DNA of 64,000 bases, taken from positions 62,001 to 126,000 of the forward strand of contig SCTK01000006.1 of the NCBI GenBank assembly GCA_004298905.1, in the 5' to 3' direction. Origin of the DNA: Burkholderiaceae bacterium (GTDB taxonomy: Bacteria; Pseudomonadota; Gammaproteobacteria; Burkholderiales; Burkholderiaceae_D). A program made the position numbers and the translations under genes. How positions within the stretch are numbered: position 1 is the stretch's first letter; every line of letters begins with the position of its first letter. This document shows, in pieces, positions 1 to 64,000 of this stretch. The notes under the pieces are model-generated. The model was given only the letters and a program-made list of their open reading frames with translations, was not told the origin of the DNA and did no database searches.

Positions 1-19
1 CTTAATGAGAATCACTTGC
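1..19. promoter_or_regulatory. Fur-box-like site (distal)
   Basis: This stretch matches the 19-bp Fur consensus (GATAATGATAATCATTATC) at 13 of 19 positions by eye. It lies upstream of a cupredoxin/FTR1 iron-uptake operon, next to a better second copy, so iron-responsive repression is likely. The window begins here, so a longer site could extend to the left. Confidence 0.5.
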
Positions 20-29
20 AATTACAAAT

Positions 30-48
30 GGGAATGTTTATCATTATC
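30..48. promoter_or_regulatory. Fur-box-like site (proximal)
   Basis: I count 15 of 19 matches to the Fur consensus, including an unbroken right half ATCATTATC. It sits about 40 bases before the cupredoxin start, where a bound repressor would block transcription. Two adjacent sites are common at strongly iron-regulated promoters. The match is seen directly; binding is inferred. Confidence 0.65.
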
Positions 49-86
49 AAAACTTCAACGCACCCTGCCCTGTGAAAGGACGTTTC

Positions 87-407
87 ATGCTTCGTCTTAG
101 CTTGTTGTTGCTCGCTTTCCCCGTGATGGCACTGGCTGCCGATCCGGTCGAAGTCAATCTCGCGATTCGCGACCACCGTTTTGATCCGGCTGAACTCCAT
201 GTTCCGGCCGGACAAAAAATCCGCCTCATCGTCGAAAACAAGGACAGCACGCCGGAAGAATTCGAGAGCCACGAGTTGAACCGGGAAAAGGTCATTCCCG
301 GCAACACCAAGTCACCCCTCTATATTGGCCCGCTCCAACCCGGCCGTTATCACTTCTTTGGCGATTTCAATCCCAAGACCGCGCAGGGCGACATCGTCGC
401 CGAATAA
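87..407 (+). CDS. Periplasmic cupredoxin-domain protein of an FTR1 iron-uptake operon
   Basis: A 106-residue protein with an N-terminal signal peptide (LRLSLLLLAFPVMALAA) followed by a single cupredoxin-like fold (EVNLAIRDHRFDP, VPAGQKIRLIVENKD, GRYHFFGDF). Small cupredoxins of this sort accompany FTR1 permeases in FtrABCD/EfeUOB-like systems, where they are thought to bind or oxidise iron in the periplasm before import. The ATG at 87 is preferred over the in-frame GTG at 72 because AAAGGA lies 6 bases before it and that GTG would sit upstream of the ribosome-binding site. It is followed after 18 bases by the FTR1 gene. No P19 or ferredoxin partner gene is visible here. Confidence 0.75.
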   Translation: MLRLSLLLLAFPVMALAADPVEVNLAIRDHRFDPAELHVPAGQKIRLIVENKDSTPEEFESHELNREKVIPGNTKSPLYIGPLQPGRYHFFGDFNPKTAQGDIVAE

Positions 408-425
408 TTTTTCTGACCACACACC

Positions 426-1259
426 ATGTTCGCCACCGCCCTGATAGTTTTTCGTGAAGTGCTGGAAGCCGCACTGATTATCGGCATCGTCGCCGCCGCC
501 ACGCGTGGCGTACCGCAGCGCGGCCGCTGGCTCGGTGCCGGTTTGCTGTTGGGTCTGGCCGGTGCAGGGTTGCTCGCAGCCGGTACGGAAAGCATCGCCC
601 GTCTGGCCAGTGGTCTGGGTCAGGAAATTTTCAACGCCGGCATTCTCGGCGTCGCCGTCATCATGCTGGCCTGGCACAACATCTGGATGGCATCGCACGG
701 CAAGCAACTGGCAAGCAACGCCCGCGGCGTCGGTCAGGCAGTGCGCGATGGTCTGCAGGAATGTTCCGTGCTGATGGTGCTGGTCGGACTCGCCGTGCTG
801 CGCGAAGGCGCAGAGACTGTCTTGTTTCTCTATGGCGTCGCCGCCTCCGGAGGTTCTGACAACAACACTATGCTATTGGGCGGCGTGATTGGCATTGCGG
901 GCGGCACCGCTATCGGCGTCGCCATGTATCAGGGACTGCTGCGTATTCCACTACGCTGGTTTTTCAGCGCCACCGCCCTGCTGGTGCTGCTGCTGGCCGC
1001 CGGCATGGCTGCACAGGCCACCGGTTTCCTGATCCAGGCCGACTTGCTCCCCAGTCTGGCCGACCCGCTCTGGGACACGTCCAGCCTGCTGGATGACCAT
1101 TCCATCAGCGGCAAACTCTTGCATGGCTTGGTCGGCTATACCGCCCGTCCCGCCGGAATGCAGGTGATCGCGTATATCGCCGTCGCGGTGTTGATCGCGT
1201 TCGGCATGCGCTGGGTTAACCACGGTGGCCGCGCCCACAGCCCTTCCCCATCAGTTTGA
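426..1259 (+). CDS. FTR1-family high-affinity iron permease
   Basis: A 277-residue polytopic inner-membrane protein. Two REXXE iron-binding motifs are present, REVLE at residues 10-14 and REGAE at about 126-130, in separate hydrophobic helices, as required for iron passage in the FTR1/EfeU/FtrC family. Further hydrophobic segments follow (for example near residues 150-170, 180-200 and 245-265). Length and motif spacing agree with bacterial FTR1 permeases. It is the second gene of the Fur-box operon, between the cupredoxin and an outer-membrane protein. Whether Fe2+ or Fe3+ is carried cannot be read from sequence. Confidence 0.88.
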   Translation: MFATALIVFREVLEAALIIGIVAAATRGVPQRGRWLGAGLLLGLAGAGLLAAGTESIARLASGLGQEIFNAGILGVAVIMLAWHNIWMASHGKQLASNARGVGQAVRDGLQECSVLMVLVGLAVLREGAETVLFLYGVAASGGSDNNTMLLGGVIGIAGGTAIGVAMYQGLLRIPLRWFFSATALLVLLLAAGMAAQATGFLIQADLLPSLADPLWDTSSLLDDHSISGKLLHGLVGYTARPAGMQVIAYIAVAVLIAFGMRWVNHGGRAHSPSPSV

Positions 1260-1294
1260 TTTTTCTTCCTATCTCACGAAAGACCCCCTTAAAA

Positions 1295-2035
1295 ATGAAA
1301 CGCGTACTACTTGCACTCACTCTCGGCTGCGGCATGACTTCAGCCTATGCCGGACCTGCCGACTATGTCAACGTTCCCGCCGTCGAATATGGCGAGAAGG
1401 AAATCGACTTCAAATACGGCAACGACAGCAACAAGGATGACACCCGTACAGACGCCGCCAGCATTGGTTTTGGCTGGGGTGTGACACCCACCTGGTTCAC
1501 TGAAGTCTATGCCAAATGGCAGCGCACCACACCCGATGGCACCAAGTTCGATGCCATTGAATGGGAAAACAAATTTCAACTCACCGAAACCGGCAAATAT
1601 CCCATCGATATCGGTCTGCTGACCGAAGTTGAAATCACGCACGAACCTTCCGACCCGAATGAATTCAAATTCGGTCCGCTGTTCCAGACCGAGTTCGGCA
1701 AACTGCAACTCAACGGCAATCTGTTCTTCCAGCGCACATTTGGCGGCGTCCTGGCAGAGGATGAAAAGCGCGTCACCGAAATCAGCTATCAATGGCAAAT
1801 CAAATACCGCTATCAAGCCAGCTTCGAATTTGGCGCTCAGGGCTTTGGCGAAATGGGTGAGTGGAATCATTGGGAACCCCACAACGAACAAATCCACAAA
1901 CTCGGCCCAGCCATTTTCGGCGCCATCGATCTGGGCAACCATCGCAAGATCAAGTACAACGCCGCCCTGCTGTTCAGCGCCAGCGACGCAGCTCCGCGAC
2001 GCACCTTCCGTCTGCAAACGGAATACGAATTCTGA
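1295..2035 (+). CDS. Outer-membrane beta-barrel protein linked to the FTR1 operon
   Basis: A 246-residue protein with a signal peptide (MKRVLLALTLGCGMTSAYAG) and alternating amphipathic strands rich in aromatic residues, ending in Phe (TEYEF), a typical BAM-recognised C-terminus of an outer-membrane barrel. I do not recognise a named family. The start at 1295 is chosen because the signal peptide begins there; an upstream TTG at 1256 would overlap the permease stop. Its place 35 bases after the permease gene, before a terminator, suggests it is the last gene of the iron operon and may be an outer-membrane channel for the substrate. That role is inference. Confidence 0.6.
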   Translation: MKRVLLALTLGCGMTSAYAGPADYVNVPAVEYGEKEIDFKYGNDSNKDDTRTDAASIGFGWGVTPTWFTEVYAKWQRTTPDGTKFDAIEWENKFQLTETGKYPIDIGLLTEVEITHEPSDPNEFKFGPLFQTEFGKLQLNGNLFFQRTFGGVLAEDEKRVTEISYQWQIKYRYQASFEFGAQGFGEMGEWNHWEPHNEQIHKLGPAIFGAIDLGNHRKIKYNAALLFSASDAAPRRTFRLQTEYEF

Positions 2036-2067
2036 TTTCAGTTCAGCGCTGTTGAACCGTTTATTTG

Positions 2068-2091
2068 AAGGGAGGCCTGGCCTCCCTTTTT
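2068..2091 (+). terminator. Rho-independent terminator after the iron operon
   Basis: A stem of about 9 bp (AAGGGAGGC pairing with GCCTCCCTT, loop CTG) is followed directly by a run of T. It lies 33 bases after the stop of the outer-membrane protein gene and should end the FTR1 transcript. Confidence 0.8.
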
Positions 2092-2166
2092 CATGGGCTT
2101 TGAAAAATCTATTGTGCGGCCGGATTTGATGCTATATAACCTTCCGCAAATATTCACGGAGCCATC

Positions 2167-2406
2167 ATGACTTATGAAGAATATCTGGACGAAGTCACAA
2201 CGCTGATCACCGAGCTGTACGACATCAGCGACGCTGCCGCGATCAAATATGTAATGCGCGCCCAGGCAGCCGACTTCTTCACCCTGCACGACGATGATGC
2301 GGAAATGCGTACTCAGGAACGCGCCGAACAAGATGCGCGCACCGTTTATGCGCAACAGCACAAACCGCCCGCGCCCACACCACCCAAGAAAGAAAAACGC
2401 AAATAA
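2167..2406 (+). CDS. Small hypothetical protein, 79 residues
   Basis: An acidic N-terminal helical part (MTYEEYLDEVTTLITELYD) is followed by a basic, proline-rich tail (KPPAPTPPKKEKRK). GGAG-like sequence (CACGGAGCCATC) precedes the ATG, so translation is plausible. No signal peptide or membrane segment. It stands alone between a terminator and a VOC-family gene. I do not recognise the family. Confidence 0.6.
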   Translation: MTYEEYLDEVTTLITELYDISDAAAIKYVMRAQAADFFTLHDDDAEMRTQERAEQDARTVYAQQHKPPAPTPPKKEKRK

Positions 2407-2526
2407 CAGGGGCAAGAAAAAACCGTTTTGAACGCTGTGCAGTCGCCAGCGAAATTGTATTTCGCATTTCACAAAGACCGTCTACCATGAAGCTTCCACA
2501 CCCCGAGATCACTCAAGGAGGCCATC

Positions 2527-2910
2527 ATGAACGAAGCAATGAAACAACACGGCGCATTCAGCTGGTGTGAACTTTTGACCAAAGATGTTGAAGCCGCAAA
2601 ACTCTTCTACGCACGTCTGTTCGACTGGACCACTGAAGACATGTCCATGCCCGGCATGACCTACACCGTGGTGAAAAATGGCGCGGACGGCATCGGTGGC
2701 ATCATGGCCATCCCTCCCGATGCGCAAGGCATGCCGCCCATGTGGGGCTGCTACGTCACCGTTGACAACGTTGACCTCACCGCGAAAACGGCCATGGAAA
2801 TGGGCGCCACCCTGATCGTGCCCCCGCGCGACATCCCCAACGTCGGCCGCTTCTGCGTCATCCGCGACCCGCAAGGTGCGATGATCAACGCGATTACCTA
2901 CAAGAGCTGA
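2527..2910 (+). CDS. VOC-family (glyoxalase/bleomycin-resistance fold) protein
   Basis: A 127-residue protein that begins HGAFSWCELLTKDVEAAKLFYARLFDW, the typical first beta-alpha-beta module of vicinal oxygen chelate proteins, and repeats the module in the second half (GCYVTVDNVDLTAKTAMEMG, then FCVIRDPQGAMI). Members bind metal and act as isomerases, dioxygenases or resistance proteins; the substrate is not predictable here. A strong ribosome-binding site, AAGGAGG, lies just before the ATG. Confidence 0.8.
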   Translation: MNEAMKQHGAFSWCELLTKDVEAAKLFYARLFDWTTEDMSMPGMTYTVVKNGADGIGGIMAIPPDAQGMPPMWGCYVTVDNVDLTAKTAMEMGATLIVPPRDIPNVGRFCVIRDPQGAMINAITYKS

Positions 2911-3045
2911 AAACTTCTACCGCACTAGACCGGACACTGGCGACAGTAGGGTAGATATACCGAAGTCGAATATTTTTTCTTACATGGGGAAGGTAAATCG
3001 ACTCCGGTACTTTTTACGTGAATCGCAAACGGACGCTCTTAAGCG

Positions 3046-3525
3046 TCAGCCGCGCCGGGCTGCTTCGATCGTCGCGATGTCGATCTTCCTCATTTGCATC
3101 ATCGCCTCGAAAGCGCGCTTGGCTGCGGCGCGATCGGGGTCGGTGATTGCGGCAATAAGCGCGCGCGGTGTAATCTGCCACGACAGACCCCACTTGTCCT
3201 TGCACCAGCCGCAGGCGCTCTCCTGACCGCCGTTGCCCACGACCGCGTTCCACAAGCGATCGGTTTCGGCTTGGTCGTCAGTAGCAACCTGGAACGAAAA
3301 AGCCTCGTTGTGCTTGAACACCGGACCACCATTCAGGCCGAGACAAGGGATGCCAATCACGGTGAACTCGACCGTCAATACATCGCCCTGCTTGCCCGCG
3401 GGATAGTCGCCGGGCGCACGATGGACCGTTCCCACTGCGCTGTCCGGGAACGTTTCGGCGTAGAACTGCGCGGCGTCCAGAGCGGTGCCGTCATACCAGA
3501 GACAGATTGTGTTTTTGGGGATCAT
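3046..3525 (-). CDS. PhnB-like VOC-family protein
   Basis: A 159-residue protein of the PhnB/3-demethylubiquinone-methyltransferase-like VOC group: it opens with ICLWYDGTALDAAQFYAETF and contains GLNGGPVFKHNEAFSF and the CGWCKDKWGLSWQITP stretch characteristic of the group. Despite the family name, most members have no proven methyltransferase activity. The ATG at 3525 is chosen over a GTG at 3537 because GGAGA lies 6 bases upstream of it. It is transcribed towards the preceding VOC gene but is not closely related to it. Confidence 0.8.
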   Translation of the reverse strand: MIPKNTICLWYDGTALDAAQFYAETFPDSAVGTVHRAPGDYPAGKQGDVLTVEFTVIGIPCLGLNGGPVFKHNEAFSFQVATDDQAETDRLWNAVVGNGGQESACGWCKDKWGLSWQITPRALIAAITDPDRAAAKRAFEAMMQMRKIDIATIEAARRG

Positions 3526-3698
3526 TTCGTTCTCCACGCGTGACTGTTACGTATATCCTATGCCCATAAACTTATAGGTGAGAAAACCAGTAGCGCCGGG
3601 CCCGAAAGCGCGAATTGCTTCGTGGAACGTGCTACAACATCCCTCTGTTTCAATGCTGACTGTGTGATGTGCCGAATCAATGCACTATGGCGAATTTA

Positions 3699-3736
3699 CC
3701 CTCCCCCTTCAAGGGGAGGGCCAGGGTGGGGATGGG
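3699..3736. repeat. REP-like palindrome, family A copy 1
   Basis: CCCTCCCCCTT pairs with AAGGGGAGGG (one bulged C), followed by CCAGGGTGGGGATGGG. The same unit, hairpin plus tail, occurs twice more in the window as an inverted pair between flgE and flgF, which marks it as a dispersed repeat. Confidence 0.7.
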
Positions 3737-3796
3737 TTGTCTTTGCAGTTGCCGTTGCTGTTCAAAACCCCGCTTGGACGCTGCCGCAATAATGGG

Positions 3797-3870
3797 TTGC
3801 AAAACAGATCAGAAGCGAAAACTGTTTGAGCCCTCGCAGAGGGCGAGTTTTTTCGCTTCCTGTTTTGCAA
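3797..3870. repeat. Nested inverted repeat
   Basis: Outer arms TTGCAAAACAG and CTGTTTTGCAA, a middle pair GAAGCGAAAACT / AGTTTTTTCGCTTC, and an inner GCCCTC-GCA-GAGGGC stem fold into one long hairpin of about 74 bases. No coding potential. Probably part of the same composite repeat as the neighbouring hairpin. Confidence 0.65.
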
Positions 3871-3924
3871 TCCAGTTTTGCGGGTACCCCGAAGGGGCAG
3901 CGTCCTCGCGGTCGCCTTTCTTTT

Positions 3925-3960
3925 AGTTACTTTTCTTTGGCGACGCAAAGAAAAGTAACT
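3925..3960. repeat. Perfect 15-bp stem hairpin
   Basis: AGTTACTTTTCTTTG is repeated in inverse orientation after a 6-base loop. It is not followed by a T-run and no gene ends nearby, so it is better read as a mobile or dispersed repeat than as a terminator. Confidence 0.65.
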
Positions 3961-4003
3961 TGCTGCCGGGCAACCCCCGGCAATCGTTGCACTTCGTAGT
4001 CCG

Positions 4004-4090
4004 CGAAAAAGGGGTCAGACTCGATGTTTTCTGTGCCATTGCACTTCGCAATAGCGCCTCGGAGAAAAATCGAATCTGACCCCGTTTTCG
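4004..4090. repeat. Inverted repeat with GGGGTCAGA motif
   Basis: Two 22-base arms match at 20 positions in inverse orientation and each carries GGGGTCAGA. The TCTGACCCC core also occurs in the palindrome at 15606-15706. Motifs of this kind are known at repeats mobilised by REP-associated (RAYT) transposases; no such gene is in the window, so the link is inference. Confidence 0.55.
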
Positions 4091-4140
4091 CTACCACCTT
4101 GAAGAAGAACCGAATCCGATCTCATTTTCGCTGCGCGATC

Positions 4141-4180
4141 CTGTCACACAAACATCACACAACTGTCATCCCGGCGTCAC
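4141..4180 (+). promoter_or_regulatory. PHO box (four 7-bp PhoB half-sites)
   Basis: Four 7-base units, CTGTCAC, ACATCAC, CTGTCAT and GCGTCAC, are each separated by exactly 4 bases, giving the 11-bp period of PhoB-bound PHO boxes. A CTAAAT -10-like element starts 10 bases after the last unit, the spacing usual for Pho promoters, which puts the transcript start at about 4203. The site directly precedes the plcP-like gene. Confidence 0.85.
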
Positions 4181-4220
4181 ATGACACGGGCTAAATGCGG
4201 TGAGTTCATTTCTTACCCGC

Positions 4221-5114
4221 ATGATGCTGACGAAAACTGCTGGCTTACTTTCCAACGACACTTCCGCTGCGCGCAGCGACGCGCTTCTTCCCGCTGCACC
4301 AACGTCTGCAGCATCTACGGCCGATAAGCACTATCGCGCGATCTGGATTTCCGATATTCATCTGGGCACCGCCGGTTGCAAGGCGGAATATCTGCTCGAT
4401 TTTCTCAAGCACAACGAATCGGATTTTCTCTATCTGGTGGGCGACATCATCGATGGCTGGCAGTTGAAAAAGGGTTGGTTCTGGCCGCAGGCGCATAACG
4501 ATGTGGTGCAAAAGATTTTGCGCAAGGCGCGCAAAGGGACGCAGGTGATTTACGTGCCGGGCAATCACGATGAATTTGCGCGCGGCTATCTGCATCACAC
4601 CTTCGGCGATATTCAGGTGGTCGATGAGGCCGTGCACACACTGCTGGACAAGCGCCGCCTGTGGGTCACGCATGGCGATTTGTTCGATGGTGTGCTGCTG
4701 CATGCGAAGTGGCTGGCCTACCTGGGCGACACGCTGTACACGCTGATTCTGTCGCTCAATCACTGGTTCAATCGCTGGCGTCATCGTTTTGGCCTGTCGT
4801 ACTGGTCGCTGTCGCAGTATCTGAAACACAAGGTCAAGAACGCGGTCAGTTTCATTACCCAGTTCGAAGATGCGTTGGCTGAGCAAGCGCGGCGACGCGG
4901 TTACGACGGCGTGGTGTGCGGCCATATTCACAAGGCGGAAATCCGCATGATCGACGGCGTGCTCTATTGCAACGATGGCGACTGGGTCGAGAGCCTGACG
5001 GCGCTGGTTGAAACCACGACAGGTGAATTGAAGATCATCACCTGGGCACACCTGGGGCACAGCAAACCTGCGCACACTCAAGCTGCAATGGAACCCCTCC
5101 AACAACCCGCATGA
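4221..5114 (+). CDS. plcP: PlcP-like phospholipase C (calcineurin-type metallophosphoesterase)
   Basis: A protein of about 297 residues with all metallophosphoesterase motifs: SDIH (D45, H47), GDIID (D75), GNHDE (N115), THGD (H151) and GHIH (H235, H237). It resembles the rhizobial/marine PlcP group (for example the WPQAHNDVVQK and YWSLSQYLK stretches) more than classical LpxH, although databases often call it UDP-2,3-diacylglucosamine diphosphatase. PlcP splits phospholipids to diacylglycerol during phosphate starvation. A PHO box upstream, and glycosyltransferase and diacylglycerol kinase genes downstream, support that reading. The ATG at 4221 is preferred to a GTG at 4200 because the predicted transcript starts near 4203; the ribosome-binding site is weak either way. 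Confidence 0.8.
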   Translation: MMLTKTAGLLSNDTSAARSDALLPAAPTSAASTADKHYRAIWISDIHLGTAGCKAEYLLDFLKHNESDFLYLVGDIIDGWQLKKGWFWPQAHNDVVQKILRKARKGTQVIYVPGNHDEFARGYLHHTFGDIQVVDEAVHTLLDKRRLWVTHGDLFDGVLLHAKWLAYLGDTLYTLILSLNHWFNRWRHRFGLSYWSLSQYLKHKVKNAVSFITQFEDALAEQARRRGYDGVVCGHIHKAEIRMIDGVLYCNDGDWVESLTALVETTTGELKIITWAHLGHSKPAHTQAAMEPLQQPA

Positions 5115-5131
5115 TTTTTTTGAAGGCTGCC

Positions 5132-6193
5132 ATGAAAATTCTGATCGTCACCGATGCCTGGGAACCGCAGGTCAATGGCGTGGTACGCACGCTGAAAAAT
5201 ACGCGGCGCGAATTGCAGGCGATGGGCCATGAGGTGGCGATGCTGACGCCCTTGGAATTCCACACCCTGCCCTGTCCGACCTATCCTGAAATTCGCCTCT
5301 CTCTTTTTCCCGCGCGCAAGGTTCGGCGCATCATCGAAGAAGTGCAGCCCGATGCCCTGCACATTGCCACCGAAGGGCCACTGGGCATGGCAACGCGCGC
5401 CTATGCACGCAAGCACAACTTGCCTTACACGACGGCCTATCACACGCGCTTCCCGGAATATGTGCAGCCGCGCTTCGGCATTCCACTCTCGGTCACCTAT
5501 GCTTTTCTGCGCTGGTTTCACAAGCATTCCAGCGCGGTGCTGGTGCCCACGCCGGTCGTCAAACGCGATCTGGAAGCGTATGGTTTCAACAATGTGGTGC
5601 TGTGGTCGCGTGGTGTCGATCTGGACAAGTTCACGCCGGAACCGCGCCAGACCCCGGATTGCGAGCGTCCGGTATTTCTCTATGTCGGCCGCGTCGCCGT
5701 GGAAAAAAATGTCGAGGCTTTTCTCGAACTGAATCTGCCCGGGAGTAAATGGGTGGCCGGTGAAGGCCCGCAACTGGCCGCACTGCGTGCCAAGTATCCC
5801 GAGGCGCGTTACACCGGCGTGTTGATGCAGCCGGAGCTGTCGGTGCTTTACCGCGATGCCGATGTATTTGTTTTCCCCAGCAAGACCGACACCTTCGGTC
5901 TGGTATTGCTGGAAGCCATGGCCAGCGGTACGCCGGTGGCGGCGTATCCGGTCACCGGGCCGATCGATGTGATAGGCGACAGTGGCGCAGGCGCCCTCAA
6001 CCACAATCTACATCAAGCCTGTCTGGATGCGCTCAAGATCCCGCGCAGCCGCGTGCGTGCTTATGCGGAAAAATTTTCCTGGCGCGCGGCGACCGAACAG
6101 TTCTATGCTTACCTGCAACCCTTGCGCAACAATCAGTCATATAATTCGACCTCCCGTATCGAGGCCTCTGCAAAAACACAAATCGATACATAA
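5132..6193 (+). CDS. agt: Agt-like lipid glycosyltransferase (GT4)
   Basis: A 353-residue GT4 glycosyltransferase: N-terminal Rossmann start MKILIVTDAWEPQVNGVVRT, acceptor-side loop AYHTRFPEYV, then VLWSRGVDLDKF, YVGRVAVEKN and the donor-binding SKTDTFGLVLLEAMASG. In the plcP-agt pairs of alphaproteobacteria and marine bacteria, this enzyme puts sugars on the diacylglycerol released by PlcP to make phosphorus-free glycolipids. Here it follows plcP almost directly. An upstream ATG at 5111 overlaps the plcP stop by 4 bases (coupling possible), but GAAGG before the ATG at 5132 and the family N-terminus favour the latter. Sugar specificity is unknown. Confidence 0.78.
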   Translation: MKILIVTDAWEPQVNGVVRTLKNTRRELQAMGHEVAMLTPLEFHTLPCPTYPEIRLSLFPARKVRRIIEEVQPDALHIATEGPLGMATRAYARKHNLPYTTAYHTRFPEYVQPRFGIPLSVTYAFLRWFHKHSSAVLVPTPVVKRDLEAYGFNNVVLWSRGVDLDKFTPEPRQTPDCERPVFLYVGRVAVEKNVEAFLELNLPGSKWVAGEGPQLAALRAKYPEARYTGVLMQPELSVLYRDADVFVFPSKTDTFGLVLLEAMASGTPVAAYPVTGPIDVIGDSGAGALNHNLHQACLDALKIPRSRVRAYAEKFSWRAATEQFYAYLQPLRNNQSYNSTSRIEASAKTQIDT

Positions 6194-6213
6194 ATCGATA
6201 CCCCTGAGCCTTC

Positions 6214-6600
6214 ATGGACCAAGAACAACAGGAAAGCCCCTTCAAAAGCAGCGGGGGGGCCAAGCGGATTTATGCTGCCCTGCTCAATTCACTGCGCGGT
6301 TTCAAACTGGCCTATCGCCACGAAAGTGCGTTCCGGCAGGAATTGTTTCTCGTTTTGATTCTGCTGCCGCTGGCCTGTTATGTGCACGTCACCGCGGCCG
6401 AGCGTGTTCTGCTGATTGCTTCGGCGCTGTTGATCCTGATCGTCGAACTACTCAATTCCAGCGTCGAGGCCGCCATCGACCGTATCTCGCTTGAACGCCA
6501 CCAACTGTCGGGACGCGCCAAGGATCTCGGCAGCAGTGCTGTTATGATCGCGCTCATCAACTGCGCAATCACTTGGGGGCTGATTCTGTCTGGTTCCTGA
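6214..6600 (+). CDS. dgkA: Diacylglycerol kinase
   Basis: A 128-residue DgkA-type integral membrane kinase with the hallmark ESAFRQE and ELLNSSVEAAIDR ... AKDLGSSAV segments and three hydrophobic helices. It phosphorylates diacylglycerol to phosphatidic acid at the inner membrane. Lying 20 bases after the glycosyltransferase gene in a PHO-box operon, it would return diacylglycerol not used for glycolipid to phospholipid synthesis. The N-terminal extension of about 15 residues is hydrophilic and unremarkable. Confidence 0.9.
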   Translation: MDQEQQESPFKSSGGAKRIYAALLNSLRGFKLAYRHESAFRQELFLVLILLPLACYVHVTAAERVLLIASALLILIVELLNSSVEAAIDRISLERHQLSGRAKDLGSSAVMIALINCAITWGLILSGS

Positions 6601-6624
6601 GCTTGCCTCGATAGGGGCTTCACG

Positions 6625-7092
6625 ATGGAACTTCTACTCTGGAGACATGCGGAAGCGGTCGATCTGCCGGAACGCGGCGGCGACATGCAACGAGAGCTGA
6701 CCCCCTTGGGCCGCCAACAGGCAAAACAAGTGGCGCACTGGCTGGCGCCACGCCTTGCACCCCATACCCGGATTCTAGTCAGTCCCGCATTGCGCACCCA
6801 GCAAACCGCGCGCGCGCTCACCGATCAATTCACCATCCTGCACGAAATCGGCACCGGCGGTTACCCGGAAGACATCCTCCGCGTCACGGGATGGCCCGAT
6901 GCAAAAGGCATGACGCTGGTCGTCGGGCATCAGCCGACACTGGGCGCGCTGGCCAGCCTGTTGTTGACGGGTCATGCAGCAGGCTGGGAGGTGAAGAAAG
7001 GCGCGCTGTGGTGGTTCAAGGCGCGCCGTGGCGAATCCCTCTTGCGTGCCGTCATCTCGCCCGATCTGTGCGATGCGCCGGATGTTAAGTAG
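6625..7092 (+). CDS. sixA: SixA-type phosphohistidine phosphatase
   Basis: A 155-residue histidine-phosphatase-fold protein. WRHAEA with H8 is the catalytic RHG-like motif, RTQQTARAL is the second substrate-loop motif and VVGHQPTLG holds the other conserved His (H102). E. coli SixA removes phosphate from phosphohistidine of the ArcB Hpt domain and of NPr; the target here is not known. It follows dgkA by 24 bases and may be in the same transcript. It converges with the PilZ gene 4 bases downstream. Confidence 0.82.
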   Translation: MELLLWRHAEAVDLPERGGDMQRELTPLGRQQAKQVAHWLAPRLAPHTRILVSPALRTQQTARALTDQFTILHEIGTGGYPEDILRVTGWPDAKGMTLVVGHQPTLGALASLLLTGHAAGWEVKKGALWWFKARRGESLLRAVISPDLCDAPDVK

Positions 7093-7096
7093 GCGG

Positions 7097-7843
7097 CTAC
7101 TCAACGCTCAAGCGTTCGCGATCGAGCTGCGTCACTAGTAACTGCAAGTCCTTGGCCTGCGCGTTTTCGCAATCGACAAAACGCACACCCACACGCAAAT
7201 AAGGTTTGACGAGATCGCGCATCAGCAAGGTGTAACGCACATCCAGTTTCACCGTCATTGGCGCCAGTTCCGGCAAAATCAATTGAGCGCGTGGAATGAT
7301 CTGGCCCACCTGGAAATTCATCTCCACATCTGACAGCTTGAGGGCCGCGCCGCCCACACCCAGATCGATCAGCGGCATGTGTAGTTGACGGTCTTTCGAC
7401 GGCCCCGGCAACAGGCAAGCCGCCTGCAGATTGCCGGGCACCTTGACGCGATAAAAATCGCGCCGCTGCAAACGCATCAATTCGGTCGGCAGGCGCACGC
7501 GCATGGCGGGGCGCTTGCGGTAAATCGTCTCTTCGGCATTGATGGCGGGGAACTGAATCTTGATCCCATGCAGCGTAGCAACAAAAATCACGCGTGGCGA
7601 GGCCATCAAGCGATCGTTGGTTTTGCTGCTGCCACTGCTGTCGAACACCAGCTCTTCGTAGTCCGGATTGATGCGCAGCAAGTTGGTGACGATGAATTCC
7701 TTGCCCGCGTTGAAATAAACCGTGACGAGCGTATGTTCATCCTTCAGTTCGTTCAACAGCGCAACGATGGCGATCCGGGAATGCACGAGATAGCGCTCGT
7801 AATTCTTCAGATCGGTTTCAATCGCAGTCGTCTGTTCTTCCAT
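7097..7843 (-). CDS. PilZ-domain protein, YcgR-like flagellar brake
   Basis: A protein of about 248 residues with an N-terminal YcgR-type split-barrel domain and a C-terminal PilZ domain. The c-di-GMP-binding RxxxR motif is intact (RRDFYRV), but the second motif, normally D/NxSxxG, reads DLGVGG, with Gly in place of Ser. YcgR slows or reorients the flagellar motor when c-di-GMP is bound; weaker or altered binding is possible here. The ATG at 7843 is chosen from the domain boundary; a GTG at 7924 would add 27 residues without clear homology. No strong ribosome-binding site is seen for either. Confidence 0.75.
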   Translation of the reverse strand: MEEQTTAIETDLKNYERYLVHSRIAIVALLNELKDEHTLVTVYFNAGKEFIVTNLLRINPDYEELVFDSSGSSKTNDRLMASPRVIFVATLHGIKIQFPAINAEETIYRKRPAMRVRLPTELMRLQRRDFYRVKVPGNLQAACLLPGPSKDRQLHMPLIDLGVGGAALKLSDVEMNFQVGQIIPRAQLILPELAPMTVKLDVRYTLLMRDLVKPYLRVGVRFVDCENAQAKDLQLLVTQLDRERLSVE

Positions 7844-7979
7844 GAGGGGCGGGTTCTCTCGAAATCGGGTCAGGGCCTGATAGCAATATCGGAGCTTTTC
7901 ACAAAGTCTTAATTGTTTTGTCACCCGCTTGCAACATTGTCCCCATACATTCCCATGAATACTTTTTCATGGAGTGATG

Positions 7980-8789
7980 ATGCACAATTTGCAGCTACAA
8001 AGCCAGGAACAAACCGCCCTCCGCAACACGCTGCGCGCGCCGCAGCAGCCCAGGGATGCGCACAAGGATGAACACCACTTCAGCGTCGCGCTGGCGCAGT
8101 CGGAAGACGAGGTGCGTGAATGCCAGGCGCTGCGCTATGCCATTTTCGCCGGCGAAATGGGCGCGCAACTGGACAAGCACGAACCCGGCATCGACCGCGA
8201 TATTTTCGATCCCTACTGCGAGCACCTGCTGGTGCGCAACACGCTGACGCAGGAAGTCGTGGGGACCTACCGCATTCTCACGCCGGAGCAGGCGCGCCGC
8301 ATCGGCACCTATTATTCCGAAGCCGAATTCTTTCTCACCCGCCTGAAAAATCTGATGCCGCGCATGGCCGAGGTCGGCCGCTCCTGTGTCCATGCCGATT
8401 TCCGCAGCGGCTCAGTGATCATGCTGCTGTGGTCGGGTCTGGCGCAGTTCATGAAACAACGCGGTTATGAATATCTGATGGGTTGCGCCAGCGTCAGCAT
8501 GCACGATGGCGGCCATCAGGCAGCCAGCCTGTTCCGCCAGATGCGCGGCGTCCATATTGCGCCACCGGAATATCAGACTTTTCCCAAGACGCCCTTGCCG
8601 CTGGACAAGCTCAACAACACGCTGGCCGTGGAAGCGCCGCCACTGTTGAAAGGCTATCTGCGTCTGGGGGCGCAAGTGTGCAGCGCACCGGCCTGGGATC
8701 CTGATTTCAATACGGCCGATTTTCTGGTGCTGCTGGCGATGTCGAAAATGAATCCGCGCTACGCGAAACACTTCGGGATCGAGCAATGA
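7980..8789 (+). CDS. olsB: OlsB-type ornithine N-acyltransferase (GNAT-like fold)
   Basis: A 269-residue protein matching the OlsB / Acetyltransf_5 group: ECQALRYAIFAGEMGAQ, DPYCEHLLVRN, EVVGTYRIL, and EVGRSCVHADFRSG followed by MLLWSGLAQFM. OlsB transfers a 3-hydroxyacyl group from acyl carrier protein to ornithine, the first step to phosphorus-free ornithine lipids. GGAG at 7971-7974 lies 5 bases before the ATG at 7980, which decides between three adjacent starts. A small hairpin (CCATGAA/TTCATGG) covers part of that site. PhoB-like half-sites upstream are weak. The second enzyme, OlsA, is not found nearby. Confidence 0.75.
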   Translation: MHNLQLQSQEQTALRNTLRAPQQPRDAHKDEHHFSVALAQSEDEVRECQALRYAIFAGEMGAQLDKHEPGIDRDIFDPYCEHLLVRNTLTQEVVGTYRILTPEQARRIGTYYSEAEFFLTRLKNLMPRMAEVGRSCVHADFRSGSVIMLLWSGLAQFMKQRGYEYLMGCASVSMHDGGHQAASLFRQMRGVHIAPPEYQTFPKTPLPLDKLNNTLAVEAPPLLKGYLRLGAQVCSAPAWDPDFNTADFLVLLAMSKMNPRYAKHFGIEQ

Positions 8790-8908
8790 AAAAGTTCAAA
8801 GTTCTGCTGCGGCAGATCCGCCCTCCCCGGCTGCGAAAGCTAAAGGCGCGCGGGATCGAACAGTTAATCAGCCAGTTCGAGCGTCAGATCCATCTTGCTC
8901 CATTCTGA
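8786..8908 (+). CDS. Short 40-codon frame overlapping the olsB stop; possible olsA remnant
   Basis: The ATG overlaps the olsB stop by 4 bases (ATGA), the usual arrangement of a coupled next gene. The peptide starts MKKFKVLLRQIR and stays basic. OlsA acyltransferases often start in this way and follow olsB, so this could be the stump of a lost olsA; it then runs antisense into the end of ppx. The evidence is only the overlap and the first residues, so it may equally be chance. Confidence 0.3.
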   Translation: MKKFKVLLRQIRPPRLRKLKARGIEQLISQFERQIHLAPF

Positions 8909-10375
8909 AATTTCCTGGCGCAAGCCAAATTCCGTGAGCGGGTTGTCATTCAACCAACCCGCCGGCAGATGCAAACTGAAGCCTTGCCCCTGATGGGTCA
9001 GTTGCAACGGCGGCAATACACTCGGCACCCGGCGGCGGTAAAACAGCACGGCCAAACGCAACGCCAGCACCAGCGGCCAATGCTGCCGGTCGGGCAGCAA
9101 ACGCAACAGCTTGCCAAGCTTGCCCGCATGCGCCAACAGCAGGTTGGACAGATGCAGTTGATCCTTGCGTGAAAACCCCGGCATGTCCGAATGCGCCACG
9201 ACATAAGCCGAGTGCTTGTGATAGCCATCGTGAGAAATCGCCAGACCGATTTCGTGCAAACACGCGGCCCAGTCCAGCTGCTGCAGCGCCGGTGAGTCTT
9301 CTGCGTCTGCTTCCTCCACCGCCCCTTCCGACAGCAACTGCCGATAGAAAGTGCAGGCGAGGGCACTGACGCGCTGCGCATGCCCGGTATCGACACCATA
9401 GCGACGCATGAATTGCGCCACCGTGACCTGACGCACATCGTGATGCTGTTCGCGGCCCAGCACATCGTAGAGCACGCCTTGCCGCAAACCGCTTTCCGAA
9501 ACCTGCATCTGTTCGATGCCCAGCTCTTCAAACACCGCCATCATGATGGCGTAGCCGCCCGGCAGAACCGGCAGCCGGTCGGGCTTGAGTGTCGAACTCT
9601 TGAACGCATCGATATGACCGCCGTGCACCAGCACCTGACCCAAACCCCGCATCGCCTCCGGTGTCAGATAATTGCTCGCCAGTCCATGTTCCTCGATCAA
9701 CTCGAGCAGTGCCTTGGCCGTGCCGGACGAACCTGCGGCCACCTGCCAGCCGACTTCGTTGTAGTGCTGCGCGATGGTCTGGATTTCCCTGCGCGCGGCC
9801 AGCACGGCGCGCTGCATGCGCTCGGCCGTCAACACACCATCGGGGAAAAAGCGTTGGGAATAGCTGACGCAGCCCAGAAACAAACTCTCGGTCACGCGCA
9901 CGGCATAATGCCGGCCGATAATGAATTCAGTCGAACCGCCGCCGATATCGACCACCAGACGATTACCCTGATGGCTCGGCAAATCGTGTGCGACACCGAG
10001 ATAAATCAGCCGCGCTTCTTCGCGCCCGCCAATGACTTCAATCGGGAAACCGAGCGCCGTCTCCAGGGCTGGCAAAAAGGATTTCAGATTCTTTGCCACG
10101 CGAAAGGTATTCGTACCCACCGCACGCACATGGCCCGGTGAAAAAGAACGGATGCGTTCGGCAAAACGCTGCAATGCTTCGACGCCGCGCGTGATGGCCG
10201 CCTCGGAAAGCACTTTCTGTTCGTCCAGTCCGGCGGCAATACGCACCGGTTCCTTCAATTGATCCAGGGGATAAATCTGGCTGCCGACCTCGTTTTCCTC
10301 CACCCGGCCGACAATCAGCCGGAAACTGTTGGAACCAAGATCGACCGCAGCAATCAGATGAGGCGTTTTTTTCAT
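8864..10375 (-). CDS. ppx: Exopolyphosphatase / Ppx-GppA phosphatase
   Basis: A 503-residue protein of the ASKHA-fold Ppx/GppA family: AVDLGSNSFRLIVGRV (phosphate-1 loop), AVGTNTFRVAKN, VVDIGGGSTEFIIG (phosphate-2) and AAGSSGTAKAL, followed by an HD-like C-terminal half containing CLHEIGLAISHDGYHKHSAY. It releases phosphate from polyphosphate ends or hydrolyses pppGpp. The start at 10375 is taken from the family N-terminus; a TTG at 10447 would add 24 unlikely residues. It is divergent from ppk1 across a 220-base region with a PHO-box-like site. Confidence 0.9.
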   Translation of the reverse strand: MKKTPHLIAAVDLGSNSFRLIVGRVEENEVGSQIYPLDQLKEPVRIAAGLDEQKVLSEAAITRGVEALQRFAERIRSFSPGHVRAVGTNTFRVAKNLKSFLPALETALGFPIEVIGGREEARLIYLGVAHDLPSHQGNRLVVDIGGGSTEFIIGRHYAVRVTESLFLGCVSYSQRFFPDGVLTAERMQRAVLAARREIQTIAQHYNEVGWQVAAGSSGTAKALLELIEEHGLASNYLTPEAMRGLGQVLVHGGHIDAFKSSTLKPDRLPVLPGGYAIMMAVFEELGIEQMQVSESGLRQGVLYDVLGREQHHDVRQVTVAQFMRRYGVDTGHAQRVSALACTFYRQLLSEGAVEEADAEDSPALQQLDWAACLHEIGLAISHDGYHKHSAYVVAHSDMPGFSRKDQLHLSNLLLAHAGKLGKLLRLLPDRQHWPLVLALRLAVLFYRRRVPSVLPPLQLTHQGQGFSLHLPAGWLNDNPLTEFGLRQEISEWSKMDLTLELAD

Positions 10376-10531
10376 GGGCAGAGACAGTGAATCTGCAATT
10401 CTTGCACAACAGTCTGACAGAAAAATGAACCGTAGCAAGGCCAACAAAATGAAGTCCCTTGCCGCAACCGCTCGCTATCCTTTTTTATCCACCCACTTCA
10501 GGCTTTTACTAATCCAGCGTTGCCACTAGAA

Positions 10532-10549
10532 TTGTCACGAATCTTTCAC
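10532..10549 (+). promoter_or_regulatory. PHO-box-like site upstream of ppk1
   Basis: TTGTCAC and CTTTCAC stand in the same direction with exactly 4 bases between, the 11-bp repeat of a PHO box. The site lies 46 bases before the ppk1 ATG and on the side where PhoB would activate ppk1. Only two half-sites are good, so confidence is moderate. Confidence 0.55.
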
Positions 10550-10595
10550 ATTCTTCCGCGATCATAGCGTTTGCGCTCACTTAGCCCTCTCTTGC

Positions 10596-12686
10596 ATGCA
10601 ACATCCGTCGCCGTTGATCTCGCCCCCGCCTTCTGAAGTTGAGCAAACCCTGCTCAACCGCGAATTGGGCATCCTCGCCTTCAATGCGAGAGTCCTGGCT
10701 CAAGCGGAGGATCCCACTGTTCCGCTGCTGGAACGCCTGCGCTATCTGTGCATCTCCAGCAGCAACATGGACGAGCTGTTTGAAATTCGCGTCTCCGGCC
10801 TGCACGAACAGATGCGCGGCTCGCCCACCTACCGTAGCCCGGACGGACTCTTGTCGGCGCAGATTCTGGCGCAGGTTTCGGAGCGCGCCCACGGCCTGGT
10901 CGCGCGGCAATACCAGGTACTCAACGAAATGATTTTGCCCGCGCTGGAAAACGAAGGCGTGTATCTGCATCAGACGGATGAATGGAATGCGCAGCAAGCC
11001 GCCTGGGCCCGGGAATATTTCGATGAACAGATTCTGCCGGTGCTGACCCCGATCGGTCTGGATCCGGTGCAACCATTTCCGAAGATCTACAACAAGAGTC
11101 TGAATTTCATCGTCACCCTGCAAGGCGAAGACGCCTTCCAGCGCGACTCCGGCATTGCCATCGTGCAGGCGCCGCGCATCTTGCCGCGCCTGATTCCGGT
11201 GCCGCCGGAAATTTCCGGCTACCCGCATGGTTTCATGATGTTGACTTCGATCATGCAGGGCTTTGTCAGTGCGCTGTTTCCCGGCATGGAAGTTCAAGGC
11301 TGCTACCAGTTCCGCGTCACGCGCAACAGCGACTTGTTTGTTGACGAAGAAGAAGTCACCAACCTGCGTCTGGCGCTGCAAGGCGAATTGTCGCAACGCC
11401 ATTTCGGCTCGGCAGTGCGGCTGGAAATTTCCGAGCACTGCCCCGCGCCGATCACGCAATTGCTGCTGCGCGAATTCGGCTTGCAGCCGGTCGATTGTTA
11501 TCGTGTTGATGGCCCGGTCAATCTGATCCGTTTAATGCCCCTGGCCGACAAGGTGGATCGCGCCGACCTGAAATTTCCGCCCTTCACACCCGGCATCCCC
11601 AACGCGTTGCAGCGCGAAGAAAATGTGTTCGATGCGATTCGCGCGCAGGACATCCTGTTGCATCACCCCTATCAATCGTTCACGCCGGTACTTGAATTCC
11701 TGCAGACCGCCGCGCGCGACCCTGATGTGGTGGCGATCAAGCAAACCATCTACCGCACCGGCAACGAATCGGAATTGATGGATACGCTGATCAACGCCGC
11801 GCGCAACGGCAAGGAAGTGACCGTGGTGGTCGAACTGATGGCGCGCTTCGATGAAGAGATCAACATCAACTGGGCTGCGCAACTGGAAGAAGTCGGCGCT
11901 CATGTCGTCTATGGCATTGTCGGCCACAAGACCCATGCCAAGATGCTGCTGGTCTTGCGCCGCGAAAAAGGCAAGCTGAAACGTTATGTGCATCTGGGCA
12001 CCGGCAACTATCACCCGCGCACGGCGCGCTTGTACACCGACTTCGGCCTGCTGACCTGCAACCCGGAAATCACGCAGGATGTGCATGAGGTTTTTCAACA
12101 GCTCACCGGTCTGGGCAAGGCCAACCGCCAGCATCACCTGTGGCAATCGCCCTTCACGATGCACAAGAAAATTCTCGGCGCCATCCGCCACGAAATCGAC
12201 CACGCGCATCAAGGCAAACCGGCGCGCGTCATCGCCAAGATGAATGCCCTGCTGGAAACCGAAGTGATCGAAATGCTCTACGCCGCCAGCCAGGCCGGCG
12301 TGAAGATCGATCTGATCGTACGCGGTGTCTGTGCCCTGCGTCCCGGCGTGCCCGGCCTGTCCGACAACATCACCGTGCGCTCCATCGTCGGCCGTTTCCT
12401 CGAACACAGCCGGGTGTTTTATTTTTATAACGGCGGTCAGGAAAACGTGTATCTCTCCAGCGCCGACTGGATGAATCGCAACCTGCTCAACCGCGTCGAA
12501 ATCGCCTTCCCGCTGCTCAATCAAAAACTCAAGCAGCGCGTCATCGACGAAGGTCTGCTGGTGCACCTGCAAGACACGCAACTGTCCTGGGTCATGGACG
12601 CCGACGGCAACTACACGCGTCTGCGCGACAGCGCAGGCAACACCAGTTGCAGTCAGGAACTCTTGCTCTATCAGTTGGCCACCTGA
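10596..12686 (+). CDS. ppk1: Polyphosphate kinase 1
   Basis: A 696-residue PPK1 with the family N-terminus LLNRELGILAFNARVLAQAED, a core with the FDEEININWAAQLEEVGAHV region, and the catalytic KTHAKM histidine (H447, equivalent to E. coli His435). HLGTGNYHPRTARLYTD and SADWMNRNLLNRVE match the conserved C-terminal phospholipase D-like lobes. It polymerises the terminal phosphate of ATP into polyphosphate. Full length for the family. No clear ribosome-binding site precedes the ATG. Confidence 0.95.
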   Translation: MQHPSPLISPPPSEVEQTLLNRELGILAFNARVLAQAEDPTVPLLERLRYLCISSSNMDELFEIRVSGLHEQMRGSPTYRSPDGLLSAQILAQVSERAHGLVARQYQVLNEMILPALENEGVYLHQTDEWNAQQAAWAREYFDEQILPVLTPIGLDPVQPFPKIYNKSLNFIVTLQGEDAFQRDSGIAIVQAPRILPRLIPVPPEISGYPHGFMMLTSIMQGFVSALFPGMEVQGCYQFRVTRNSDLFVDEEEVTNLRLALQGELSQRHFGSAVRLEISEHCPAPITQLLLREFGLQPVDCYRVDGPVNLIRLMPLADKVDRADLKFPPFTPGIPNALQREENVFDAIRAQDILLHHPYQSFTPVLEFLQTAARDPDVVAIKQTIYRTGNESELMDTLINAARNGKEVTVVVELMARFDEEININWAAQLEEVGAHVVYGIVGHKTHAKMLLVLRREKGKLKRYVHLGTGNYHPRTARLYTDFGLLTCNPEITQDVHEVFQQLTGLGKANRQHHLWQSPFTMHKKILGAIRHEIDHAHQGKPARVIAKMNALLETEVIEMLYAASQAGVKIDLIVRGVCALRPGVPGLSDNITVRSIVGRFLEHSRVFYFYNGGQENVYLSSADWMNRNLLNRVEIAFPLLNQKLKQRVIDEGLLVHLQDTQLSWVMDADGNYTRLRDSAGNTSCSQELLLYQLAT

Positions 12687-12701
12687 GACAACATCAAAAC
12701 T

Positions 12702-12741
12702 CCCTTCTCCCGCAGGCGGGAGAAGGGTCGGGGATGAGGGC
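12702..12741. repeat. REP-like palindrome, family B copy 1
   Basis: CCCTTCTCCCG and CGGGAGAAGGG form an 11-bp stem with loop CAGG, followed by TCGGGGATGAGGG. It starts 15 bases after the ppk1 stop and could also act as a transcription barrier, but no T-run follows. Confidence 0.65.
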
Positions 12742-12829
12742 GTTGGCATCGTCTCGATGCCAAATCGTATGCACAAAAAACAATACCACTGCCCAAATCA
12801 TCTGAGTGTGATGGCTTTACCTCAAGAAG

Positions 12830-12868
12830 CGCCCTCACCCTAGCCCTCTCCTGCCTGCGGGAGAGGGG
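12830..12868. repeat. REP-like palindrome, family B copy 2 (inverted)
   Basis: CGCCCTCACCCTAG leads into a CCCTCTCC / GGAGAGGG hairpin. It is the mirror-image arrangement of the copy at 12702, the pair forming a BIME-like unit between ppk1 and rlmH. Confidence 0.6.
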
Positions 12869-12933
12869 ACGATTTTCACGCGCTTCCAAAATCATGGCGC
12901 GGCGCATACAATGCGCCAACTTCAAGCGCCTCC

Positions 12934-13404
12934 ATGAAAATCCATCTCATCGCCGTCGGCCACAAAATGCCCGTCTGGATTCAGCAGGGCTTTGAGGAAT
13001 ACGCCAAGCGCATGCCGCCCGAGCTGCGCATCGAACTGCACGAGATCAAGCCGGAGCACCGCTCCTCGGCACGCAGTGCAGAATCCATCATGCAGGTCGA
13101 AGCGCAGCGCATCGACGCGGCGCTACCCGCCAGCACACAGCTGGTGGTGCTGGACGAACGCGGCAAGGATCTGACCACACAACAACTGGCACAGCAACTG
13201 GAACATTGGCAGCAACAAGGCCGCGACCTGACGTTCGTGATCGGCGGCGCCGATGGCATTGCGCCAGCATTGAAGCAGCGCGCCACGCTGCTGCTGCGCC
13301 TCTCCTCGCTCACGCTACCGCATGGCATGGTGCGCGTGCTGCTGGCCGAGCAACTGTATCGCGCCGTGTCTATACTGAAGCACCATCCTTATCACCGGGA
13401 ATAA
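12934..13404 (+). CDS. rlmH: 23S rRNA pseudouridine-1915 N3-methyltransferase
   Basis: A 156-residue SPOUT methyltransferase. It begins [20 protein letters not shown] and has the knot motifs [27 protein letters not shown] and [24 protein letters not shown], ending HPYHRE. RlmH methylates pseudouridine 1915 in helix 69 of 23S rRNA on the assembled ribosome. Often it follows nadD-rsfS; here those are absent and it leads a small rlmH-maf-rng cluster. Confidence 0.95.
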
Positions 13405-13419
13405 CTTCAGGAAAATATC

Positions 13420-14049
13420 GTGACCACCCCTGTACCCGCCTTGATCTACCTTGCCTCGGCCAGCCCGCGTCGCAGCGAACTGCTCAAATTGGCGGGGATC
13501 CATTTTGAAGTCCTGCTGATCCGCAACCTCGCCCGCCCCGGTCGAACCGCACTGGATGTCGTCGAAATACGCCGCGCGGATGAATCGGCGGCAGCCTACG
13601 TCGAACGCATTGCGCATGAAAAAGCGCAGCTCGGCTGGAAATCGCTGCACTGGCGGCGGCTGCCCATTCATCCGGTGCTGGCCGCCGATACTGAAGTAAT
13701 CCTGGACGATGAGGTGTTCGGCAAACCGCAAGACGTATTGCATGCGATTCAAATGCTGGAAAAACTGTCCGGTCAGACGCATGAAGTGCGCACCGCCGTA
13801 TGCCTGATCACACCGGAGCAAACGCTCCATGCAGTCTCGGTGTCGCGCGTCACCCTCCCCATCTTGCGAGCCGAACAAATTGCCCGCTACGTCGCCAGCG
13901 GCGAACCCTTTGGCAAGGCCGGTGGTTATGGCCTGCAGGGTAAGGCCGCCCTGCTGGTCGAACGCATCGAAGGCAGCCCAAGCGGTATCATCGGTCTGCC
14001 GCTGTTTGAAACGGCGCGATTACTGGAGCAGGCGGGGATCAGTTTGTGA
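13420..14049 (+). CDS. maf: Maf-family nucleotide pyrophosphatase
   Basis: A 209-residue Maf/YceF/YhdE-type protein: LASASPRRSELLKLAGI at the start, AADTEVILDDEVFGKP with the catalytic Asp, and the late EPFGKAGGYGLQGKAAL and GSPSGIIGLPLFETARLL motifs. These enzymes hydrolyse non-canonical or canonical nucleoside triphosphates (dTTP/UTP or m7GTP subgroups). The start is a GTG with AGGA before it. It lies 15 bases after rlmH and upstream of rng, an arrangement common in proteobacteria. Confidence 0.92.
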   Translation: MTTPVPALIYLASASPRRSELLKLAGIHFEVLLIRNLARPGRTALDVVEIRRADESAAAYVERIAHEKAQLGWKSLHWRRLPIHPVLAADTEVILDDEVFGKPQDVLHAIQMLEKLSGQTHEVRTAVCLITPEQTLHAVSVSRVTLPILRAEQIARYVASGEPFGKAGGYGLQGKAALLVERIEGSPSGIIGLPLFETARLLEQAGISL

Positions 14050-14125
14050 AAGGTGAAACGTGAAGAGTGAAACGTGATATCCCACCATGGGTTTCACTTT
14101 TCACTTTTCACGTTTCACATTTCAC
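14046..14125. repeat. GTGAAACGTGAAA-type inverted repeat between maf and rng
   Basis: The left half repeats GTGAAA/ACGTGAAG elements and includes the maf stop codon; the right half (TTTCACTTTTCAC, CGTTTCAC, ATTTCAC) is their reverse complement. The two halves can pair imperfectly over about 30 bases. It is non-coding and probably a dispersed repeat lying between two cotranscribed genes. Confidence 0.6.
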
Positions 14126-14138
14126 GCCACTCCAACCC

Positions 14139-15608
14139 ATGATCGAAAACATCTTCATCAACATCACCCCGCAGGAAACGCGGGTCGCAGTACTGCAGCA
14201 GGGCACCTTGCAGGAATTGCACATCGAACGCACATTGACGCGCGGGCTGGTGAGCAATATCTATCTGGGCAAGGTGGTGCGCGTGCTGCCGGGCATGCAA
14301 TCGGCTTTTATCGACATCGGCCTGGAGCGTGCAGCGTTTCTGCATGTGGCCGATATCTGGGAATACCGTCAGCAAACGCATGGTCACAGTGATGGCCCGG
14401 CGCCCTCGATCGAAAAATTGCTGTACGAAGGGCAGAAGCTGCTGGTGCAAGTCATCAAGGATCCGATCAGCACCAAGGGTGCGCGGCTGTCCACGCAGGT
14501 GAGCATTGCCGGCCGTATGCTGGTGTATCTGCCGCAGGACAAGCATATCGGCATCTCGCAGAAAATCGGCAACGAGTCCGATCGTGAAACGCTGCGCAAC
14601 CGCATCAGCCAGTTGCGGCCTGCGGCAGAAAACGGTGGCTTCATCGCCCGCACCATGGCCGATGAAGCCAGCGACGCCGAGCTGGCGGCGGACATTGAAT
14701 ATCTGGGCAAGCGCTGGGCAGAAATTCTTGCCGCCAGTGTTCATGCCACCGCACCCAGCCTGCTGTATCAGGATTTGAATCTGGCGCAACGCGTGTTGCG
14801 CGATCTGGCGCATGAAGATACGCAAGCGATCCAGGTGGACGACCGCGATGCCTGGCAAGCCCTGCAATCCTTTGCGCACACTTACATCCCCGGCGTACAG
14901 GATCTGCTCAAGCACTACGCCGGCGAACGGCCGCTGTTCGACCTGCACAACATCGAGGAAGAAATCGAACGCGCGCTGAGCCAGCGCGTGGAACTCAAAT
15001 CCGGCGGCTATCTGGTGGTCGATCAGACCGAAGCCATGACCACCATCGACGTCAACACCGGCGGCTATGTCGGCGCGCGCAATTTCGACGACACCATTTT
15101 CAAGAATAATCTGGAAGCCGCGCACGCGATCGCGCGCCAGCTGCGCCTGCGCAATCTGGGCGGCATCATCATTGTCGATTTCATCGATATGGAAAACAGC
15201 GAGCATCGCCATGCCGTGCTGGATGAATTACGCAAGGCACTGGCGCAGAGCCGCACCAAGGTCAGCGTCAACGGCTTCAGTCCATTAGGTTTGGTGGAAT
15301 TGACGCGCAAGCGCACGCGCGAATCGCTGGCCCATATCATGTGCGAGCGCTGCCCGACCTGCGCCGGCATCGGCGAGATTAAAACCGCACGCACGGTCTG
15401 CTATGAAATCCTGCGCGAAATCTATCGTGAAGCCAAGCAGTTCAACCCGCGCGAATTCCGCATCCTCGCCGCGCAGAGCGTGATCGATTTGTTTCTGGAA
15501 GAAGAGTCGCAGCACCTGGCGCTGCTGGGGGACCAAATCGGCAAGCCGATTTCACTACAGGTAGAAACGCTTTATCAGCAACCGCAGTACGACATTATTC
15601 TGATGTGA
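14139..15608 (+). CDS. rng: Ribonuclease G
   Basis: A 489-residue RNase E/G protein of RNase G length. An S1 domain lies near residues 35-130 (GLVSNIYLGKVVRVLPGMQ), and the catalytic DNase I-like region contains TTIDVNTGGYVG and IIVDFIDM with the Mg-binding aspartates. The Zn-link CERCPTC lies near residue 405. It matures 16S rRNA 5' ends and decays some mRNAs. No RNase E-type C-terminal scaffold is present. The ATG at 14139 matches the family start; an in-frame ATG at 14067 lies inside the repeat. Confidence 0.93.
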   Translation: MIENIFINITPQETRVAVLQQGTLQELHIERTLTRGLVSNIYLGKVVRVLPGMQSAFIDIGLERAAFLHVADIWEYRQQTHGHSDGPAPSIEKLLYEGQKLLVQVIKDPISTKGARLSTQVSIAGRMLVYLPQDKHIGISQKIGNESDRETLRNRISQLRPAAENGGFIARTMADEASDAELAADIEYLGKRWAEILAASVHATAPSLLYQDLNLAQRVLRDLAHEDTQAIQVDDRDAWQALQSFAHTYIPGVQDLLKHYAGERPLFDLHNIEEEIERALSQRVELKSGGYLVVDQTEAMTTIDVNTGGYVGARNFDDTIFKNNLEAAHAIARQLRLRNLGGIIIVDFIDMENSEHRHAVLDELRKALAQSRTKVSVNGFSPLGLVELTRKRTRESLAHIMCERCPTCAGIGEIKTARTVCYEILREIYREAKQFNPREFRILAAQSVIDLFLEEESQHLALLGDQIGKPISLQVETLYQQPQYDIILM

Positions 15609-15706
15609 AATTGAATGGCAAATTAAATGCGGTTCAAATTAAATGGAGTCTGACCCCATTTAATTTTGTCCCTATTTAATTCCATTTAATTTGCCATTCA
15701 ATTTCA
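15606..15706. repeat. Perfect 24-bp inverted repeat filling the rng/GGDEF-gene junction
   Basis: Two 24-base arms (15606-15629 and 15683-15706) are exact reverse complements, with a second inner pair AAATTAAATGG / CCATTTAATTT around a GTCTGACC core. The outermost TGA on each strand is the stop codon of the flanking gene, so the element exactly fills the space between the convergent genes. It may terminate both transcripts, and its A/T-rich composition differs from the surroundings. Confidence 0.8.
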
Positions 15707-17599
15707 GGCCGTCACCACGCAATTGCGTCCCTGCTGCTTGGCACGATAGACCGCCTGATCGGCACATTTCATCAGATCGCTGCTGGTCATGTCCACTGTC
15801 ATGGTCACGGCGCCAAAGCTTGCAGTCACGACGATGCACAGATCCTGGTTCTGATAAGGCACGGCCTCGAGCGCACTGCGCAGGCGCTCGCCGCAACGCT
15901 GCGCATCTTCCTGCCGGGTATCCGGGCAAATGACCAGAAATTCTTCGCCGCCGATGCGGCAGATCGAGTCCTGCAAACGCGCCTTGGCACGCAGGATGCC
16001 GGCCACATGCTGCAGCACGGCGTCGCCCACATCATGACCATGCAGATCGTTGATGCGTTTGAAGTAATCGATGTCCAGCACGATGATCGACAAGGCGCCA
16101 TTGCGCCGGCGTTCCAGCGAGATGTCCTGCTCCAGACGGTCCAGCGCGTAGCGCCGATTGGGCACCCCGGTCAGCGGGTCGGTCAACGCGGACTGCTGCA
16201 ATTTGCGGTTGTTGACCGATAATTCCTGGGCCATCCGGCGCACCTCGTCAATATCCTGCGTCAACGCCCGCCGTTGCTGCACATTGCGTTCGGCCGCGAG
16301 CAAGCGACCCGTCAATGCGCGCGGTGCAATCGGCTTGACCACATAATCGTCCACGCCCGCATCGAACGCTTCCAGCAATCGTTCCTCGGAATCAAGGCTG
16401 GTGAGAAACAGAATGTAGACGTTCTGCCCGGCACGCGTTTCACGCAGCGCACGCGTCAATTGCAGGCCGTTCATCTGCGGCATCATCCAATCCGTAATCA
16501 CGATATCGGGCTGAAACTGGATCGCCATTTCCAATGCTTCGCGGCCATCGGGTGCAATCATCACCTCATGCTGACTCGACACTAACAAACGGCGCAGTAT
16601 CTGGGTCAAGGCCGAATCGTCATCGACAATCAGGCTGCGAATCGGCGTCGGTTTGGATGGCGCCTCCGCGGACTGGGGTTGCGTCGGTGTCATGAACGTG
16701 AGTGGTTCAGCCGCATAGGCTTGAATCTCGAAAATCTGCGCCCATTCCTTCCACCGCTCCACCGCTGTCGTCAGCAGCATGGTCAAGGGTTCTTCATCGA
16801 TCCCGACGCGGGCGGCATGAAACAGCAGCGCATGACTATGCTGCTGCAACTGTTCCTGTGAATGATCCTGTCCGGCACGCAGCAACCGGGCGATTTCCCA
16901 CGCCAGGTTCAAGACAACCGCGATCCGGTATTCATGCGAATGCGGCAGCAGATCGCCGCGTTCGGGGTCTTCGTGGGCACCCACCGCCAAGGTGAACTTG
17001 CGCGGGAAGCCCCAGTCTTGCAACAGTGCCGCGCCAATTTCCAGATGGGAGGCGCCAAACACAGCGGTTTCCGTTTGCGTCAAGGCTTGCGGTTTATGTG
17101 TGCCGATCTCCTGCAGCAAGCGGCGATAACGATCCGGGTGGGCCGAGGCCAGGACGAGGCGGCCCACTTGGGACAACAGGCCGAGGACAAAAGTCTCTTC
17201 GGCATTGGCGATTTTCATCTGTTGCGCCACCGCGTGCGCCGCCACGGCGGTCAGGAGTGAATCCTGCCAATACGCCAGGTAGTCAAATCCCACACACTCA
17301 CCCGCGTGATGCTCGTTGACCAGTGAAAAACCGAGCACCAATTGCCGCACCATGGAGATGCCCAGCAACATCACGGCATCCGACACGGCAAGGACGGGCC
17401 GCGCCATCCCCAGCAGGGGCGAATTGGCGGCCTTGATCAATTTTCCAGTCAGTGCCGGATCCGCCTGAATGGCGTGTACCAAGCGGAGATGATTGGCCTG
17501 CTCACTCTGCGTCAGACGCAGGATTTCCAGCGCCACCCCGCGCGGAGAAGGGAGGTTGCTACTGGCTTTTAATTCTTCCAAACGCGCCGGATCAAGCAT
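15704..17599 (-). CDS. HDOD - receiver - GGDEF diguanylate cyclase
   Basis: A 631-residue cytoplasmic protein. An HDOD domain fills about residues 1-220 (LPSPRGVALEILRLTQS, GLLSQVGRLVLAS). A receiver follows at about 325-440 with phospho-acceptor D370 (ITDWMMPQMNG) and VVKPIAP. A GGDEF domain follows with GGEEF at 550-554 and an intact I-site RLQD five residues before it. It should make c-di-GMP under control of phosphorylation and be product-inhibited. It is the last gene of the chemotaxis operon, after the STAS gene, which points to input from CheA or a neighbouring kinase. Confidence 0.88.
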   Translation of the reverse strand: MLDPARLEELKASSNLPSPRGVALEILRLTQSEQANHLRLVHAIQADPALTGKLIKAANSPLLGMARPVLAVSDAVMLLGISMVRQLVLGFSLVNEHHAGECVGFDYLAYWQDSLLTAVAAHAVAQQMKIANAEETFVLGLLSQVGRLVLASAHPDRYRRLLQEIGTHKPQALTQTETAVFGASHLEIGAALLQDWGFPRKFTLAVGAHEDPERGDLLPHSHEYRIAVVLNLAWEIARLLRAGQDHSQEQLQQHSHALLFHAARVGIDEEPLTMLLTTAVERWKEWAQIFEIQAYAAEPLTFMTPTQPQSAEAPSKPTPIRSLIVDDDSALTQILRRLLVSSQHEVMIAPDGREALEMAIQFQPDIVITDWMMPQMNGLQLTRALRETRAGQNVYILFLTSLDSEERLLEAFDAGVDDYVVKPIAPRALTGRLLAAERNVQQRRALTQDIDEVRRMAQELSVNNRKLQQSALTDPLTGVPNRRYALDRLEQDISLERRRNGALSIIVLDIDYFKRINDLHGHDVGDAVLQHVAGILRAKARLQDSICRIGGEEFLVICPDTRQEDAQRCGERLRSALEAVPYQNQDLCIVVTASFGAVTMTVDMTSSDLMKCADQAVYRAKQQGRNCVVTA

Positions 17600-17683
17600 A
17601 TTTCTTTAACTTCAATAAGCTGTTTATTTATACCGAGCCGGGTGAAATCGTGGTTGAAACTGTTGCTGCCTGCGTCGTGACAT

Positions 17684-17989
17684 TCACGCCGTGGCAAACA
17701 ATTTGTCGAAATTCGCAACACGCAGCACTTCCTTCACCGGTGTGCTGCAACTTCCCAGCGTCACCGTTTTGGTGGTTTCCTTGGCGCGATCGCGCAAGAT
17801 GAGTAACATACCGAGCGCCGAGCTATCCAGGTATTCAACAGCGCTCATGTCCAGCTCCACCTCATTGGCTTCCTTGTCGCCCAACACCGCTTCATAAGCC
17901 TGCTTGAAGACGCGATGAGCCGTGAAGTCGAAGCGTCCTTTCAGGCGAATACTGGCTTTCCCGTTGCTCGATTCCGTATGCACGTCCAT
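17684..17989 (-). CDS. STAS-domain protein (anti-anti-sigma-factor type)
   Basis: A 101-residue single STAS domain: ASIRLKGRFDFTAHRVFKQAYE, then VELDMSAVEYLDSSALGMLLILRD. The DSSALG stretch has the Ser that partner-switch kinases phosphorylate. A strong AGGAGG lies 5 bases before the ATG at 17989, ruling out a GTG at 17992. It sits between cheB and the HDOD-GGDEF gene. The REC-HATPase protein at 31672-32631 has the kinase fold expected of a partner. The role is inferred from the fold only. Confidence 0.85.
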   Translation of the reverse strand: MDVHTESSNGKASIRLKGRFDFTAHRVFKQAYEAVLGDKEANEVELDMSAVEYLDSSALGMLLILRDRAKETTKTVTLGSCSTPVKEVLRVANFDKLFATA

Positions 17990-18014
17990 CACAACCTCCT
18001 TGAAAGAATTTTCC

Positions 18015-19103
18015 CTACCCGCGCACTGGCTTGGCCAGCCCGCGTCTCAGGTGATGCAATACATGCGCAGCAATCTCCTGCAAGGGCAGTGTCTCGTGCA
18101 CTGCACCGACAGCGATGGCTTCCCGTGGCATGCCAAACACAACACAACTTGCTTCATCCTGCGCCAGGTTGTGGGCGCCCGCCTGACGCATTGCCAACAT
18201 GGCTTCGGCACCGTCCTTGCCCATCCCGGTCAGCATGATGCCAACGACCGGCCCCTGAGCATTTTCCGCCACGGAGCGGAACAGGGCCTCCACCGAAGGC
18301 CGGTGGCGATTGACCGGGGGTGCATCGGACAGACCGGTCAAATACTCCCTGCCCCGGCGCCGCAAGAGCAGATGCAGCCCGCCGGGGGCAATATAAGCAT
18401 GTCCGGGCCGGATGACCTCACCGTCCTCTGCTTCCTTAACGGCGATCTTGCATAGATTATCAAGCCTCTGGGCAAAGCTTTTTGTAAAACCGACCGGCAT
18501 GTGCTGCGTGACCAATATCGGCGGACTATCGGTCGGCAGGCGCATCAGAACATCCTTGATCGCCTCGGTACCGCCGGTCGATGCGCCGATGGCGATCAGC
18601 GATTCGCGGCTGGCGGCCGCGTTGCCGACATTGGGCAGGACACCGCCTGCCTCGGCGGGAGCCACCACCCGATTTGGCTCGGGACGGCGTACAAAACGGG
18701 TACGCGCCTGGTAGGCGGCCCGAATCTTGTCTGCCATGTGTTCGGCATAGTCGAGCATCCCCCCGTTAACACCCGCCTTGGGTTTGGTGACAAAATCGAC
18801 GGCCCCCAGTTCCAGCGCACGCATGGTGCTCTCCGCCCCGCGTTCGGTCAGACTGGATACCATGATCACCGGCATGGGGTGGGCGCGCATCAGGCGCTCC
18901 AGAAAATCCAGGCCATTCATGCGCGGCATTTCAATATCCAGCGTCATCACGTCCGGCATGGCTGCGTGAATTTTCTCCCGCGCCTCGTAAGGATCATTGG
19001 CCGTCGCAACCACCTGCATGTCCGGCTGCGCGTCAATGATGCGCGTCATCAGACTCCGAATCAGTGCCGAGTCGTCAACCACGATAACCTTGATTTTTCC
19101 CAT
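18015..19103 (-). CDS. cheB: Chemotaxis protein-glutamate methylesterase CheB
   Basis: A 362-residue CheB with an N-terminal receiver ([11 protein letters not shown]56 in [15 protein letters not shown]) and a C-terminal methylesterase with the catalytic triad S175 (GASTGGTEA), H201 (TQHMPVGF) and D297 (GMGKDGAEA). It demethylates and deamidates chemoreceptor glutamates when phosphorylated by CheA, giving adaptation. It lies downstream of cheR and cheD, separated from cheD by an unknown gene. Confidence 0.95.
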
Positions 19104-19168
19104 ACCTTACCGCTCACCCACAATGCAAATATTGCCGCAACCGCTACGGCCTTCTGTTCGCCACAGAC

Positions 19169-19708
19169 TTACTTGCGCATTCCGCGCAATATCTCCCCCG
19201 TCACCAGATGCGACAGCGGTTCCCATTTTTCCTGCACCACTTCATCCGTATTGGCCTTGACCGGCGGACGCATGCCCGGGTTATGCAACAAACCGGCCAC
19301 ATAGCATTCGCTGATATCGACCACGATCTTGCGAGCCCAATGCCGCTGCTGCAAGGCGGGCGTGCCCGCCAACGCGACCACACCCACCAGCATGGGCAGA
19401 TTGAACAACGGCACCGCGACATAGGCCAGGCTGCCATGACCGAACAGACCGCTGATGCTGTCCTGCAAGGGGATATGCTGGATCAGCCCATCTTCACAAT
19501 GCAGCAAAGGTTGCACGAAATCACTCAATTCATTGTGCCGGATCCCCGACTCCTTGCGATAATTTTCGTGCAGCACACCACCGCAATACTGTCGCAATTC
19601 AACGCCCAGCAGCCCGGGCTGGTCCGCCATATGCTGACCAAAGGTATCGGCCACAACTCCTTTGAAAGCCGGATCGCTGCACAACCACTCACTGCATTTG
19701 CAATTCAT
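19169..19708 (-). CDS. Uncharacterised protein in the chemotaxis operon
   Basis: A 179-residue soluble protein with a Cys-rich start (MNCKCSEWLC), then a mixed alpha/beta body (GLLGVELRQYCGGVL, LFGHGSLAYVAVPLFNLPMLVGVVALAG) that resembles a small sensory fold such as GAF, though I cannot assign it. GAGGT lies 4 bases before the ATG at 19708. An upstream in-frame extension to 19819 would overlap cheD and is disfavoured. Placed between cheD and cheB in one transcript, it may be an accessory chemotaxis or sensory protein. Confidence 0.65.
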   Translation of the reverse strand: MNCKCSEWLCSDPAFKGVVADTFGQHMADQPGLLGVELRQYCGGVLHENYRKESGIRHNELSDFVQPLLHCEDGLIQHIPLQDSISGLFGHGSLAYVAVPLFNLPMLVGVVALAGTPALQQRHWARKIVVDISECYVAGLLHNPGMRPPVKANTDEVVQEKWEPLSHLVTGEILRGMRK

Positions 19709-19754
19709 TCTGACCTCGTTCCGATTCAAAATATTGCCGCACCTGCATGCCCCG

Positions 19755-20369
19755 TTAGAACAGTTCCACCTCACCCTCCAACCGGGTCTGACGCAATTGT
19801 TTGTCATACACACGCTCACGTTCCATCAGCGTGCGGTTATGCAGGCTGCGCAACTTTTTCACCAGGACGCGGCCAGTAGCAGTAAAGAAATACACCTTGC
19901 GTGGCCACACATCCAGTAAATCGCTGCCAATAATGGCGATGCCTTCCTGTTTCAGATAGTCCTGTACGAAAGCGCAGTTACGGCCACCGACATTCAAATG
20001 GGTAAACCCTTCCGTGACGTTCGCACCGCCAAACACCTTGGCCCGCACCTGATCTTTTTGCGCGCCCAGTTTGAGCATCTGATTGATCAGTACCTCCATC
20101 GCATACACGCCGTAGCGGGCCGGCATATCAATCACTTCAGCAGTTTCCCTATCGCCCAGCTGCGGCAGCATGAAATGGTTCATGCCACCCACCTTGGCCC
20201 GCGCATCCCAGAGACAGGCAGAAACACAGGAACCGAGCACCGTTACCAGCAACATGTCGCGTTTGCTGGCGTAGTATTCGCCGGGCAGAATCTTGGCGGC
20301 GTCCAGGTCGAAACGCCGGTCGTGGTAGATGTTTGGCGCCGGGTGCGCCACACAGTCATCGCCCATCAT
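19755..20369 (-). CDS. cheD: Chemoreceptor glutamine deamidase CheD
   Basis: A 204-residue CheD with the catalytic pair C48 (VLGSCVSACLWD) and H65 (GGMNHFMLP) and the conserved KVFGGANV segment. It deamidates specific Gln residues of chemoreceptors and in some systems binds CheC. The start overlaps the cheR stop by 4 bases. The C-terminus ends GEVELF, identical to the tail of the chemoreceptor encoded at 27529-28905, which hints at a common docking partner. Confidence 0.93.
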   Translation of the reverse strand: MMGDDCVAHPAPNIYHDRRFDLDAAKILPGEYYASKRDMLLVTVLGSCVSACLWDARAKVGGMNHFMLPQLGDRETAEVIDMPARYGVYAMEVLINQMLKLGAQKDQVRAKVFGGANVTEGFTHLNVGGRNCAFVQDYLKQEGIAIIGSDLLDVWPRKVYFFTATGRVLVKKLRSLHNRTLMERERVYDKQLRQTRLEGEVELF

Positions 20370-21259
20370 GAACGGCCCCGCATTTCACGGAAAGCGGCGT
20401 CGGGCAACACCTGATAAATCGTTTTGCCCAGCAGTTTGAATGGCACACCGGCATGCGTGAAGCTTTCGGAATGCCCCACAAACAGCAGACCCTCCTGATT
20501 CAGCAAAGGCGCAAAGCGGCTCAACAGCCCCATCTGCGTGGGCTTGTCGAAATAAATCATGACATTGCGGCAGAAGATCATGTCGAAGCCCGGCCGCACG
20601 CGCCAATCCGGCGCCAGCAGATTGACGGCACGGAACGACAGCAACCGTTTCACTTCATCGCGAATGCGAATCTGACCGTCCTGCGTTCCCTTGCCGCGCA
20701 GAAAATAACGCTGGATCTGCGGCATGCCCACCTTCTTCACCTGCTCTTCCGAATACACGCCGCGCTGGGCCGTTTCCAGCACATGCGTGTCGATATCCGT
20801 CGCCAGAATCCGCACTGGCGGCGTCTCACTGCCAAACGCCTCCATGGCGGTGATGGCAATGGTGTAGGGTTCCTCGCCGGTTGAAGCCGCACAGCACCAG
20901 ATGTTGATCTCGCGACGCGGCCGTTGCTGCGCCAGTGTCAGCAGGGTTTGTTTCAGATAATCGAAGTGATGGCTTTCGCGGAAAAACGAAGTCAGATTGG
21001 TGGTCAGGGCATTGACGAAGTATTCCCACTCGGGTGCCTGCGGGTAATCAAGCTGACGCAGATAGGCATCAAAGCTTTCTGCCCCCGTGATGCGCAAACG
21101 CCGCACCAGGCGGCTGTACACCATGCTGCGTTTGCTGTCGGCGAGGGAAATCCCGGCAACCCGATAGATCAACTGCTTGACGCACTGGAAATGCTCGGCC
21201 GTGAATTCGAATTCACTCTGCAGTTCCAGAATTGCCGGACGTCGATTCGAGGCTGACAT
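20366..21259 (-). CDS. cheR: Chemoreceptor methyltransferase CheR
   Basis: A 297-residue CheR: N-terminal helical domain (LIYRVAGISLADSKRSMVYSRL in two parts), then the SAM-binding domain with WCCAASTGEEPYT, VRILATDIDTHVLETA, and FDMIFCRNVMIYFD. It methylates receptor glutamates from S-adenosylmethionine. The larger receptor in the same operon ends EWEEF, resembling the NWETF-type pentapeptide that tethers CheR. Coupled to cheD by a 4-base overlap. Confidence 0.95.
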   Translation of the reverse strand: MSASNRRPAILELQSEFEFTAEHFQCVKQLIYRVAGISLADSKRSMVYSRLVRRLRITGAESFDAYLRQLDYPQAPEWEYFVNALTTNLTSFFRESHHFDYLKQTLLTLAQQRPRREINIWCCAASTGEEPYTIAITAMEAFGSETPPVRILATDIDTHVLETAQRGVYSEEQVKKVGMPQIQRYFLRGKGTQDGQIRIRDEVKRLLSFRAVNLLAPDWRVRPGFDMIFCRNVMIYFDKPTQMGLLSRFAPLLNQEGLLFVGHSESFTHAGVPFKLLGKTIYQVLPDAAFREMRGRS

Positions 21260-21344
21260 TTTTTGTGTGAGTAAAAGGACACGTCAGGTTGACGGGAGCA
21301 GCCGCGGCTGCCCGGGCAATGCCCGGGCAACGCATCCTGCTTGC

Positions 21345-24300
21345 TTAGAACTCTTCCCACTCATCGTCGCCGCTGCCGACGGGCGCCAAGACCGGCGGCT
21401 TCACCGCCGTCTTGAGCAGAACGTTTGGCTTCGTACTGGACAATGCCGGGCGCTGCGGCTTCGGTTGCGCCGGGGGCAGCCCTTGCTTGACCCGGAAGAT
21501 CGCCACCATGCGCGCCAGCCGTTGCGATTGTTCGGCCATCGATTCAGCTGCCGCCGCGGCCTCTTCCACCAGCGCCGCATTTTGCTGGGTCACTTTGTCC
21601 ATTTGGGTAATGGCGTCATTGACTTGCTCGATGCCGCTACTTTGCTCAACCGAGGCATTGGTGATGTCTTGCATGATGTCGGTGACGCGTTTGACCGAAG
21701 TGACGATTTCACTCATGGTCTGACCCGCCTGATTCACCAGTGCGCTGCCCGACTCGACCTTCTGCACTGAATCACTGATCAGCCCCTTGATTTCCTTGGC
21801 GGCGTTGGCGCTGCGTTGCGCCAGACTGCGCACCTCGCTGGCGACCACGGCAAAGCCGCGGCCCTGCTCGCCGGCACGTGCGGCTTCCACCGCAGCATTG
21901 AGCGCCAGGATATTGGTCTGGAAGGCGATGCCGTCGATCACGCTGATGATGTCGACAATTTTCTTGCTCGACTCGCTGATCGAATTCATGGTGCTGACCA
22001 CTTCGCCCACCACCGCACCACCCTTGCTGGCAATCTCGGAGGCCGAGTTCGCCAATTGATTGGCTTGCCGCGCATTGTCGGCATTCTGCTTGACCGTCAC
22101 CGTCAACTCTTCCATGCTGCTGGCGGTTTCTTCCAGGCTGCTGGCCTGCTCTTCGGTACGCTGCGACAGATCGGCGTTGCCGGTAGAAATTTCTGTCGCC
22201 GCTGAATTGATGGCTTCGGCTGCTTCGCGAATCTGACCGATGATTTCCGCCAGCTTGGCATTGGTTTCGTTGGCATCGTCCTTGAGCTTGGCAAAGGTGC
22301 CGGAAAATTCCTTGTCGATGTCTTGCGTCAGATCGCCCTGCGCCAGACCACCCAGCACGCGCACCACTTCGTTCAAACCAATTTCATTGGTTTGCAGGAT
22401 CTGGTTCATGCCATGGGCCAGTTCGAGGAAGAAACCTTCCTTGCCCTGCACTGCGACACGTTTGCTGAAATCGCCGGAGGCGGCCGCGCTGACAATATCG
22501 GCAATCTCGTTTTCCATACCCACCTCGACGGTGCGATCCAGCCACTCGATCACCGTACCCAGGCGTTGGCCCTGAGTGTCGACGATCGCGTTGGTCTGAA
22601 TGCGGAACGTGAGGTCGCCCAGTTGAATCTCGCTGCGCTGCGCCTGGCACAGGTTGGCAAGCATGCTGCCGGACTGGCTGCCGCTTTGATACAGCGCATC
22701 GAAATGACTGCCGCGAACCTTGGCCGCAGCAAAGCCTGGCAAGGCGTTGCGCAGGCTGCTCTCGCGCGTCTGCATTAACGCATTTGCGGCATCGTTCAGA
22801 TATTGCACCGTGCCGGTATTGTCGACCACCATGATATTGACCGAAGCATTGTCGAGGGCAATCTTGATTTTCAGGGTCTCGCGCGCGTCCTGTTCGGCCT
22901 GCTGCATCTTGAGACGTACCACTTCAGCGGCTTCGGAAATTCGTTTTTTCTCGCCCGGCAGATCGTCCATGACGCTGGAAAAATCACCATTGCTGTACTG
23001 GCCAACCAGATCGACAAATTTTGCGTTGATGGCAATATGCTCACCCACCATCTGGTTGACGTTGGCCGCCATGTCGCGATAGGCGCCGGTGAATTTCTCG
23101 TCCGGCATGCGATGCGAGATCACACCCGTTTCGTTGTGCGCCAGCGCCATGTCCAATTGCGCCTGCACAAAACTTCTCAGTGTTGCGATCATCTGATTGA
23201 CCGCATTGGCTACATCGCGTAACTCATCGCGCCCGGAAAACTGCACGGTTTCCGTGGCATCGCCGGCAGCCACCCGCTGCGTGGCTTCGCGAATCGTGTT
23301 CAAGCCACGGCGTACCGCCAGCAGCATGCCGGCGAACAGGTAAGCCAGGACGACCAAAGTGGCAAGCGTGCCATACAGGGCCAGGTGTTTCCGGCGGCTG
23401 TCGGCGGCGACGCGCTGCTCCAGCAAGCGGCCCAGTTGCTGCGCGCCCACGTCAAACAAGGCATAGGCCGCATCCACCACTTGCGAACCGGCCTTGAAAT
23501 AATCGGCGGCATCCAGTTTCTTCACTTCGCCCTTGACCAGCTTGTCGAGCATTTCATTGTTGAATTGGTTGGCAGCCTTCACCACGGCCTCCTTGCCAGC
23601 CTCCATCGAAGCCTTGATGGCGGGCGTTACCTGAATCGCCTTTTGCAAACCGCTGTCCAGGGCCTTCGACTCGCGTTCGAACAGCTGACGCTGTACTTTC
23701 AGATTGGCGTAACTTTCCTGATCGATCTGACCGCTCTTGATGATGCCGCTGCCCATGCCGCGCAGGCGGGCAGCGTACTCAGCCATGGCCGGCAGGCGGT
23801 TGACCACCGCATCCATCACATAGTAGGAAGCCAGTTCCGGATCCAGTGTCAGGTTGGAAGCATCGGCGGACTGGCTGACATAGGCAAACAAGCGATCCAC
23901 CAGTGCGTTATGCCGGGTCCAGTTCTCTTGCGCGTTCATGGTCTTGCCAACCACCTTCAAGGCATTCCAGTCGTTGTGAATTTCCGTCAGGCTCTTGGCT
24001 GTTCCGAAGCTGGCGCCGTATTGCTTGTCCGCCGACTCCAGTGCGGCCAGGGCCTTGTCCGCTTGCGCTTCGATCTGATCCAGTTTGGTTGCCAGCGCCG
24101 GGTCGCGCGTCGCCGCATTCAGATACAGCTGGCTGGTGCCGCGATGCGCCTGCACCAGCGGCAGCACGCCTCGTGCCCCCGCCACCAGGGGCACGCCCGC
24201 ATGTTCCGTTTCCGTAAACACAATGCTCTCATTGAGACGGTCAAACAAATACAGCGTCAACGCCAGCATGGGCAGTGCAAATATCAACCCGAGCAGACCA

Positions 24301-24371
24301 ATCTTTTTTGGAAAGGTCAAACGATCCATCACGCCCACAGCGGGGGCAAAAATTCCGGCAACTACCGACAT
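21345..24371 (-). CDS. Large methyl-accepting chemotaxis protein (sensor - HAMPs - PAS - MA)
   Basis: A 1008-residue receptor. TM1 lies at about 22-45 and TM2 at about 328-352, enclosing a helical periplasmic sensor of some 280 residues. HAMP-type repeats follow, with a PAS domain near 500-600 ([15 protein letters not shown]), another HAMP-like unit, and a methyl-accepting domain whose tip reads [20 protein letters not shown]. The C-terminus ends DDEWEEF, an xWxxF-type pentapeptide likely to tether CheR/CheB. GGGAGAG precedes the ATG. It is the main receptor of the operon; the ligand is unknown. The PAS domain may add redox or cytoplasmic sensing. Confidence 0.9.
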
Positions 24372-24442
24372 GTCACTCTCCCATATTGCGCACTACCGTT
24401 AACGTTCAAATGTGTGAAACCCGTGTCTACTGTGAGGGCGGG

Positions 24443-24940
24443 TCAGGCCGCCATCGCTTCTGCTTCATCGACCAGCGCCATCTCGCTGCTGCCGAGCAAT
24501 TTCTCGATATCGACGAGAATCAGCATGCGCTCGTTGATCGCACCCAATCCCTTCAGATAGCGGGTATCGAAACTGCCGGAAAATTCCGGCGCCGGACGAA
24601 TCTGTTCCGGCGTCAGCGCCAGGACATCCGACACGCTATCGACCACCACGCCGATGACGCGCTGGTTGACGTTGAGTACGATCACCACGGTGAATTGATC
24701 GTAAGTCGGCTCGCCCAGATTGAACTTGATGCGCAGGTCGACAATCGGCACGATGACGCCGCGCAGGTTAATGACGCCTTTGATGAAGGCGGGCGCATTG
24801 GCAATGCGTGTCACTGCGTCGTAGCCGCGAATTTCCTGCACGCGCAGGATGTCCAGCCCGTACTCTTCTGTCCCGAGGGTGAAGGTCAGGAACTCATGGT
24901 TTCCTGACGCCATGCCCGCTGTCCCATTGATTTCGTTCAT
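24443..24940 (-). CDS. cheW: Chemotaxis coupling protein CheW
   Basis: A 165-residue single CheW domain ([57 protein letters not shown]). It bridges receptor tips and CheA in the signalling array. About 15 hydrophobic-poor residues extend the C-terminus. It lies 45 bases after cheA and upstream of the large receptor gene. Confidence 0.95.
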
Positions 24941-24985
24941 GCTTGTTCCCTTCTGCTTGCGCAGGAAAATGATGTCTCTGTAGGC

Positions 24986-27052
24986 TCAGTGGCGGCTGCG
25001 CTTCACCAGTGCATTCACATCCAGAATCAGCGCCACCCGGCCATCGCCGAGTATGGTGGCCCCGGACACGCTGGGGACACGGCGGTAATTGCTTTCCAGA
25101 TTCTTCACCACCACTTGCTGCTGGCCGACCAGTTCATCCACCAGTAATGCGGTCTTGACACCTTCGGCTTCGATGATGACGGCGATATCGATCGCATCCG
25201 CTTTGCGCTGCACCTGAAATGCCGTACGCAAATCCAGCACCGGCAAATATTCCTGCCGCACCTCGATCACATTGCCGTGGCCGGAAATCGAACGCACCTG
25301 TTCCGCGCGCAGGGGAATCGATTCGATGACGCTGGCCAGCGGCAGCACATACACCTCGTCGCCCAGCGCCACCGACATGCCATCCATGATGGCCAGCGTG
25401 AGTGGCAGGCGGATCGTGACCTTGCTGCCCATGCCGGCGCTGGAATCGATTTCGACGCTGCCGCCGAGACTCAGGATGTTGCGCTTCACCACATCCATGC
25501 CGACACCGCGGCCGGACACATCGGTGACGGCATCGGCGGTGGAAAAACCGGGGGCGAAAATAAGATTCCAGACTTCCGTATCGGTGGCTTGATCGGCAAT
25601 CGCCAGCCCGCGTTCGCGTGCCTTGGCAATGATCTTGTCGCGCCGCAAGCCGCCGCCATCGTCACTCACTTCGATGACAATGTTGCCGCCGCGTTGCGCC
25701 GCACGCAGAGTGATCGTGCCCACATCGGGCTTGCCGACCTGCCGACGCACCTCGGGCAGTTCAATGCCGTGATCCAGCGCATTGCGCACCAGATGCGTGA
25801 GGGGGTCGGTAATTTTTTCGATCAGACCCTTGTCGAGTTCAGTACCCTCGCCCAGGGTTTTCAATTCCACCTGCTTGCCCAACTTGGCCGCCAGATCGCG
25901 CAACATGCGCGGAAAGCGATTGAACACATTGGAGATCGGCAGCATGCGGATGCCCAGCACCGATTCCTGCAAATCACGCGTATGCCGCTCCAGATCGGTC
26001 AAGGAAGAAAACAGTTGCGGGTGCGCACCCGCATCCAGTCCCATGACGTTTTGCAACAGGCCCGCCTGGGTGATGACCAGCTCGCCCACCAGGTTGATCA
26101 GCTGATCCACTTTTTCCACGCTGACGCGGATCGAGGCTTCCTCGGCCGCCTTGCGGGCAGCGGGTTTGGCCACTGGCTCAGATTGATTGGAGGCTGCCAC
26201 CGGCGCTGAGGCTGCTACCGCAGCGTCCACTATTGCAGGCAGCGCCGGCGCGTCGAAGAAACCATAGCCGTTATCGTCCACCGGCGCGGCGGCCGCGGCA
26301 TGGAACAAGCCATAGGCTTCGCTCACGGCTTGCGCCTGGTGCGCGGTGTCCACCGGCGTGACGGTCGTCCCTTCGATCGACAGCATGAAATTGATCAAGG
26401 CGGGTAATTCTGTGACCGGGTCTGCTGTCGTCAAGCGCAGATGCAAGGCACCGTCTCGACCGCTCTCCGGCGCTTCATCCAGCACGCCAAACGTCCGCAA
26501 TTCGCCGAGAAACCACGCCTGCTGTTTTTCTTCCAGCGTGCCACCGGGCAAGGGCACGATAATGCGCCAGGTGATTTTGGATGACTGCGGCGCCATGCCC
26601 TGCGCGTCCGGCGCCCGGAACTCTGCTGCAGCGGGATCGGCCAATGCCTTTAAACGGGCCTTCAAGGCCGTGGTATCCGGCGTCTCGGACATGACACCGT
26701 CGCGGCGGCAATCCAGTTGCTGGCGTATGGCGTCGCCGGCTTCGAGCAGCGTGTCCACCATCGCGACGGTCATTTCCAGTTCGCGATTGCGCACCTTGTC
26801 GAGCAGGTTTTCAGCTTCGTGGGTGAGGTCGGCAATTTCCTGCATGCCGAAGGTGGCGCTGCTACCTTTGATCGAGTGCGCGGCGCGGAAAATCGCATTC
26901 ATGACCTCGTGGTCGAAGGTCAGCAGGTCCAGTTCGAGCAGCAGCGCTTCCATGCTGCGCAAATGCTCGTAGGATTCTTCAAAGAAAACCTGATGAAACT
27001 GGGACATGTCGAACTGTCCCGCTTCCAGCCCGCTCCCTGGATCGTGATTCAT
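24986..27052 (-). CDS. cheA: Chemotaxis histidine kinase CheA
   Basis: A 688-residue CheA: an N-terminal Hpt domain with phospho-His H59 (AAHSIKGSSATFG), a linker with a P2-like region, the dimerisation domain from about residue 310 (IRVSVEKVDQLINLVGELVITQA), an ATPase with LVRNALDHGIE, DDGGGL and the GRGVGMDVV loop, and a C-terminal CheW-like domain. It phosphorylates CheY and CheB and is likely to serve the other receivers of this region too. Full length for the family. Confidence 0.96.
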   Translation of the reverse strand: MNHDPGSGLEAGQFDMSQFHQVFFEESYEHLRSMEALLLELDLLTFDHEVMNAIFRAAHSIKGSSATFGMQEIADLTHEAENLLDKVRNRELEMTVAMVDTLLEAGDAIRQQLDCRRDGVMSETPDTTALKARLKALADPAAAEFRAPDAQGMAPQSSKITWRIIVPLPGGTLEEKQQAWFLGELRTFGVLDEAPESGRDGALHLRLTTADPVTELPALINFMLSIEGTTVTPVDTAHQAQAVSEAYGLFHAAAAAPVDDNGYGFFDAPALPAIVDAAVAASAPVAASNQSEPVAKPAARKAAEEASIRVSVEKVDQLINLVGELVITQAGLLQNVMGLDAGAHPQLFSSLTDLERHTRDLQESVLGIRMLPISNVFNRFPRMLRDLAAKLGKQVELKTLGEGTELDKGLIEKITDPLTHLVRNALDHGIELPEVRRQVGKPDVGTITLRAAQRGGNIVIEVSDDGGGLRRDKIIAKARERGLAIADQATDTEVWNLIFAPGFSTADAVTDVSGRGVGMDVVKRNILSLGGSVEIDSSAGMGSKVTIRLPLTLAIMDGMSVALGDEVYVLPLASVIESIPLRAEQVRSISGHGNVIEVRQEYLPVLDLRTAFQVQRKADAIDIAVIIEAEGVKTALLVDELVGQQQVVVKNLESNYRRVPSVSGATILGDGRVALILDVNALVKRSRH

Positions 27053-27120
27053 GACAGTGTGCTTCCATTCATTTTATTAACCGCTCCCCATCCGCTCTCG
27101 CAACGCGAGAGGGACACACT

Positions 27121-27486
27121 TCAGCCCAGCACTTTGCGCACCACCTCCACCAGCTTGCCCGGATCAAACGGCTTGACGATCCAGCCGGTCGCGCCAGCGG
27201 CCTTGCCACTGGCTTTCATGGCATCGCCCGCCTCGGTGGTCAGCATCAGCACCGGTGTGGTTTTGTATTGCGGCAGGCCGCGCAGCGCCTTGATCATCGA
27301 CAACCCATCCATGCGCGGCATGTTCTGATCGGTCAGCACCAGATCAAAGTTTTTGTTCTTGAGTTTCTCCAGCCCATCGTGTCCATCGGCAGCCTCGGTC
27401 ACTTCATAGCCCGCCCCTTTCAGGGTGAAGGACACCATTTGCCTGATCGAAGCGGAATCGTCTACGGTTAATACGGATTTGCTCAT
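27121..27486 (-). CDS. cheY: Chemotaxis response regulator CheY
   Basis: A 121-residue lone receiver with DD (residues 9-10), phospho-acceptor D53 (LTDQNMPRMDG), T83/T84 and K105 (IVKPFDP). It carries the phosphoryl signal from CheA to the flagellar switch. GGGAGG lies 5 bases before the ATG at 27486, excluding an upstream in-frame start. It is between cheA and the CheZ-like receptor gene, the place where cheZ is often found. Confidence 0.92.
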   Translation of the reverse strand: MSKSVLTVDDSASIRQMVSFTLKGAGYEVTEAADGHDGLEKLKNKNFDLVLTDQNMPRMDGLSMIKALRGLPQYKTTPVLMLTTEAGDAMKASGKAAGATGWIVKPFDPGKLVEVVRKVLG

Positions 27487-27528
27487 TGATGCCTCCCAAT
27501 TTACGCGGCGCAAACCATCGACCGCTTG

Positions 27529-28905
27529 CTAAAAGAGTTCAACCTCGCCACTCTGCATGCTGGTTTGTGAAACGGTGACCGATTTACCCGAGTGCAGTGC
27601 GTTGATCCCACCGCCATTCATGTCACCCGACGCTGCAAACCCTGTGTTGTGGTCAGTACGGCTATCCAGTCGTTGCAAGCCCGTTTTATCGGCAGTTTTG
27701 CCCATAACTTGAGATGTCGACAGGGATTCCTTCTGCGCTGGCTGGAACGAAGAGGCCTTTGATCCCGGGTTTCGCTGACGCCCACCTTCACCGGACATCG
27801 CGGGTCCGGACGCCAATTGCGACAGATTGCTCAGCATCTCTCGCATGCCTGCCAGACGCTTGGCAATCTGCCCAGACAATTGCACGCAAATATCCTGGAA
27901 CTGCAATGCCATCACGGAGCGATTGACGTGCGAACCTATTTCCTCGGCAATGTTGTGAATGCTGTCGGCGTCCTGCGCAATCTTTTGATTAACGTTGCGG
28001 ATCTGCGCCATGGTGTCCTGCGCCAGCTGCTTGGACTGAAATGCGGAGGCCATGTCGTGCGAAGCCATTTGATTGATTACGCCTTCGGCCGACTGGATGG
28101 CGTCGTGAATCATGCCGATGTCGTTGCGGATCTGATTGCTGAAATGGCTGGTGCGTTCGGACAGTGAACGTACCTCATCGGCGACCACCGCAAAACCGCG
28201 CCCTGCGTCTCCCGCGCGCGCAGCTTCGATCGCCGCGTTCAGCGCCAGCAAATTGGTCTGCTTGGAAATGGCTTCGATTTCCTGCAGGATCTTGAGCGTC
28301 TTGCGCACCTGCTCCTTGACCGAATCCATTTGATCGACCAGACCCATTGCGCTTTTGCTGCTGTTGATCGAACTGTCCAGAAAGGTGTGCATCAGCTTAC
28401 TGATCTCTTCGATAAAACTTTCGAAACTGCTGCCGGGTTCAGCACCATGATCAGTGCCGCCCGCCTTGGCCTGTGCCCCCTGGGCAATTCCCATCGCCAG
28501 CGCCTGCTGCTGCGATGACAGGCTCTGCTGGCTGCCAAAGCTGGCAATCAATTGCGACCCGGCATCTTCGATCAACTGCTGCATCTGATTCATTTCGCTG
28601 CTCACGCAATCGAGCTGCTGTGCAAAGCCGGTTTCATATTCCTGCAGTTTGCTGGTCAGCGCCGCATGCTGCTGCACCCCGGTTTCGTTGCAAAGCTGCG
28701 CCAGCAAGTTTTCATAACCGGTGGCGAGAATCTTTTCCGCCAACACCAAACAAGTCACACTCAAAATCACCACCGCAGGCAGCGCCGACCACACCCCCAG
28801 CTCCAGCAGCCAGCCGGCCAAAAGTGAAATCGCTAACGCCAGACAGGCGCTCACCCCGACCAGCACTCTCCATTTGCTCATTGGTACACTGCTTTGCGCG
28901 TTCAT
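27529..28905 (-). CDS. Chemoreceptor-like protein with CheZ-like DxxxQ helix
   Basis: A 458-residue protein with two close N-terminal membrane helices (about 15-62), no real periplasmic domain and no HAMP. A methyl-accepting-type coiled coil follows with tip [19 protein letters not shown]. After it comes [13 protein letters not shown], in which D338 and Q342 have the DxxxQ spacing of the CheY-P phosphatase CheZ (FQDLTGQ). The disordered tail ends GEVELF, as in CheD. Being first in the operon and next to cheY, with no cheZ in the window, it may combine receptor scaffold and CheY-P phosphatase. AGAGGAAA supports the ATG at 28905. That activity is inference. Confidence 0.82.
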
Positions 28906-28964
28906 CGCTTTTCCTCTTTTATCCCGTGGCCACAAGTGTCATACTCACCCCTGACATTCGGCTT

Positions 28965-28991
28965 TTATCGGCCCGAAACGCAGAAAAATTA
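28965..28991 (-). promoter_or_regulatory. Sigma-28 (FliA) promoter of the chemotaxis operon
   Basis: On the minus strand this reads TAATTTTT, 11 bases, then GCCGATAA: a perfect FliA -10 and a 6/8 -35 at exact spacing. It lies about 60 bases upstream of the CheZ-like receptor gene that opens the operon. FliA is encoded in this window, so class-3 control of chemotaxis is consistent. Confidence 0.82.
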
Positions 28992-29010
28992 GTGCTTGAG
29001 ACGGTTCTCC

Positions 29011-30957
29011 ATGCCTGACAACCCCGTTGCCCCTACCTCTATGACACCCGCCGGCCCGCCGCTGCGCGTGCTGATGATCGAGGATTCTGAAACCGATTAC
29101 GAACTGATCCTGATCGACCTGCGCCGGGACGGCAGCAAGATCGAAAGCGTGCGCATTGAAGAGGAAGGACCCTTTCTGAGCACCCTGCGCAGCCAGCGTT
29201 GGGATGTGATCCTGTCCGACCACAATTTGCCGCGTTTCAGTTCGCGCCGGGCACTGGAATTACTCATGCAGGAGCAGCGCGACATTCCCTTTCTGATCGT
29301 GTCCGGCACCATCGGCGAAGATCACGCGGTGGATGCCATGCTGGCGGGGGCCGACGACTATGTGATGAAAGGCAGCACGCGCCGCCTGCGCCCGGCGATC
29401 GACCGCGCCATCAAGGCCGCCGAACACCGCCAGCAGCAACGTCACGCCGAACAGGCGCTGCAAGACAGCCTGGAACGCCTGGAAACACTGGTCGCCGCTT
29501 CGCCGCTGGCGATTGTGGTGGTTGACGAGAGCCACCGCGTCTCGGTCTGGAACCAGACGGCCGAACGCATGCTCGGCATACCGGCCGCGCTGGCCCAGGG
29601 ACAGGTGCTGGAACATGCGCGCGAACCGCTGCTGCGCGAAATCAATCTGTTCTACCGGCAACTGCGCATCGGCCAACATCTGGTCAATTTCTCTGCCCTG
29701 CTGGAGCGCCCGGATGGATCACTGGTCGATATCAGCGTCACGGCCGCGCCACTCCATCGCGATGAGAGTGGTGAATCGGTCGGCATGGTCGCCTTCATCG
29801 CCGACGTCACGGAGCAACGCCGCCTCGAGCAGGCGCGGCAGGAAAATGAAATCAAGCTGTCGGCGATTACCTCCAACCTGCCGGGTGTCGTATTTCAGAT
29901 TTTGTTCCATCTGGGCGAACGTTCGGTGATGGTGCCCTATGTCAGCGAAGGCGCGCACCAGTTGTTTGGTATCAGTGCCGATGAATTTTCCAAACAACCC
30001 TTTACTCTCACCTCACTCCTCAGCCCGACTGATCGCGAACAATTCCGCGAAACCCTGGCGCAGGCAGCGGCCAGCGGCGATACTTTCCGCTGGCAGGGAC
30101 GCATCTTCCCAGCCGGACAGCATGCGCGCTGGCTCTACTTCGCCGCCTCGCCGCGGCCGCTGGTGATGGATTACACCGTCTGGGACGGCATCATCATCGA
30201 CATTACCCAGCAAAAATCGGCGGAAGAGTGGCTGCAAGCCTCGCAAGATGAATTGCGCGCGCTATCGGCACACATGGAACAGGTCAAGGAAACCGAGCGT
30301 GCCGACATCGCCCGCGAAATTCACGACGATCTGGGTGGCACCATGACCAAACTCAAAGCCGATGTGCTGCGGCTGCGCAAACGGCTGGCGAGCCTGACCA
30401 AGGAAATCGACCCTGCGGCGGGCAATGAATTGGAAACCACACTGGTGGATATGCAGGGCTTGCTCGATCATGCAGTGGCCTCGACCTCGCGCATCGCGCG
30501 CTCGCTGCGTCCGGCGATTCTCGACCTCGGCATTGTGCCGGCGCTGGAATGGGAAATCGGCGAATTCCGCCGCCGCACCAGTCTCCGTGTCAATTTCACC
30601 TGCAATCTGGAAGAACTCGAACTCGGCAAACAAGCCGCCACCGTGATTTACCGAGTGGTACAGGAAGCGTTAACCAATATTCTCAAACATGCCCAGGCCA
30701 AACGCGTCGATGTCGAACTGTTTGCCACCGACGACCGCATCACGCTGGAGATTCACGACAACGGCATCGGCATTGACGCCAAGTCACTGACCAAGCCCAA
30801 TTCCTTCGGCATTCGCGGCATGACCGAGCGAGCGCGCATTCTGGCCGGCTGGATGGATGTCAGCAGCGCGCCGGGCAAAGGCACGACACTGATGCTGTCG
30901 ATCCCGCGAATGATGGATAATCCGTCCTCCGAACTCTCCTCGCGACCGCAACCATGA
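29011..30957 (+). CDS. REC - PAS - PAS - HisKA_3 sensor histidine kinase
   Basis: A 648-residue soluble kinase. It opens with a receiver (LMIEDSETDYELI; acceptor D in LSDHNLPR; VMKGS), then two PAS domains (about 150-270 and 285-405). The HisKA_3 dimerisation domain has H438 in ADIAREIHDDLGG, and a NarX/DesK-type ATPase ends in DNGIGI and GIRGMTERA. The N-terminal receiver makes it able to take a phosphoryl signal from another kinase. It is coupled by a 4-base overlap to the NarL-type regulator. The ATG at 29011 is preferred to a TTG 15 bases upstream. Confidence 0.88.
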   Translation: MPDNPVAPTSMTPAGPPLRVLMIEDSETDYELILIDLRRDGSKIESVRIEEEGPFLSTLRSQRWDVILSDHNLPRFSSRRALELLMQEQRDIPFLIVSGTIGEDHAVDAMLAGADDYVMKGSTRRLRPAIDRAIKAAEHRQQQRHAEQALQDSLERLETLVAASPLAIVVVDESHRVSVWNQTAERMLGIPAALAQGQVLEHAREPLLREINLFYRQLRIGQHLVNFSALLERPDGSLVDISVTAAPLHRDESGESVGMVAFIADVTEQRRLEQARQENEIKLSAITSNLPGVVFQILFHLGERSVMVPYVSEGAHQLFGISADEFSKQPFTLTSLLSPTDREQFRETLAQAAASGDTFRWQGRIFPAGQHARWLYFAASPRPLVMDYTVWDGIIIDITQQKSAEEWLQASQDELRALSAHMEQVKETERADIAREIHDDLGGTMTKLKADVLRLRKRLASLTKEIDPAAGNELETTLVDMQGLLDHAVASTSRIARSLRPAILDLGIVPALEWEIGEFRRRTSLRVNFTCNLEELELGKQAATVIYRVVQEALTNILKHAQAKRVDVELFATDDRITLEIHDNGIGIDAKSLTKPNSFGIRGMTERARILAGWMDVSSAPGKGTTLMLSIPRMMDNPSSELSSRPQP

Positions 30958-31586
30958 TCCGTGTTTTCATTACCGACGACCATGCCATCGTGCGCAAGGG
31001 TCTGCGCCAGATTGTCGGCGATCATCCCGACATGCAGATCGTCGGCGAAGGCGAACACTACGCCGACCTCTCGCGCTCGATGCGCCAGATCGATTTCGAT
31101 GTGCTGCTGCTGGATATTTCCATGCCGGGCAAGAATGGCATCGAAATTCTCAAACTGGTCAAACAGCACAAGCCGAATGTCCATGTGCTGATGCTGTCGA
31201 TGTATCCAGAAGATCAATACGCCGTGCGTGCGCTGAAAGCCGGTGCCTCCGGTTATCTGAACAAGAACAGCGCGCCGGAAAAACTGGTGGAAGCGATCCA
31301 GACCGTGGCCCGCGGCAAGAAGTACATCACGCCGGAGTTGGCAGAATCACTGGCCATGCATGTCGCCGAAGACACCACCGGCCTGCCGCATGAGAAATTA
31401 TCCGATCGTGAATTTCAGACGCTGCGTCTGATCGCTGCGGGCAAGAAACTTTCGGAAATCGCCGAAGAAATTGCGCTGTCACCGAAAACCGTCAGCGTCT
31501 ATCGCGCCCGCATCATGGAAAAAATGAACATGAGCAACAATTCGGAATTGATTCACTACGCGATGAAACATGGTTTGGTGGAGTGA
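30954..31586 (+). CDS. NarL/FixJ-type response regulator
   Basis: A 210-residue regulator: receiver with DD (8-9), D54 (LLDISMPGKNG), K in GYLNKNS, and a C-terminal LuxR-type helix-turn-helix (LSDREFQTLRLIAAGKKLSEIAEE, then LSPKTVSVYRARIMEKM). It should bind DNA when phosphorylated by the kinase encoded just upstream, whose stop it overlaps. Target genes are unknown; the flanking motility genes are candidates. Confidence 0.93.
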   Translation: MIRVFITDDHAIVRKGLRQIVGDHPDMQIVGEGEHYADLSRSMRQIDFDVLLLDISMPGKNGIEILKLVKQHKPNVHVLMLSMYPEDQYAVRALKAGASGYLNKNSAPEKLVEAIQTVARGKKYITPELAESLAMHVAEDTTGLPHEKLSDREFQTLRLIAAGKKLSEIAEEIALSPKTVSVYRARIMEKMNMSNNSELIHYAMKHGLVE

Positions 31587-31671
31587 AGAATAGAATCCTT
31601 GCAGCACCCTGTTCCGTCCAAACCGGCACCATTCGCGCTGAGCCTGCCAACTAAACATTTCCAGCCACAGA

Positions 31672-32631
31672 CTAACTACCACTGTTCTCCACCGATTCCC
31701 GCTGCTGACCGCCGACCGCAACCACCGACCGATTCACCGGCAGTGCGATCTCCGCCACCACCACATTGCCCCGCCCCCGATATTCCAGCCGTGAAAAACT
31801 GAGGGCGCGGGCCATGGCGATGCCGCGGCCGTGGCTGTCAAAGGCGCGCCGGGGGCACATTTCGAGATACTTGTCCGGCACGAACCCGGCCCCTTCGTCG
31901 CGGATGGTGAAGATCAAACCGGCAGGGGTACGCCGGTATTCGACCAGGGCGCGCCGCGCGGCATAGCGGGGGTCCTGCAGGCGGCGTTCCACCTCGGCTT
32001 CCCAGTCAAGGTTGGCGTGCAAGCGGGATTTTTCCTCGTAGGTGATGGCGAGATTGCCGTGCTCCACGGCATTGATCAGCAATTCAGCCAGACCGATCAC
32101 GGCCTTTTCCGGATCGGGACACAACGATGCCAGCAAGCCCGCCAGGCGCTGCGCCTGATGCAGTGTCTGAAAGCTGAATTGCGCGAAGTCGAGCAGCGCG
32201 ATGGCGCCGTCACGGCGTCTGATTTGCTCATGCAAATTCTGTTTGAATCCCTGCTGCTTGAGCGCCGCTTCAAGAATCGACCGCAGCACCGCGGATTCAT
32301 AGGGTTTGGACAGATAGTAGTAGGCCCCCGCCTGCAAGCCTTCGGCGATCTGCTCCGGCCCGGCAGCGGCGGTCTGCATGACGATGGGCAGATCGGCATA
32401 GTGCGGATCGGCCTTGATGCGCACCAGCAATTCCATGCCGTTCATCACGGGCATCATGCGGTCGAGCACGATGGCATCGAACGGTTGTGGGGCCTGTTGC
32501 AAACAGTCCCAGGCTTGCGCGCCGTTTTCGGCGCAGGTCAGGTGATATTCCGGCAGATTCAGATACTCGCTCAGAATTTCCAGATTCATTGGTTCGTCAT
32601 CAACCAGCAGGATGTGTTTTTTTTGTCTCAT
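31672..32631 (-). CDS. Receiver - HATPase (RsbW-like) regulator
   Basis: A 319-residue protein: receiver with DDEP and phospho-acceptor D57 (IVLDRMMPVMNG, then SKPYES), a helical linker, and a C-terminal GHKL ATPase of the anti-sigma/RsbW type (ELLINAVEHGNLAITYEEK, FTIRDEGAGF, SHGRGIAMARAL). It has no His-phosphotransfer domain, so it is not a conventional kinase; RsbW-type domains phosphorylate STAS proteins on Ser. The STAS protein at 17684-17989 is a possible partner. It follows the PAS kinase gene by 47 bases on the same strand, so phosphorylation by that kinase is plausible. Confidence 0.85.
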   Translation of the reverse strand: MRQKKHILLVDDEPMNLEILSEYLNLPEYHLTCAENGAQAWDCLQQAPQPFDAIVLDRMMPVMNGMELLVRIKADPHYADLPIVMQTAAAGPEQIAEGLQAGAYYYLSKPYESAVLRSILEAALKQQGFKQNLHEQIRRRDGAIALLDFAQFSFQTLHQAQRLAGLLASLCPDPEKAVIGLAELLINAVEHGNLAITYEEKSRLHANLDWEAEVERRLQDPRYAARRALVEYRRTPAGLIFTIRDEGAGFVPDKYLEMCPRRAFDSHGRGIAMARALSFSRLEYRGRGNVVVAEIALPVNRSVVAVGGQQRESVENSGS

Positions 32632-32678
32632 GTTTTCAGTCGTTTGTAATTTTCACTTCGTCATGCGGGGTGTTCCGG

Positions 32679-33983
32679 TTACTGGTGCGGGGCGGGCCAG
32701 AAAGTTTCCGGGTTGGCCAGCGGCAAACGCAATTCAAACGTCGCGCCCTGATCCGGATTGTTGCGCGCCACGATCGTGCCGTGGTGCGCCGCCATGATTT
32801 CGCGGCAGATCGACAGGCCCAGGCCGGTGCCGCCCGCACCGCTGCGGGTTTTGGAGGACTGGATGAATTTGTCGAAAATGCTTTCCAGTTCGTCGGCGGG
32901 AATGCCCGGCCCTTGATCCGATACTTCCACGATCAGGGCCGCGATTTGCTGACTGTCGGCCGCGCGCCGGCCAATCACGAGATGCCCCAGGCACCAGCGC
33001 AACGTAATGTCGGCACCGGTCGGACTGAACTTGATGGCGTTGGACAGCACGTTGCGCAACACCTGCGTGAAGCGGGTCGCATCGACCCAGGCGCGCGTAG
33101 GAATGGGCTGGCCCTGCGCGTCCAGCGGCAGCGCCTGATGAATATTCAAGCCCCGGCTTTTGAGCAGGGCATCGAGTTCTCGCAGCAGCTCGGCGGCAAT
33201 GTCGCGGGTGTCTTCGTGGTGCAGTTCGAACGGCATCTTGCCCGCTTCCAGCTTCGACAGGTCGAGCAGGTTGTTGAGCAGATCCAGCAAGCGCGTGCCG
33301 CTCTTGTGAATGTTGTCGAACCAGTGTCTGAGTTTGATCAGCTCGGCCTGATCCCACTTGTCGATACCGAAGCGGGCGAAGCTGAGAATGGCGTGCATGG
33401 GGGTGCGCAATTCGTGGCTCATGTTCGCCAGAAAATCACTCTTGGCCTGGTTGGCCTGCTGGGCTTCGTCGCGCGCGGCCACCAGTTTGGCGGTACGTTC
33501 TTCGACCAGCAGGGCCAGATTGTCGCGGTGCCGCAGCAATTCTTCCTCCAGTTGCTTGCGCTCGTCGATATTGGTCCAGATGCCGGTATACAGCTCGGGA
33601 TATCCGGCCGCGTCGCACAAGACTTCGCCGCGCGCATGCATCCAGCGCCAGATGCCCGCCTGGTCGCGCACCCGCACTTCAATCGACCAGCGGCCGCCGG
33701 TTTGATCCAGCGTCTCCTGCAACGCCTGCAGCCGGGGCAAATCGTCGGGATGGGTCAGGTTGTCAAAAAACAGGTACGACCTGGGCAACTCCGTGCCAAA
33801 GAAATCCTGGCCGGCACGATTCATATACAGCACCCGGCCGGCGCGGTCGAACGCCATGATCATGTCGACACTGGACTCGGTCAGATTGACCATCAGCGCT
33901 TCGCGCACACGGGCTTCCTGCCCGTTACGAACAGCCGCCGGTGCAGTGAAACCAGGAAGGAGGTCAGCAGAAATGGGCAGCAT
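32679..33983 (-). CDS. PAS-domain sensor histidine kinase
   Basis: A 434-residue soluble kinase with a PAS domain (IMAFDRAGRVLYMNRAGQDF), a PAC-like segment, a HisKA domain with H190 (ANMSHELRTPMHAIL) and a HATPase_c domain (LSNAIKFSPTG, DQGPGIP, GTGLGLSICREIM). The ATG at 33983 is chosen over a TTG at 33998. A FliA-type promoter lies about 45 bases upstream, placing it in the motility regulon. Its likely partner is the REC-HATPase protein encoded directly downstream. Confidence 0.88.
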   Translation of the reverse strand: MLPISADLLPGFTAPAAVRNGQEARVREALMVNLTESSVDMIMAFDRAGRVLYMNRAGQDFFGTELPRSYLFFDNLTHPDDLPRLQALQETLDQTGGRWSIEVRVRDQAGIWRWMHARGEVLCDAAGYPELYTGIWTNIDERKQLEEELLRHRDNLALLVEERTAKLVAARDEAQQANQAKSDFLANMSHELRTPMHAILSFARFGIDKWDQAELIKLRHWFDNIHKSGTRLLDLLNNLLDLSKLEAGKMPFELHHEDTRDIAAELLRELDALLKSRGLNIHQALPLDAQGQPIPTRAWVDATRFTQVLRNVLSNAIKFSPTGADITLRWCLGHLVIGRRAADSQQIAALIVEVSDQGPGIPADELESIFDKFIQSSKTRSGAGGTGLGLSICREIMAAHHGTIVARNNPDQGATFELRLPLANPETFWPAPHQ

Positions 33984-34027
33984 GGATTCCGGAGACAAGT
34001 CGCACTGGCGTCAGGCGCCACAGTGCC

Positions 34028-34054
34028 TTATCGGCGGAAATGCCCGGAAATTGA
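34028..34054 (-). promoter_or_regulatory. Sigma-28 (FliA) promoter candidate for the PAS kinase gene
   Basis: On the minus strand: TCAATTTC, 11 bases, GCCGATAA. The -10 is perfect, the -35 matches 5 of 8. It lies in the gap between the GGDEF gene and the PAS kinase gene, about 45 bases from the latter's ATG. Confidence 0.6.
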
Positions 34055-34074
34055 AGCGCCGCTCTGGCAGCGGC

Positions 34075-35967
34075 TCAGGCCGTCTGCACGCGATTCTTGC
34101 CCGCCCGCTTGGCCTGGTACATGGCCTGATCGGCACGCTTGATCAAATCGTCGCGTGACTCGCCCGCGATGAGCATGGAGACCCCGGCTGAGAAAGTAAT
34201 CAGCACCTTCTCATTGTTATGCAGGAAGAATCGTTTGGTCAGTTCGCGCTGCACGCGCACGATCACGCGCTCGGCTTCCTGCAAACTGGTTTCCGGCAGG
34301 ATGATGACGAATTCCTCGCCACCGTAGCGCGCCACTGCATCCGTCGGCCGCACAACCTGACGCAGAATGGTCGAGAGATGCGCAAGCGCCTGATCGCCCG
34401 CCTGGTGTCCGAGCAGGTCATTCAATTGCTTGAAGTTGTCGATATCGAGCATGGCCAGCGACAGTGGCTTCTGGCGTCGATCACAACGCGCCACTTCGAT
34501 CTCGAATAACTGTTCCATGCCGCGCCGGTTCAGCGTATTGGTGAGTGAGTCGTGGCTGATCAATTCGGACAGGGTTTGCAGCGCGGTTTGCAAATCGGCC
34601 ACGCGCTGCTCGTATTCCTGCACTTGTTTGCGTGCGATTTTCAACTCGTCGTGCGAACGCACCATCTCGGCCTGAATCGTGCGCGTATCGTTCATCAGGT
34701 TTTCCACCAGATGCGACAGCTTGGGCAAATCGTTGGCAGTGCGAATTTGCTCGGCGTAGCCCTCGATGCGTTCGGAATACACGCCGGTGCTTTCGCTCAT
34801 CACGGACAACCGTTCGACGAATACCTGCACCATATTGCGAATCGCCTGCTTGGCTTCGTCCAAACTGGTTTTGAGCACGCCCTGGCGGTGAATGAATTCG
34901 CGGAAACCCTCGGTCGCCGCTTCCAGGCCCTTGGGTGAGAGCGGCTGATCCAGGATGTTCTGCATGCGCGCCACCTGACCCGTGACCCAGCGGTCGTCTT
35001 CCATCAGCTCGCTCATGTTGTGCACCAGCAATTGCAGCAGGGTGAGTAGCCCCTTGACCATCTGGTCGAGCGTTTCGCCGCGCAGTTCAAGTTGCACCCA
35101 GAATTGCCGCAGGTCGACGCTGAGCAGATTGATGTCAGCCAGCGTACCGGTATGGCGGCAGCGCTGTGCCAGATTGGCGGCGGCCCGTTCCATTTCCTCC
35201 GAATAGCCCAGCCGCTGGGTGACGGCATAGGTCATGGTCTGCGCCAGCAAATCGCGCAGCGCAGGCACTTCCTGGTCCGGGCTGCGCACATGGACGGTTG
35301 CCGTTGACGCGATTTCTTGCGCACTCTTGTGCACGATGGGAACCTGAGCTTCTGCGGCCGGATGCGCGACAAAGTGCTGCGGACCCGGCGCACCGGACGA
35401 TTCATCATCCACCAGCGTTTCGCCCGCCTGCTCCTTGCCCTCGGCCCAGGATTTGGTCAAGGCCCGCAAGCGCTGGTAAAGCCTGGCCGCTTGGCCGCCA
35501 AAGGTGTTGAGGACATGTTCCAGCGCATCGCGCTTGCGTGCCTGCGTCAAACCTTCCTGCCGCAGTTCCCATTGACGCAACAAGTCGCGCAGTAAATCCG
35601 GCCAGTGCTGCGGGGCCTCTTGTTCCCCCTGTGCCAACTTGAGCAGAGTCTGGCGCACCTCGTCCCACTGACCCTGTTCCAGCGCCTGCGACAAGGGCTG
35701 TGCGACGCGCCGGCCCGGCCCGGATTCACGCAGCTCCGCCGCCAGTTGCTTGATGCTGCCCAGCAATGGATGCGTTGCGCCAGCCAGGGGTTGGCCGGAA
35801 ATTTCTGCATAGGCACGGCTATAGGCTTCCGGCGTCGGCGCAATGCGCTGCAGCGCAAGCCGCTTGATTGCTTCACGCGCCACATCGGTTGGGTTGTTCA
35901 AATCAGGGGCAGTTGCGCCGACCGGCTTGGCGGCCTTGGGTTTTGCTGCAGGAATTTGCGTGGCCAT
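34075..35967 (-). CDS. GGDEF diguanylate cyclase with long helical N-terminal region
   Basis: A 630-residue soluble protein. The first 440 residues or so are mostly helical with no recognised sensor; a coiled coil (EMVRSHDELKIARKQVQEYEQ) leads into the GGDEF domain (DSLTNTLNRRGMEQLFE). The active site is GGEEF at 549-553, with an RPTD I-site five residues before it. It should synthesise c-di-GMP and be feedback-inhibited. It is divergent from the HD-GYP phosphodiesterase gene, so synthesis and breakdown of the same messenger are encoded side by side. Confidence 0.9.
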   Translation of the reverse strand: MATQIPAAKPKAAKPVGATAPDLNNPTDVAREAIKRLALQRIAPTPEAYSRAYAEISGQPLAGATHPLLGSIKQLAAELRESGPGRRVAQPLSQALEQGQWDEVRQTLLKLAQGEQEAPQHWPDLLRDLLRQWELRQEGLTQARKRDALEHVLNTFGGQAARLYQRLRALTKSWAEGKEQAGETLVDDESSGAPGPQHFVAHPAAEAQVPIVHKSAQEIASTATVHVRSPDQEVPALRDLLAQTMTYAVTQRLGYSEEMERAAANLAQRCRHTGTLADINLLSVDLRQFWVQLELRGETLDQMVKGLLTLLQLLVHNMSELMEDDRWVTGQVARMQNILDQPLSPKGLEAATEGFREFIHRQGVLKTSLDEAKQAIRNMVQVFVERLSVMSESTGVYSERIEGYAEQIRTANDLPKLSHLVENLMNDTRTIQAEMVRSHDELKIARKQVQEYEQRVADLQTALQTLSELISHDSLTNTLNRRGMEQLFEIEVARCDRRQKPLSLAMLDIDNFKQLNDLLGHQAGDQALAHLSTILRQVVRPTDAVARYGGEEFVIILPETSLQEAERVIVRVQRELTKRFFLHNNEKVLITFSAGVSMLIAGESRDDLIKRADQAMYQAKRAGKNRVQTA

Positions 35968-36151
35968 GTTGAAAGATGAAATCTACAATGGATGTCCCGA
36001 TCTGCAGAATACCGGAATCGACTTGCATCTAAACGTTGAATACCCTTGCTTTTCCAGGGGATTTCACGGCCACTCCGGCAGGCTGGCCGCGCTATACCTC
36101 AAGAACAGGCCCGCGCAACCGATAACCAATCATCTCAAACAGCGAGGCAAA

Positions 36152-37237
36152 ATGGACATACTGATTGTCGATGATAACAAGGCCAATCTCACCTTGCTAT
36201 CTACTTTGACACGTCAGTTGCCGGAGACGACCGCTACGGCATTCCTGGATCCGCTCGAAGCGATTGCCTGGAGTGCAGACCATCCCGTTGATCTACTTTA
36301 TGTCGACTACATCATGCCCGGCATGGATGGTATCGAATTCATTCGCCGCTTTCGTGCGCAGGCGCACCACGCGGAAGTTCCCATCATCATGGTCACGGCC
36401 TATGAAGAACGCAGTGTGCGCTACGAAGCGCTGTCCGCCGGCGCCAATGACTTTCTCAACAAGCCCATCGATACGATTGAATTCCTCGCCCGCAGCCGTA
36501 ATTTGCTGGCACTGCAGCGACACAGCAAGAAACTCGCCGATCAAGCCGGCTGGCTGCGCAACGAAGTGGAAAAAGCCACGCAAGAGATTCTGCGCCGCGA
36601 GCTCGATACGCTGTTTCACCTGGGCAAAGCCGCCGAATTTCGCGACGCTGAAACCGGTGCCCATATTTTGCGCATGGCCAATTATGCACGCGTGATTGCC
36701 GCTGCCATGGGCTTGTCCGATGCAGATCAGGAAATGCTGTTGCGCGCAGCACCCATGCACGACATAGGGAAGCTTGGCACACCGGATCACATCCTGCTCA
36801 AGCCCGGCAAGCTGAACCCGGCCGAGTTTGAAATCATGAAACAGCACGCCGCACATGGCTGGGAAATTTTGCGTCACACCCCATCGCCGATCATTCAGGC
36901 TGCGGCGGTGATTGCCCACAGTCACCACGAAAAATGGAATGGGGAAGGCTATCCACTCGGTTTAAGGGGCGAGGACATCCCGCTGTTTGGCCGCATCGTG
37001 GCCGTCGCCGATGTGTTCGACGCCCTGACTTCCGACCGCCCCTACAAGCAAGCCTGGTCGAACGAAAAGGCCTGCATTTATATCCGTACGCAGAGCGGGC
37101 AGCATTTTGAGCCGCGCTGTATTGATGCCTTCTTCAGTGCCTGGGACGAGATTCTGGCCATCCAGGCCAAATATCGTGATGAGGAAATCAATGGCTATTG
37201 GGCCCAGCGTGCGGATGGAGCATCCCATCCGCTATAA
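36152..37237 (+). CDS. Receiver - HD-GYP c-di-GMP phosphodiesterase
   Basis: A 361-residue RpfG-like protein: receiver (LIVDDNKAN, D52 in YVDYIMPGMDG, NKPID), a short helical linker, and an HD-GYP domain with H203-D204 (PMHDIGKLG) and HHEKWNGEGYP (G266-Y267-P268). It hydrolyses c-di-GMP to pGpG/GMP under control of phosphorylation. The ATG at 36152 fits the receiver start and is preceded by GCGAGG; the open frame upstream to 35843 overlaps the divergent gene and is not coding. Confidence 0.93.
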   Translation: MDILIVDDNKANLTLLSTLTRQLPETTATAFLDPLEAIAWSADHPVDLLYVDYIMPGMDGIEFIRRFRAQAHHAEVPIIMVTAYEERSVRYEALSAGANDFLNKPIDTIEFLARSRNLLALQRHSKKLADQAGWLRNEVEKATQEILRRELDTLFHLGKAAEFRDAETGAHILRMANYARVIAAAMGLSDADQEMLLRAAPMHDIGKLGTPDHILLKPGKLNPAEFEIMKQHAAHGWEILRHTPSPIIQAAAVIAHSHHEKWNGEGYPLGLRGEDIPLFGRIVAVADVFDALTSDRPYKQAWSNEKACIYIRTQSGQHFEPRCIDAFFSAWDEILAIQAKYRDEEINGYWAQRADGASHPL

Positions 37238-37284
37238 GTCTCACGTGCCGGGCGCCAAGCCGCAAAACCGTTTGTCTCGCCCAC

Positions 37285-38523
37285 TCAGCCCAGAAAGTTG
37301 AACAACGACAGATTCGAAATCCGTACAAACGATTGTTGTGCGGCTTGCATGGCCAACTGATCGTGCGTCAAATCGCTGGCCGCCTGGGCGTAGTCAAGAT
37401 CTTGCAGGTCGGACATCCTTTGGGTGTGCTGAATCTTCACGCCATCATTGCTGGATTTCAAGGTATCCAACTCACTCAAGCGCGCGCCGATGCTGGTACG
37501 TACGGTCAGCACCGTATCGGTGGCCTGATCGAGATTGGTTTGCGCCAGCCGCATGGCATCGGTGTAGACCGTCGAGGGCAGCGCGCCCGGTGTCCAGCTA
37601 TTGAGTGCGTTAATCGCGCTCTGCAAGGTGGTGAACATGTTCTGGGTCGAACTGGGTGCGACGACAAAACGATCGCCCGACACCGGTGCGCCACTGATAC
37701 TGGTTTCGATGGCACCACCGGCCAATTGAATGGCGTTGCCGCTGCCGTAGGCATTGCCGCTGGACAAAGTGGTTTCGACCCCGCCCGTACGCTGAATCAC
37801 GTCATAGGTCGAACCGCCCGCGTTGAATTTAATGATGTAGGTTTGGCCGGTATAGCCCGCCGCATTGAGTACCTTGCCATTGTCGATCAAACCTGTGCCG
37901 CCATTGGTCACCGCGGGGGAGGCTGCCGGGTCGCTGATGGTGGTGGCAAACGTGCCATTACCGGTCGGCGCGGCTTCGAAAATTTGCGCACCGGCATTGG
38001 AAGTTTCGATATAGCGCCGCGACCCCACCTGCAGCACAGGCTGACCGCTATCGCCCACATAAGTCGCACCGGTCGGCGTTTGCGAGTAGGGTGCCGTCGC
38101 ATCCTGATAACCAGAGAAAAGAAAGCGCCCGTTACCATCCTGGCTATTGGCCAGCGCCAGCATCGTCTTGAGATGCTCGCTCAACTGCGTGGCGATGGAT
38201 GCGCGATCCGAGGCTGAAAGCACGGCATCACCTGCGTTGACCAGCAGGGTACGTGCACTCTGGGCTACATCACCGATCTGCGACAAGGTACTTTCCGCCA
38301 GGTTGATGCGATGACTCGCACTATCGATATTGCGCTGGTACTGATCGATCTGCGTAATCGATTGCTGTTCGACCATTGCGGCGCTGGCGGCCACCGGGTC
38401 GTCGGCAGCGGTGAGGATGCGCTTGCCTGCGGCCATCTGTTGTTGCAGGCGCGCCATCTCCGCCTGCTGGCTTGACATGCCGCTGGTGCTCACGTTGAAC
38501 ATTTGACTGGTACTGATTCTCAT
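37285..38523 (-). CDS. flgL: Flagellar hook-filament junction protein 3
   Basis: A 412-residue FlgL (HAP3) with the flagellin-like N-terminal helix (SQMFNVSTSGMSSQQAEMARLQ) and C-terminal helix (DYAQAASDLTHDQLAMQAAQ). It joins hook to filament after export by the flagellar type III apparatus. The central domain is longer than in E. coli (317 residues), as often in betaproteobacteria. Last gene of the flgB-L operon, 23 bases after flgK. Confidence 0.93.
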   Translation of the reverse strand: MRISTSQMFNVSTSGMSSQQAEMARLQQQMAAGKRILTAADDPVAASAAMVEQQSITQIDQYQRNIDSASHRINLAESTLSQIGDVAQSARTLLVNAGDAVLSASDRASIATQLSEHLKTMLALANSQDGNGRFLFSGYQDATAPYSQTPTGATYVGDSGQPVLQVGSRRYIETSNAGAQIFEAAPTGNGTFATTISDPAASPAVTNGGTGLIDNGKVLNAAGYTGQTYIIKFNAGGSTYDVIQRTGGVETTLSSGNAYGSGNAIQLAGGAIETSISGAPVSGDRFVVAPSSTQNMFTTLQSAINALNSWTPGALPSTVYTDAMRLAQTNLDQATDTVLTVRTSIGARLSELDTLKSSNDGVKIQHTQRMSDLQDLDYAQAASDLTHDQLAMQAAQQSFVRISNLSLFNFLG

Positions 38524-38546
38524 GATGCCACCTCAAAACGCTAGAA

Positions 38547-40466
38547 CTAACCTGCCTTCGCTATATCCAGTATGTCCTGGAAGAGCTGGCCGGCAATTGC
38601 CACCGCCCGGCCAGCGGCAGAATAAGCCTGCTGATAGCGCAGCAGATTGGACGCCTCTTCGTCGAGATTGACGCCCGAGACAGATTGCTGCGCCGTTACC
38701 GTGTTTTGCAACAATGTGTCCTGCGCCTTCCCGCTCACCTGTATTTCATGTGCCTTGCTGCCTACGGTACTGACCAGTTGCGAATAAGTATCTTGCAAGC
38801 TTGCCGTGCCACCCACCATCTGCGTGTTTTGCAAATTGCCCAAGGCAACGGCATTGCGATTGTCGCCTGGACCGGAAGCGGCAAAACTGACGGTGAAAGT
38901 GTCGGCTGCGGCAGGCGTGCCAGTCAGCGTAACCGTCCAGCCGTTGTAGGTCACTGTGCCCGCACCACCCAGAACGCCGGTACTCGCCACCGTGGCAAAA
39001 CCGGGTGAACCGGTGCGCAATTCGTAGTTGGTCGGGCTGGTAAAACGAATCTGCACCGGCGTGCTGTAGTCAAAGCCAGCGGCGGCCGGAATTGCAATCA
39101 CCGAACTGCTCACCGCGCCGGTGCCGGTATTACCGCCGCCGACGGCCGTGCTGATATTGGGTGCCGCAGCCGCGATCAACCGCGTATCGGTAATCGCCGC
39201 GGACAAGGTACGCGCACCATCGCGGGTCGGCTGAATCAGGAAAGAATCGTTGGCACTGGGCGCGCCACTAATGTTTATCGTGACTCCATTGACGGTCTGC
39301 GGCAAGGTCGCATACGTGGTGGTTACGTTGGTGGTCAGATTAGTCAATTGAAAATTGGTGCCGTCATACAGCAATTTGTAGTCGTCACTCGTCAATGCCG
39401 TGGCGGAAGCAATGGTTGCGGTCACGGCGCCGCTCCCGGCATTGCCGGCATTGGAGATGACGATGGGCACCGGCACATTGAAAAAATTACCACCCACTGC
39501 GCCATTCAAATCGCGTCCAGCCGTGTGTTGCAGATTGAATGCCGAAGCCAGGTTGATCCCAATCAGGCCCAGCGAGTCGCGGGCCGGATTGAGCGTGTTG
39601 TCACGGAACGCCAGATAGCCACCCAAGGCGCCGCCGCCCGCCAGATCGGCCGCGCGAAACGGCATCACCGAGGCGCCAACCACCAAGCCAACGCGCAACT
39701 GGCTGGGATCAGCTGGATCTTGTGCTGCCGACAGGGTCGAGGCCCGATTCCCGACCACCATTGCCTGGCCGTTGGCGAGAAACACGCTGACGGTGCCGTC
39801 GGGCACGGCCACAGTGGTTGTGGCCACTTCTTGATTCAGCTGCTTGATCAGCAGATCGCGTTGATCGAGCAAATCGTTGGGGGCTTGACCAATCGTGCCG
39901 GAATTGGTCAACTCGGAAATGCGCTGATTGAGGTTGGCAATTTCGCTGGTATAGGTATTGATGTTCGTGACTGATGTCTGCATCTGCGCATTGGTGGACA
40001 GGCGCAGATCGTTCAAGCGGCTGTCGATGGCTTGAAAACGCGCCACCAGCGACTGCGCCCCCGACAGCAAGCCCTGACGGCTGGCAATGTCGGAAGGATG
40101 GGCCGCCACATCCTGCGTCACGGCAAAGAAATCCGCCAGCGCCGGCGTCAAACCGGCCGTCGCATCTGACAAGGTATTGTCAACCTGATTGATTTGCGCT
40201 TGATAGCTGCTGAAATAACTGGCGCCCGCCTGTGCCGACTGCACTTGCCGGGTCAGCAGACCGTCATAGACGCGGCGGACATCGTTGACATTGACCCCGC
40301 GCCCCATGAAGCCGGCACCGGTGAACTCAGGGTTGTTGGTGCTCTGTACAATCTGCTGGCGGCTGTAGCCATCGGTATTGCTGTTGGTGATGTTATGCGT
40401 GGTCGCATCGAGGCCGTAACGCGCCGCCGTCAAGCCTGTCAAAGCTGTTTGAAGAATCGAACTCAT
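38547..40466 (-). CDS. flgK: Flagellar hook-filament junction protein 1
   Basis: A 639-residue FlgK (HAP1): N-terminal SSILQTALTGLTAARYGLDATTHNI with the rod/hook consensus, GVNVNDVRRVYD, and C-terminal SGVNLDEEASNLLRYQQAY. It has a long central variable domain. It forms the first junction ring on the hook. Followed directly by flgL. Confidence 0.95.
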   Translation of the reverse strand: MSSILQTALTGLTAARYGLDATTHNITNSNTDGYSRQQIVQSTNNPEFTGAGFMGRGVNVNDVRRVYDGLLTRQVQSAQAGASYFSSYQAQINQVDNTLSDATAGLTPALADFFAVTQDVAAHPSDIASRQGLLSGAQSLVARFQAIDSRLNDLRLSTNAQMQTSVTNINTYTSEIANLNQRISELTNSGTIGQAPNDLLDQRDLLIKQLNQEVATTTVAVPDGTVSVFLANGQAMVVGNRASTLSAAQDPADPSQLRVGLVVGASVMPFRAADLAGGGALGGYLAFRDNTLNPARDSLGLIGINLASAFNLQHTAGRDLNGAVGGNFFNVPVPIVISNAGNAGSGAVTATIASATALTSDDYKLLYDGTNFQLTNLTTNVTTTYATLPQTVNGVTINISGAPSANDSFLIQPTRDGARTLSAAITDTRLIAAAAPNISTAVGGGNTGTGAVSSSVIAIPAAAGFDYSTPVQIRFTSPTNYELRTGSPGFATVASTGVLGGAGTVTYNGWTVTLTGTPAAADTFTVSFAASGPGDNRNAVALGNLQNTQMVGGTASLQDTYSQLVSTVGSKAHEIQVSGKAQDTLLQNTVTAQQSVSGVNLDEEASNLLRYQQAYSAAGRAVAIAGQLFQDILDIAKAG

Positions 40467-40540
40467 GCTGACTTCCTTTACATCACACCATCTTTAACGG
40501 CACTCCAGCCCATGCGCTTGAGCGGCCGATTGTCAACTTT

Positions 40541-41491
40541 CTAAACCACCATGCGTACGGTTTTTTCAATCACCTGGGTCAGTTTTTGCGCATATTCGGG
40601 GTCGGTCGCATAGCCGGATTTCTGCAATTGCGCCGCAAACTGGGTCGCACTCTGACCCGGCGTCAGCGTTTGTGCAAAATGCGGATTGCGGGTCAGCAGG
40701 CGCGCGTAATCAGCAAAGGCCTCTGCATAAGAACCATAGGCGCGAAATTTCTCCACCACCTTGCGGGCCGTGCCATCCACATATTCCGTCGTCACATTTT
40801 CCGTGACGGCGCCTTTCCAATCACTGCCCGCCTTGATGCCGAACAGGTTGTGACTGTTGCTGCCATCACTGTGGCGAATCTCATGTTTGCCCCAGCCCGA
40901 TTCGAGGGCGGCCTGACCCAGCACAAATTGGGCAGGTACCCCGGTCACGCTTTCCGCCTGTTTTGCCTCACGCCACAGACGCTGTACAAAATGGCGCGCC
41001 GGACTCTGGGCGTCATCCATTTGCTGCACCCCTTGCTGGGTACTGCTGCTGATATGTTCCAGTGTGCTGAGGTTAGGCTGCCGCGCGCCCGGCTTGATGG
41101 GCAGTGGTGTGGTCTCCGGGTGAAGGGGCTTGATCTGCACAGGCTCGTTTGGATTGCCCGGCTGATGCCCGGATTGGGAGCGCTGGATTTGCTTGACCAT
41201 GACATCGGCCACGCCTATGCCTTTTTTGGACAGCAGATCGACCCATTGCTGATCCAGCATACCGGTGTACATATTGGTCGCTTCGGAATCGAACACGCCA
41301 TCCTTGGGCGAGGCGTCGCGCATGCTTTTGAGCATCATGCCGAGAAACACCGCTTCGAACTGCTTTGCCGCCGTGCGCAGCGCTTGCTCAGGATCTTTCT
41401 TGGCCTGCAGCTTGAGTGCATCCAGTGCCTGCGCATCAATCGCCAATTGCTGAGACGCGGCGCCAAGTGCACCGCCGGGAATCTGCATCAC
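40541..41491 (-). CDS. flgJ: Flagellar rod-capping protein with muramidase domain
   Basis: A 316-residue dual-domain FlgJ: N-terminal rod-cap part (QFEAVFLGMMLKSMRDA, MYTGMLDQQWVDLLSKKGIG) and C-terminal glucosaminidase domain (FVLGQAALESGWGKHEIRH, NLFGIKAG) with the catalytic Glu in ALESGWG. It opens the peptidoglycan for the growing rod. The two-domain form is typical of beta- and gammaproteobacteria. Confidence 0.95.
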   Translation of the reverse strand: MMQIPGGALGAASQQLAIDAQALDALKLQAKKDPEQALRTAAKQFEAVFLGMMLKSMRDASPKDGVFDSEATNMYTGMLDQQWVDLLSKKGIGVADVMVKQIQRSQSGHQPGNPNEPVQIKPLHPETTPLPIKPGARQPNLSTLEHISSSTQQGVQQMDDAQSPARHFVQRLWREAKQAESVTGVPAQFVLGQAALESGWGKHEIRHSDGSNSHNLFGIKAGSDWKGAVTENVTTEYVDGTARKVVEKFRAYGSYAEAFADYARLLTRNPHFAQTLTPGQSATQFAAQLQKSGYATDPEYAQKLTQVIEKTVRMVV

Positions 41492-41534
41492 ATACTCCTT
41501 TGTCGCAGGTCGATCGTTTCAACCACCGACTGCA

Positions 41535-42674
41535 TCAAATAATTTCCAGTTCCGCCTTCAAGGCGCCGACCGCTTTCATGGCCTGCAAGATCGCCAGCAA
41601 ATCCTGCGGCGTGGCGCCGATCATGTTCAGGGCCTTGACCACTTCGGCAAGTTTCGCTCCGCCTTGCAGCATCACCAATTGGCCACCTTCCTGCTTGATC
41701 TGGATATCGGCTTGCTGCGTCACTGTAGTCTGACCACCGGAGAGCGCATTGGGTTGACTGACCTGTGGCGTATTGGTAATCGTCACCGACAGATTGCCGT
41801 GCGCGATGGCGCAGGGCTCCAGCGTGACAGCCCGGTTCATCACGATCGAACCGGTACGCGCATTGATGATCACCTTCGCGCTATCGATGCCGGTATTGAT
41901 GGACAGATTCTCGAGCCGTGCCATGAAAGCGACGCGCGCGTTCGGGTCGCTGGGCGCCATCACTTCAATCACGCGGCCATCCAGTGCAGCAGCAACACCC
42001 GCGCCCTCGCTTTTGTTGATTGTCTGCACCACTTGTTGCGCAGCGGTGAAATTGGTTTCATTCAATTCAAACTTGATGGTCGGACCGAGCACGAAGGGAC
42101 TTGCGACCGCCCGCTCCACCGTGCCGCCGGCCGGGATGCGGCCCACGCTCAAGTGATTGATCTGCGTCTTGCTGCCACCACTGGACTCGCCTGCGCCACT
42201 GACCACCAGGCTGCCCTGTGCCATTGCATAGACTTGACCATCCGCCCCTTTGAGCGGCGTGAGCAGCAACATGCCGCCGCGCAAGCTCTTGGCATTACCC
42301 ATCGACGACACGGTGATGTCCAGCGTCTGACCCGGTTTGGCAAAGGCTGGCAGACTGGTGGTGACCATCACCGCCGCTACGTTTTTCAATTGCAGATTGG
42401 TGCCGGGTGGCAGCACCACGCCCAAGCGCTCCAGCATCGAGGTGATGCTCTGCACGGTGAACGGCGTTTGCGTGGTTTGATCGCCCGTGCCATCCAACCC
42501 CACCACCAAACCGTAACCGATCAACTGGTTGGCGCGAATGCCTTGCACTGAAGCGATATCCTTCAAACGCTCCTGCGCAAAAACCGGTTGCACGTTCAGA
42601 CCAAAGCCAAGCAGCAGCATGGAAAAAAAGATGGGCCACTGAAGCAAAGATTTATGTAGGGATTTCTGCATCAT
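41535..42674 (-). CDS. flgI: Flagellar P-ring protein
   Basis: A protein of about 379 residues with an N-terminal signal segment (LLQWPIFFSMLLLGFGLNVQPVFA) followed by RLKDIASVQGIRANQLIGYG and GLDGTGDQTTQTPFT, the FlgI hallmark. It forms the periplasmic P-ring around the rod. GGAGGG precedes ATGs at 42674 and 42671; either may be used. Further upstream starts would overlap flgH. Confidence 0.95.
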   Translation of the reverse strand: MMQKSLHKSLLQWPIFFSMLLLGFGLNVQPVFAQERLKDIASVQGIRANQLIGYGLVVGLDGTGDQTTQTPFTVQSITSMLERLGVVLPPGTNLQLKNVAAVMVTTSLPAFAKPGQTLDITVSSMGNAKSLRGGMLLLTPLKGADGQVYAMAQGSLVVSGAGESSGGSKTQINHLSVGRIPAGGTVERAVASPFVLGPTIKFELNETNFTAAQQVVQTINKSEGAGVAAALDGRVIEVMAPSDPNARVAFMARLENLSINTGIDSAKVIINARTGSIVMNRAVTLEPCAIAHGNLSVTITNTPQVSQPNALSGGQTTVTQQADIQIKQEGGQLVMLQGGAKLAEVVKALNMIGATPQDLLAILQAMKAVGALKAELEII

Positions 42675-42685
42675 GGTGCCCTCCA

Positions 42686-43381
42686 TCAGAACGGCAGGAA
42701 CGACAGGAAGAAGCGCGACAGCCAACCCATGGCCTGCGCAGAATCGACCTGACCTTTGCCACGGTATTCGAGGCGTGCATCGGCGACCTGAGTCGAGCTG
42801 ACGCGATTGCCGGACAGAATGGTGCTGGGGTTAACCACGCCAGAGAATTTCACCGTTTCAACTTCGTGGTTGGTGCCAATCTGTTTTTCGCCCGCGACCA
42901 CGAGATTACCGTTTTGCAACACATCGACCACGGTGCAGGTAATCGTGCCGGTCATGGTGTTGTTGTTGTCGGTTGAACCCTTGCCATCATGTTTTTGAGC
43001 ATTGCTTTCCTTGGCCGTCAGGCCCAGTACATTGCGCAGGAAACTGCCGCCAAACACAGGGATGTCGTTCAACGCCGTCACACTGGTATTGAGGCTGCCG
43101 GTACGTTCAGCCGAAGTGTCAGTTTTCTGGCTGGCGCTGATACTCTCACTGATAATGATCGTGACCGTATCGCCGATGTAACGCGCACGCTTGTCTTCAA
43201 ACAGTGGACGGTAGGCCATTGAATCTTGATAGATCCCGCCGGTCGGCGTGGCCGAGGGTGGCGCCGGTGTCTGGGGCTTGGCCGTAGTGGGCCGGTCGAA
43301 TTCCACGCGCGGATCCATCAAGCCACACGCCGTGAGTGTCAGCAGGACAAGCAGTGCAAAAATTCTTTCAAACAGTTTCAT
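42686..43381 (-). CDS. flgH: Flagellar L-ring lipoprotein
   Basis: A 231-residue FlgH with a lipoprotein signal peptide (FALLVLLTLTACG, lipobox Cys about residue 19), then DTVTIIISESISASQKTDTSAER and the conserved C-terminal SSTQVADARLEYRGKG and WLSRFFLSFLPF. It forms the outer-membrane L-ring. It lies 11 bases upstream of the flgI start. Confidence 0.95.
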   Translation of the reverse strand: MKLFERIFALLVLLTLTACGLMDPRVEFDRPTTAKPQTPAPPSATPTGGIYQDSMAYRPLFEDKRARYIGDTVTIIISESISASQKTDTSAERTGSLNTSVTALNDIPVFGGSFLRNVLGLTAKESNAQKHDGKGSTDNNNTMTGTITCTVVDVLQNGNLVVAGEKQIGTNHEVETVKFSGVVNPSTILSGNRVSSTQVADARLEYRGKGQVDSAQAMGWLSRFFLSFLPF

Positions 43382-43391
43382 GGTCGTTTCG

Positions 43392-44174
43392 TTACAGTTG
43401 TGTCAGTTTCTGCAGAATTTGATCCGAGGTTTGGATGGCGCGCGAATTGATTTCAAACGCCCGCTGCGTCTGAATCAGGTTCACCAGTTCTTCCACCACG
43501 TTGACGTTCGAAGCTTCGACAAAACCTTGGTTGAGCACGCCAGCGCCATTGGTGCCGGGTGTATTGGGTGTGGGCGACCCGGACGAAGCGGTTTCCGCAT
43601 ACAGGTTATTGCCCAGCGACAGCAAGCCACCGGTGTTGACGAAGGTCGCCAATTGGATCGTGCCCACTTGCACGGCTGTCGGCGAACCCGGCTGTATCAC
43701 CGACACAATGCCGTCTTGTGAAATGCTGATCGAAATCGCATTGGCGGGAATCGTGACCGAGGGTTGCAAAGGTTCTCCATTCGGCGTGACGATCTGGCCC
43801 GTATTGTCGAGCTGGAAACTGCCGGCACGCGAGTAAGCGGTGGTGCCATCGGGCATCTGTACCTGAAAGAATCCCTGTCCTTGAATCGCCATATCCAGGC
43901 TGTTGCCAGTCTGGGTCAGGTTGCCCTGAGTGAAGTTGCGCACCGTCGCCACTGGGCGCACACCGGTACCCACCTGCAAACCCGAGGGGACCTGCGTTTG
44001 TTGTGAGGATTGCGCGCCCGGCTGCCGCAGCGTTTGATAGATCAAATCCTCAAACACCGCGCGTTGCCGCTTGAAGCCATTGGTGCTGACATTGGCCAGG
44101 TTGTTGGAAATCACATCCAGCTGCATTTGCTGTGATTCCATGCCGGTTTTGGTAATCCAGAGAGAGCGAAGCAT
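43392..44174 (-). CDS. flgG: Flagellar distal rod protein
   Basis: A 260-residue FlgG, exactly the family length: [19 protein letters not shown] then [19 protein letters not shown], and C-terminal [18 protein letters not shown]. The distal rod polymer reaches through the P- and L-rings. The ATG at 44174 is supported by AAGGAAA; a start at 44198 would add eight foreign residues. Confidence 0.96.
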
Positions 44175-44245
44175 TGTCTTTCCTTTTTTCAACCACATCC
44201 TGATTACAACTCACTATGCACTACACAACGTCCACGCGCCCCGAT

Positions 44246-45001
44246 CTAGCCGGTATTGGTCAGTAGCTGGTTCGCTTCACGGGCATTGGCTTCGGCGTTT
44301 TGCAGCAGCTTCATTTGCATGTCGAATTGCCGACCTACGGAAATCATGTTGACCAACATGTCCACCGCATTGACATTGCTGCCTTCGAGCGCACCGGACG
44401 CAACGCGCACGTTTTCGTCCGCGCCCAGCGGGTTGCCGGAGTTGCTGCGAAACAAACCATCTTCGCCCCGCACCAGCGACACGGTGGGATCACCCGCCGG
44501 CAGATCCACCAGCTTGAGCCGCCCTACCGGGACGCTGGTCGCGCGCGAACCGCTGCGCGGCACGGCCGAGATCGTGCCATCGTCAGCGATGGTGATTTCA
44601 TTGTCTTGTGGAATCGCAATCGGGCCGCCGTCACCCAGCACCGTCAGGCCATTGGCGGTGGTCAGCACGCCTTCTCCATTCACTTCCAGATGGCCGTTGC
44701 GCGTATAAGCTTCGCCACCGCGCGCGTCTTGCACCGCCAGGAAACCATTGCCTTGCAGGGCGACATCCAGCACACGTCCGGTCTGCTGAATGGAGCCCGG
44801 CTTGAAATCGGCCATCGGTGTACTTTCCACCGCGTAGGCACGGGTCGGCAGGCCCGGCCCTTGCATGGGTGCGGTGCGAAATGCCGTGAGCTGGCCCTTG
44901 AAACCGGTGGTATTCAGATTGGCCAGGTTGTGCGCCACCGTATCCTGGCGCGCAACTGCAGCTTTCGCGCCACTCATGGCGACATAGATCATTTTGTCCA
45001 T
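44246..45001 (-). CDS. flgF: Flagellar proximal rod protein FlgF
   Basis: A 251-residue FlgF: MIYVAMSGAKAAVARQDTVAHNLANLNTTG is the typical N-terminus, with EGSNVNAVDMLVNMISVGRQFD near the end. The ATG at 45001 is preceded by GAGGTT; the in-frame extension upstream runs through the palindromic repeat and is not coding. The gap of about 137 bases to flgE, filled by repeats, is unusual for this operon. Confidence 0.95.
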   Translation of the reverse strand: MDKMIYVAMSGAKAAVARQDTVAHNLANLNTTGFKGQLTAFRTAPMQGPGLPTRAYAVESTPMADFKPGSIQQTGRVLDVALQGNGFLAVQDARGGEAYTRNGHLEVNGEGVLTTANGLTVLGDGGPIAIPQDNEITIADDGTISAVPRSGSRATSVPVGRLKLVDLPAGDPTVSLVRGEDGLFRSNSGNPLGADENVRVASGALEGSNVNAVDMLVNMISVGRQFDMQMKLLQNAEANAREANQLLTNTG

Positions 45002-45023
45002 CCGAACCTCGCGAAGCGCTAAC

Positions 45024-45130
45024 TCCTCCCTCACCTTCAAGGGGAGGGCTTGGGGTGGGGATGGGTTTCTGTGGCACATGCACCCATCAACCCCATCCCC
45101 CACCTAACCTCCCCCTTGAAGGGGGAGGGA
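45024..45130. repeat. Inverted pair of family-A REP-like palindromes between flgE and flgF
   Basis: Two copies of the element seen at 3699 face each other: one reads hairpin then GGGGTGGGGATGGG, the other is its reverse complement, CCCATCAACCCCATCCCCCAC then a CTCCCCCTTGAAGGGGGAG hairpin. Together they can form one very long stem. Located inside the flg operon, it may stabilise or attenuate the mRNA. Confidence 0.75.
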
Positions 45131-45138
45131 CTTAATCA

Positions 45139-46350
45139 TCAGCGCAAATTCACCAGCGTTTGCAACACTTGATCCTGCGTCTTGATCGACTGTGCATTGG
45201 CTTGATAGACGCGCTGCGCGGTAATCATCGATACCAGTTCTGCCGTCATGTCGACATTCGATTGTTCCAGTGCGCCTGATTGCATGATTCCCAGACTACC
45301 GGTGCTGGGCGCGCCCACCAGTGGCGGCCCGGAATCGGCCGTTTCGGCCCAGGAACTGTTGCCCAGCGGTTGCAGGCCTTGCAGGTTGGTGAAGTTAGCC
45401 AGTACGACTTGCCCCTGGGCACGCGTCAAGCCATTCGAATAACGCCCGAGGATCGTGCCGTCCTGACCCACCGTGAAACCGGTCAAACGGCCCGATGCAT
45501 TACCATCCTGCGCCAGAGAGCTGACCGCAAAGGGGCTGCCGAATTGGGTCGAGCTGGCGAAATTGTAGGTCACCGCTTGCGGCGTGGTGGCGCCGTTGGT
45601 TAGCACCAGACTGTCGGCCAGCGAGGTCGGCGCAGTCAGGGCACCGCTGCTGTTGAATGTCAGGTTGCCGCGCGAAGTCGCAGTTGCCCCGTCCAGGCTG
45701 GAATAGGTCGCGTAAACGCCGGCGGCGGTCTTGCGGAAATACAGGGCCACTGAATGAGAACTGCCCAGACTGTCGTACACCGTCAGCGAGGTGGCACTGC
45801 TGAACGTCGCTGTGTTGGTCTGGTCGAAGGCCGGTAATGCCGGCAAAACCGCGCTGCTCGAATCGAGGTTCATCACGATGTTAGCCGTGGTGGTAGGCAC
45901 TGGGGCAATATCGGCACTCGAGATTTGCAGGTCGACCGGCGCCGAGGGTACGATCGACCCCGCTGAGTTGACCGCATAGCCGGTCAATCGGCTACCTCTG
46001 GCATTGACAATGAAACCATTCTTGTCGAGCTGGAACTGGCCGTTGCGCGAATAGCTGATGGTGCCGCTGGTATTCATGCGAAACAAGCCGGCACCGTTGA
46101 TGGCGATATCGAGCGGATTGGTCGAGATCGACAACGTGCCTTGACCGAAATCCTGCGCTACATCAGTCACTTGCGTGCCGATACCGATGGCATTGTTGGC
46201 CACTCCAAAAGCGGCGCCAGCAAACACATCGGAAAACACCGTACTTGAACCCTTGTAGCCCACGGTCGCAGCGTTGGCCACGTTGTTACCGATCGCATCC
46301 AGATTCTTGCCGGCGGCATTCAGTCCGCTCAAACCTTGTTGAAAGCTCAT
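45139..46350 (-). CDS. flgE: Flagellar hook protein
   Basis: A 403-residue FlgE (E. coli 402): SFQQGLSGLNAAGKNLDAIGNN at the N-terminus, AINGAGLFRMNTSGTISYSRNGQF, and C-terminal EQSNVDMTAELVSMITAQRVYQANAQS. It polymerises into the hook. It follows flgD by 13 bases; downstream, the repeat pair separates it from flgF. Confidence 0.96.
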   Translation of the reverse strand: MSFQQGLSGLNAAGKNLDAIGNNVANAATVGYKGSSTVFSDVFAGAAFGVANNAIGIGTQVTDVAQDFGQGTLSISTNPLDIAINGAGLFRMNTSGTISYSRNGQFQLDKNGFIVNARGSRLTGYAVNSAGSIVPSAPVDLQISSADIAPVPTTTANIVMNLDSSSAVLPALPAFDQTNTATFSSATSLTVYDSLGSSHSVALYFRKTAAGVYATYSSLDGATATSRGNLTFNSSGALTAPTSLADSLVLTNGATTPQAVTYNFASSTQFGSPFAVSSLAQDGNASGRLTGFTVGQDGTILGRYSNGLTRAQGQVVLANFTNLQGLQPLGNSSWAETADSGPPLVGAPSTGSLGIMQSGALEQSNVDMTAELVSMITAQRVYQANAQSIKTQDQVLQTLVNLR

Positions 46351-46363
46351 GTGTTTCTCCTGA

Positions 46364-47050
46364 TTAAATCATCTGCTTGATGTCACTCAAGCCGAACTGG
46401 CCCAAACCGCCTACCGTCATCTGCAAGCCTGACGCCGACGGCGTCAGACTGACAACCTGTCCCAAACTCAGCGTGGTCGCGGCGATTTCCGCACTGCCCT
46501 GCATCGCCTTGATCTTGACGCTGTATTTGCCATCCGGCGCCTGGGTGTTTTGATCGGTGATGCCGTCCCAGGTAAAACCATTGACACCCGCCGGTTTCGA
46601 TCCCAGATCGACCCGCTGCATCAATTGCCCAGCGGCATTGCGAACCTCGACCTGCACATTGTCTGCGGGCTGATCGAGCGAGAAGCCCGCCGCACCCAAA
46701 CTGTTTTTCAGGTTCAGGGTACTGCCCGGCACCATCACGCTGTGACCGATCATGTTCGAACCTTGCATCAGTTGCAGATTGCTGAAGTTGCCCGCCAGCA
46801 AACTCATCGTGTCATTCAATTGCTGAATGCCATTGACCGTGTTGATCTGCGCCAGCTGACTGGTCACCTGCGAATTGTCGAGCGGATTCAAGGGATCCTG
46901 ATTGCGCATTTGCGCGACCAGCATGGTGAGAAAACGATCCTGCAGTGCCTTGGGACTGTCCGGTTTGCTGCTGTCGTTCGCGACCGCCGCATCGGTCGCA
47001 AGATTGCGTGTGGCGGGTAACTGGGCGAGGCTGGAAAGCGAAGTACTCAT
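46364..47050 (-). CDS. flgD: Flagellar hook-capping protein
   Basis: A 228-residue FlgD: LQDRFLTMLVAQMRNQDPLNPLDNSQVTSQLAQI is the diagnostic N-terminal motif, followed by a FlgD Ig-like/tudor part (GFTWDGITDQNTQAPDGKYSV). It caps the growing hook and is shed afterwards. Confidence 0.95.
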   Translation of the reverse strand: MSTSLSSLAQLPATRNLATDAAVANDSSKPDSPKALQDRFLTMLVAQMRNQDPLNPLDNSQVTSQLAQINTVNGIQQLNDTMSLLAGNFSNLQLMQGSNMIGHSVMVPGSTLNLKNSLGAAGFSLDQPADNVQVEVRNAAGQLMQRVDLGSKPAGVNGFTWDGITDQNTQAPDGKYSVKIKAMQGSAEIAATTLSLGQVVSLTPSASGLQMTVGGLGQFGLSDIKQMI

Positions 47051-47074
47051 GTCAAACTCCGATCACGGCAAAAA

Positions 47075-47503
47075 TTATTGACCCAGCGTCAATGTTTTCA
47101 TCATCAACGTCTTGGCGGTATTCATCACATCGATATTGGTCTGGTAGGAACGCGAGGCGGAAATCATGTTGACCATTTCATCCACCACGTTGACGTTCGG
47201 CATCGACACATAACCCTCTTGATCGGCGAGCGGATGCTTGGGGTCATAGATGCGGCGCAGCGGACTGTTGTCCGTCACGACCTCTTTCACCGCCACACCC
47301 ATGGCTTGCGCGCCGGGCGCTTCGCCAGCTTGCGCTGTTTCTGCCTGCACGGCCTGAAACACCACTTGCCGCGCGCGATAGGTTTGACCATCCGGACCGG
47401 CCACGCTGTCGGCGTTGGCCAGATTGCTGGCCACCACGTTCAAGCGCTGGCTCTGTGCCGCGACGCCGGAGCTGGCAATGGAAAATGTTTTCAGCAATGA
47501 CAT
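47075..47503 (-). CDS. flgC: Flagellar proximal rod protein FlgC
   Basis: A 142-residue Flg[69 protein letters not shown] precedes the ATG. The gap of 144 bases to flgB is larger than usual and shows no further gene. Confidence 0.95.
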
Positions 47504-47647
47504 TCAAAACCTCCTAGAGAAGCGCTGAATCAACAAGAACCGGATACGCCATGCCTGACACGCTAAGCGCAATCCTTTGCTTCACATCATCTGCGTTCGC
47601 CCGCCTGCGGCTGCTCTCGACAAAACTCATATTTACCCAGTGCCTCC

Positions 47648-48067
47648 CTAGCTGTTCTGCACCGCAGACTGCAATGTGCGCAATTGCTGATTCAACGCAC
47701 GCAACGCGGCTTCGTAACGAATCGCGTTGTCGGCAAAGTTGGCACGCTCGACATCCATGTTGACGCTGTTGGCATCCAGACTGGATTGCGCATCGGCGCG
47801 GAATTGCAATGGCACGGGGATGTTGGCCGCACCACCGGCGGTACTGATATGACGTGGCGATGTCGTTTGCAAAACGCCCGCCGGTGTCTGGGAACCAGAC
47901 TGCATATTCGTGGCGGTCTGCAAAGCCTGCGCAAAGTTGAAATCCACGGCCTTGTAATTAGGCGTGTCGGCGTTGGCGATATTGGCCGCCAGCACACTCT
48001 GACGTTCGGCGCGCAGGCGCAGTGCCTGGGCTTGAAAATCGAGGGCTTCGTTCAACTTTCCAATCAT
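47648..48067 (-). CDS. flgB: Flagellar proximal rod protein FlgB
   Basis: A 139-residue FlgB: MIGKLNEALDFQAQALRLRAERQSVLAANIANADTPNYKA, then SLDANSVNMDVERANFADNAIRYEAAL. First gene of the flgB-L operon, divergent from flgA across 153 bases. No convincing promoter consensus was found for it there. Confidence 0.95.
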   Translation of the reverse strand: MIGKLNEALDFQAQALRLRAERQSVLAANIANADTPNYKAVDFNFAQALQTATNMQSGSQTPAGVLQTTSPRHISTAGGAANIPVPLQFRADAQSSLDANSVNMDVERANFADNAIRYEAALRALNQQLRTLQSAVQNS

Positions 48068-48220
48068 TGAGCGGCTCCGTGGCGCAAAAGTTGTGATCGA
48101 ATTATCGAAGCCGGAACCGAAAACAAAGGCTTGATAAAGACGGGATAAGTGTCCTTAATCACCCGTTCATTTCACCTCCGCACCACTAGAGTTGCGTTTG
48201 TATAAATCTGGGAGCGATTC

Positions 48221-48994
48221 TTGCTAGAACGAGGAAATTTGAGCCTGTGCAGGCTGGCAGCCGTTCTGCTGGCAGTGTGCGCATTGATATATTCCGGGCC
48301 GACCGTGGCTGTGGAGACCACGGCTCCCGTGCCCGTCTGGTTTGCTGCCTTGCAGCAGCCGATTCACAATTTATTGCAACAGGCAGCAGTCAATGTACTC
48401 AAGGAATTTCCTGCGGAGCAGGCGGTACACACTGAAATCCGCATCGGTCAGCCCGGTCAAAATTCGCAGGTGGAACCCTGCCAGCAAATTCAACCCTTTC
48501 TGTCAGGCAACAAGCTGGCTTGGGGGCGGTTCTATGTCGGTTTGCGCTGCCTCGACAACGAGACGCATTGGCAAGTTTATGTTCCCGTGGAAGTTAAATA
48601 TTTCGGTGCACTGCTGTACACGCAGCGCACCGCTGTCACGGGTGAAGCGCTTCAGGTTGAGGATGTTCGCGCTGACAACGCCGAACTCTCCAACTACCCG
48701 CTGGCTTTTGCCAGACAAATGCTCTACAACCCGGACCAAATCCAGCAACAGATACTAGCGCGCACCGTCGCCACCAACCAACCTTTGCGCAGCAGCGATC
48801 TGAAAACCCGGCCGACGATTGCCAATGGTGATGGCGTGCGTGTGCGCATGTTGGGTCAAGGTTTTACGCTCACCGCCCAAGGCAAGGCATTGCAAACCGC
48901 CGGCGAAGGTCAGCCCGTGCGGGTACAGATTGAAAACGGACGCATCCTGACGGGCACGGCACGCCTCAATCGGCAGGTGGAGGTTCAGCTCTAG
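48221..48994 (+). CDS. flgA: P-ring assembly chaperone FlgA
   Basis: A 257-residue periplasmic protein with a signal peptide (LAAVLLAVCALIYSGPTVAV) and the C-terminal SAF/FlgA domain (VEDVRADNAELSNYP, ILARTVATNQPLRSSDLKTRP, NGDGVRVRMLGQGFTLTAQG). It chaperones FlgI during P-ring assembly. The start is a TTG with GGGAG before it. Divergent from flgB, upstream of flgM. Confidence 0.9.
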   Translation: MLERGNLSLCRLAAVLLAVCALIYSGPTVAVETTAPVPVWFAALQQPIHNLLQQAAVNVLKEFPAEQAVHTEIRIGQPGQNSQVEPCQQIQPFLSGNKLAWGRFYVGLRCLDNETHWQVYVPVEVKYFGALLYTQRTAVTGEALQVEDVRADNAELSNYPLAFARQMLYNPDQIQQQILARTVATNQPLRSSDLKTRPTIANGDGVRVRMLGQGFTLTAQGKALQTAGEGQPVRVQIENGRILTGTARLNRQVEVQL

Positions 48995-49117
48995 GAGCTG
49001 TGAATGGGTCCTGGCACCGATTGGCGCAGCACATTGGCAGAACTTCGCAGCTGACTGAAGATCGAACTTTTGTTACGCTTGCAGGATGGGTGGCAGAATG
49101 CGCCGCGCCAAAGTCCC

Positions 49118-49144
49118 TAAAGTCTTGTCGGCTTTGACCGTTAT
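49118..49144 (+). promoter_or_regulatory. Sigma-28 (FliA) promoter candidate for flgM
   Basis: TAAAGTCT, 11 bases, ACCGTTAT: 7/8 match at -35 and 5/8 at -10, with exact spacing. It lies about 80 bases before the flgM ATG. A FliA-dependent flgM promoter is known from enteric bacteria. Confidence 0.6.
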
Positions 49145-49227
49145 AGCGAACAAGGGTGCTGGCAACATGACTGTCTGAACCTGTTTGTCTTATATGCGAT
49201 CACAGCAGTTTTTTAACGGAGTGCATC

Positions 49228-49533
49228 ATGAAAGTCGGTGGGAGTTCGGATTCTAACCAGCTAGAGAAACTGGGGCGCAGCAGTCGCCGTGGCTCGGCCA
49301 ACGGCAGTAAAGAGACGGCTGCCACGACGGCCAGCGACAGCATCAGTTTCTCTGACCTTTCGAGCCGCTTGCAAGAATTGGAAAAAACGCTCGCGACCAG
49401 TGAAGAGTTCGATGCTGGCCGTGTGGAATCGATCAAGCAGGCAATTCGTGATGGTCAATTCCTGGTGGATTCCGGCGTCGTCGCAGACAAGCTGCTGCAA
49501 AGCGTACAGGAATTACTGGGCACAACCGCCTGA
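49228..49533 (+). CDS. flgM: Anti-sigma-28 factor FlgM
   Basis: A 101-residue FlgM. The N-terminal half is disordered and polar; the C-terminal half has the sigma-binding region (DSISFSDLSSRLQELEKTLA ... FDAGRVESIKQAIRDGQFLVD). It binds FliA until the hook is complete and is then exported. GGAG precedes the ATG. It is followed by flgN after 25 bases. Confidence 0.9.
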   Translation: MKVGGSSDSNQLEKLGRSSRRGSANGSKETAATTASDSISFSDLSSRLQELEKTLATSEEFDAGRVESIKQAIRDGQFLVDSGVVADKLLQSVQELLGTTA

Positions 49534-49558
49534 ATCTGACCTCTACCGAGAGATACCC

Positions 49559-50044
49559 ATGTCACTCACACCCGTCACCACGCATCAGGACGACTTGTTG
49601 AAACAGGATATTCTGCTCCTGCAAGAGATTGGATCGCTGCTGAGCAAGGAACAAGGGCATCTGGAACGCAGTGAGCCCTGGGCCTTGCCGGAACTGACCC
49701 GAAAAAAACAGGCGATGGCTGAAGAGCTGGATCGGCGCTATGCCGCCAGGGAACCGGCGCTGCGCGCCGCGGGCTTACCCCTGACCATGCAAGGGATGCA
49801 GCACTGGCTGAAAAGCCATGCCAAAGACGCGCAAAAGTTTGACCGGCAATGGCAACAATTTCTTGAATTGGCGCGCGACATCAAGTCGCTCAATCACCTC
49901 AATGGGCGCTTGATCGGAATGCATTTGCAACATCTCGACAGCCGCCTGCAAAGTCTGACCCAGGCCGCCGGGCTGGGTAGCGTGTATGGCGCCGGAGGTC
50001 AAACCGAGCGCCAGTCTATCAGCCGATCCCACATCACCGCCTGA
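49559..50044 (+). CDS. flgN: Flagellar export chaperone FlgN
   Basis: A 161-residue mostly helical protein of the FlgN type (LLKQDILLLQEIGSLLSKEQGHLER, ELTRKKQAMAEELDRRY, SLNHLNGRLIGMHLQHLDSRLQ). It chaperones FlgK and FlgL to the export gate. The ATG at 49559 follows GAGAGATACCC. Identification rests on position after flgM as well as sequence. It ends adjacent to the convergent regulator gene. Confidence 0.85.
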   Translation: MSLTPVTTHQDDLLKQDILLLQEIGSLLSKEQGHLERSEPWALPELTRKKQAMAEELDRRYAAREPALRAAGLPLTMQGMQHWLKSHAKDAQKFDRQWQQFLELARDIKSLNHLNGRLIGMHLQHLDSRLQSLTQAAGLGSVYGAGGQTERQSISRSHITA

Positions 50045-50536
50045 TCACCGCGGCCGTGTTTTGTTGCGGTCGAATTGATCGCTCCAGTAGGGTTCACGCG
50101 GCAGCAGATTGTGACCACACCAGTACTCGCCCATGGCGTTGACGACGGTCATGAAAACATCGAAATTGACCGGCTTCACAATGAAGCTGTTGGCGCCGTT
50201 GCGATAACACTCCACCAGATCGCGCTCTTCCTTGGACGAGGAAAAAATAATGATAGGCAATTTGCTAAAGCGTTGATCGGCACGAACGCGACGCAATACT
50301 TCATGGCCGTCAATCTTGGGTAATTTCAGATCGAGCATGACAAAACGCGGTGTACGCGACACGTCCCGTCCCGCGTGCGCCCCTTGTCCAAACAAGTATT
50401 CGATTGCACGCACGCCATCCTCTATGCGCAACACCGAAGGACTGCCGGAAACCTTGCCCAACGCCCGCAAGGCCAATTCGGCATCATTGGGGTTATCCTC
50501 GACCAACAGGATATCCACGTAGTTCGTCGCATCCAT
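50045..50536 (-). CDS. Single-domain response regulator (Rcp1-like)
   Basis: A 163-residue receiver without output domain: LLVEDNPNDAELALRAL, D69 in FVMLDLKLPKIDG, IIIFSSSKEERD and KPVNFD. The EDNPNDAEL start and the long loop before D69 are typical of the Rcp1 group that pairs with phytochrome-like kinases. It lies 250 bases downstream of the MASE1-like kinase gene on the same strand, its likely phosphodonor. Confidence 0.9.
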   Translation of the reverse strand: MDATNYVDILLVEDNPNDAELALRALGKVSGSPSVLRIEDGVRAIEYLFGQGAHAGRDVSRTPRFVMLDLKLPKIDGHEVLRRVRADQRFSKLPIIIFSSSKEERDLVECYRNGANSFIVKPVNFDVFMTVVNAMGEYWCGHNLLPREPYWSDQFDRNKTRPR

Positions 50537-50786
50537 TTACCAGCCCATTCCAACTTTTTTAACTACTTGTTTTTGGATTAAATGGCCATTGGTGGAACCT
50601 TTTCAATTCGGAACCACGTATAGACATTCACTATTGCACAATTGTCTCAAAAGCCGATGCAATCCGTCCCATATGTGCCGTATAGTTTTTAAGTCATGTG
50701 TCACATCGACACGCCGGCTTTGTAATTAACGGTTAATATCAGTTCAGTCTAACAGATATGTGAAGCAGGCCACAAGCCTGTCTTGA

Positions 50787-53669
50787 CTAGGCATCCCGCA
50801 TAATGCCGGAGCCACGGCCACCGTCCGAAAGGTTAAAAAAGAATGTTGCGCCCTGACCAATTTCCGACTCCGACCAAACGCGGCCGCCGTGACGATGGAC
50901 AATGCGCTGCACGATAGCCAAGCCAACCCCCGTCCCTTCAAACTCCGACGTACTGTGCAAACGCTGGAATACCCCAAACAGTTTGTGCTGATAGGCTTTA
51001 TCGTAGCCGACACCGTTGTCGCGCACAAAAATGATCTTGCTTTCTGAATCCTCCAGCATGCCAATTTCAACAATCGGTTGTGGCTGCCGCGCTGAAAACT
51101 TGAACGCATTGGCGAACAGATTGGCAATCAGTTGACGCAGCAGACTTGGATCCCCCGTCACCGTTGGCAGAAATCCCTGGGAAATCTGTGTCTTTGGGTA
51201 TTGATCACGCAAGGGTTCCAGCACCGACTGCACGACGGTGTGCAAATCGACCTCGACAAAACGCGCTTCAGCGCGGCTCACCTGCGCCAGATGTAGCAGA
51301 TCTTCGATCAGTTCCGCCATGCGGTCGGCACCGAAGGCAATGCGCTCCAGGTAATACTGCGCATCGCTGCTGAGTTGCTGCCGGTAGTCCTGCATCAGGA
51401 TGCCGGAAAAGCCGGAAATGGCGCGCAAGGGCGAGCGTAAATCATGCGCGACTGAATAGGAGAAAGCCTCCAGTTCGCGATTGGCCTCGGACAATTGCGC
51501 GGTACGTTCAATCACACGTTGTTCCAGTTCCGCATTCATGCGCAAGATCTCGCGCTCGGTCCATTTGCGCGCACCAATATCCCGCACGTGGATCTGCAGG
51601 TATTGCGCACCTTCAATCATGACTTGCGTGCCGGAAATCTCAACCTCCGCCACCTCGCCATCCATGCGTTGCAAACGCCGCTCGGTCAGCCCGAAAGGCT
51701 GCGCATTTTCCGCCAGTAAATTCAGCAGAGCACTGACCGCCTCACGGCAATCGGTGGTGAACATTTGCACCAATGAACGCCCCACCAGTTCATGCGCAGA
51801 CAAGGCATGTGCGATCTCGACAAAAGCCCGATTGACATAGACCAGGCATCCATTCCGGACAATCCCGATCCCTTCCATGGAATGTTCCACCATGCGCCGG
51901 TAGCGTTCCTCGCTCTCGCGCAAGGCATCTTCCGCCTGTGCCCGCTGTGTAATATCAACCGCCATTGCCAGATAACCAATGACGTCGCCACCGGGGCTGC
52001 GCAACACTGCGTGATACCACTCGCACACCAGGGTGTTGCCGCTGCGCGTGACGGCAGAGCGCACCTGACGCACATAGTGTTCCGTGCTCGTAGCGGCATC
52101 CGCCGGTATTGTGTCCAGGCCATTAGGCAGGATAGTCTGGCTGGGCAACGTGCCGAGAATTTCCTGATTGCTGTAGCCGAACATGCACTCGGCGGCTGGA
52201 TTCCAGTAGGTGTAACGTGACTCCGTGTCGGTGATCAAACACGCCACCGGCATCAGATTCATTTGCAATTGCTGAAACTCCAGCAAAGCCAGTTTTTCCT
52301 GTTCCAGCCGTTGCCGTTGCTGCTCGGCTTCCAGGCGAGCCGTGATATCGGAGAATGACAACCGCACCAAACGCCGTTGCGTCGACAGCAGCGGAACCAA
52401 TCGCAGCTCACCGATCAATGCACGCCCGTCGCTGCGCTGCATGCGCCAATGCATGGGCACGCTCCAATCTTGCCGGGCACGCAAAATCGCATCCTGAAAG
52501 TTCCGCGTGCCATCCGCACTTGGCTGGTCGGGAAAAATTTTCGCCAGTGGCAGGTGCAACAAGCTAGCCGGCGCATAACCCAGCACTTCCGATGCCTTGG
52601 GGTTGCTATCCACCATGGCGGCGCGATCCAGATCCAGCACCAGAATCGCCTCGGGCGCGCTCTCGATCAATTCACGATAGCGCCGTTCATTGAACACCAG
52701 ACGCTGCTGATTGCGTGCCGTCTCTGCAGCCAGCACCGAAATTGAAAACATCACCATGGCATAAATCACCAGGCAGATTTGCAGCAACAGCACATGCGTC
52801 ACGCGCAAGTGCCCCACCGGCAGCTGGTGCATGGCAATCACCGCCGCCGACACAAAAATAAAGAGTAGCCAGGACATGACCCGTGGCGAACAATAGGCCG
52901 CATACAACGCCGCGATCGCGGACAGCAACAGGTAGGGCAAGACCGACCACAAGGACACGTTGACGGCATCCCACGCCGGGCTGTTCGGGCGCCAATAAAT
53001 CAGCCCGGCTAGAATCAGGAGCAGGCTGACGCCCCGCCACAACCAACCCGCCCGGCCAGGCCACGGCGTGGGATCGAAACGCCAGGCCAGAATCGCCGAA
53101 GTCATCAGCAACGCGCCCAAACCGTCGGACAACATCGCGCTGAACCAGGCCAGCCAACCACCCGGTCCTGGAACGCCCAGTAACAGGCCGGTCATCAAAT
53201 AACCGCCAGACACGACCAGCAATAACAGCGCGGCGGCATACAAATTGAAATTAAGCACCCGGCGGAACAGCTGGCGATGCAGCAGATAGCGCCGCAGCCA
53301 CAGCGCCAGCAAGAGTTGCACCGCCACGATGGCCACTTGCGACCATTGCGGTTCCGGTGCCGTTGTCCATGCGCCCAGGACGCCGGTCTGCAGCAGCAAC
53401 ACCAGCGGCAACATCTGCACGCCACCCAGGATCACGACTGCCAGTGCTACCCCCAGACTGGGCCGGAAGAAATGGAAGCCATTGGCTTGCAGCCAGTTCT
53501 GCTCAACACCGGACAAAAGCGCAATCGCCAGAAAAAACGCACCATACAGCAATCCGATACGCCACCACGAAGCGCGTCCGCTGCCCTGCCCACCCGCGCT
53601 GACGGCGGGCGTCTCAAAAGCTTCCACACCAAAATCGGTGTTGAGATCTGCGTTTGTATCAAATTTCAT
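50787..53669 (-). CDS. MASE1-like membrane sensor - triple PAS - histidine kinase
   Basis: A 960-residue kinase. About eight hydrophobic helices fill the first 300 residues (FFRPSLGVALAVVILGG and FSAMLSDGLGALLMTSAIL resemble MASE1). Three PAS domains follow (starting near 345, 475 and 590), then HisKA with H742 (SYSVAHDLRSPLRAISGF) and a HATPase (NAFKFSARQP, DNGVGYD, GTGVGLAIVQRIV). The HisKA-HATPase part resembles bacteriophytochrome-type kinases, matching the Rcp1-like regulator downstream. No chromophore domain is present. The ATG at 53669 is preferred to an upstream start at 53714. Confidence 0.87.
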   Translation of the reverse strand: MKFDTNADLNTDFGVEAFETPAVSAGGQGSGRASWWRIGLLYGAFFLAIALLSGVEQNWLQANGFHFFRPSLGVALAVVILGGVQMLPLVLLLQTGVLGAWTTAPEPQWSQVAIVAVQLLLALWLRRYLLHRQLFRRVLNFNLYAAALLLLVVSGGYLMTGLLLGVPGPGGWLAWFSAMLSDGLGALLMTSAILAWRFDPTPWPGRAGWLWRGVSLLLILAGLIYWRPNSPAWDAVNVSLWSVLPYLLLSAIAALYAAYCSPRVMSWLLFIFVSAAVIAMHQLPVGHLRVTHVLLLQICLVIYAMVMFSISVLAAETARNQQRLVFNERRYRELIESAPEAILVLDLDRAAMVDSNPKASEVLGYAPASLLHLPLAKIFPDQPSADGTRNFQDAILRARQDWSVPMHWRMQRSDGRALIGELRLVPLLSTQRRLVRLSFSDITARLEAEQQRQRLEQEKLALLEFQQLQMNLMPVACLITDTESRYTYWNPAAECMFGYSNQEILGTLPSQTILPNGLDTIPADAATSTEHYVRQVRSAVTRSGNTLVCEWYHAVLRSPGGDVIGYLAMAVDITQRAQAEDALRESEERYRRMVEHSMEGIGIVRNGCLVYVNRAFVEIAHALSAHELVGRSLVQMFTTDCREAVSALLNLLAENAQPFGLTERRLQRMDGEVAEVEISGTQVMIEGAQYLQIHVRDIGARKWTEREILRMNAELEQRVIERTAQLSEANRELEAFSYSVAHDLRSPLRAISGFSGILMQDYRQQLSSDAQYYLERIAFGADRMAELIEDLLHLAQVSRAEARFVEVDLHTVVQSVLEPLRDQYPKTQISQGFLPTVTGDPSLLRQLIANLFANAFKFSARQPQPIVEIGMLEDSESKIIFVRDNGVGYDKAYQHKLFGVFQRLHSTSEFEGTGVGLAIVQRIVHRHGGRVWSESEIGQGATFFFNLSDGGRGSGIMRDA

Positions 53670-53749
53670 TTTGATCCGGAGTACCGCGCCCTGTCGGCGG
53701 AAATCACGCGGCAAAGTTTAACAGCGCGTGGGGGAAATTCAGCGTACAC

Positions 53750-53783
53750 AAACAAAAAGGCCACACAAAATTTGTGTGGCCTT
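53750..53783 (-). terminator. Rho-independent terminator of fliA
   Basis: A 27-base palindrome (AAGGCCACACAAA and its complement, one central base) is followed on the minus strand by TTTTTGTTT. It lies 27 bases after the fliA stop, before the MASE1 kinase gene. Confidence 0.88.
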
Positions 53784-53809
53784 GGCCGGGTTTCCGTTCG
53801 TATGGACGC

Positions 53810-54523
53810 TTACCAGTCGCGCAATTTGGTACGCAGGCGTGCAACCGCCTGGCTGTGCAGCTGGCAGACGCGCGATTCCGTTACACCCAGCACTTCGGCG
53901 ATTTCGCGGAAATTCAATTCCTGTTCGTAGTACAGCCCCATCAACAATTTTTCCCGTTCCGGCAGATTGTCGATCGCCTTGATCACTGCCGCGCGAAAAC
54001 GCGCATCGCTAATGCGCTCTATCGGGTTGGACTCGGTGTCGGAGATGTTCCGATCCAGATAGTTGTCGCCGCCTTCGTCTTCATCGGTCTGATCGAAATA
54101 AATCAGTTGATAGCCCTTGGCTTCCTGCAACATTTCCTGATATTGCGGCAGCGGCACGCCCAGTTCCTTGGCGACCTCACCTTCCGACGGAGCGCGGCCA
54201 AAGCGATGTTCCAGCTTGTGCATTGCACTTTCAATCTGCCGCTGGGTTTTGCGCAGACCGCGGGGCAGCCAGTCGCCATGACGCAACTCATCCAGCATCG
54301 CGCCGCGAATCCGCTGCGTCGCATAGGTTTCAAACTGCGCACCCTGACCTTCTTCAAAGCGGCCGATGGCATCCATCAAACCAATCAGCCCGGCCTGGAT
54401 CAGATCGTCCAGTTGCACGCTGGCCGGCAGCTTGGCCAGCATGTGGTGTGCCATGCGCCGCACCAGCGGTGAAAATTTTTCCAGATATTCCTGTCTATCC
54501 AGAGTTCCGGCTTCTGTGTACAT
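53810..54523 (-). CDS. fliA: RNA polymerase sigma-28 factor FliA
   Basis: A 237-residue flagellar sigma factor: region 2 (LVRRMAHHMLAKLP, DDLIQAGLIGLMDAIGRFEEGQGAQF), region 3 (LRKTQRQIESAMHKLEHRFG) and region 4 (LPEREKLLMGLYYEQELNFREIAEVLGVTESRVCQLH). It reads class-3 flagellar and chemotaxis promoters, several of which are seen in this window, and is held by FlgM. Last gene of the flhBAFG-fliA run. Confidence 0.97.
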   Translation of the reverse strand: MYTEAGTLDRQEYLEKFSPLVRRMAHHMLAKLPASVQLDDLIQAGLIGLMDAIGRFEEGQGAQFETYATQRIRGAMLDELRHGDWLPRGLRKTQRQIESAMHKLEHRFGRAPSEGEVAKELGVPLPQYQEMLQEAKGYQLIYFDQTDEDEGGDNYLDRNISDTESNPIERISDARFRAAVIKAIDNLPEREKLLMGLYYEQELNFREIAEVLGVTESRVCQLHSQAVARLRTKLRDW

Positions 54524-54610
54524 AACTCGCTTTCTCTCTTTCGCTGTTCTCTTGGCTCCGCCTGCGCTGCCTGGTCAACTTGACTTGTCTCTACAGCACG
54601 CCCCCTGGGG

Positions 54611-55453
54611 TCACAGCGCTATTTCGGCAATATTCTGCGAATCTGGAGTCAGGGTCTGATGGGCCTGCCAGACCTCGCTATCCGATCGAAACATGGCCTC
54701 TGCCAGACGCGCAATCGCATCGCCCGGCACCCCGCTGCGCGTACGTCCCGAGGCTGGGCAAGCACGCGTAAATCCAAGGTAATGCAAATTCAAACCGCAG
54801 AATTTCTGGGTCGCTTCCGCCAGATTGGCAAACAGGTGATCGGCCGCCGTCGCATCGGGCAAGCCATGCACCCAGATCCGGTGTTGCATGGAGGGATAGC
54901 GGCGCACCACCGCCTTCAACTGGGCATAAGTGGCAGTGATGACTTCGGGGCGCGCGGTAATGCGCCAGACCATTTCTCCCGCCAGATCGGCCAATTCCGC
55001 CAAGGACTCGATCATGTCGGGGCCGCCATAGGCCACCACAAAATCCGGTTTGTTCGGCATCAATGCAAAGCCTTGCAACAGGTTGCGCATACCGCCCTGC
55101 ACCTGACCCAGCGCACGCAAACCACGACAGGCAGGCAAATACTGCAAGTGCTCCAGCGCAGCGGCCGGCTGCATCACCTCGTCAAAGCGTTTCTCGCCCT
55201 CAAGCAAATGAATCAACTCGTAGCGCACCGGCAGATTGAGCAAACGTCCGAGCACGCCGCGCGTGCCATCGAGCAAGGCCAGGTGATGGCCTGCCTGTGC
55301 TGCGGCGAGCATCGTGTGCACCAGCGTTTCGTCAGGCGTCACCGCTTCATGCGCGGCCACGATCACACGACTTTGCGGCAGCACCGGCGTCATCAGCGAA
55401 CGCAATCCGGCCGCCTGATCCATATGCCCGTTACTCATGTGGCCGCTACCCAT
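54611..55453 (-). CDS. FlhG-like protein lacking the Walker A motif
   Basis: A protein of about 280 residues between flhF and fliA, where flhG normally lies. It has the FlhG N-terminal signature DQAAGLRSL, which stimulates the FlhF GTPase, followed by RVIVAAHEAVTPDET where FlhG has the ATP-binding GKGGVGKT; the rest (LALLDGTRGVLGRLLNLP, YELIHLLEGEKRFDEVM) keeps MinD/FlhG layout. All P-loop lysines are missing, so it should not bind or hydrolyse ATP normally. Start is uncertain (55495, 55453, 55438 or 55423). Confidence 0.75.
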   Translation of the reverse strand: MGSGHMSNGHMDQAAGLRSLMTPVLPQSRVIVAAHEAVTPDETLVHTMLAAAQAGHHLALLDGTRGVLGRLLNLPVRYELIHLLEGEKRFDEVMQPAAALEHLQYLPACRGLRALGQVQGGMRNLLQGFALMPNKPDFVVAYGGPDMIESLAELADLAGEMVWRITARPEVITATYAQLKAVVRRYPSMQHRIWVHGLPDATAADHLFANLAEATQKFCGLNLHYLGFTRACPASGRTRSGVPGDAIARLAEAMFRSDSEVWQAHQTLTPDSQNIAEIAL

Positions 55454-55475
55454 CTGGCGATTCCGTGAAGGACGA

Positions 55476-57032
55476 TTAAGCGTAGGCTGCAGCATCGCTA
55501 TGCCCCCGGCTTTGTGCTGCTGCAATAGGATGTGCGGTGGCTGTGGCCGTTGCCATCTTTTGTTCAAATTCCAGCGGGGACAAGGCGAATGCCGCAGGGA
55601 GATTCACCGGCTTGAGCGCACGGTGCACCAGCAGTTGCGGATTCGCCAGATGCAGGTCTTCCGGCACCCGCTGGCCATTGGTAATGAAATGCAGTGGCAG
55701 GCGATGGCGAATTACCGTATCGAGCACGGCGCCGGTTTTCACCGCTTCGTCCAGCTTGGTCAGGATCGCACCCGCCAGCGGCTTGCCGGTGGCGCGGCCA
55801 CCATAGGCTTGCGCCACGTCTTCCAGCATTTCCGGTTGTGCCGCGGCATTGAGCAACAGCAGGCGCGAGATGCCGGGTTCGGACAACAGGGTCAGTTGTT
55901 CCGCCACACGCGCATCGCGCTGTCCCATGCCGACGGTGTCGATCAATACCAGACGGCGACGCGCCATGAAATTGAGCATCGATTGCAGATCGTTGCCGGC
56001 CTGTGCGCTATAGACTTGTACGCCAAGAATCTTGGCGTAAATTTTCAATTGATCGTGCGCGCCGACACGATAGGTGTCGGTGGTAATCAAGCCCAGCGAA
56101 GCAGCACCGTACTTGACCACGCAACGCGCCGCCAGCTTTGCCGTGGTGGTCGTTTTGCCAACGCCGGTCGGGCCGACCAGTGCCCACACGCCGCCGCGAT
56201 CGACCAGATCCTCTCCCGCAGCCACCTGCGGCAGATTGCGCAGCAAGACGTTTTGCAACCATTGCCGCGCCTGTTCAGGCGTCAAACCCGCAGGCAAATG
56301 TTCCGCCACCGTGCGCGCAAACGCGGGCGAAAAACCGGACTCGTTCAAATCACGCCAGCACTCGACACGCTGCGGATTACGCTGCACCGCTTCGCGCCAG
56401 GCCAGACCGGACATCTGGTTTTCCAGCATGGCACGCATGTTTTTCAATTCCTCCATCAACGCCGGATCGGCCACCGGCATCGCACCCGCCATGGGCTTGG
56501 TGTACAGGTGCGGCTCCGCTTGCAGCAAGGCAGCGGTTTCGCGTTGCGCCGACAACGCCTGCTCGGCGACTGCCTGTTGCATGGCGCGTGCGACATCGAC
56601 CATCGGGTCAGCCGCGTCCGCAGCAATCGCTGCAGGTTGGGGTTGTGTGCGTGCCTGCCGCCAGACCGCAGGCGCGGCAGACGGTGTTGCAGCTGCCATC
56701 GATCCTGGTTTTTCCACGCGCAGAATCGCAGGTGAATCGGCCGCCACTTCCTGCGCCAGATCGCGCAATGTTCTGGCATGACCCGCGCGTGGACGGGCGG
56801 GTTGCGGCGCTTGCGCATGCACCACGCGGCGCGGCATCGATTCAGGTTGGGCGCTGGTAAAACCGCCGCCCGCATCCACCAGTTCGTTGACTTCGGCTTG
56901 TGCCATCGCCACCATCTCGATGCCCTGCGGCGTTTGTTTCGACGACAGGATCATGGCGTCATTGCCCAGTTCATCGCGCATCTTGCGCAACGCTTCACGC
57001 GTTGTCTTGCCGGTATATTTTTTGACCATCAT
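55476..57032 (-). CDS. flhF: Flagellar SRP-type GTPase FlhF
   Basis: A 518-residue FlhF: N-terminal B domain (VKKYTGKTTREALRKMRDELG, DAMILSSKQT), a long basic/proline-rich linker, and an NG GTPase domain with G1 GPTGVGKTT from G287, LITTDTYRVGAHDQL, VLIDTVGMGQRD and ILTKLDEAV. It fixes the site and number of polar flagella. GGAGA supports the ATG at 57032. It precedes the FlhG-like gene, whose 5' end may overlap it. Confidence 0.94.
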   Translation of the reverse strand: MMVKKYTGKTTREALRKMRDELGNDAMILSSKQTPQGIEMVAMAQAEVNELVDAGGGFTSAQPESMPRRVVHAQAPQPARPRAGHARTLRDLAQEVAADSPAILRVEKPGSMAAATPSAAPAVWRQARTQPQPAAIAADAADPMVDVARAMQQAVAEQALSAQRETAALLQAEPHLYTKPMAGAMPVADPALMEELKNMRAMLENQMSGLAWREAVQRNPQRVECWRDLNESGFSPAFARTVAEHLPAGLTPEQARQWLQNVLLRNLPQVAAGEDLVDRGGVWALVGPTGVGKTTTTAKLAARCVVKYGAASLGLITTDTYRVGAHDQLKIYAKILGVQVYSAQAGNDLQSMLNFMARRRLVLIDTVGMGQRDARVAEQLTLLSEPGISRLLLLNAAAQPEMLEDVAQAYGGRATGKPLAGAILTKLDEAVKTGAVLDTVIRHRLPLHFITNGQRVPEDLHLANPQLLVHRALKPVNLPAAFALSPLEFEQKMATATATAHPIAAAQSRGHSDAAAYA

Positions 57033-57176
57033 GGCTGTCTCCAATCGCCTCGACCAACGGCTGCCCCGCAGTTGATTTCCGATGACTCCATTGTGCGCAA
57101 TCACGCGTGCAAACTACGGTCTGAAAAGGCGGGGAAAGGGGGGCTTATTTGGTGTACCAGCTCAACGGAAGAGGCC

Positions 57177-57255
57177 TAACCGCAGAGACGCAGAGAACGC
57201 AGAGAAAACCAAAGGTCTTTGGGGTTTCTCTGCGTTCTCTGCGTCTCTGCGGTTA
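57177..57255. repeat. Perfect 31-bp inverted repeat between flhA and flhF
   Basis: Arms 57177-57207 and 57225-57255 are exact reverse complements, with CGCAGAGA/ACGCAGAG direct repetition inside each arm and an inner CCAAAG-GT-CTTTGG stem in the loop. The hairpin reaches about 37 bp. It is the main content of the 236-base gap between the two genes. Confidence 0.85.
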
Positions 57256-57268
57256 GCTTGTTACCTTC

Positions 57269-59356
57269 TTACCCCCGCGCGCCGATCAGCGAAGCGACGC
57301 GGATGGTGCGGGATTCCGGCACTTCGCTGTGCGAAAGCACACGCAGACGGGGCACGCCACGTTTGCACAGGCGTACGATGGGTTGCCGCAGTTTGTCGGG
57401 CACCAGCATGACGGGGTTCTGGCCCAGCGATTCCTGCCGCGCAGCGGCCTTGGAAATATCGTTGACGAGGTTTTCCGACAGGCCCGGTTCGAGACCAATC
57501 ACTTCGCCCTGGCTGCTGCCCACCGCTTGCTGCAAGACCCGCTCCAGCTCGGGTTCGATCACCAGCACGTTCAATTCTTCGCCCGCCGGTGCCAGTTGCT
57601 GCACGATGGCGCGGCCCAGCGCCACCCGCACCAGCGCCGTCAACTCGGTGGCATCCTGCACGCGCACGGCATGCTCGGTCAGGGTTTCGATGATGGTGCG
57701 CAAATCGCGAATGTGCACGCCTTCGTCGAGCAGGTTTTGCAGCACGCGTTGCAGGGTTGCCATCGGAATCAACTTGGGCACCAGATCTTCAAGCAGCTTG
57801 GGCGTGGTCTTGGCGAAGTGGTCGATCAGCGCCTGCACTTCGGTCCTTCCCAGCAGGCTGGCCGATTGACTGTGCAAGAGGTGCGATAGATGCGTCGCCA
57901 CCACGGTGCTGGCATCGACTACGGTGTAACCCGCCGCATGGGCCTGGTCGCGCAAGGATGCATCGATCCACACCGCCGGCAGGCCAAACGCCGGATCCTT
58001 GGCAGCGGTGCCAGGCAAGGTACCCGTAACGCGCCCGGGGTTGATCGCCAGATACTGACCGTGGAACACTTCCGATTCGCCCGCAATCACGCCCTTGATG
58101 GTGATGCGATACGAATTGGGACGCAGTTCGAGGTTGTCGCGTATATGCACGGCCGGTGGCAGGAAGCCAACTTCCTGCGCAAATTTCTTGCGTATGCCCT
58201 TGATGCGTTTGAGCAAGTCGCCGTCCTGCCCGCGATCGACCAGCGGAATCAAGCGATAGCCGACTTCCAGACCGATCACATCGACCGGCACCAGATCGTC
58301 CCAGCTCACTTCGCTGCTTTCCGCCGGGGCGGGCGCCACTTCGGGTTCGGGCGGTTTTTCTGCGGCTAGGCGTTGCTTCTCCAGCAGCGTTTTACCCACC
58401 ATCCACAATCCGCCCGCCAGCAGCAGGAACGCGAAATGCGGCATACCGGGAATCAAGCCCATTGAACCGAGCACGACGCCGGTGAGCATCAGCACCTGTG
58501 GCGCGCCGAGCAATTGCTTGGCCAGCTGCGAACCGATGTCGTTGCCATCGCCCACACGTGACACCACCAGACCGGCGGCGACCGAAATCACCAGCGCCGG
58601 AATCTGCGCTACCAGACCATCGCCAATCGCCAGCAGGATGTAGTTGTTGGCCGCCTGCGCGATGGTCAGATCATGCTGCGCGATCCCCACGATCAAACCG
58701 CCGATGATGTTGATGAACAGAATCAGAATGCCCGCCACTGCATCGCCACGCACAAACTTGCTGGCACCATCCATTGAGCCGTAGAACTCGGCTTCCTGCG
58801 CAATCTCGCTGCGCCGCTTGCGCGCCACATCTTCACCAATCAAACCGGCGTTCAAGTCGGCGTCGATCGCCATCTGCTTGCCGGGCATGGCATCCAGAGT
58901 AAAGCGCGCTGTCACTTCGGCAATCCGGCCCGCGCCCTTGGTAATCACGACAAAGTTGATCACCACCAGAATCATGAACACCACGATACCCACGGCAAAA
59001 TTGCCACCGACCAGAAAGTGGCCGAACGATTCGATCACCTTGCCCGCCGCATCCGGCCCGGTATGGCCGTTGAGCAGCACCACGCGCGTCGATGCCACGT
59101 TGAGCGACAAACGGAGCAAGGTCGTCATCAGCAGAATCGCCGGGAAGGCCAGAAAATCGAGCGGCTTGGTGGTGTACATCGCCACCATCAGCACAATCAG
59201 CGACAAGGCGATATTGAACGTGAACAACAAATCGAGCAGAAACGGTGGCAGCGGCAGGATCATCATTGCCAGCACCATCACAATCAACAATGGCGCCCCG
59301 AAAGCGCGCGCGCGATTCATCGAAACATTGAAACGTCCTGCGGTCGCTGTTGCCAT
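57269..59356 (-). CDS. flhA: Flagellar export gate protein FlhA
   Basis: A 695-residue FlhA with eight N-terminal membrane helices, the conserved FHIPEP-type cytoplasmic loop (GKQMAIDADLNAGLIGEDVARKR) and the C-terminal cytoplasmic domain (LLVRTEVQALIDHFAKTTPKLLEDLVP reads here as LGRTEVQALIDHFAKTTPKL). It forms the nonameric export ring. AGGAGT precedes the ATG. It follows flhB by 27 bases. Confidence 0.96.
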   Translation of the reverse strand: MATATAGRFNVSMNRARAFGAPLLIVMVLAMMILPLPPFLLDLLFTFNIALSLIVLMVAMYTTKPLDFLAFPAILLMTTLLRLSLNVASTRVVLLNGHTGPDAAGKVIESFGHFLVGGNFAVGIVVFMILVVINFVVITKGAGRIAEVTARFTLDAMPGKQMAIDADLNAGLIGEDVARKRRSEIAQEAEFYGSMDGASKFVRGDAVAGILILFINIIGGLIVGIAQHDLTIAQAANNYILLAIGDGLVAQIPALVISVAAGLVVSRVGDGNDIGSQLAKQLLGAPQVLMLTGVVLGSMGLIPGMPHFAFLLLAGGLWMVGKTLLEKQRLAAEKPPEPEVAPAPAESSEVSWDDLVPVDVIGLEVGYRLIPLVDRGQDGDLLKRIKGIRKKFAQEVGFLPPAVHIRDNLELRPNSYRITIKGVIAGESEVFHGQYLAINPGRVTGTLPGTAAKDPAFGLPAVWIDASLRDQAHAAGYTVVDASTVVATHLSHLLHSQSASLLGRTEVQALIDHFAKTTPKLLEDLVPKLIPMATLQRVLQNLLDEGVHIRDLRTIIETLTEHAVRVQDATELTALVRVALGRAIVQQLAPAGEELNVLVIEPELERVLQQAVGSSQGEVIGLEPGLSENLVNDISKAAARQESLGQNPVMLVPDKLRQPIVRLCKRGVPRLRVLSHSEVPESRTIRVASLIGARG

Positions 59357-59383
59357 GTCTACTCCTGTTAATCGTTCTGCTTG

Positions 59384-60541
59384 TTACTCTGCTAGCGCAG
59401 TGCCTGTTGCAAACTTTGGTTCATCCATCCCTGCCGGCACCGCCAGTTCAGCCGGTTCCACCGGCATCATCCCGCCCCATTGACGCCAGGCCTTCAGTTG
59501 ATACACATAGGCCAGCACCTGCGCCACGGCGGTATAGAGCGGCGGCGGAATATCCTGTTCCAGGCCGGTGCTGAAATACAGCGCGCGCGCCAGTGGCGGC
59601 GCTTCCATCACCGGCACGTCGTTGGCAGCGGCCAGTTCGCGGATTTTCTGCGCGATCAGTTCGGTGCCCTTGGCCACGACCTTGGGCGCAATGCCAGTGT
59701 CGGAATACTTCAGCGCCACGGCGTAATGGCTCGGGTTGGTCACCACCACATCCGCCTTGGGCACCGCTTCCATCATGCGGCGGCGTGCGATCTCGCGTTG
59801 CTGGCTGCGGATGCGCGCTTTCAGATACGGATCGCCCTCGGTCTCTTTCATTTCGCGGCGCAACTCTTCCGGCGACATGCGCAACTGTTGTAGGTATTGC
59901 CACAACTGGAAGGGCACATCCAGCGCGGCAATCAACACCAATCCGCCCACCAACATCAAGAAATCGGACAGGGCCAGATCGGCAAAGGCGTGCAAACTGT
60001 CGCGGCTGTCCTGCGTCAGCAGATTCACCAGCGCATCACCGTTGCGCCACACCAGCCACATGCCCAGACCACCCAGCAACACCGCTTTCAGAATCGCCTT
60101 GAGCAATTCCTGCGCGCCATTGACCGAGAACATCCGTTTCAAACCGGCCAGCGGCGAGAGCCGCTCAAAATTGGGAATCAACCCATTGCTGCTGAAATTC
60201 CAGCCGCCGATGGCAATCGAACCGAGCAAGGCCGCCACCACTACCGCAGCAAAGAGCGGCGCCAGCGCCAGACCGCCATGCATCAGATAATCCGCCAGAC
60301 GGCTGCCCATATTGCTGGGGTCAAATACGGCAGCGGCGTTGAAGTGCAGCCCTTCACGCACGACCAGCTTGCCTTCCTCCAGCATCGCCCCGCCGCCCCA
60401 CCACAACGCCCCGACCGAAGCCAGCGCAATCATCGCCGTCACCAGCTCGCGCGAACGCGCCACCTGCCCTTCTTCTCGGGCCTGCTGGATGCGCCGTTCC
60501 GACGCGGGGAGTGACTTTTCCTGACTGTTGTCTTCGGCCAT
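59384..60541 (-). CDS. flhB: Flagellar export switch protein FlhB
   Basis: A 385-residue FlhB with four membrane helices and a cytoplasmic autocleavage domain. The usual NPTH cleavage site reads NPSH, with N269-P270 at exactly the enteric numbering; Ser instead of Thr is conservative and cleavage is likely kept. FlhB changes export from rod/hook to filament substrates. Opens the flhB-flhA-flhF-flhG-fliA run; no clear ribosome-binding site. Confidence 0.95.
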   Translation of the reverse strand: MAEDNSQEKSLPASERRIQQAREEGQVARSRELVTAMIALASVGALWWGGGAMLEEGKLVVREGLHFNAAAVFDPSNMGSRLADYLMHGGLALAPLFAAVVVAALLGSIAIGGWNFSSNGLIPNFERLSPLAGLKRMFSVNGAQELLKAILKAVLLGGLGMWLVWRNGDALVNLLTQDSRDSLHAFADLALSDFLMLVGGLVLIAALDVPFQLWQYLQQLRMSPEELRREMKETEGDPYLKARIRSQQREIARRRMMEAVPKADVVVTNPSHYAVALKYSDTGIAPKVVAKGTELIAQKIRELAAANDVPVMEAPPLARALYFSTGLEQDIPPPLYTAVAQVLAYVYQLKAWRQWGGMMPVEPAELAVPAGMDEPKFATGTALAE

Positions 60542-60704
60542 TGCACCATGCTCGAATCACACGCGAGCCACACTGTTACGCGCCAGTCACGGCGCGAAAA
60601 ACCTGTTAAATTTCCTTGCCGAATTATTTGCCGGTTGCGCTGATAACAAAGGGGAAATAAGAATGGCTTTAGCCCGCTATTTGCCCGAGCGGAATCCCCA
60701 TGTA

Positions 60705-60719
60705 CCGATACAGTATCGG
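60705..60719. repeat. Short palindrome CCGATAC-A-GTATCGG
   Basis: A 7-bp perfect dyad just upstream of the Hpt gene. It could be an operator or a small hairpin. Its presence argues that translation of the Hpt gene starts at the GTG downstream, not at the ATG at 60700. Confidence 0.4.
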
Positions 60720-60747
60720 CACGCCCCCACCGAATGGAACGATTGTT

Positions 60748-61098
60748 GTGAAAACCACAGACCTGCGTACCGCGTTTTCGATTGCACTGGAGCGACTGGA
60801 TAATGACGAAGAACTACTCAAGACCATTGGCCGCATCTTCATCGAAGATCATGGCCCCATGCTTGATCTCTTGAAAACCAGCTGTGTGCTCGATCGCCGC
60901 GAACAGGCCGAAAAGGCGGCACACACCTTGAAGGGCGCCGTCGGCAATTTTGGTATCGACAGCCTGACCATGATTGCGCGCGACATTGAAATTCACTGCC
61001 GCGAGGCTAATCTCGAAGCGGCTCGGCAACTCCTGCCTGCGCTACAATCCGGCATTGAAGATCTGGTCTCTTCTTTGCAAAAGTACTGCGAAGAATAG
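60748..61098 (+). CDS. Orphan Hpt (histidine phosphotransfer) protein
   Basis: A protein of about 116 residues formed by one four-helix Hpt domain, with the phospho-His in AAHTLKGAVGNFG. It relays phosphoryl groups between receivers of a phosphorelay. The GTG at 60748 is preferred; an ATG at 60700 would add 16 residues running over a palindrome. No hybrid kinase is adjacent; the REC-PAS-HisKA_3 kinase and the lone receivers of this window are possible partners. Confidence 0.85.
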   Translation: MKTTDLRTAFSIALERLDNDEELLKTIGRIFIEDHGPMLDLLKTSCVLDRREQAEKAAHTLKGAVGNFGIDSLTMIARDIEIHCREANLEAARQLLPALQSGIEDLVSSLQKYCEE

Positions 61099-61144
61099 GC
61101 AGTCGTTTCAGCCGCGGTCATTGCACTATCGACGTCTATTCGCC

Positions 61145-61600
61145 ATGTCATTCATCATTCGCCGCGCCACATTTGCCGATCTGCATCTGGTCGCACCGTT
61201 GTTCGATGCCTATCGGCAGTTCTATGAACAGCCCGCCAATCTTTCATTGGCGCGCGTGTTTATGGGCGTGCGTCTGAAGCAAGGCGATTCGCATGTGCTG
61301 CTGGCACTTGAGCAGGAAGCCGCCGATGTCGCGATCGGCTTCGCCCAGATGTATCCCAGCTTTTCATCCATTTCAGCCCGCCCGATCATGATCCTGAACG
61401 ACCTCTATGTGACTGAGGCGGCGCGGCATCGTGGCGTGGCCAAGGCCCTTTTGTGTGCCGCGCGCGAAATCGCTCTGCAAATGCAATGCCGCCGCGTCAC
61501 GTTGGCAGCCAGCCGCGACAACGCCGCCGCCCAGCAACTCTACGAGAGCCTCGGCTTTGCGCCACAAAAAGGTTTTCTTCATTACGATTTGCTGTTGTGA
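61145..61600 (+). CDS. GNAT-family N-acetyltransferase
   Basis: A 151-residue GNAT protein: IRRATFADLHLVAPLFDAYRQFY, then the acetyl-CoA-binding motif A (LNDLYVTEAARHRGVAKALL, with the RHRGVA pyrophosphate loop) and ASRDNAAAQQLYESLGF. The substrate is unknown. It stands between the Hpt gene and thyA, with a 46-base gap on the left. Confidence 0.87.
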   Translation: MSFIIRRATFADLHLVAPLFDAYRQFYEQPANLSLARVFMGVRLKQGDSHVLLALEQEAADVAIGFAQMYPSFSSISARPIMILNDLYVTEAARHRGVAKALLCAAREIALQMQCRRVTLAASRDNAAAQQLYESLGFAPQKGFLHYDLLL

Positions 61601-61663
61601 GGTAGTCGGCGAGTGGAACTACCGACTGCTTTACAATCCCGCATCACTCCAAAGTAACAATCC

Positions 61664-62458
61664 ATGCAGCAATACCTCCAACTGATGCAACACGTGCTGG
61701 AACACGGCACAAAAAAATCCGATCGCACCGGCACTGGCACGCTGTCGGTGTTCGGCCACCAGATGCGCTTCGATCTGGCCGCAGGCTTTCCCATGGTCAC
61801 GACCAAGAAACTGCATCTGCGCTCGATCATTCATGAATTGCTGTGGTTCCTCTCCGGCGATACCAACATTCGCTATCTCAAGGAAAACAACGTCTCGATC
61901 TGGGATGAGTGGGCCGATGCGGAGGGCAATCTCGGTCCGGTGTATGGATACCAATGGCGTTCCTGGCCCGCGCCGGATGGGCGCCACATTGACCAGATCA
62001 GCGAATTGCTCGCGCGTATCAAAAACGATCCGGACTCACGCCGTCTGATTGTGTCGGCCTGGAATGTGGCGGACATTCCCAACATGGCCCTGCCGCCCTG
62101 CCATGCGTTCTTTCAGTTCTACGTTGCAGACGGCAAACTCTCGTGTCAGCTCTATCAGCGTAGCGCCGATATTTTCCTTGGCGTGCCGTTCAATATCGCA
62201 TCCTACGCCCTGCTCACGCACATGATCGCGCAGCAGTGCGGCCTGGGTGTGGGCGAATTCATCTGGACCGGCGGCGACTGCCACCTGTACAGCAACCACC
62301 TCGAACAGGTGCATGAACAACTGTCGCGCAGCCCCTACCCGCTACCGCAACTGCACATCAAGCGGCGGCCGGATTCACTGTTCGATTATCGTTTTGAAGA
62401 TTTCGAGATTCTCGAATATCAATCGCACGCGCACATCAAAGCTCCGGTAGCGGTATAG
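61664..62458 (+). CDS. thyA: Thymidylate synthase
   Basis: A 264-residue ThyA, the standard length. [31 protein letters not shown] opens it; the active site is [13 protein letters not shown] with the nucleophilic Cys near residue 146, followed by [21 protein letters not shown] and the YRFEDFE tail, ending in Val. It methylates dUMP to dTMP with methylene-tetrahydrofolate. Confidence 0.97.
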
Positions 62459-62679
62459 TCTGGCCAACTGCCACACCCATCCTTCACTGTGAAAAAATGT
62501 GAGAAGTGTTGCACTGAATCCCCAACCCCAGGAACAAGCGCTGCGCCCGGCCTACACTGATCGGCAGTTTAAAGCTTGGGTATGCGATGCATTGCCATCC
62601 CGATTTTTCTCATGAAGGCTGCAACAAGGTTGAATATTCGAGGCATGGCAAAAAACCCCAGTGCAAGGGTAATCACACC

Positions 62680-64000
62680 ATGAGGCAAGCAAGGCATTGG
62701 CGGGTGCCGATCCTCTGTGCCGCAATCCTGCTGCAGGCAGCGCCATCGTCGGCACAGACGGCGGATGAAGAAGACCTTGCCCAGGCCTACGGCGACAAAG
62801 CCACCATCAGCCTGGCCACCGGCAGCCAGCAATCCCTGCGACGCGCGCCCGCCATTGCCAGCGTCATCACTGCCGAAGACATTGCCGCCACCGGCGCCAC
62901 CGATCTGGATGAGGCACTGGAAACCGTGGCCGGCTTGCATGTATCACGCACCTCTCAAGCCAACCTGCCGATCTACACCATACGTGGTATCCGCGATACC
63001 ATCACCGGTCCACAGGTGCTGATGCTGGTCAACGGCATCCCGGTGACCCACACCTTCGCTGGCAACCGGGGACAGATCTGGGGCGGCTTGCCGCTGGAGA
63101 ATGTCGCCCGCATCGAAGTGATTCGCGGCCCCGGCTCCGCCCTCTATGGGGCCGACGCCTTTGCCGGCGTCATCAACATCATCACCAAAACCGCTACCGA
63201 CATCAATGGCACGCAGACGGGCGCGCGCCTCGGTTCATTCGATAGCCGTGATGCCTGGATGCTGCACGGCGGCAAACTCGGCATGCTCGATGTGGCGGGC
63301 TATTTACGCGTCGGTCACACCGACGGCGCAAAAGAAATCGTTTCGGCCGACGGCGCTACACCCCTGGGGACATCGCGTGCGCCTGGCCCGCTCAACAACG
63401 GCCATGACGCCATCGACGGCACTCTCGATCTCTCGGTCGATGCCTGGCGCTTGCGCTTCGGCTACAAAAAACGCGACAACGTCGGCACCGGCGCAGGCGT
63501 TGCGCAAGCACTCGATCCCGCGGGCCAGGCAACCAGCGAACGTTTCACCTCCGACCTCACCTGGAAAAAAAGCCTCAGCCCACACTGGGATGTCGATTTG
63601 CAAACCAGCTACATGTACTACACCGAGGGCGCCGATCTGATTCTGTTTCCCGCCGGTACCAACCTGGGTGGCGGGGCTTTCACCGATGGCATGATCGGCA
63701 ATCCCTATCGCTGGGAAAAACACTACCGCTTCGCCGCTTCGACTTTCTATACCGGTTTTGAACAGCACCGGCTGCGCCTGGGCCTGGGCGCGGTGAAAGA
63801 CGATCTGTACAAGATCCGCGAAACCAAAAACTTCAACCCCGACTTCAGCCCGATCGGCACCGGTTCCTTTGCTGACGTCACCGATGTCAGCAACACCGTA
63901 CCCTACGCCCGTCCGCAAAAACGCATCCTGCATTATGTGTATGCGCAAGACGAATGGACTTTCGCCAAGGACTGGACCTTGACCGCCGGCATTCGTCATG
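62680..64000 (+). CDS. TonB-dependent outer-membrane receptor, cut by the window edge
   Basis: At least 440 residues, open at the right edge. A signal peptide (VPILCAAILLQAAPSSAQT) is followed by a plug domain: PAIASVITAEDIAATGATDLDEALETVAGLHV, YTIRGIRDT, VLMLVNGIPV, ENVARIEVIRGPGSALYGADAFAGVINIITK. The start of the beta-barrel follows. The extended plug with LRRAPAIASVITAEDI resembles receptors for siderophores, vitamin B12 or catecholates; the ligand is not predictable. No Fur box is obvious in the 220 bases upstream. Confidence 0.92.
   Translation, partial: MRQARHWRVPILCAAILLQAAPSSAQTADEEDLAQAYGDKATISLATGSQQSLRRAPAIASVITAEDIAATGATDLDEALETVAGLHVSRTSQANLPIYTIRGIRDTITGPQVLMLVNGIPVTHTFAGNRGQIWGGLPLENVARIEVIRGPGSALYGADAFAGVINIITKTATDINGTQTGARLGSFDSRDAWMLHGGKLGMLDVAGYLRVGHTDGAKEIVSADGATPLGTSRAPGPLNNGHDAIDGTLDLSVDAWRLRFGYKKRDNVGTGAGVAQALDPAGQATSERFTSDLTWKKSLSPHWDVDLQTSYMYYTEGADLILFPAGTNLGGGAFTDGMIGNPYRWEKHYRFAASTFYTGFEQHRLRLGLGAVKDDLYKIRETKNFNPDFSPIGTGSFADVTDVSNTVPYARPQKRILHYVYAQDEWTFAKDWTLTAGIRH

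Follow-up and report, generated by a model that had tools for sequence, protein, structure and literature searches.

The E. coli chemotaxis machine has been traced to F7 systems, and the McpA-like receptors, e.g. CttP/McpA/PA0180 of P. aeruginosa and VCA1088 of V. cholerae, belong to the ancestral F7 clusters (PMC7184735). In the part of that work available to us, a transmembrane region is predicted for these receptors and no heptad class is assigned to them; the role of their conserved C-terminus, which lacks the CheR pentapeptide, is called "important yet unclear". They are dispensable for the F7 array, and an association with the F6 array was reported. The genomes of stages 1 and 2 of the same scheme have cheY in both clusters and cheZ only with F6 (PMC7184735). 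According to the accessible text of a second study, VCA1088 is of class 24H and is the subject of no experimental reports, and McpA/CttP of P. aeruginosa acts in trichloroethylene taxis and clusters with F6 proteins (PMC7534058). The accessible portions of both papers call McpA-like proteins receptors of unclear role and mention no phosphatase motif. The literature that we searched, which lay short of full texts, subscription papers and supplements, contained no statement that these proteins are phosphatases.

The action of CheZ on CheY-P involves the insertion of Gln147, which orients a water molecule, and the pairing of an acidic side chain with the receiver lysine; in the CheY-P phosphatases CheC, CheX and FliY, the inserted residues are an acid and an amide (PMC3035606, available text). 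In CheZ, the sequence AXXFQ lies beside the phosphatase motif DXXXQ, and both are conserved (PMC7750401, available text). A further DXXXQ CheY phosphatase, CheT of Sinorhizobium/Agrobacterium, is not significantly homologous to any known chemotaxis protein and is described, in the portion of the source at hand, as complexing with CheR (PMC12654446).

We analysed a 64,000-nucleotide stretch of DNA (referred to as the window) of a Burkholderiaceae bacterium, which contains a chemotaxis gene cluster of the order czm-cheY-cheA-cheW-mcp-cheR-cheD-cheB, without cheZ, located on the (-) strand. The first gene (27529..28905, start ATG at 28905) encodes a 458-aa receptor-like protein, named CZM here. 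Both this ORF and its adjacency to cheY had been noted in a preliminary description of the region and were confirmed: cheY (27121..27486; 121 aa, PF00072), whose product is the proposed substrate of CZM, lies directly downstream. It is followed by cheA (24986..27052), encoding a protein with Hpt, H-kinase_dim, HATPase_c and CheW domains, cheW (24443..24940; PF01584), mcp (21345..24371), cheR (20366..21259; PF01739 and PF03705), cheD (19755..20369; PF03975, 105.5 bits) and cheB (18015..19103; PF01339 and PF00072). The mcp product, the partner receptor, contains three HAMP-type matches, PAS matches below the cut-off, and the end DDEWEEF, which fits the CheR-tether pattern given in the accessible part of PMC7184735. 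In its gene content, the cluster fits the F7 gene lists of the same source. A 216-aa ORF between cheD and cheB (19169-19819) shows no Pfam match at E≤0.001 and is a doubtful gene. Beside czm, the genes of a receiver-PAS histidine kinase and a NarL-like regulator (28996-31586) are divergently placed; similar kinase/regulator genes adjoin the family gene in three further loci (L011, L012 and L090), which hints at a conserved regulatory link.

The source genome (2.48 Mb, 26 contigs) contains three CheA dimerisation-domain matches, nine MCPs and a single CheZ (PF04344, 240.9 bits), the latter encoded on contig 11, where cheV, cheY and a second cheA are its neighbours. A search of the whole genome for CheC (PF04509) gave no match. 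The absence of ordinary cheZ and of cheC from the window, as described earlier, is thus borne out. The suggestion that CZM stands in for an absent cheZ is refuted, since the whole-genome search found a full cheZ. This gene, a finding which the preliminary description itself had named as counter-evidence, refutes the replacement of a missing cheZ, not the idea that CZM works like CheZ.

A Pfam search of CZM revealed a match to MCPsignal (PF00015; 105.8 bits, residues 183-323). The near-invariant residues 207-249 (28159..28287, (-) strand) constitute the tip region of the MCP hairpin, presumably the site of contact with CheA and CheW, as in MCPs generally. An input domain together with HAMP is usual, not universal, in MCPs; in accordance with the preliminary description, the search detected no HAMP and no ligand-binding or PAS input domain in CZM at E≤1, and the NCBIfam matches were far below the cut-off. 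The two membrane helices proposed earlier would find room in a hydrophobic stretch of residues about 11-62 (28720..28875), with 19-residue Kyte-Doolittle means of 1.4-2.3 throughout, which forms part of a continuous run of ~55 hydrophobic residues (about 10-64); a break between the two putative helices, at residues 37-38, is suggested by a low-confidence model only. The C-terminal part of the protein consists of a helix carrying the motif discussed below, a poorly conserved segment of ~75 residues (about 370-440) and a conserved tail. A search of PDB sequences with CZM gave strong E-values for MCP structures only. The two structure models obtained are of low confidence (pLDDT 53 and 59). A fold comparison (VIA-align) retrieved helical bundles, designed and generic, as well as a single ligand-binding domain of an MCP (2yfa); CheZ was absent among the 50 matches listed, which excludes nothing.

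A membrane region and an MCP domain, encoded beside F7 core genes, are common to CZM and the McpA-like receptors, and the last five residues of CZM, EVELF, agree with the McpA-like C-terminus, which has valine as its second residue and is no CheR pentapeptide (PMC7184735, accessible part). The relatives of CZM mostly end with G[DE][IV]ELF. In context and tail, the CZM family agrees with the McpA-like F7 receptors, PA0180 and VCA1088 being compared by description. A relative in Vibrio sp. (L126) is encoded in an F7-type cluster, in which its gene comes after mcp, a CheD-like and a CheB-like gene and before a gene for a receiver-like protein; this order is much as PMC7184735, in the text available, describes for stage 1.

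CZM contains the sequence QFQDICVQ (residues 335-342), in which D338 and Q342 show the DxxxQ spacing of CheZ, as noticed in the preliminary description. The complete AxxFQ-DxxxQ signature (codons 333-342; 27880..27909, (-) strand) has its counterpart in CheZ (PF04344; E. coli CheZ, PDB 1KMI). Hydrophobic residues at positions -2, +1, +5 and +6 from the Asp are also common to the two proteins, and both then carry a conserved C-terminal peptide ending in F. In contrast to CheZ, CZM shows no PF04344 match at E≤1 (Pfam search), combines a membrane stretch with an MCP signalling hairpin, and ends with GEVELF, whereas the CheZ tail is of the type VDDLLxSLGF. CZM as CheZ proper was rejected, because it fails the PF04344 profile test. 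The term "fused", used previously, is not supported: Pfam detected no separate CheZ domain, and the motif lies in the receptor's own C-terminal helix.

The insertion of an acid and an amide residue proposed for CZM would be shared with CheC/CheX/FliY (PMC3035606, available text); these proteins form a separate Pfam clan (PMC10542144, available text) and their amide residue is Asn, whereas CZM would use Gln. Compared with the CheC-CheD pair, the link of CZM to CheD is just a common C-terminal peptide. CheT is of the same DXXXQ type as CZM and, in the portion of PMC12654446 at hand, is not described as an MCP; the two are likened by description. CheT thus offers a precedent for a genuine CheY phosphatase that is marked by DXXXQ and has no homology that could be recognised.

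We examined the conservation of the motif among the relatives of CZM. D338, Q342, Q335 and F336 are each present in 75 of 75 aligned family members, CZM included (matches below 110 bits were dropped, and five members of a second branch, with 154-172 bits, were kept). Outside the MCP tip, the near-invariant features of CZM are few: the motif, F123, D284, A115, A281 and I259. Besides the window, the motif was present in all 29 loci examined of class-level relatives. The family loci obtained from the phylum search (L147-L175), a few of which repeat genomes already counted, contain LQF or MQF-x-D-xxx-Q and end with ELF or DLF in 29 of 29 cases. The signature [AS]xxF[QE]DxxxQ had 133 matches in 5,007 ORFs (1.14 million residues), i.e. 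98 family members, 35 CheZ proteins (33 distinct) and none elsewhere; only the last count is informative, because the scanned loci were fetched around the CZM family and CheZ. All 98 family matches scored at least 139 bits against the family profile, and 97 had the family-type end. Judged from these alignments, the CZM motif is conserved far beyond chance.

Two of the nine MCPs of the source genome, CZM and a paralogue on contig 11, carry the signature. The paralogue (L003, G000:C11:129575-130372), which lies beside peptide ABC transporter genes, contains SLQFEDIAQQ and has the tail SGSVDLF. It shares 35% identity with CZM over residues 95-361 and is encoded ~10 kb from the flagellar-type che genes, including cheZ.

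The near-invariant MCP tip, the presence of cheR, cheD and cheB in the cluster, and the designation of McpA-like proteins as receptors in the accessible literature would all suit an ordinary orphan chemoreceptor, in which LQFxDxxxQ is a structural or adaptation element (e.g. a contact with CheD, CheB or CheR) and the likeness to CheZ results from convergence. We consider this improbable: Pfam found no ligand domain or HAMP in CZM, its C-terminus lacks the CheR pentapeptide, and the pattern [QDE][FY]xDxxxQ behind the tip was absent from all 42 further MCP frames of these gene neighbourhoods (with a recognisable tip in 40, and at least 100 residues behind it in 37).

In a comparison of profiles, an alignment of 60 columns (P 0.0068; probability 5.6%) placed CheZ in register with CZM at the motif. 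The score of 27.2 was reached by none of 100 shuffles; it fell to 18.8 with the motif masked, and the reversed profile gave 24.2. An MCP control profile, whose input produced a format warning, scored 17.0 in the same comparison. Since masking lowers the score and the reversed profile nevertheless comes so high, we regard the local likeness of CZM to CheZ as strong, and this weak profile comparison as falling short of establishing global homology.

According to hydropathy calculations with eight window/period settings covering the motif, the angular distance from the hydrophobic side of the motif helix is 127-179 degrees for D338 and 139-178 degrees for Q342. These residues can be assigned to its polar side only roughly, because I339 is found at 79-130 degrees, and a calculation over residues 310-335, ending before the motif, puts D338 at 82 degrees. 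A second conserved patch lies in the N-terminal cytoplasmic helix (28507..28563, (-) strand), with F123 conserved in 100%, A115 in 96%, Q133 in 89% and L119 in 87% of 75 sequences. We propose that this patch may pack against the motif helix.

The C-terminal tail of CZM (residues 444-458; 27532..27576, (-) strand) ends with GEVELF, and F458, G453 and L457 are conserved in 100%, 92% and 88% of 75 sequences, respectively; the tail of the second branch ends with FF. The last six residues of CZM (27532-27549) are identical to those of the window CheD (19758-19775). Among 30 CheD loci, the strict tail pattern was found at the very end of CheD in 7/12 cases in genomes with the CZM family and in 9/18 without it; when one extra residue was allowed (by reading rows), the values were 12/12 and 12/18. 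The idea that GEVELF is specifically a CheZ-like CheY-binding peptide is weakened by the occurrence of the same tail on CheD proteins, also in genomes without the family. Because it is found on CheD as well as on a coiled-coil protein ending with SGDDIELF, the tail seems to be a tag by which these proteins dock to one and the same partner, which may be CheY. The coiled-coil protein (L183 and L184, with a relative in L205; frames of 599-638 aa) is not an MCP. It contains MQYDDISSQ and matches Pfam CheZ weakly, below the cut-off (E 0.0058), and is possibly another hidden CheZ-like protein.

A tail peptide that suggests docking, together with the invariant polar D and Q, which would suit a binding surface, may be read as signs that the motif merely binds CheY-P or some other receiver and catalyses nothing, so that CZM captures CheY at the array. 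Binding alone hardly explains why an acid and an amide should be invariant at the CheZ spacing and accompanied by AxxFQ, and we consider mere capture unlikely.

Relatives of CZM at E≤1e-30 were found in 52 of 200 order-level genomes, and matches to the family profile at E≤1e-40 in 85 of 369 class-level genomes. CheZ is also present in 51 of the 52 family-bearing genomes of the order sample and, at E≤0.001, in 79 of the 85 of the class sample (78 of them over the cut-off); the remaining six have no CheZ match. These proportions indicate that the family normally exists beside CheZ, and a role as a general CheZ substitute was rejected in both samples. The CheZ match below the cut-off (E 6.5e-5; genome G210) coincides in position with the family protein, the gene of which contains internal stops. 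The phylum search identified 41 genomes of other classes matching the family at E≤1e-30. CheZ (PF04344) exceeded the cut-off in 0 of the 37 that were re-searched (all except G613, G616, G691 and G712) and gave weaker matches in four, divergent CheZ being able to escape PF04344. The family members of these classes have open frames of 331-371 aa in 31 of 37 cases, and the matches mostly start past the membrane part; one of the sequences (L153) was read. The distribution fits a phosphatase of a second pathway, able to occur on its own as well, with the proviso that divergent CheZ may be missed.

The order czm-cheY-cheA on the same strand is conserved in 21 of 21 neighbourhoods (the window and 20 order-level loci). 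No ORF was seen between czm and cheY in 18 of them and one in the other three (L082, L083 and L093); since the listings skip unmatched ORFs of less than about 120-150 aa, the next gene means here the next gene seen. Genes of the second branch (L128, L143-L146), with the motif LQFQDRxxQ, lie directly upstream of cheY in 5/5 loci. Two further loci of this branch differ, with cheY on the other strand (L207) or no che gene (L208). Eighteen of 21 wider loci are placed in che clusters and three outside them (L129, L131 and L134), as are the family genes of L202 and L204. The family genes outside che clusters, including L208, and the paralogue beside transporter genes speak against the reading of CZM as a phosphatase for the adjacent CheY. 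The ordinary cheZ of the source genome, the tail held in common with CheD and the reported role of McpA/CttP in trichloroethylene taxis and its clustering with F6 proteins count on the same side. When 42 neighbourhoods were compared with the CheZ of the source genome, the only ones in which a CheZ was seen were L085 and L095, both adjoined by a cheV-cheY-cheZ-cheA cluster.

The CheY proteins of the window type are uniform in sequence. In CheY numbering (D57, Y106 and K109), the window CheY has N at D+2, E at T+2 and W at the position of Y106. Rows were assigned to CheY types by best match, not by adjacency: those of the window type share D57, W and K109, together with N at D+2 and E at T+2, in 35/35 cases (34 distinct), T being replaced by S in a single row. 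In the CheZ-linked type, represented by four rows (3 distinct), position 106 is always Y.

Another receiver might be the substrate of such a phosphatase, i.e. the flagellar CheY, CheB, or a receiver-like protein of ~570 aa encoded behind the family gene in many clusters. A protein of the last kind, matched by the 319-aa regulator of the window, follows the gene in L082, L083, L126, L136, L141 and L191-L193, and McpA was reported to occur with F6 proteins (PMC7534058, accessible text). In the loci L191-L198, from other classes, cheW precedes the family gene, and the gene of a receiver-like protein of 565-694 aa comes after it. As the next gene seen is cheY in the window and in 17 other order-level loci, we consider it very improbable that CZM acts on one of these other receivers.

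Taken together, these findings favour a phosphatase that belongs to the second (F7) pathway. Judging from sequence and gene context, CZM is probably a CheY-P phosphatase built on a chemoreceptor (MCP) scaffold and acting on the adjacent F7 CheY. The preliminary description of a receptor-like phosphatase may therefore be retained in part: a receptor scaffold with a conserved CheZ motif, tied to the cheY of a cheZ-less cluster, is consistent with it; its premise of a missing cheZ is abandoned, and that of a fusion finds no support. Because its relatives keep the CheZ signature, the "receptors" of the CZM family are probably signal-terminating enzymes.

The following mechanism may be envisaged. 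The MCP hairpins would dimerise into a four-helix bundle, with D338 and Q342 pointing outwards near its membrane end, where CheY-P would dock. D338 would then meet the active-site lysine of CheY, and Q342, like its CheZ counterpart, would insert its amide and so position the attacking water molecule. The segment of residues about 370-440 and the terminal GEVELF may tether CZM to a hub of the pathway, which would be either CheY or a different F7 component to which CheD also binds, and the receptor-type tip would place the phosphatase at or beside the array. The ordinary CheZ of the source genome would serve the other, flagellar-type CheY.

A wider proposal can be put forward only tentatively, and we think it possible rather than probable. 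The McpA-like "orphan receptors" may constitute a separate class of MCP-scaffold CheY-P phosphatases residing in arrays, whose activity is set by the state of the array or by CheD. CheD and the phosphatase would compete for one hub through the same docking peptide, as a Gram-negative counterpart of the CheC-CheD pair of Bacillus, and CheZ and the McpA-like proteins may share a helical-hairpin ancestor.

If CZM is indeed a phosphatase, a CheZ-type active site would give the McpA-like receptors a job and the F7 pathway a phosphatase of its own. Annotation by the MCP domain would then hide a family of enzymes, whose profile is matched in 85 of the 369 class-level genomes.
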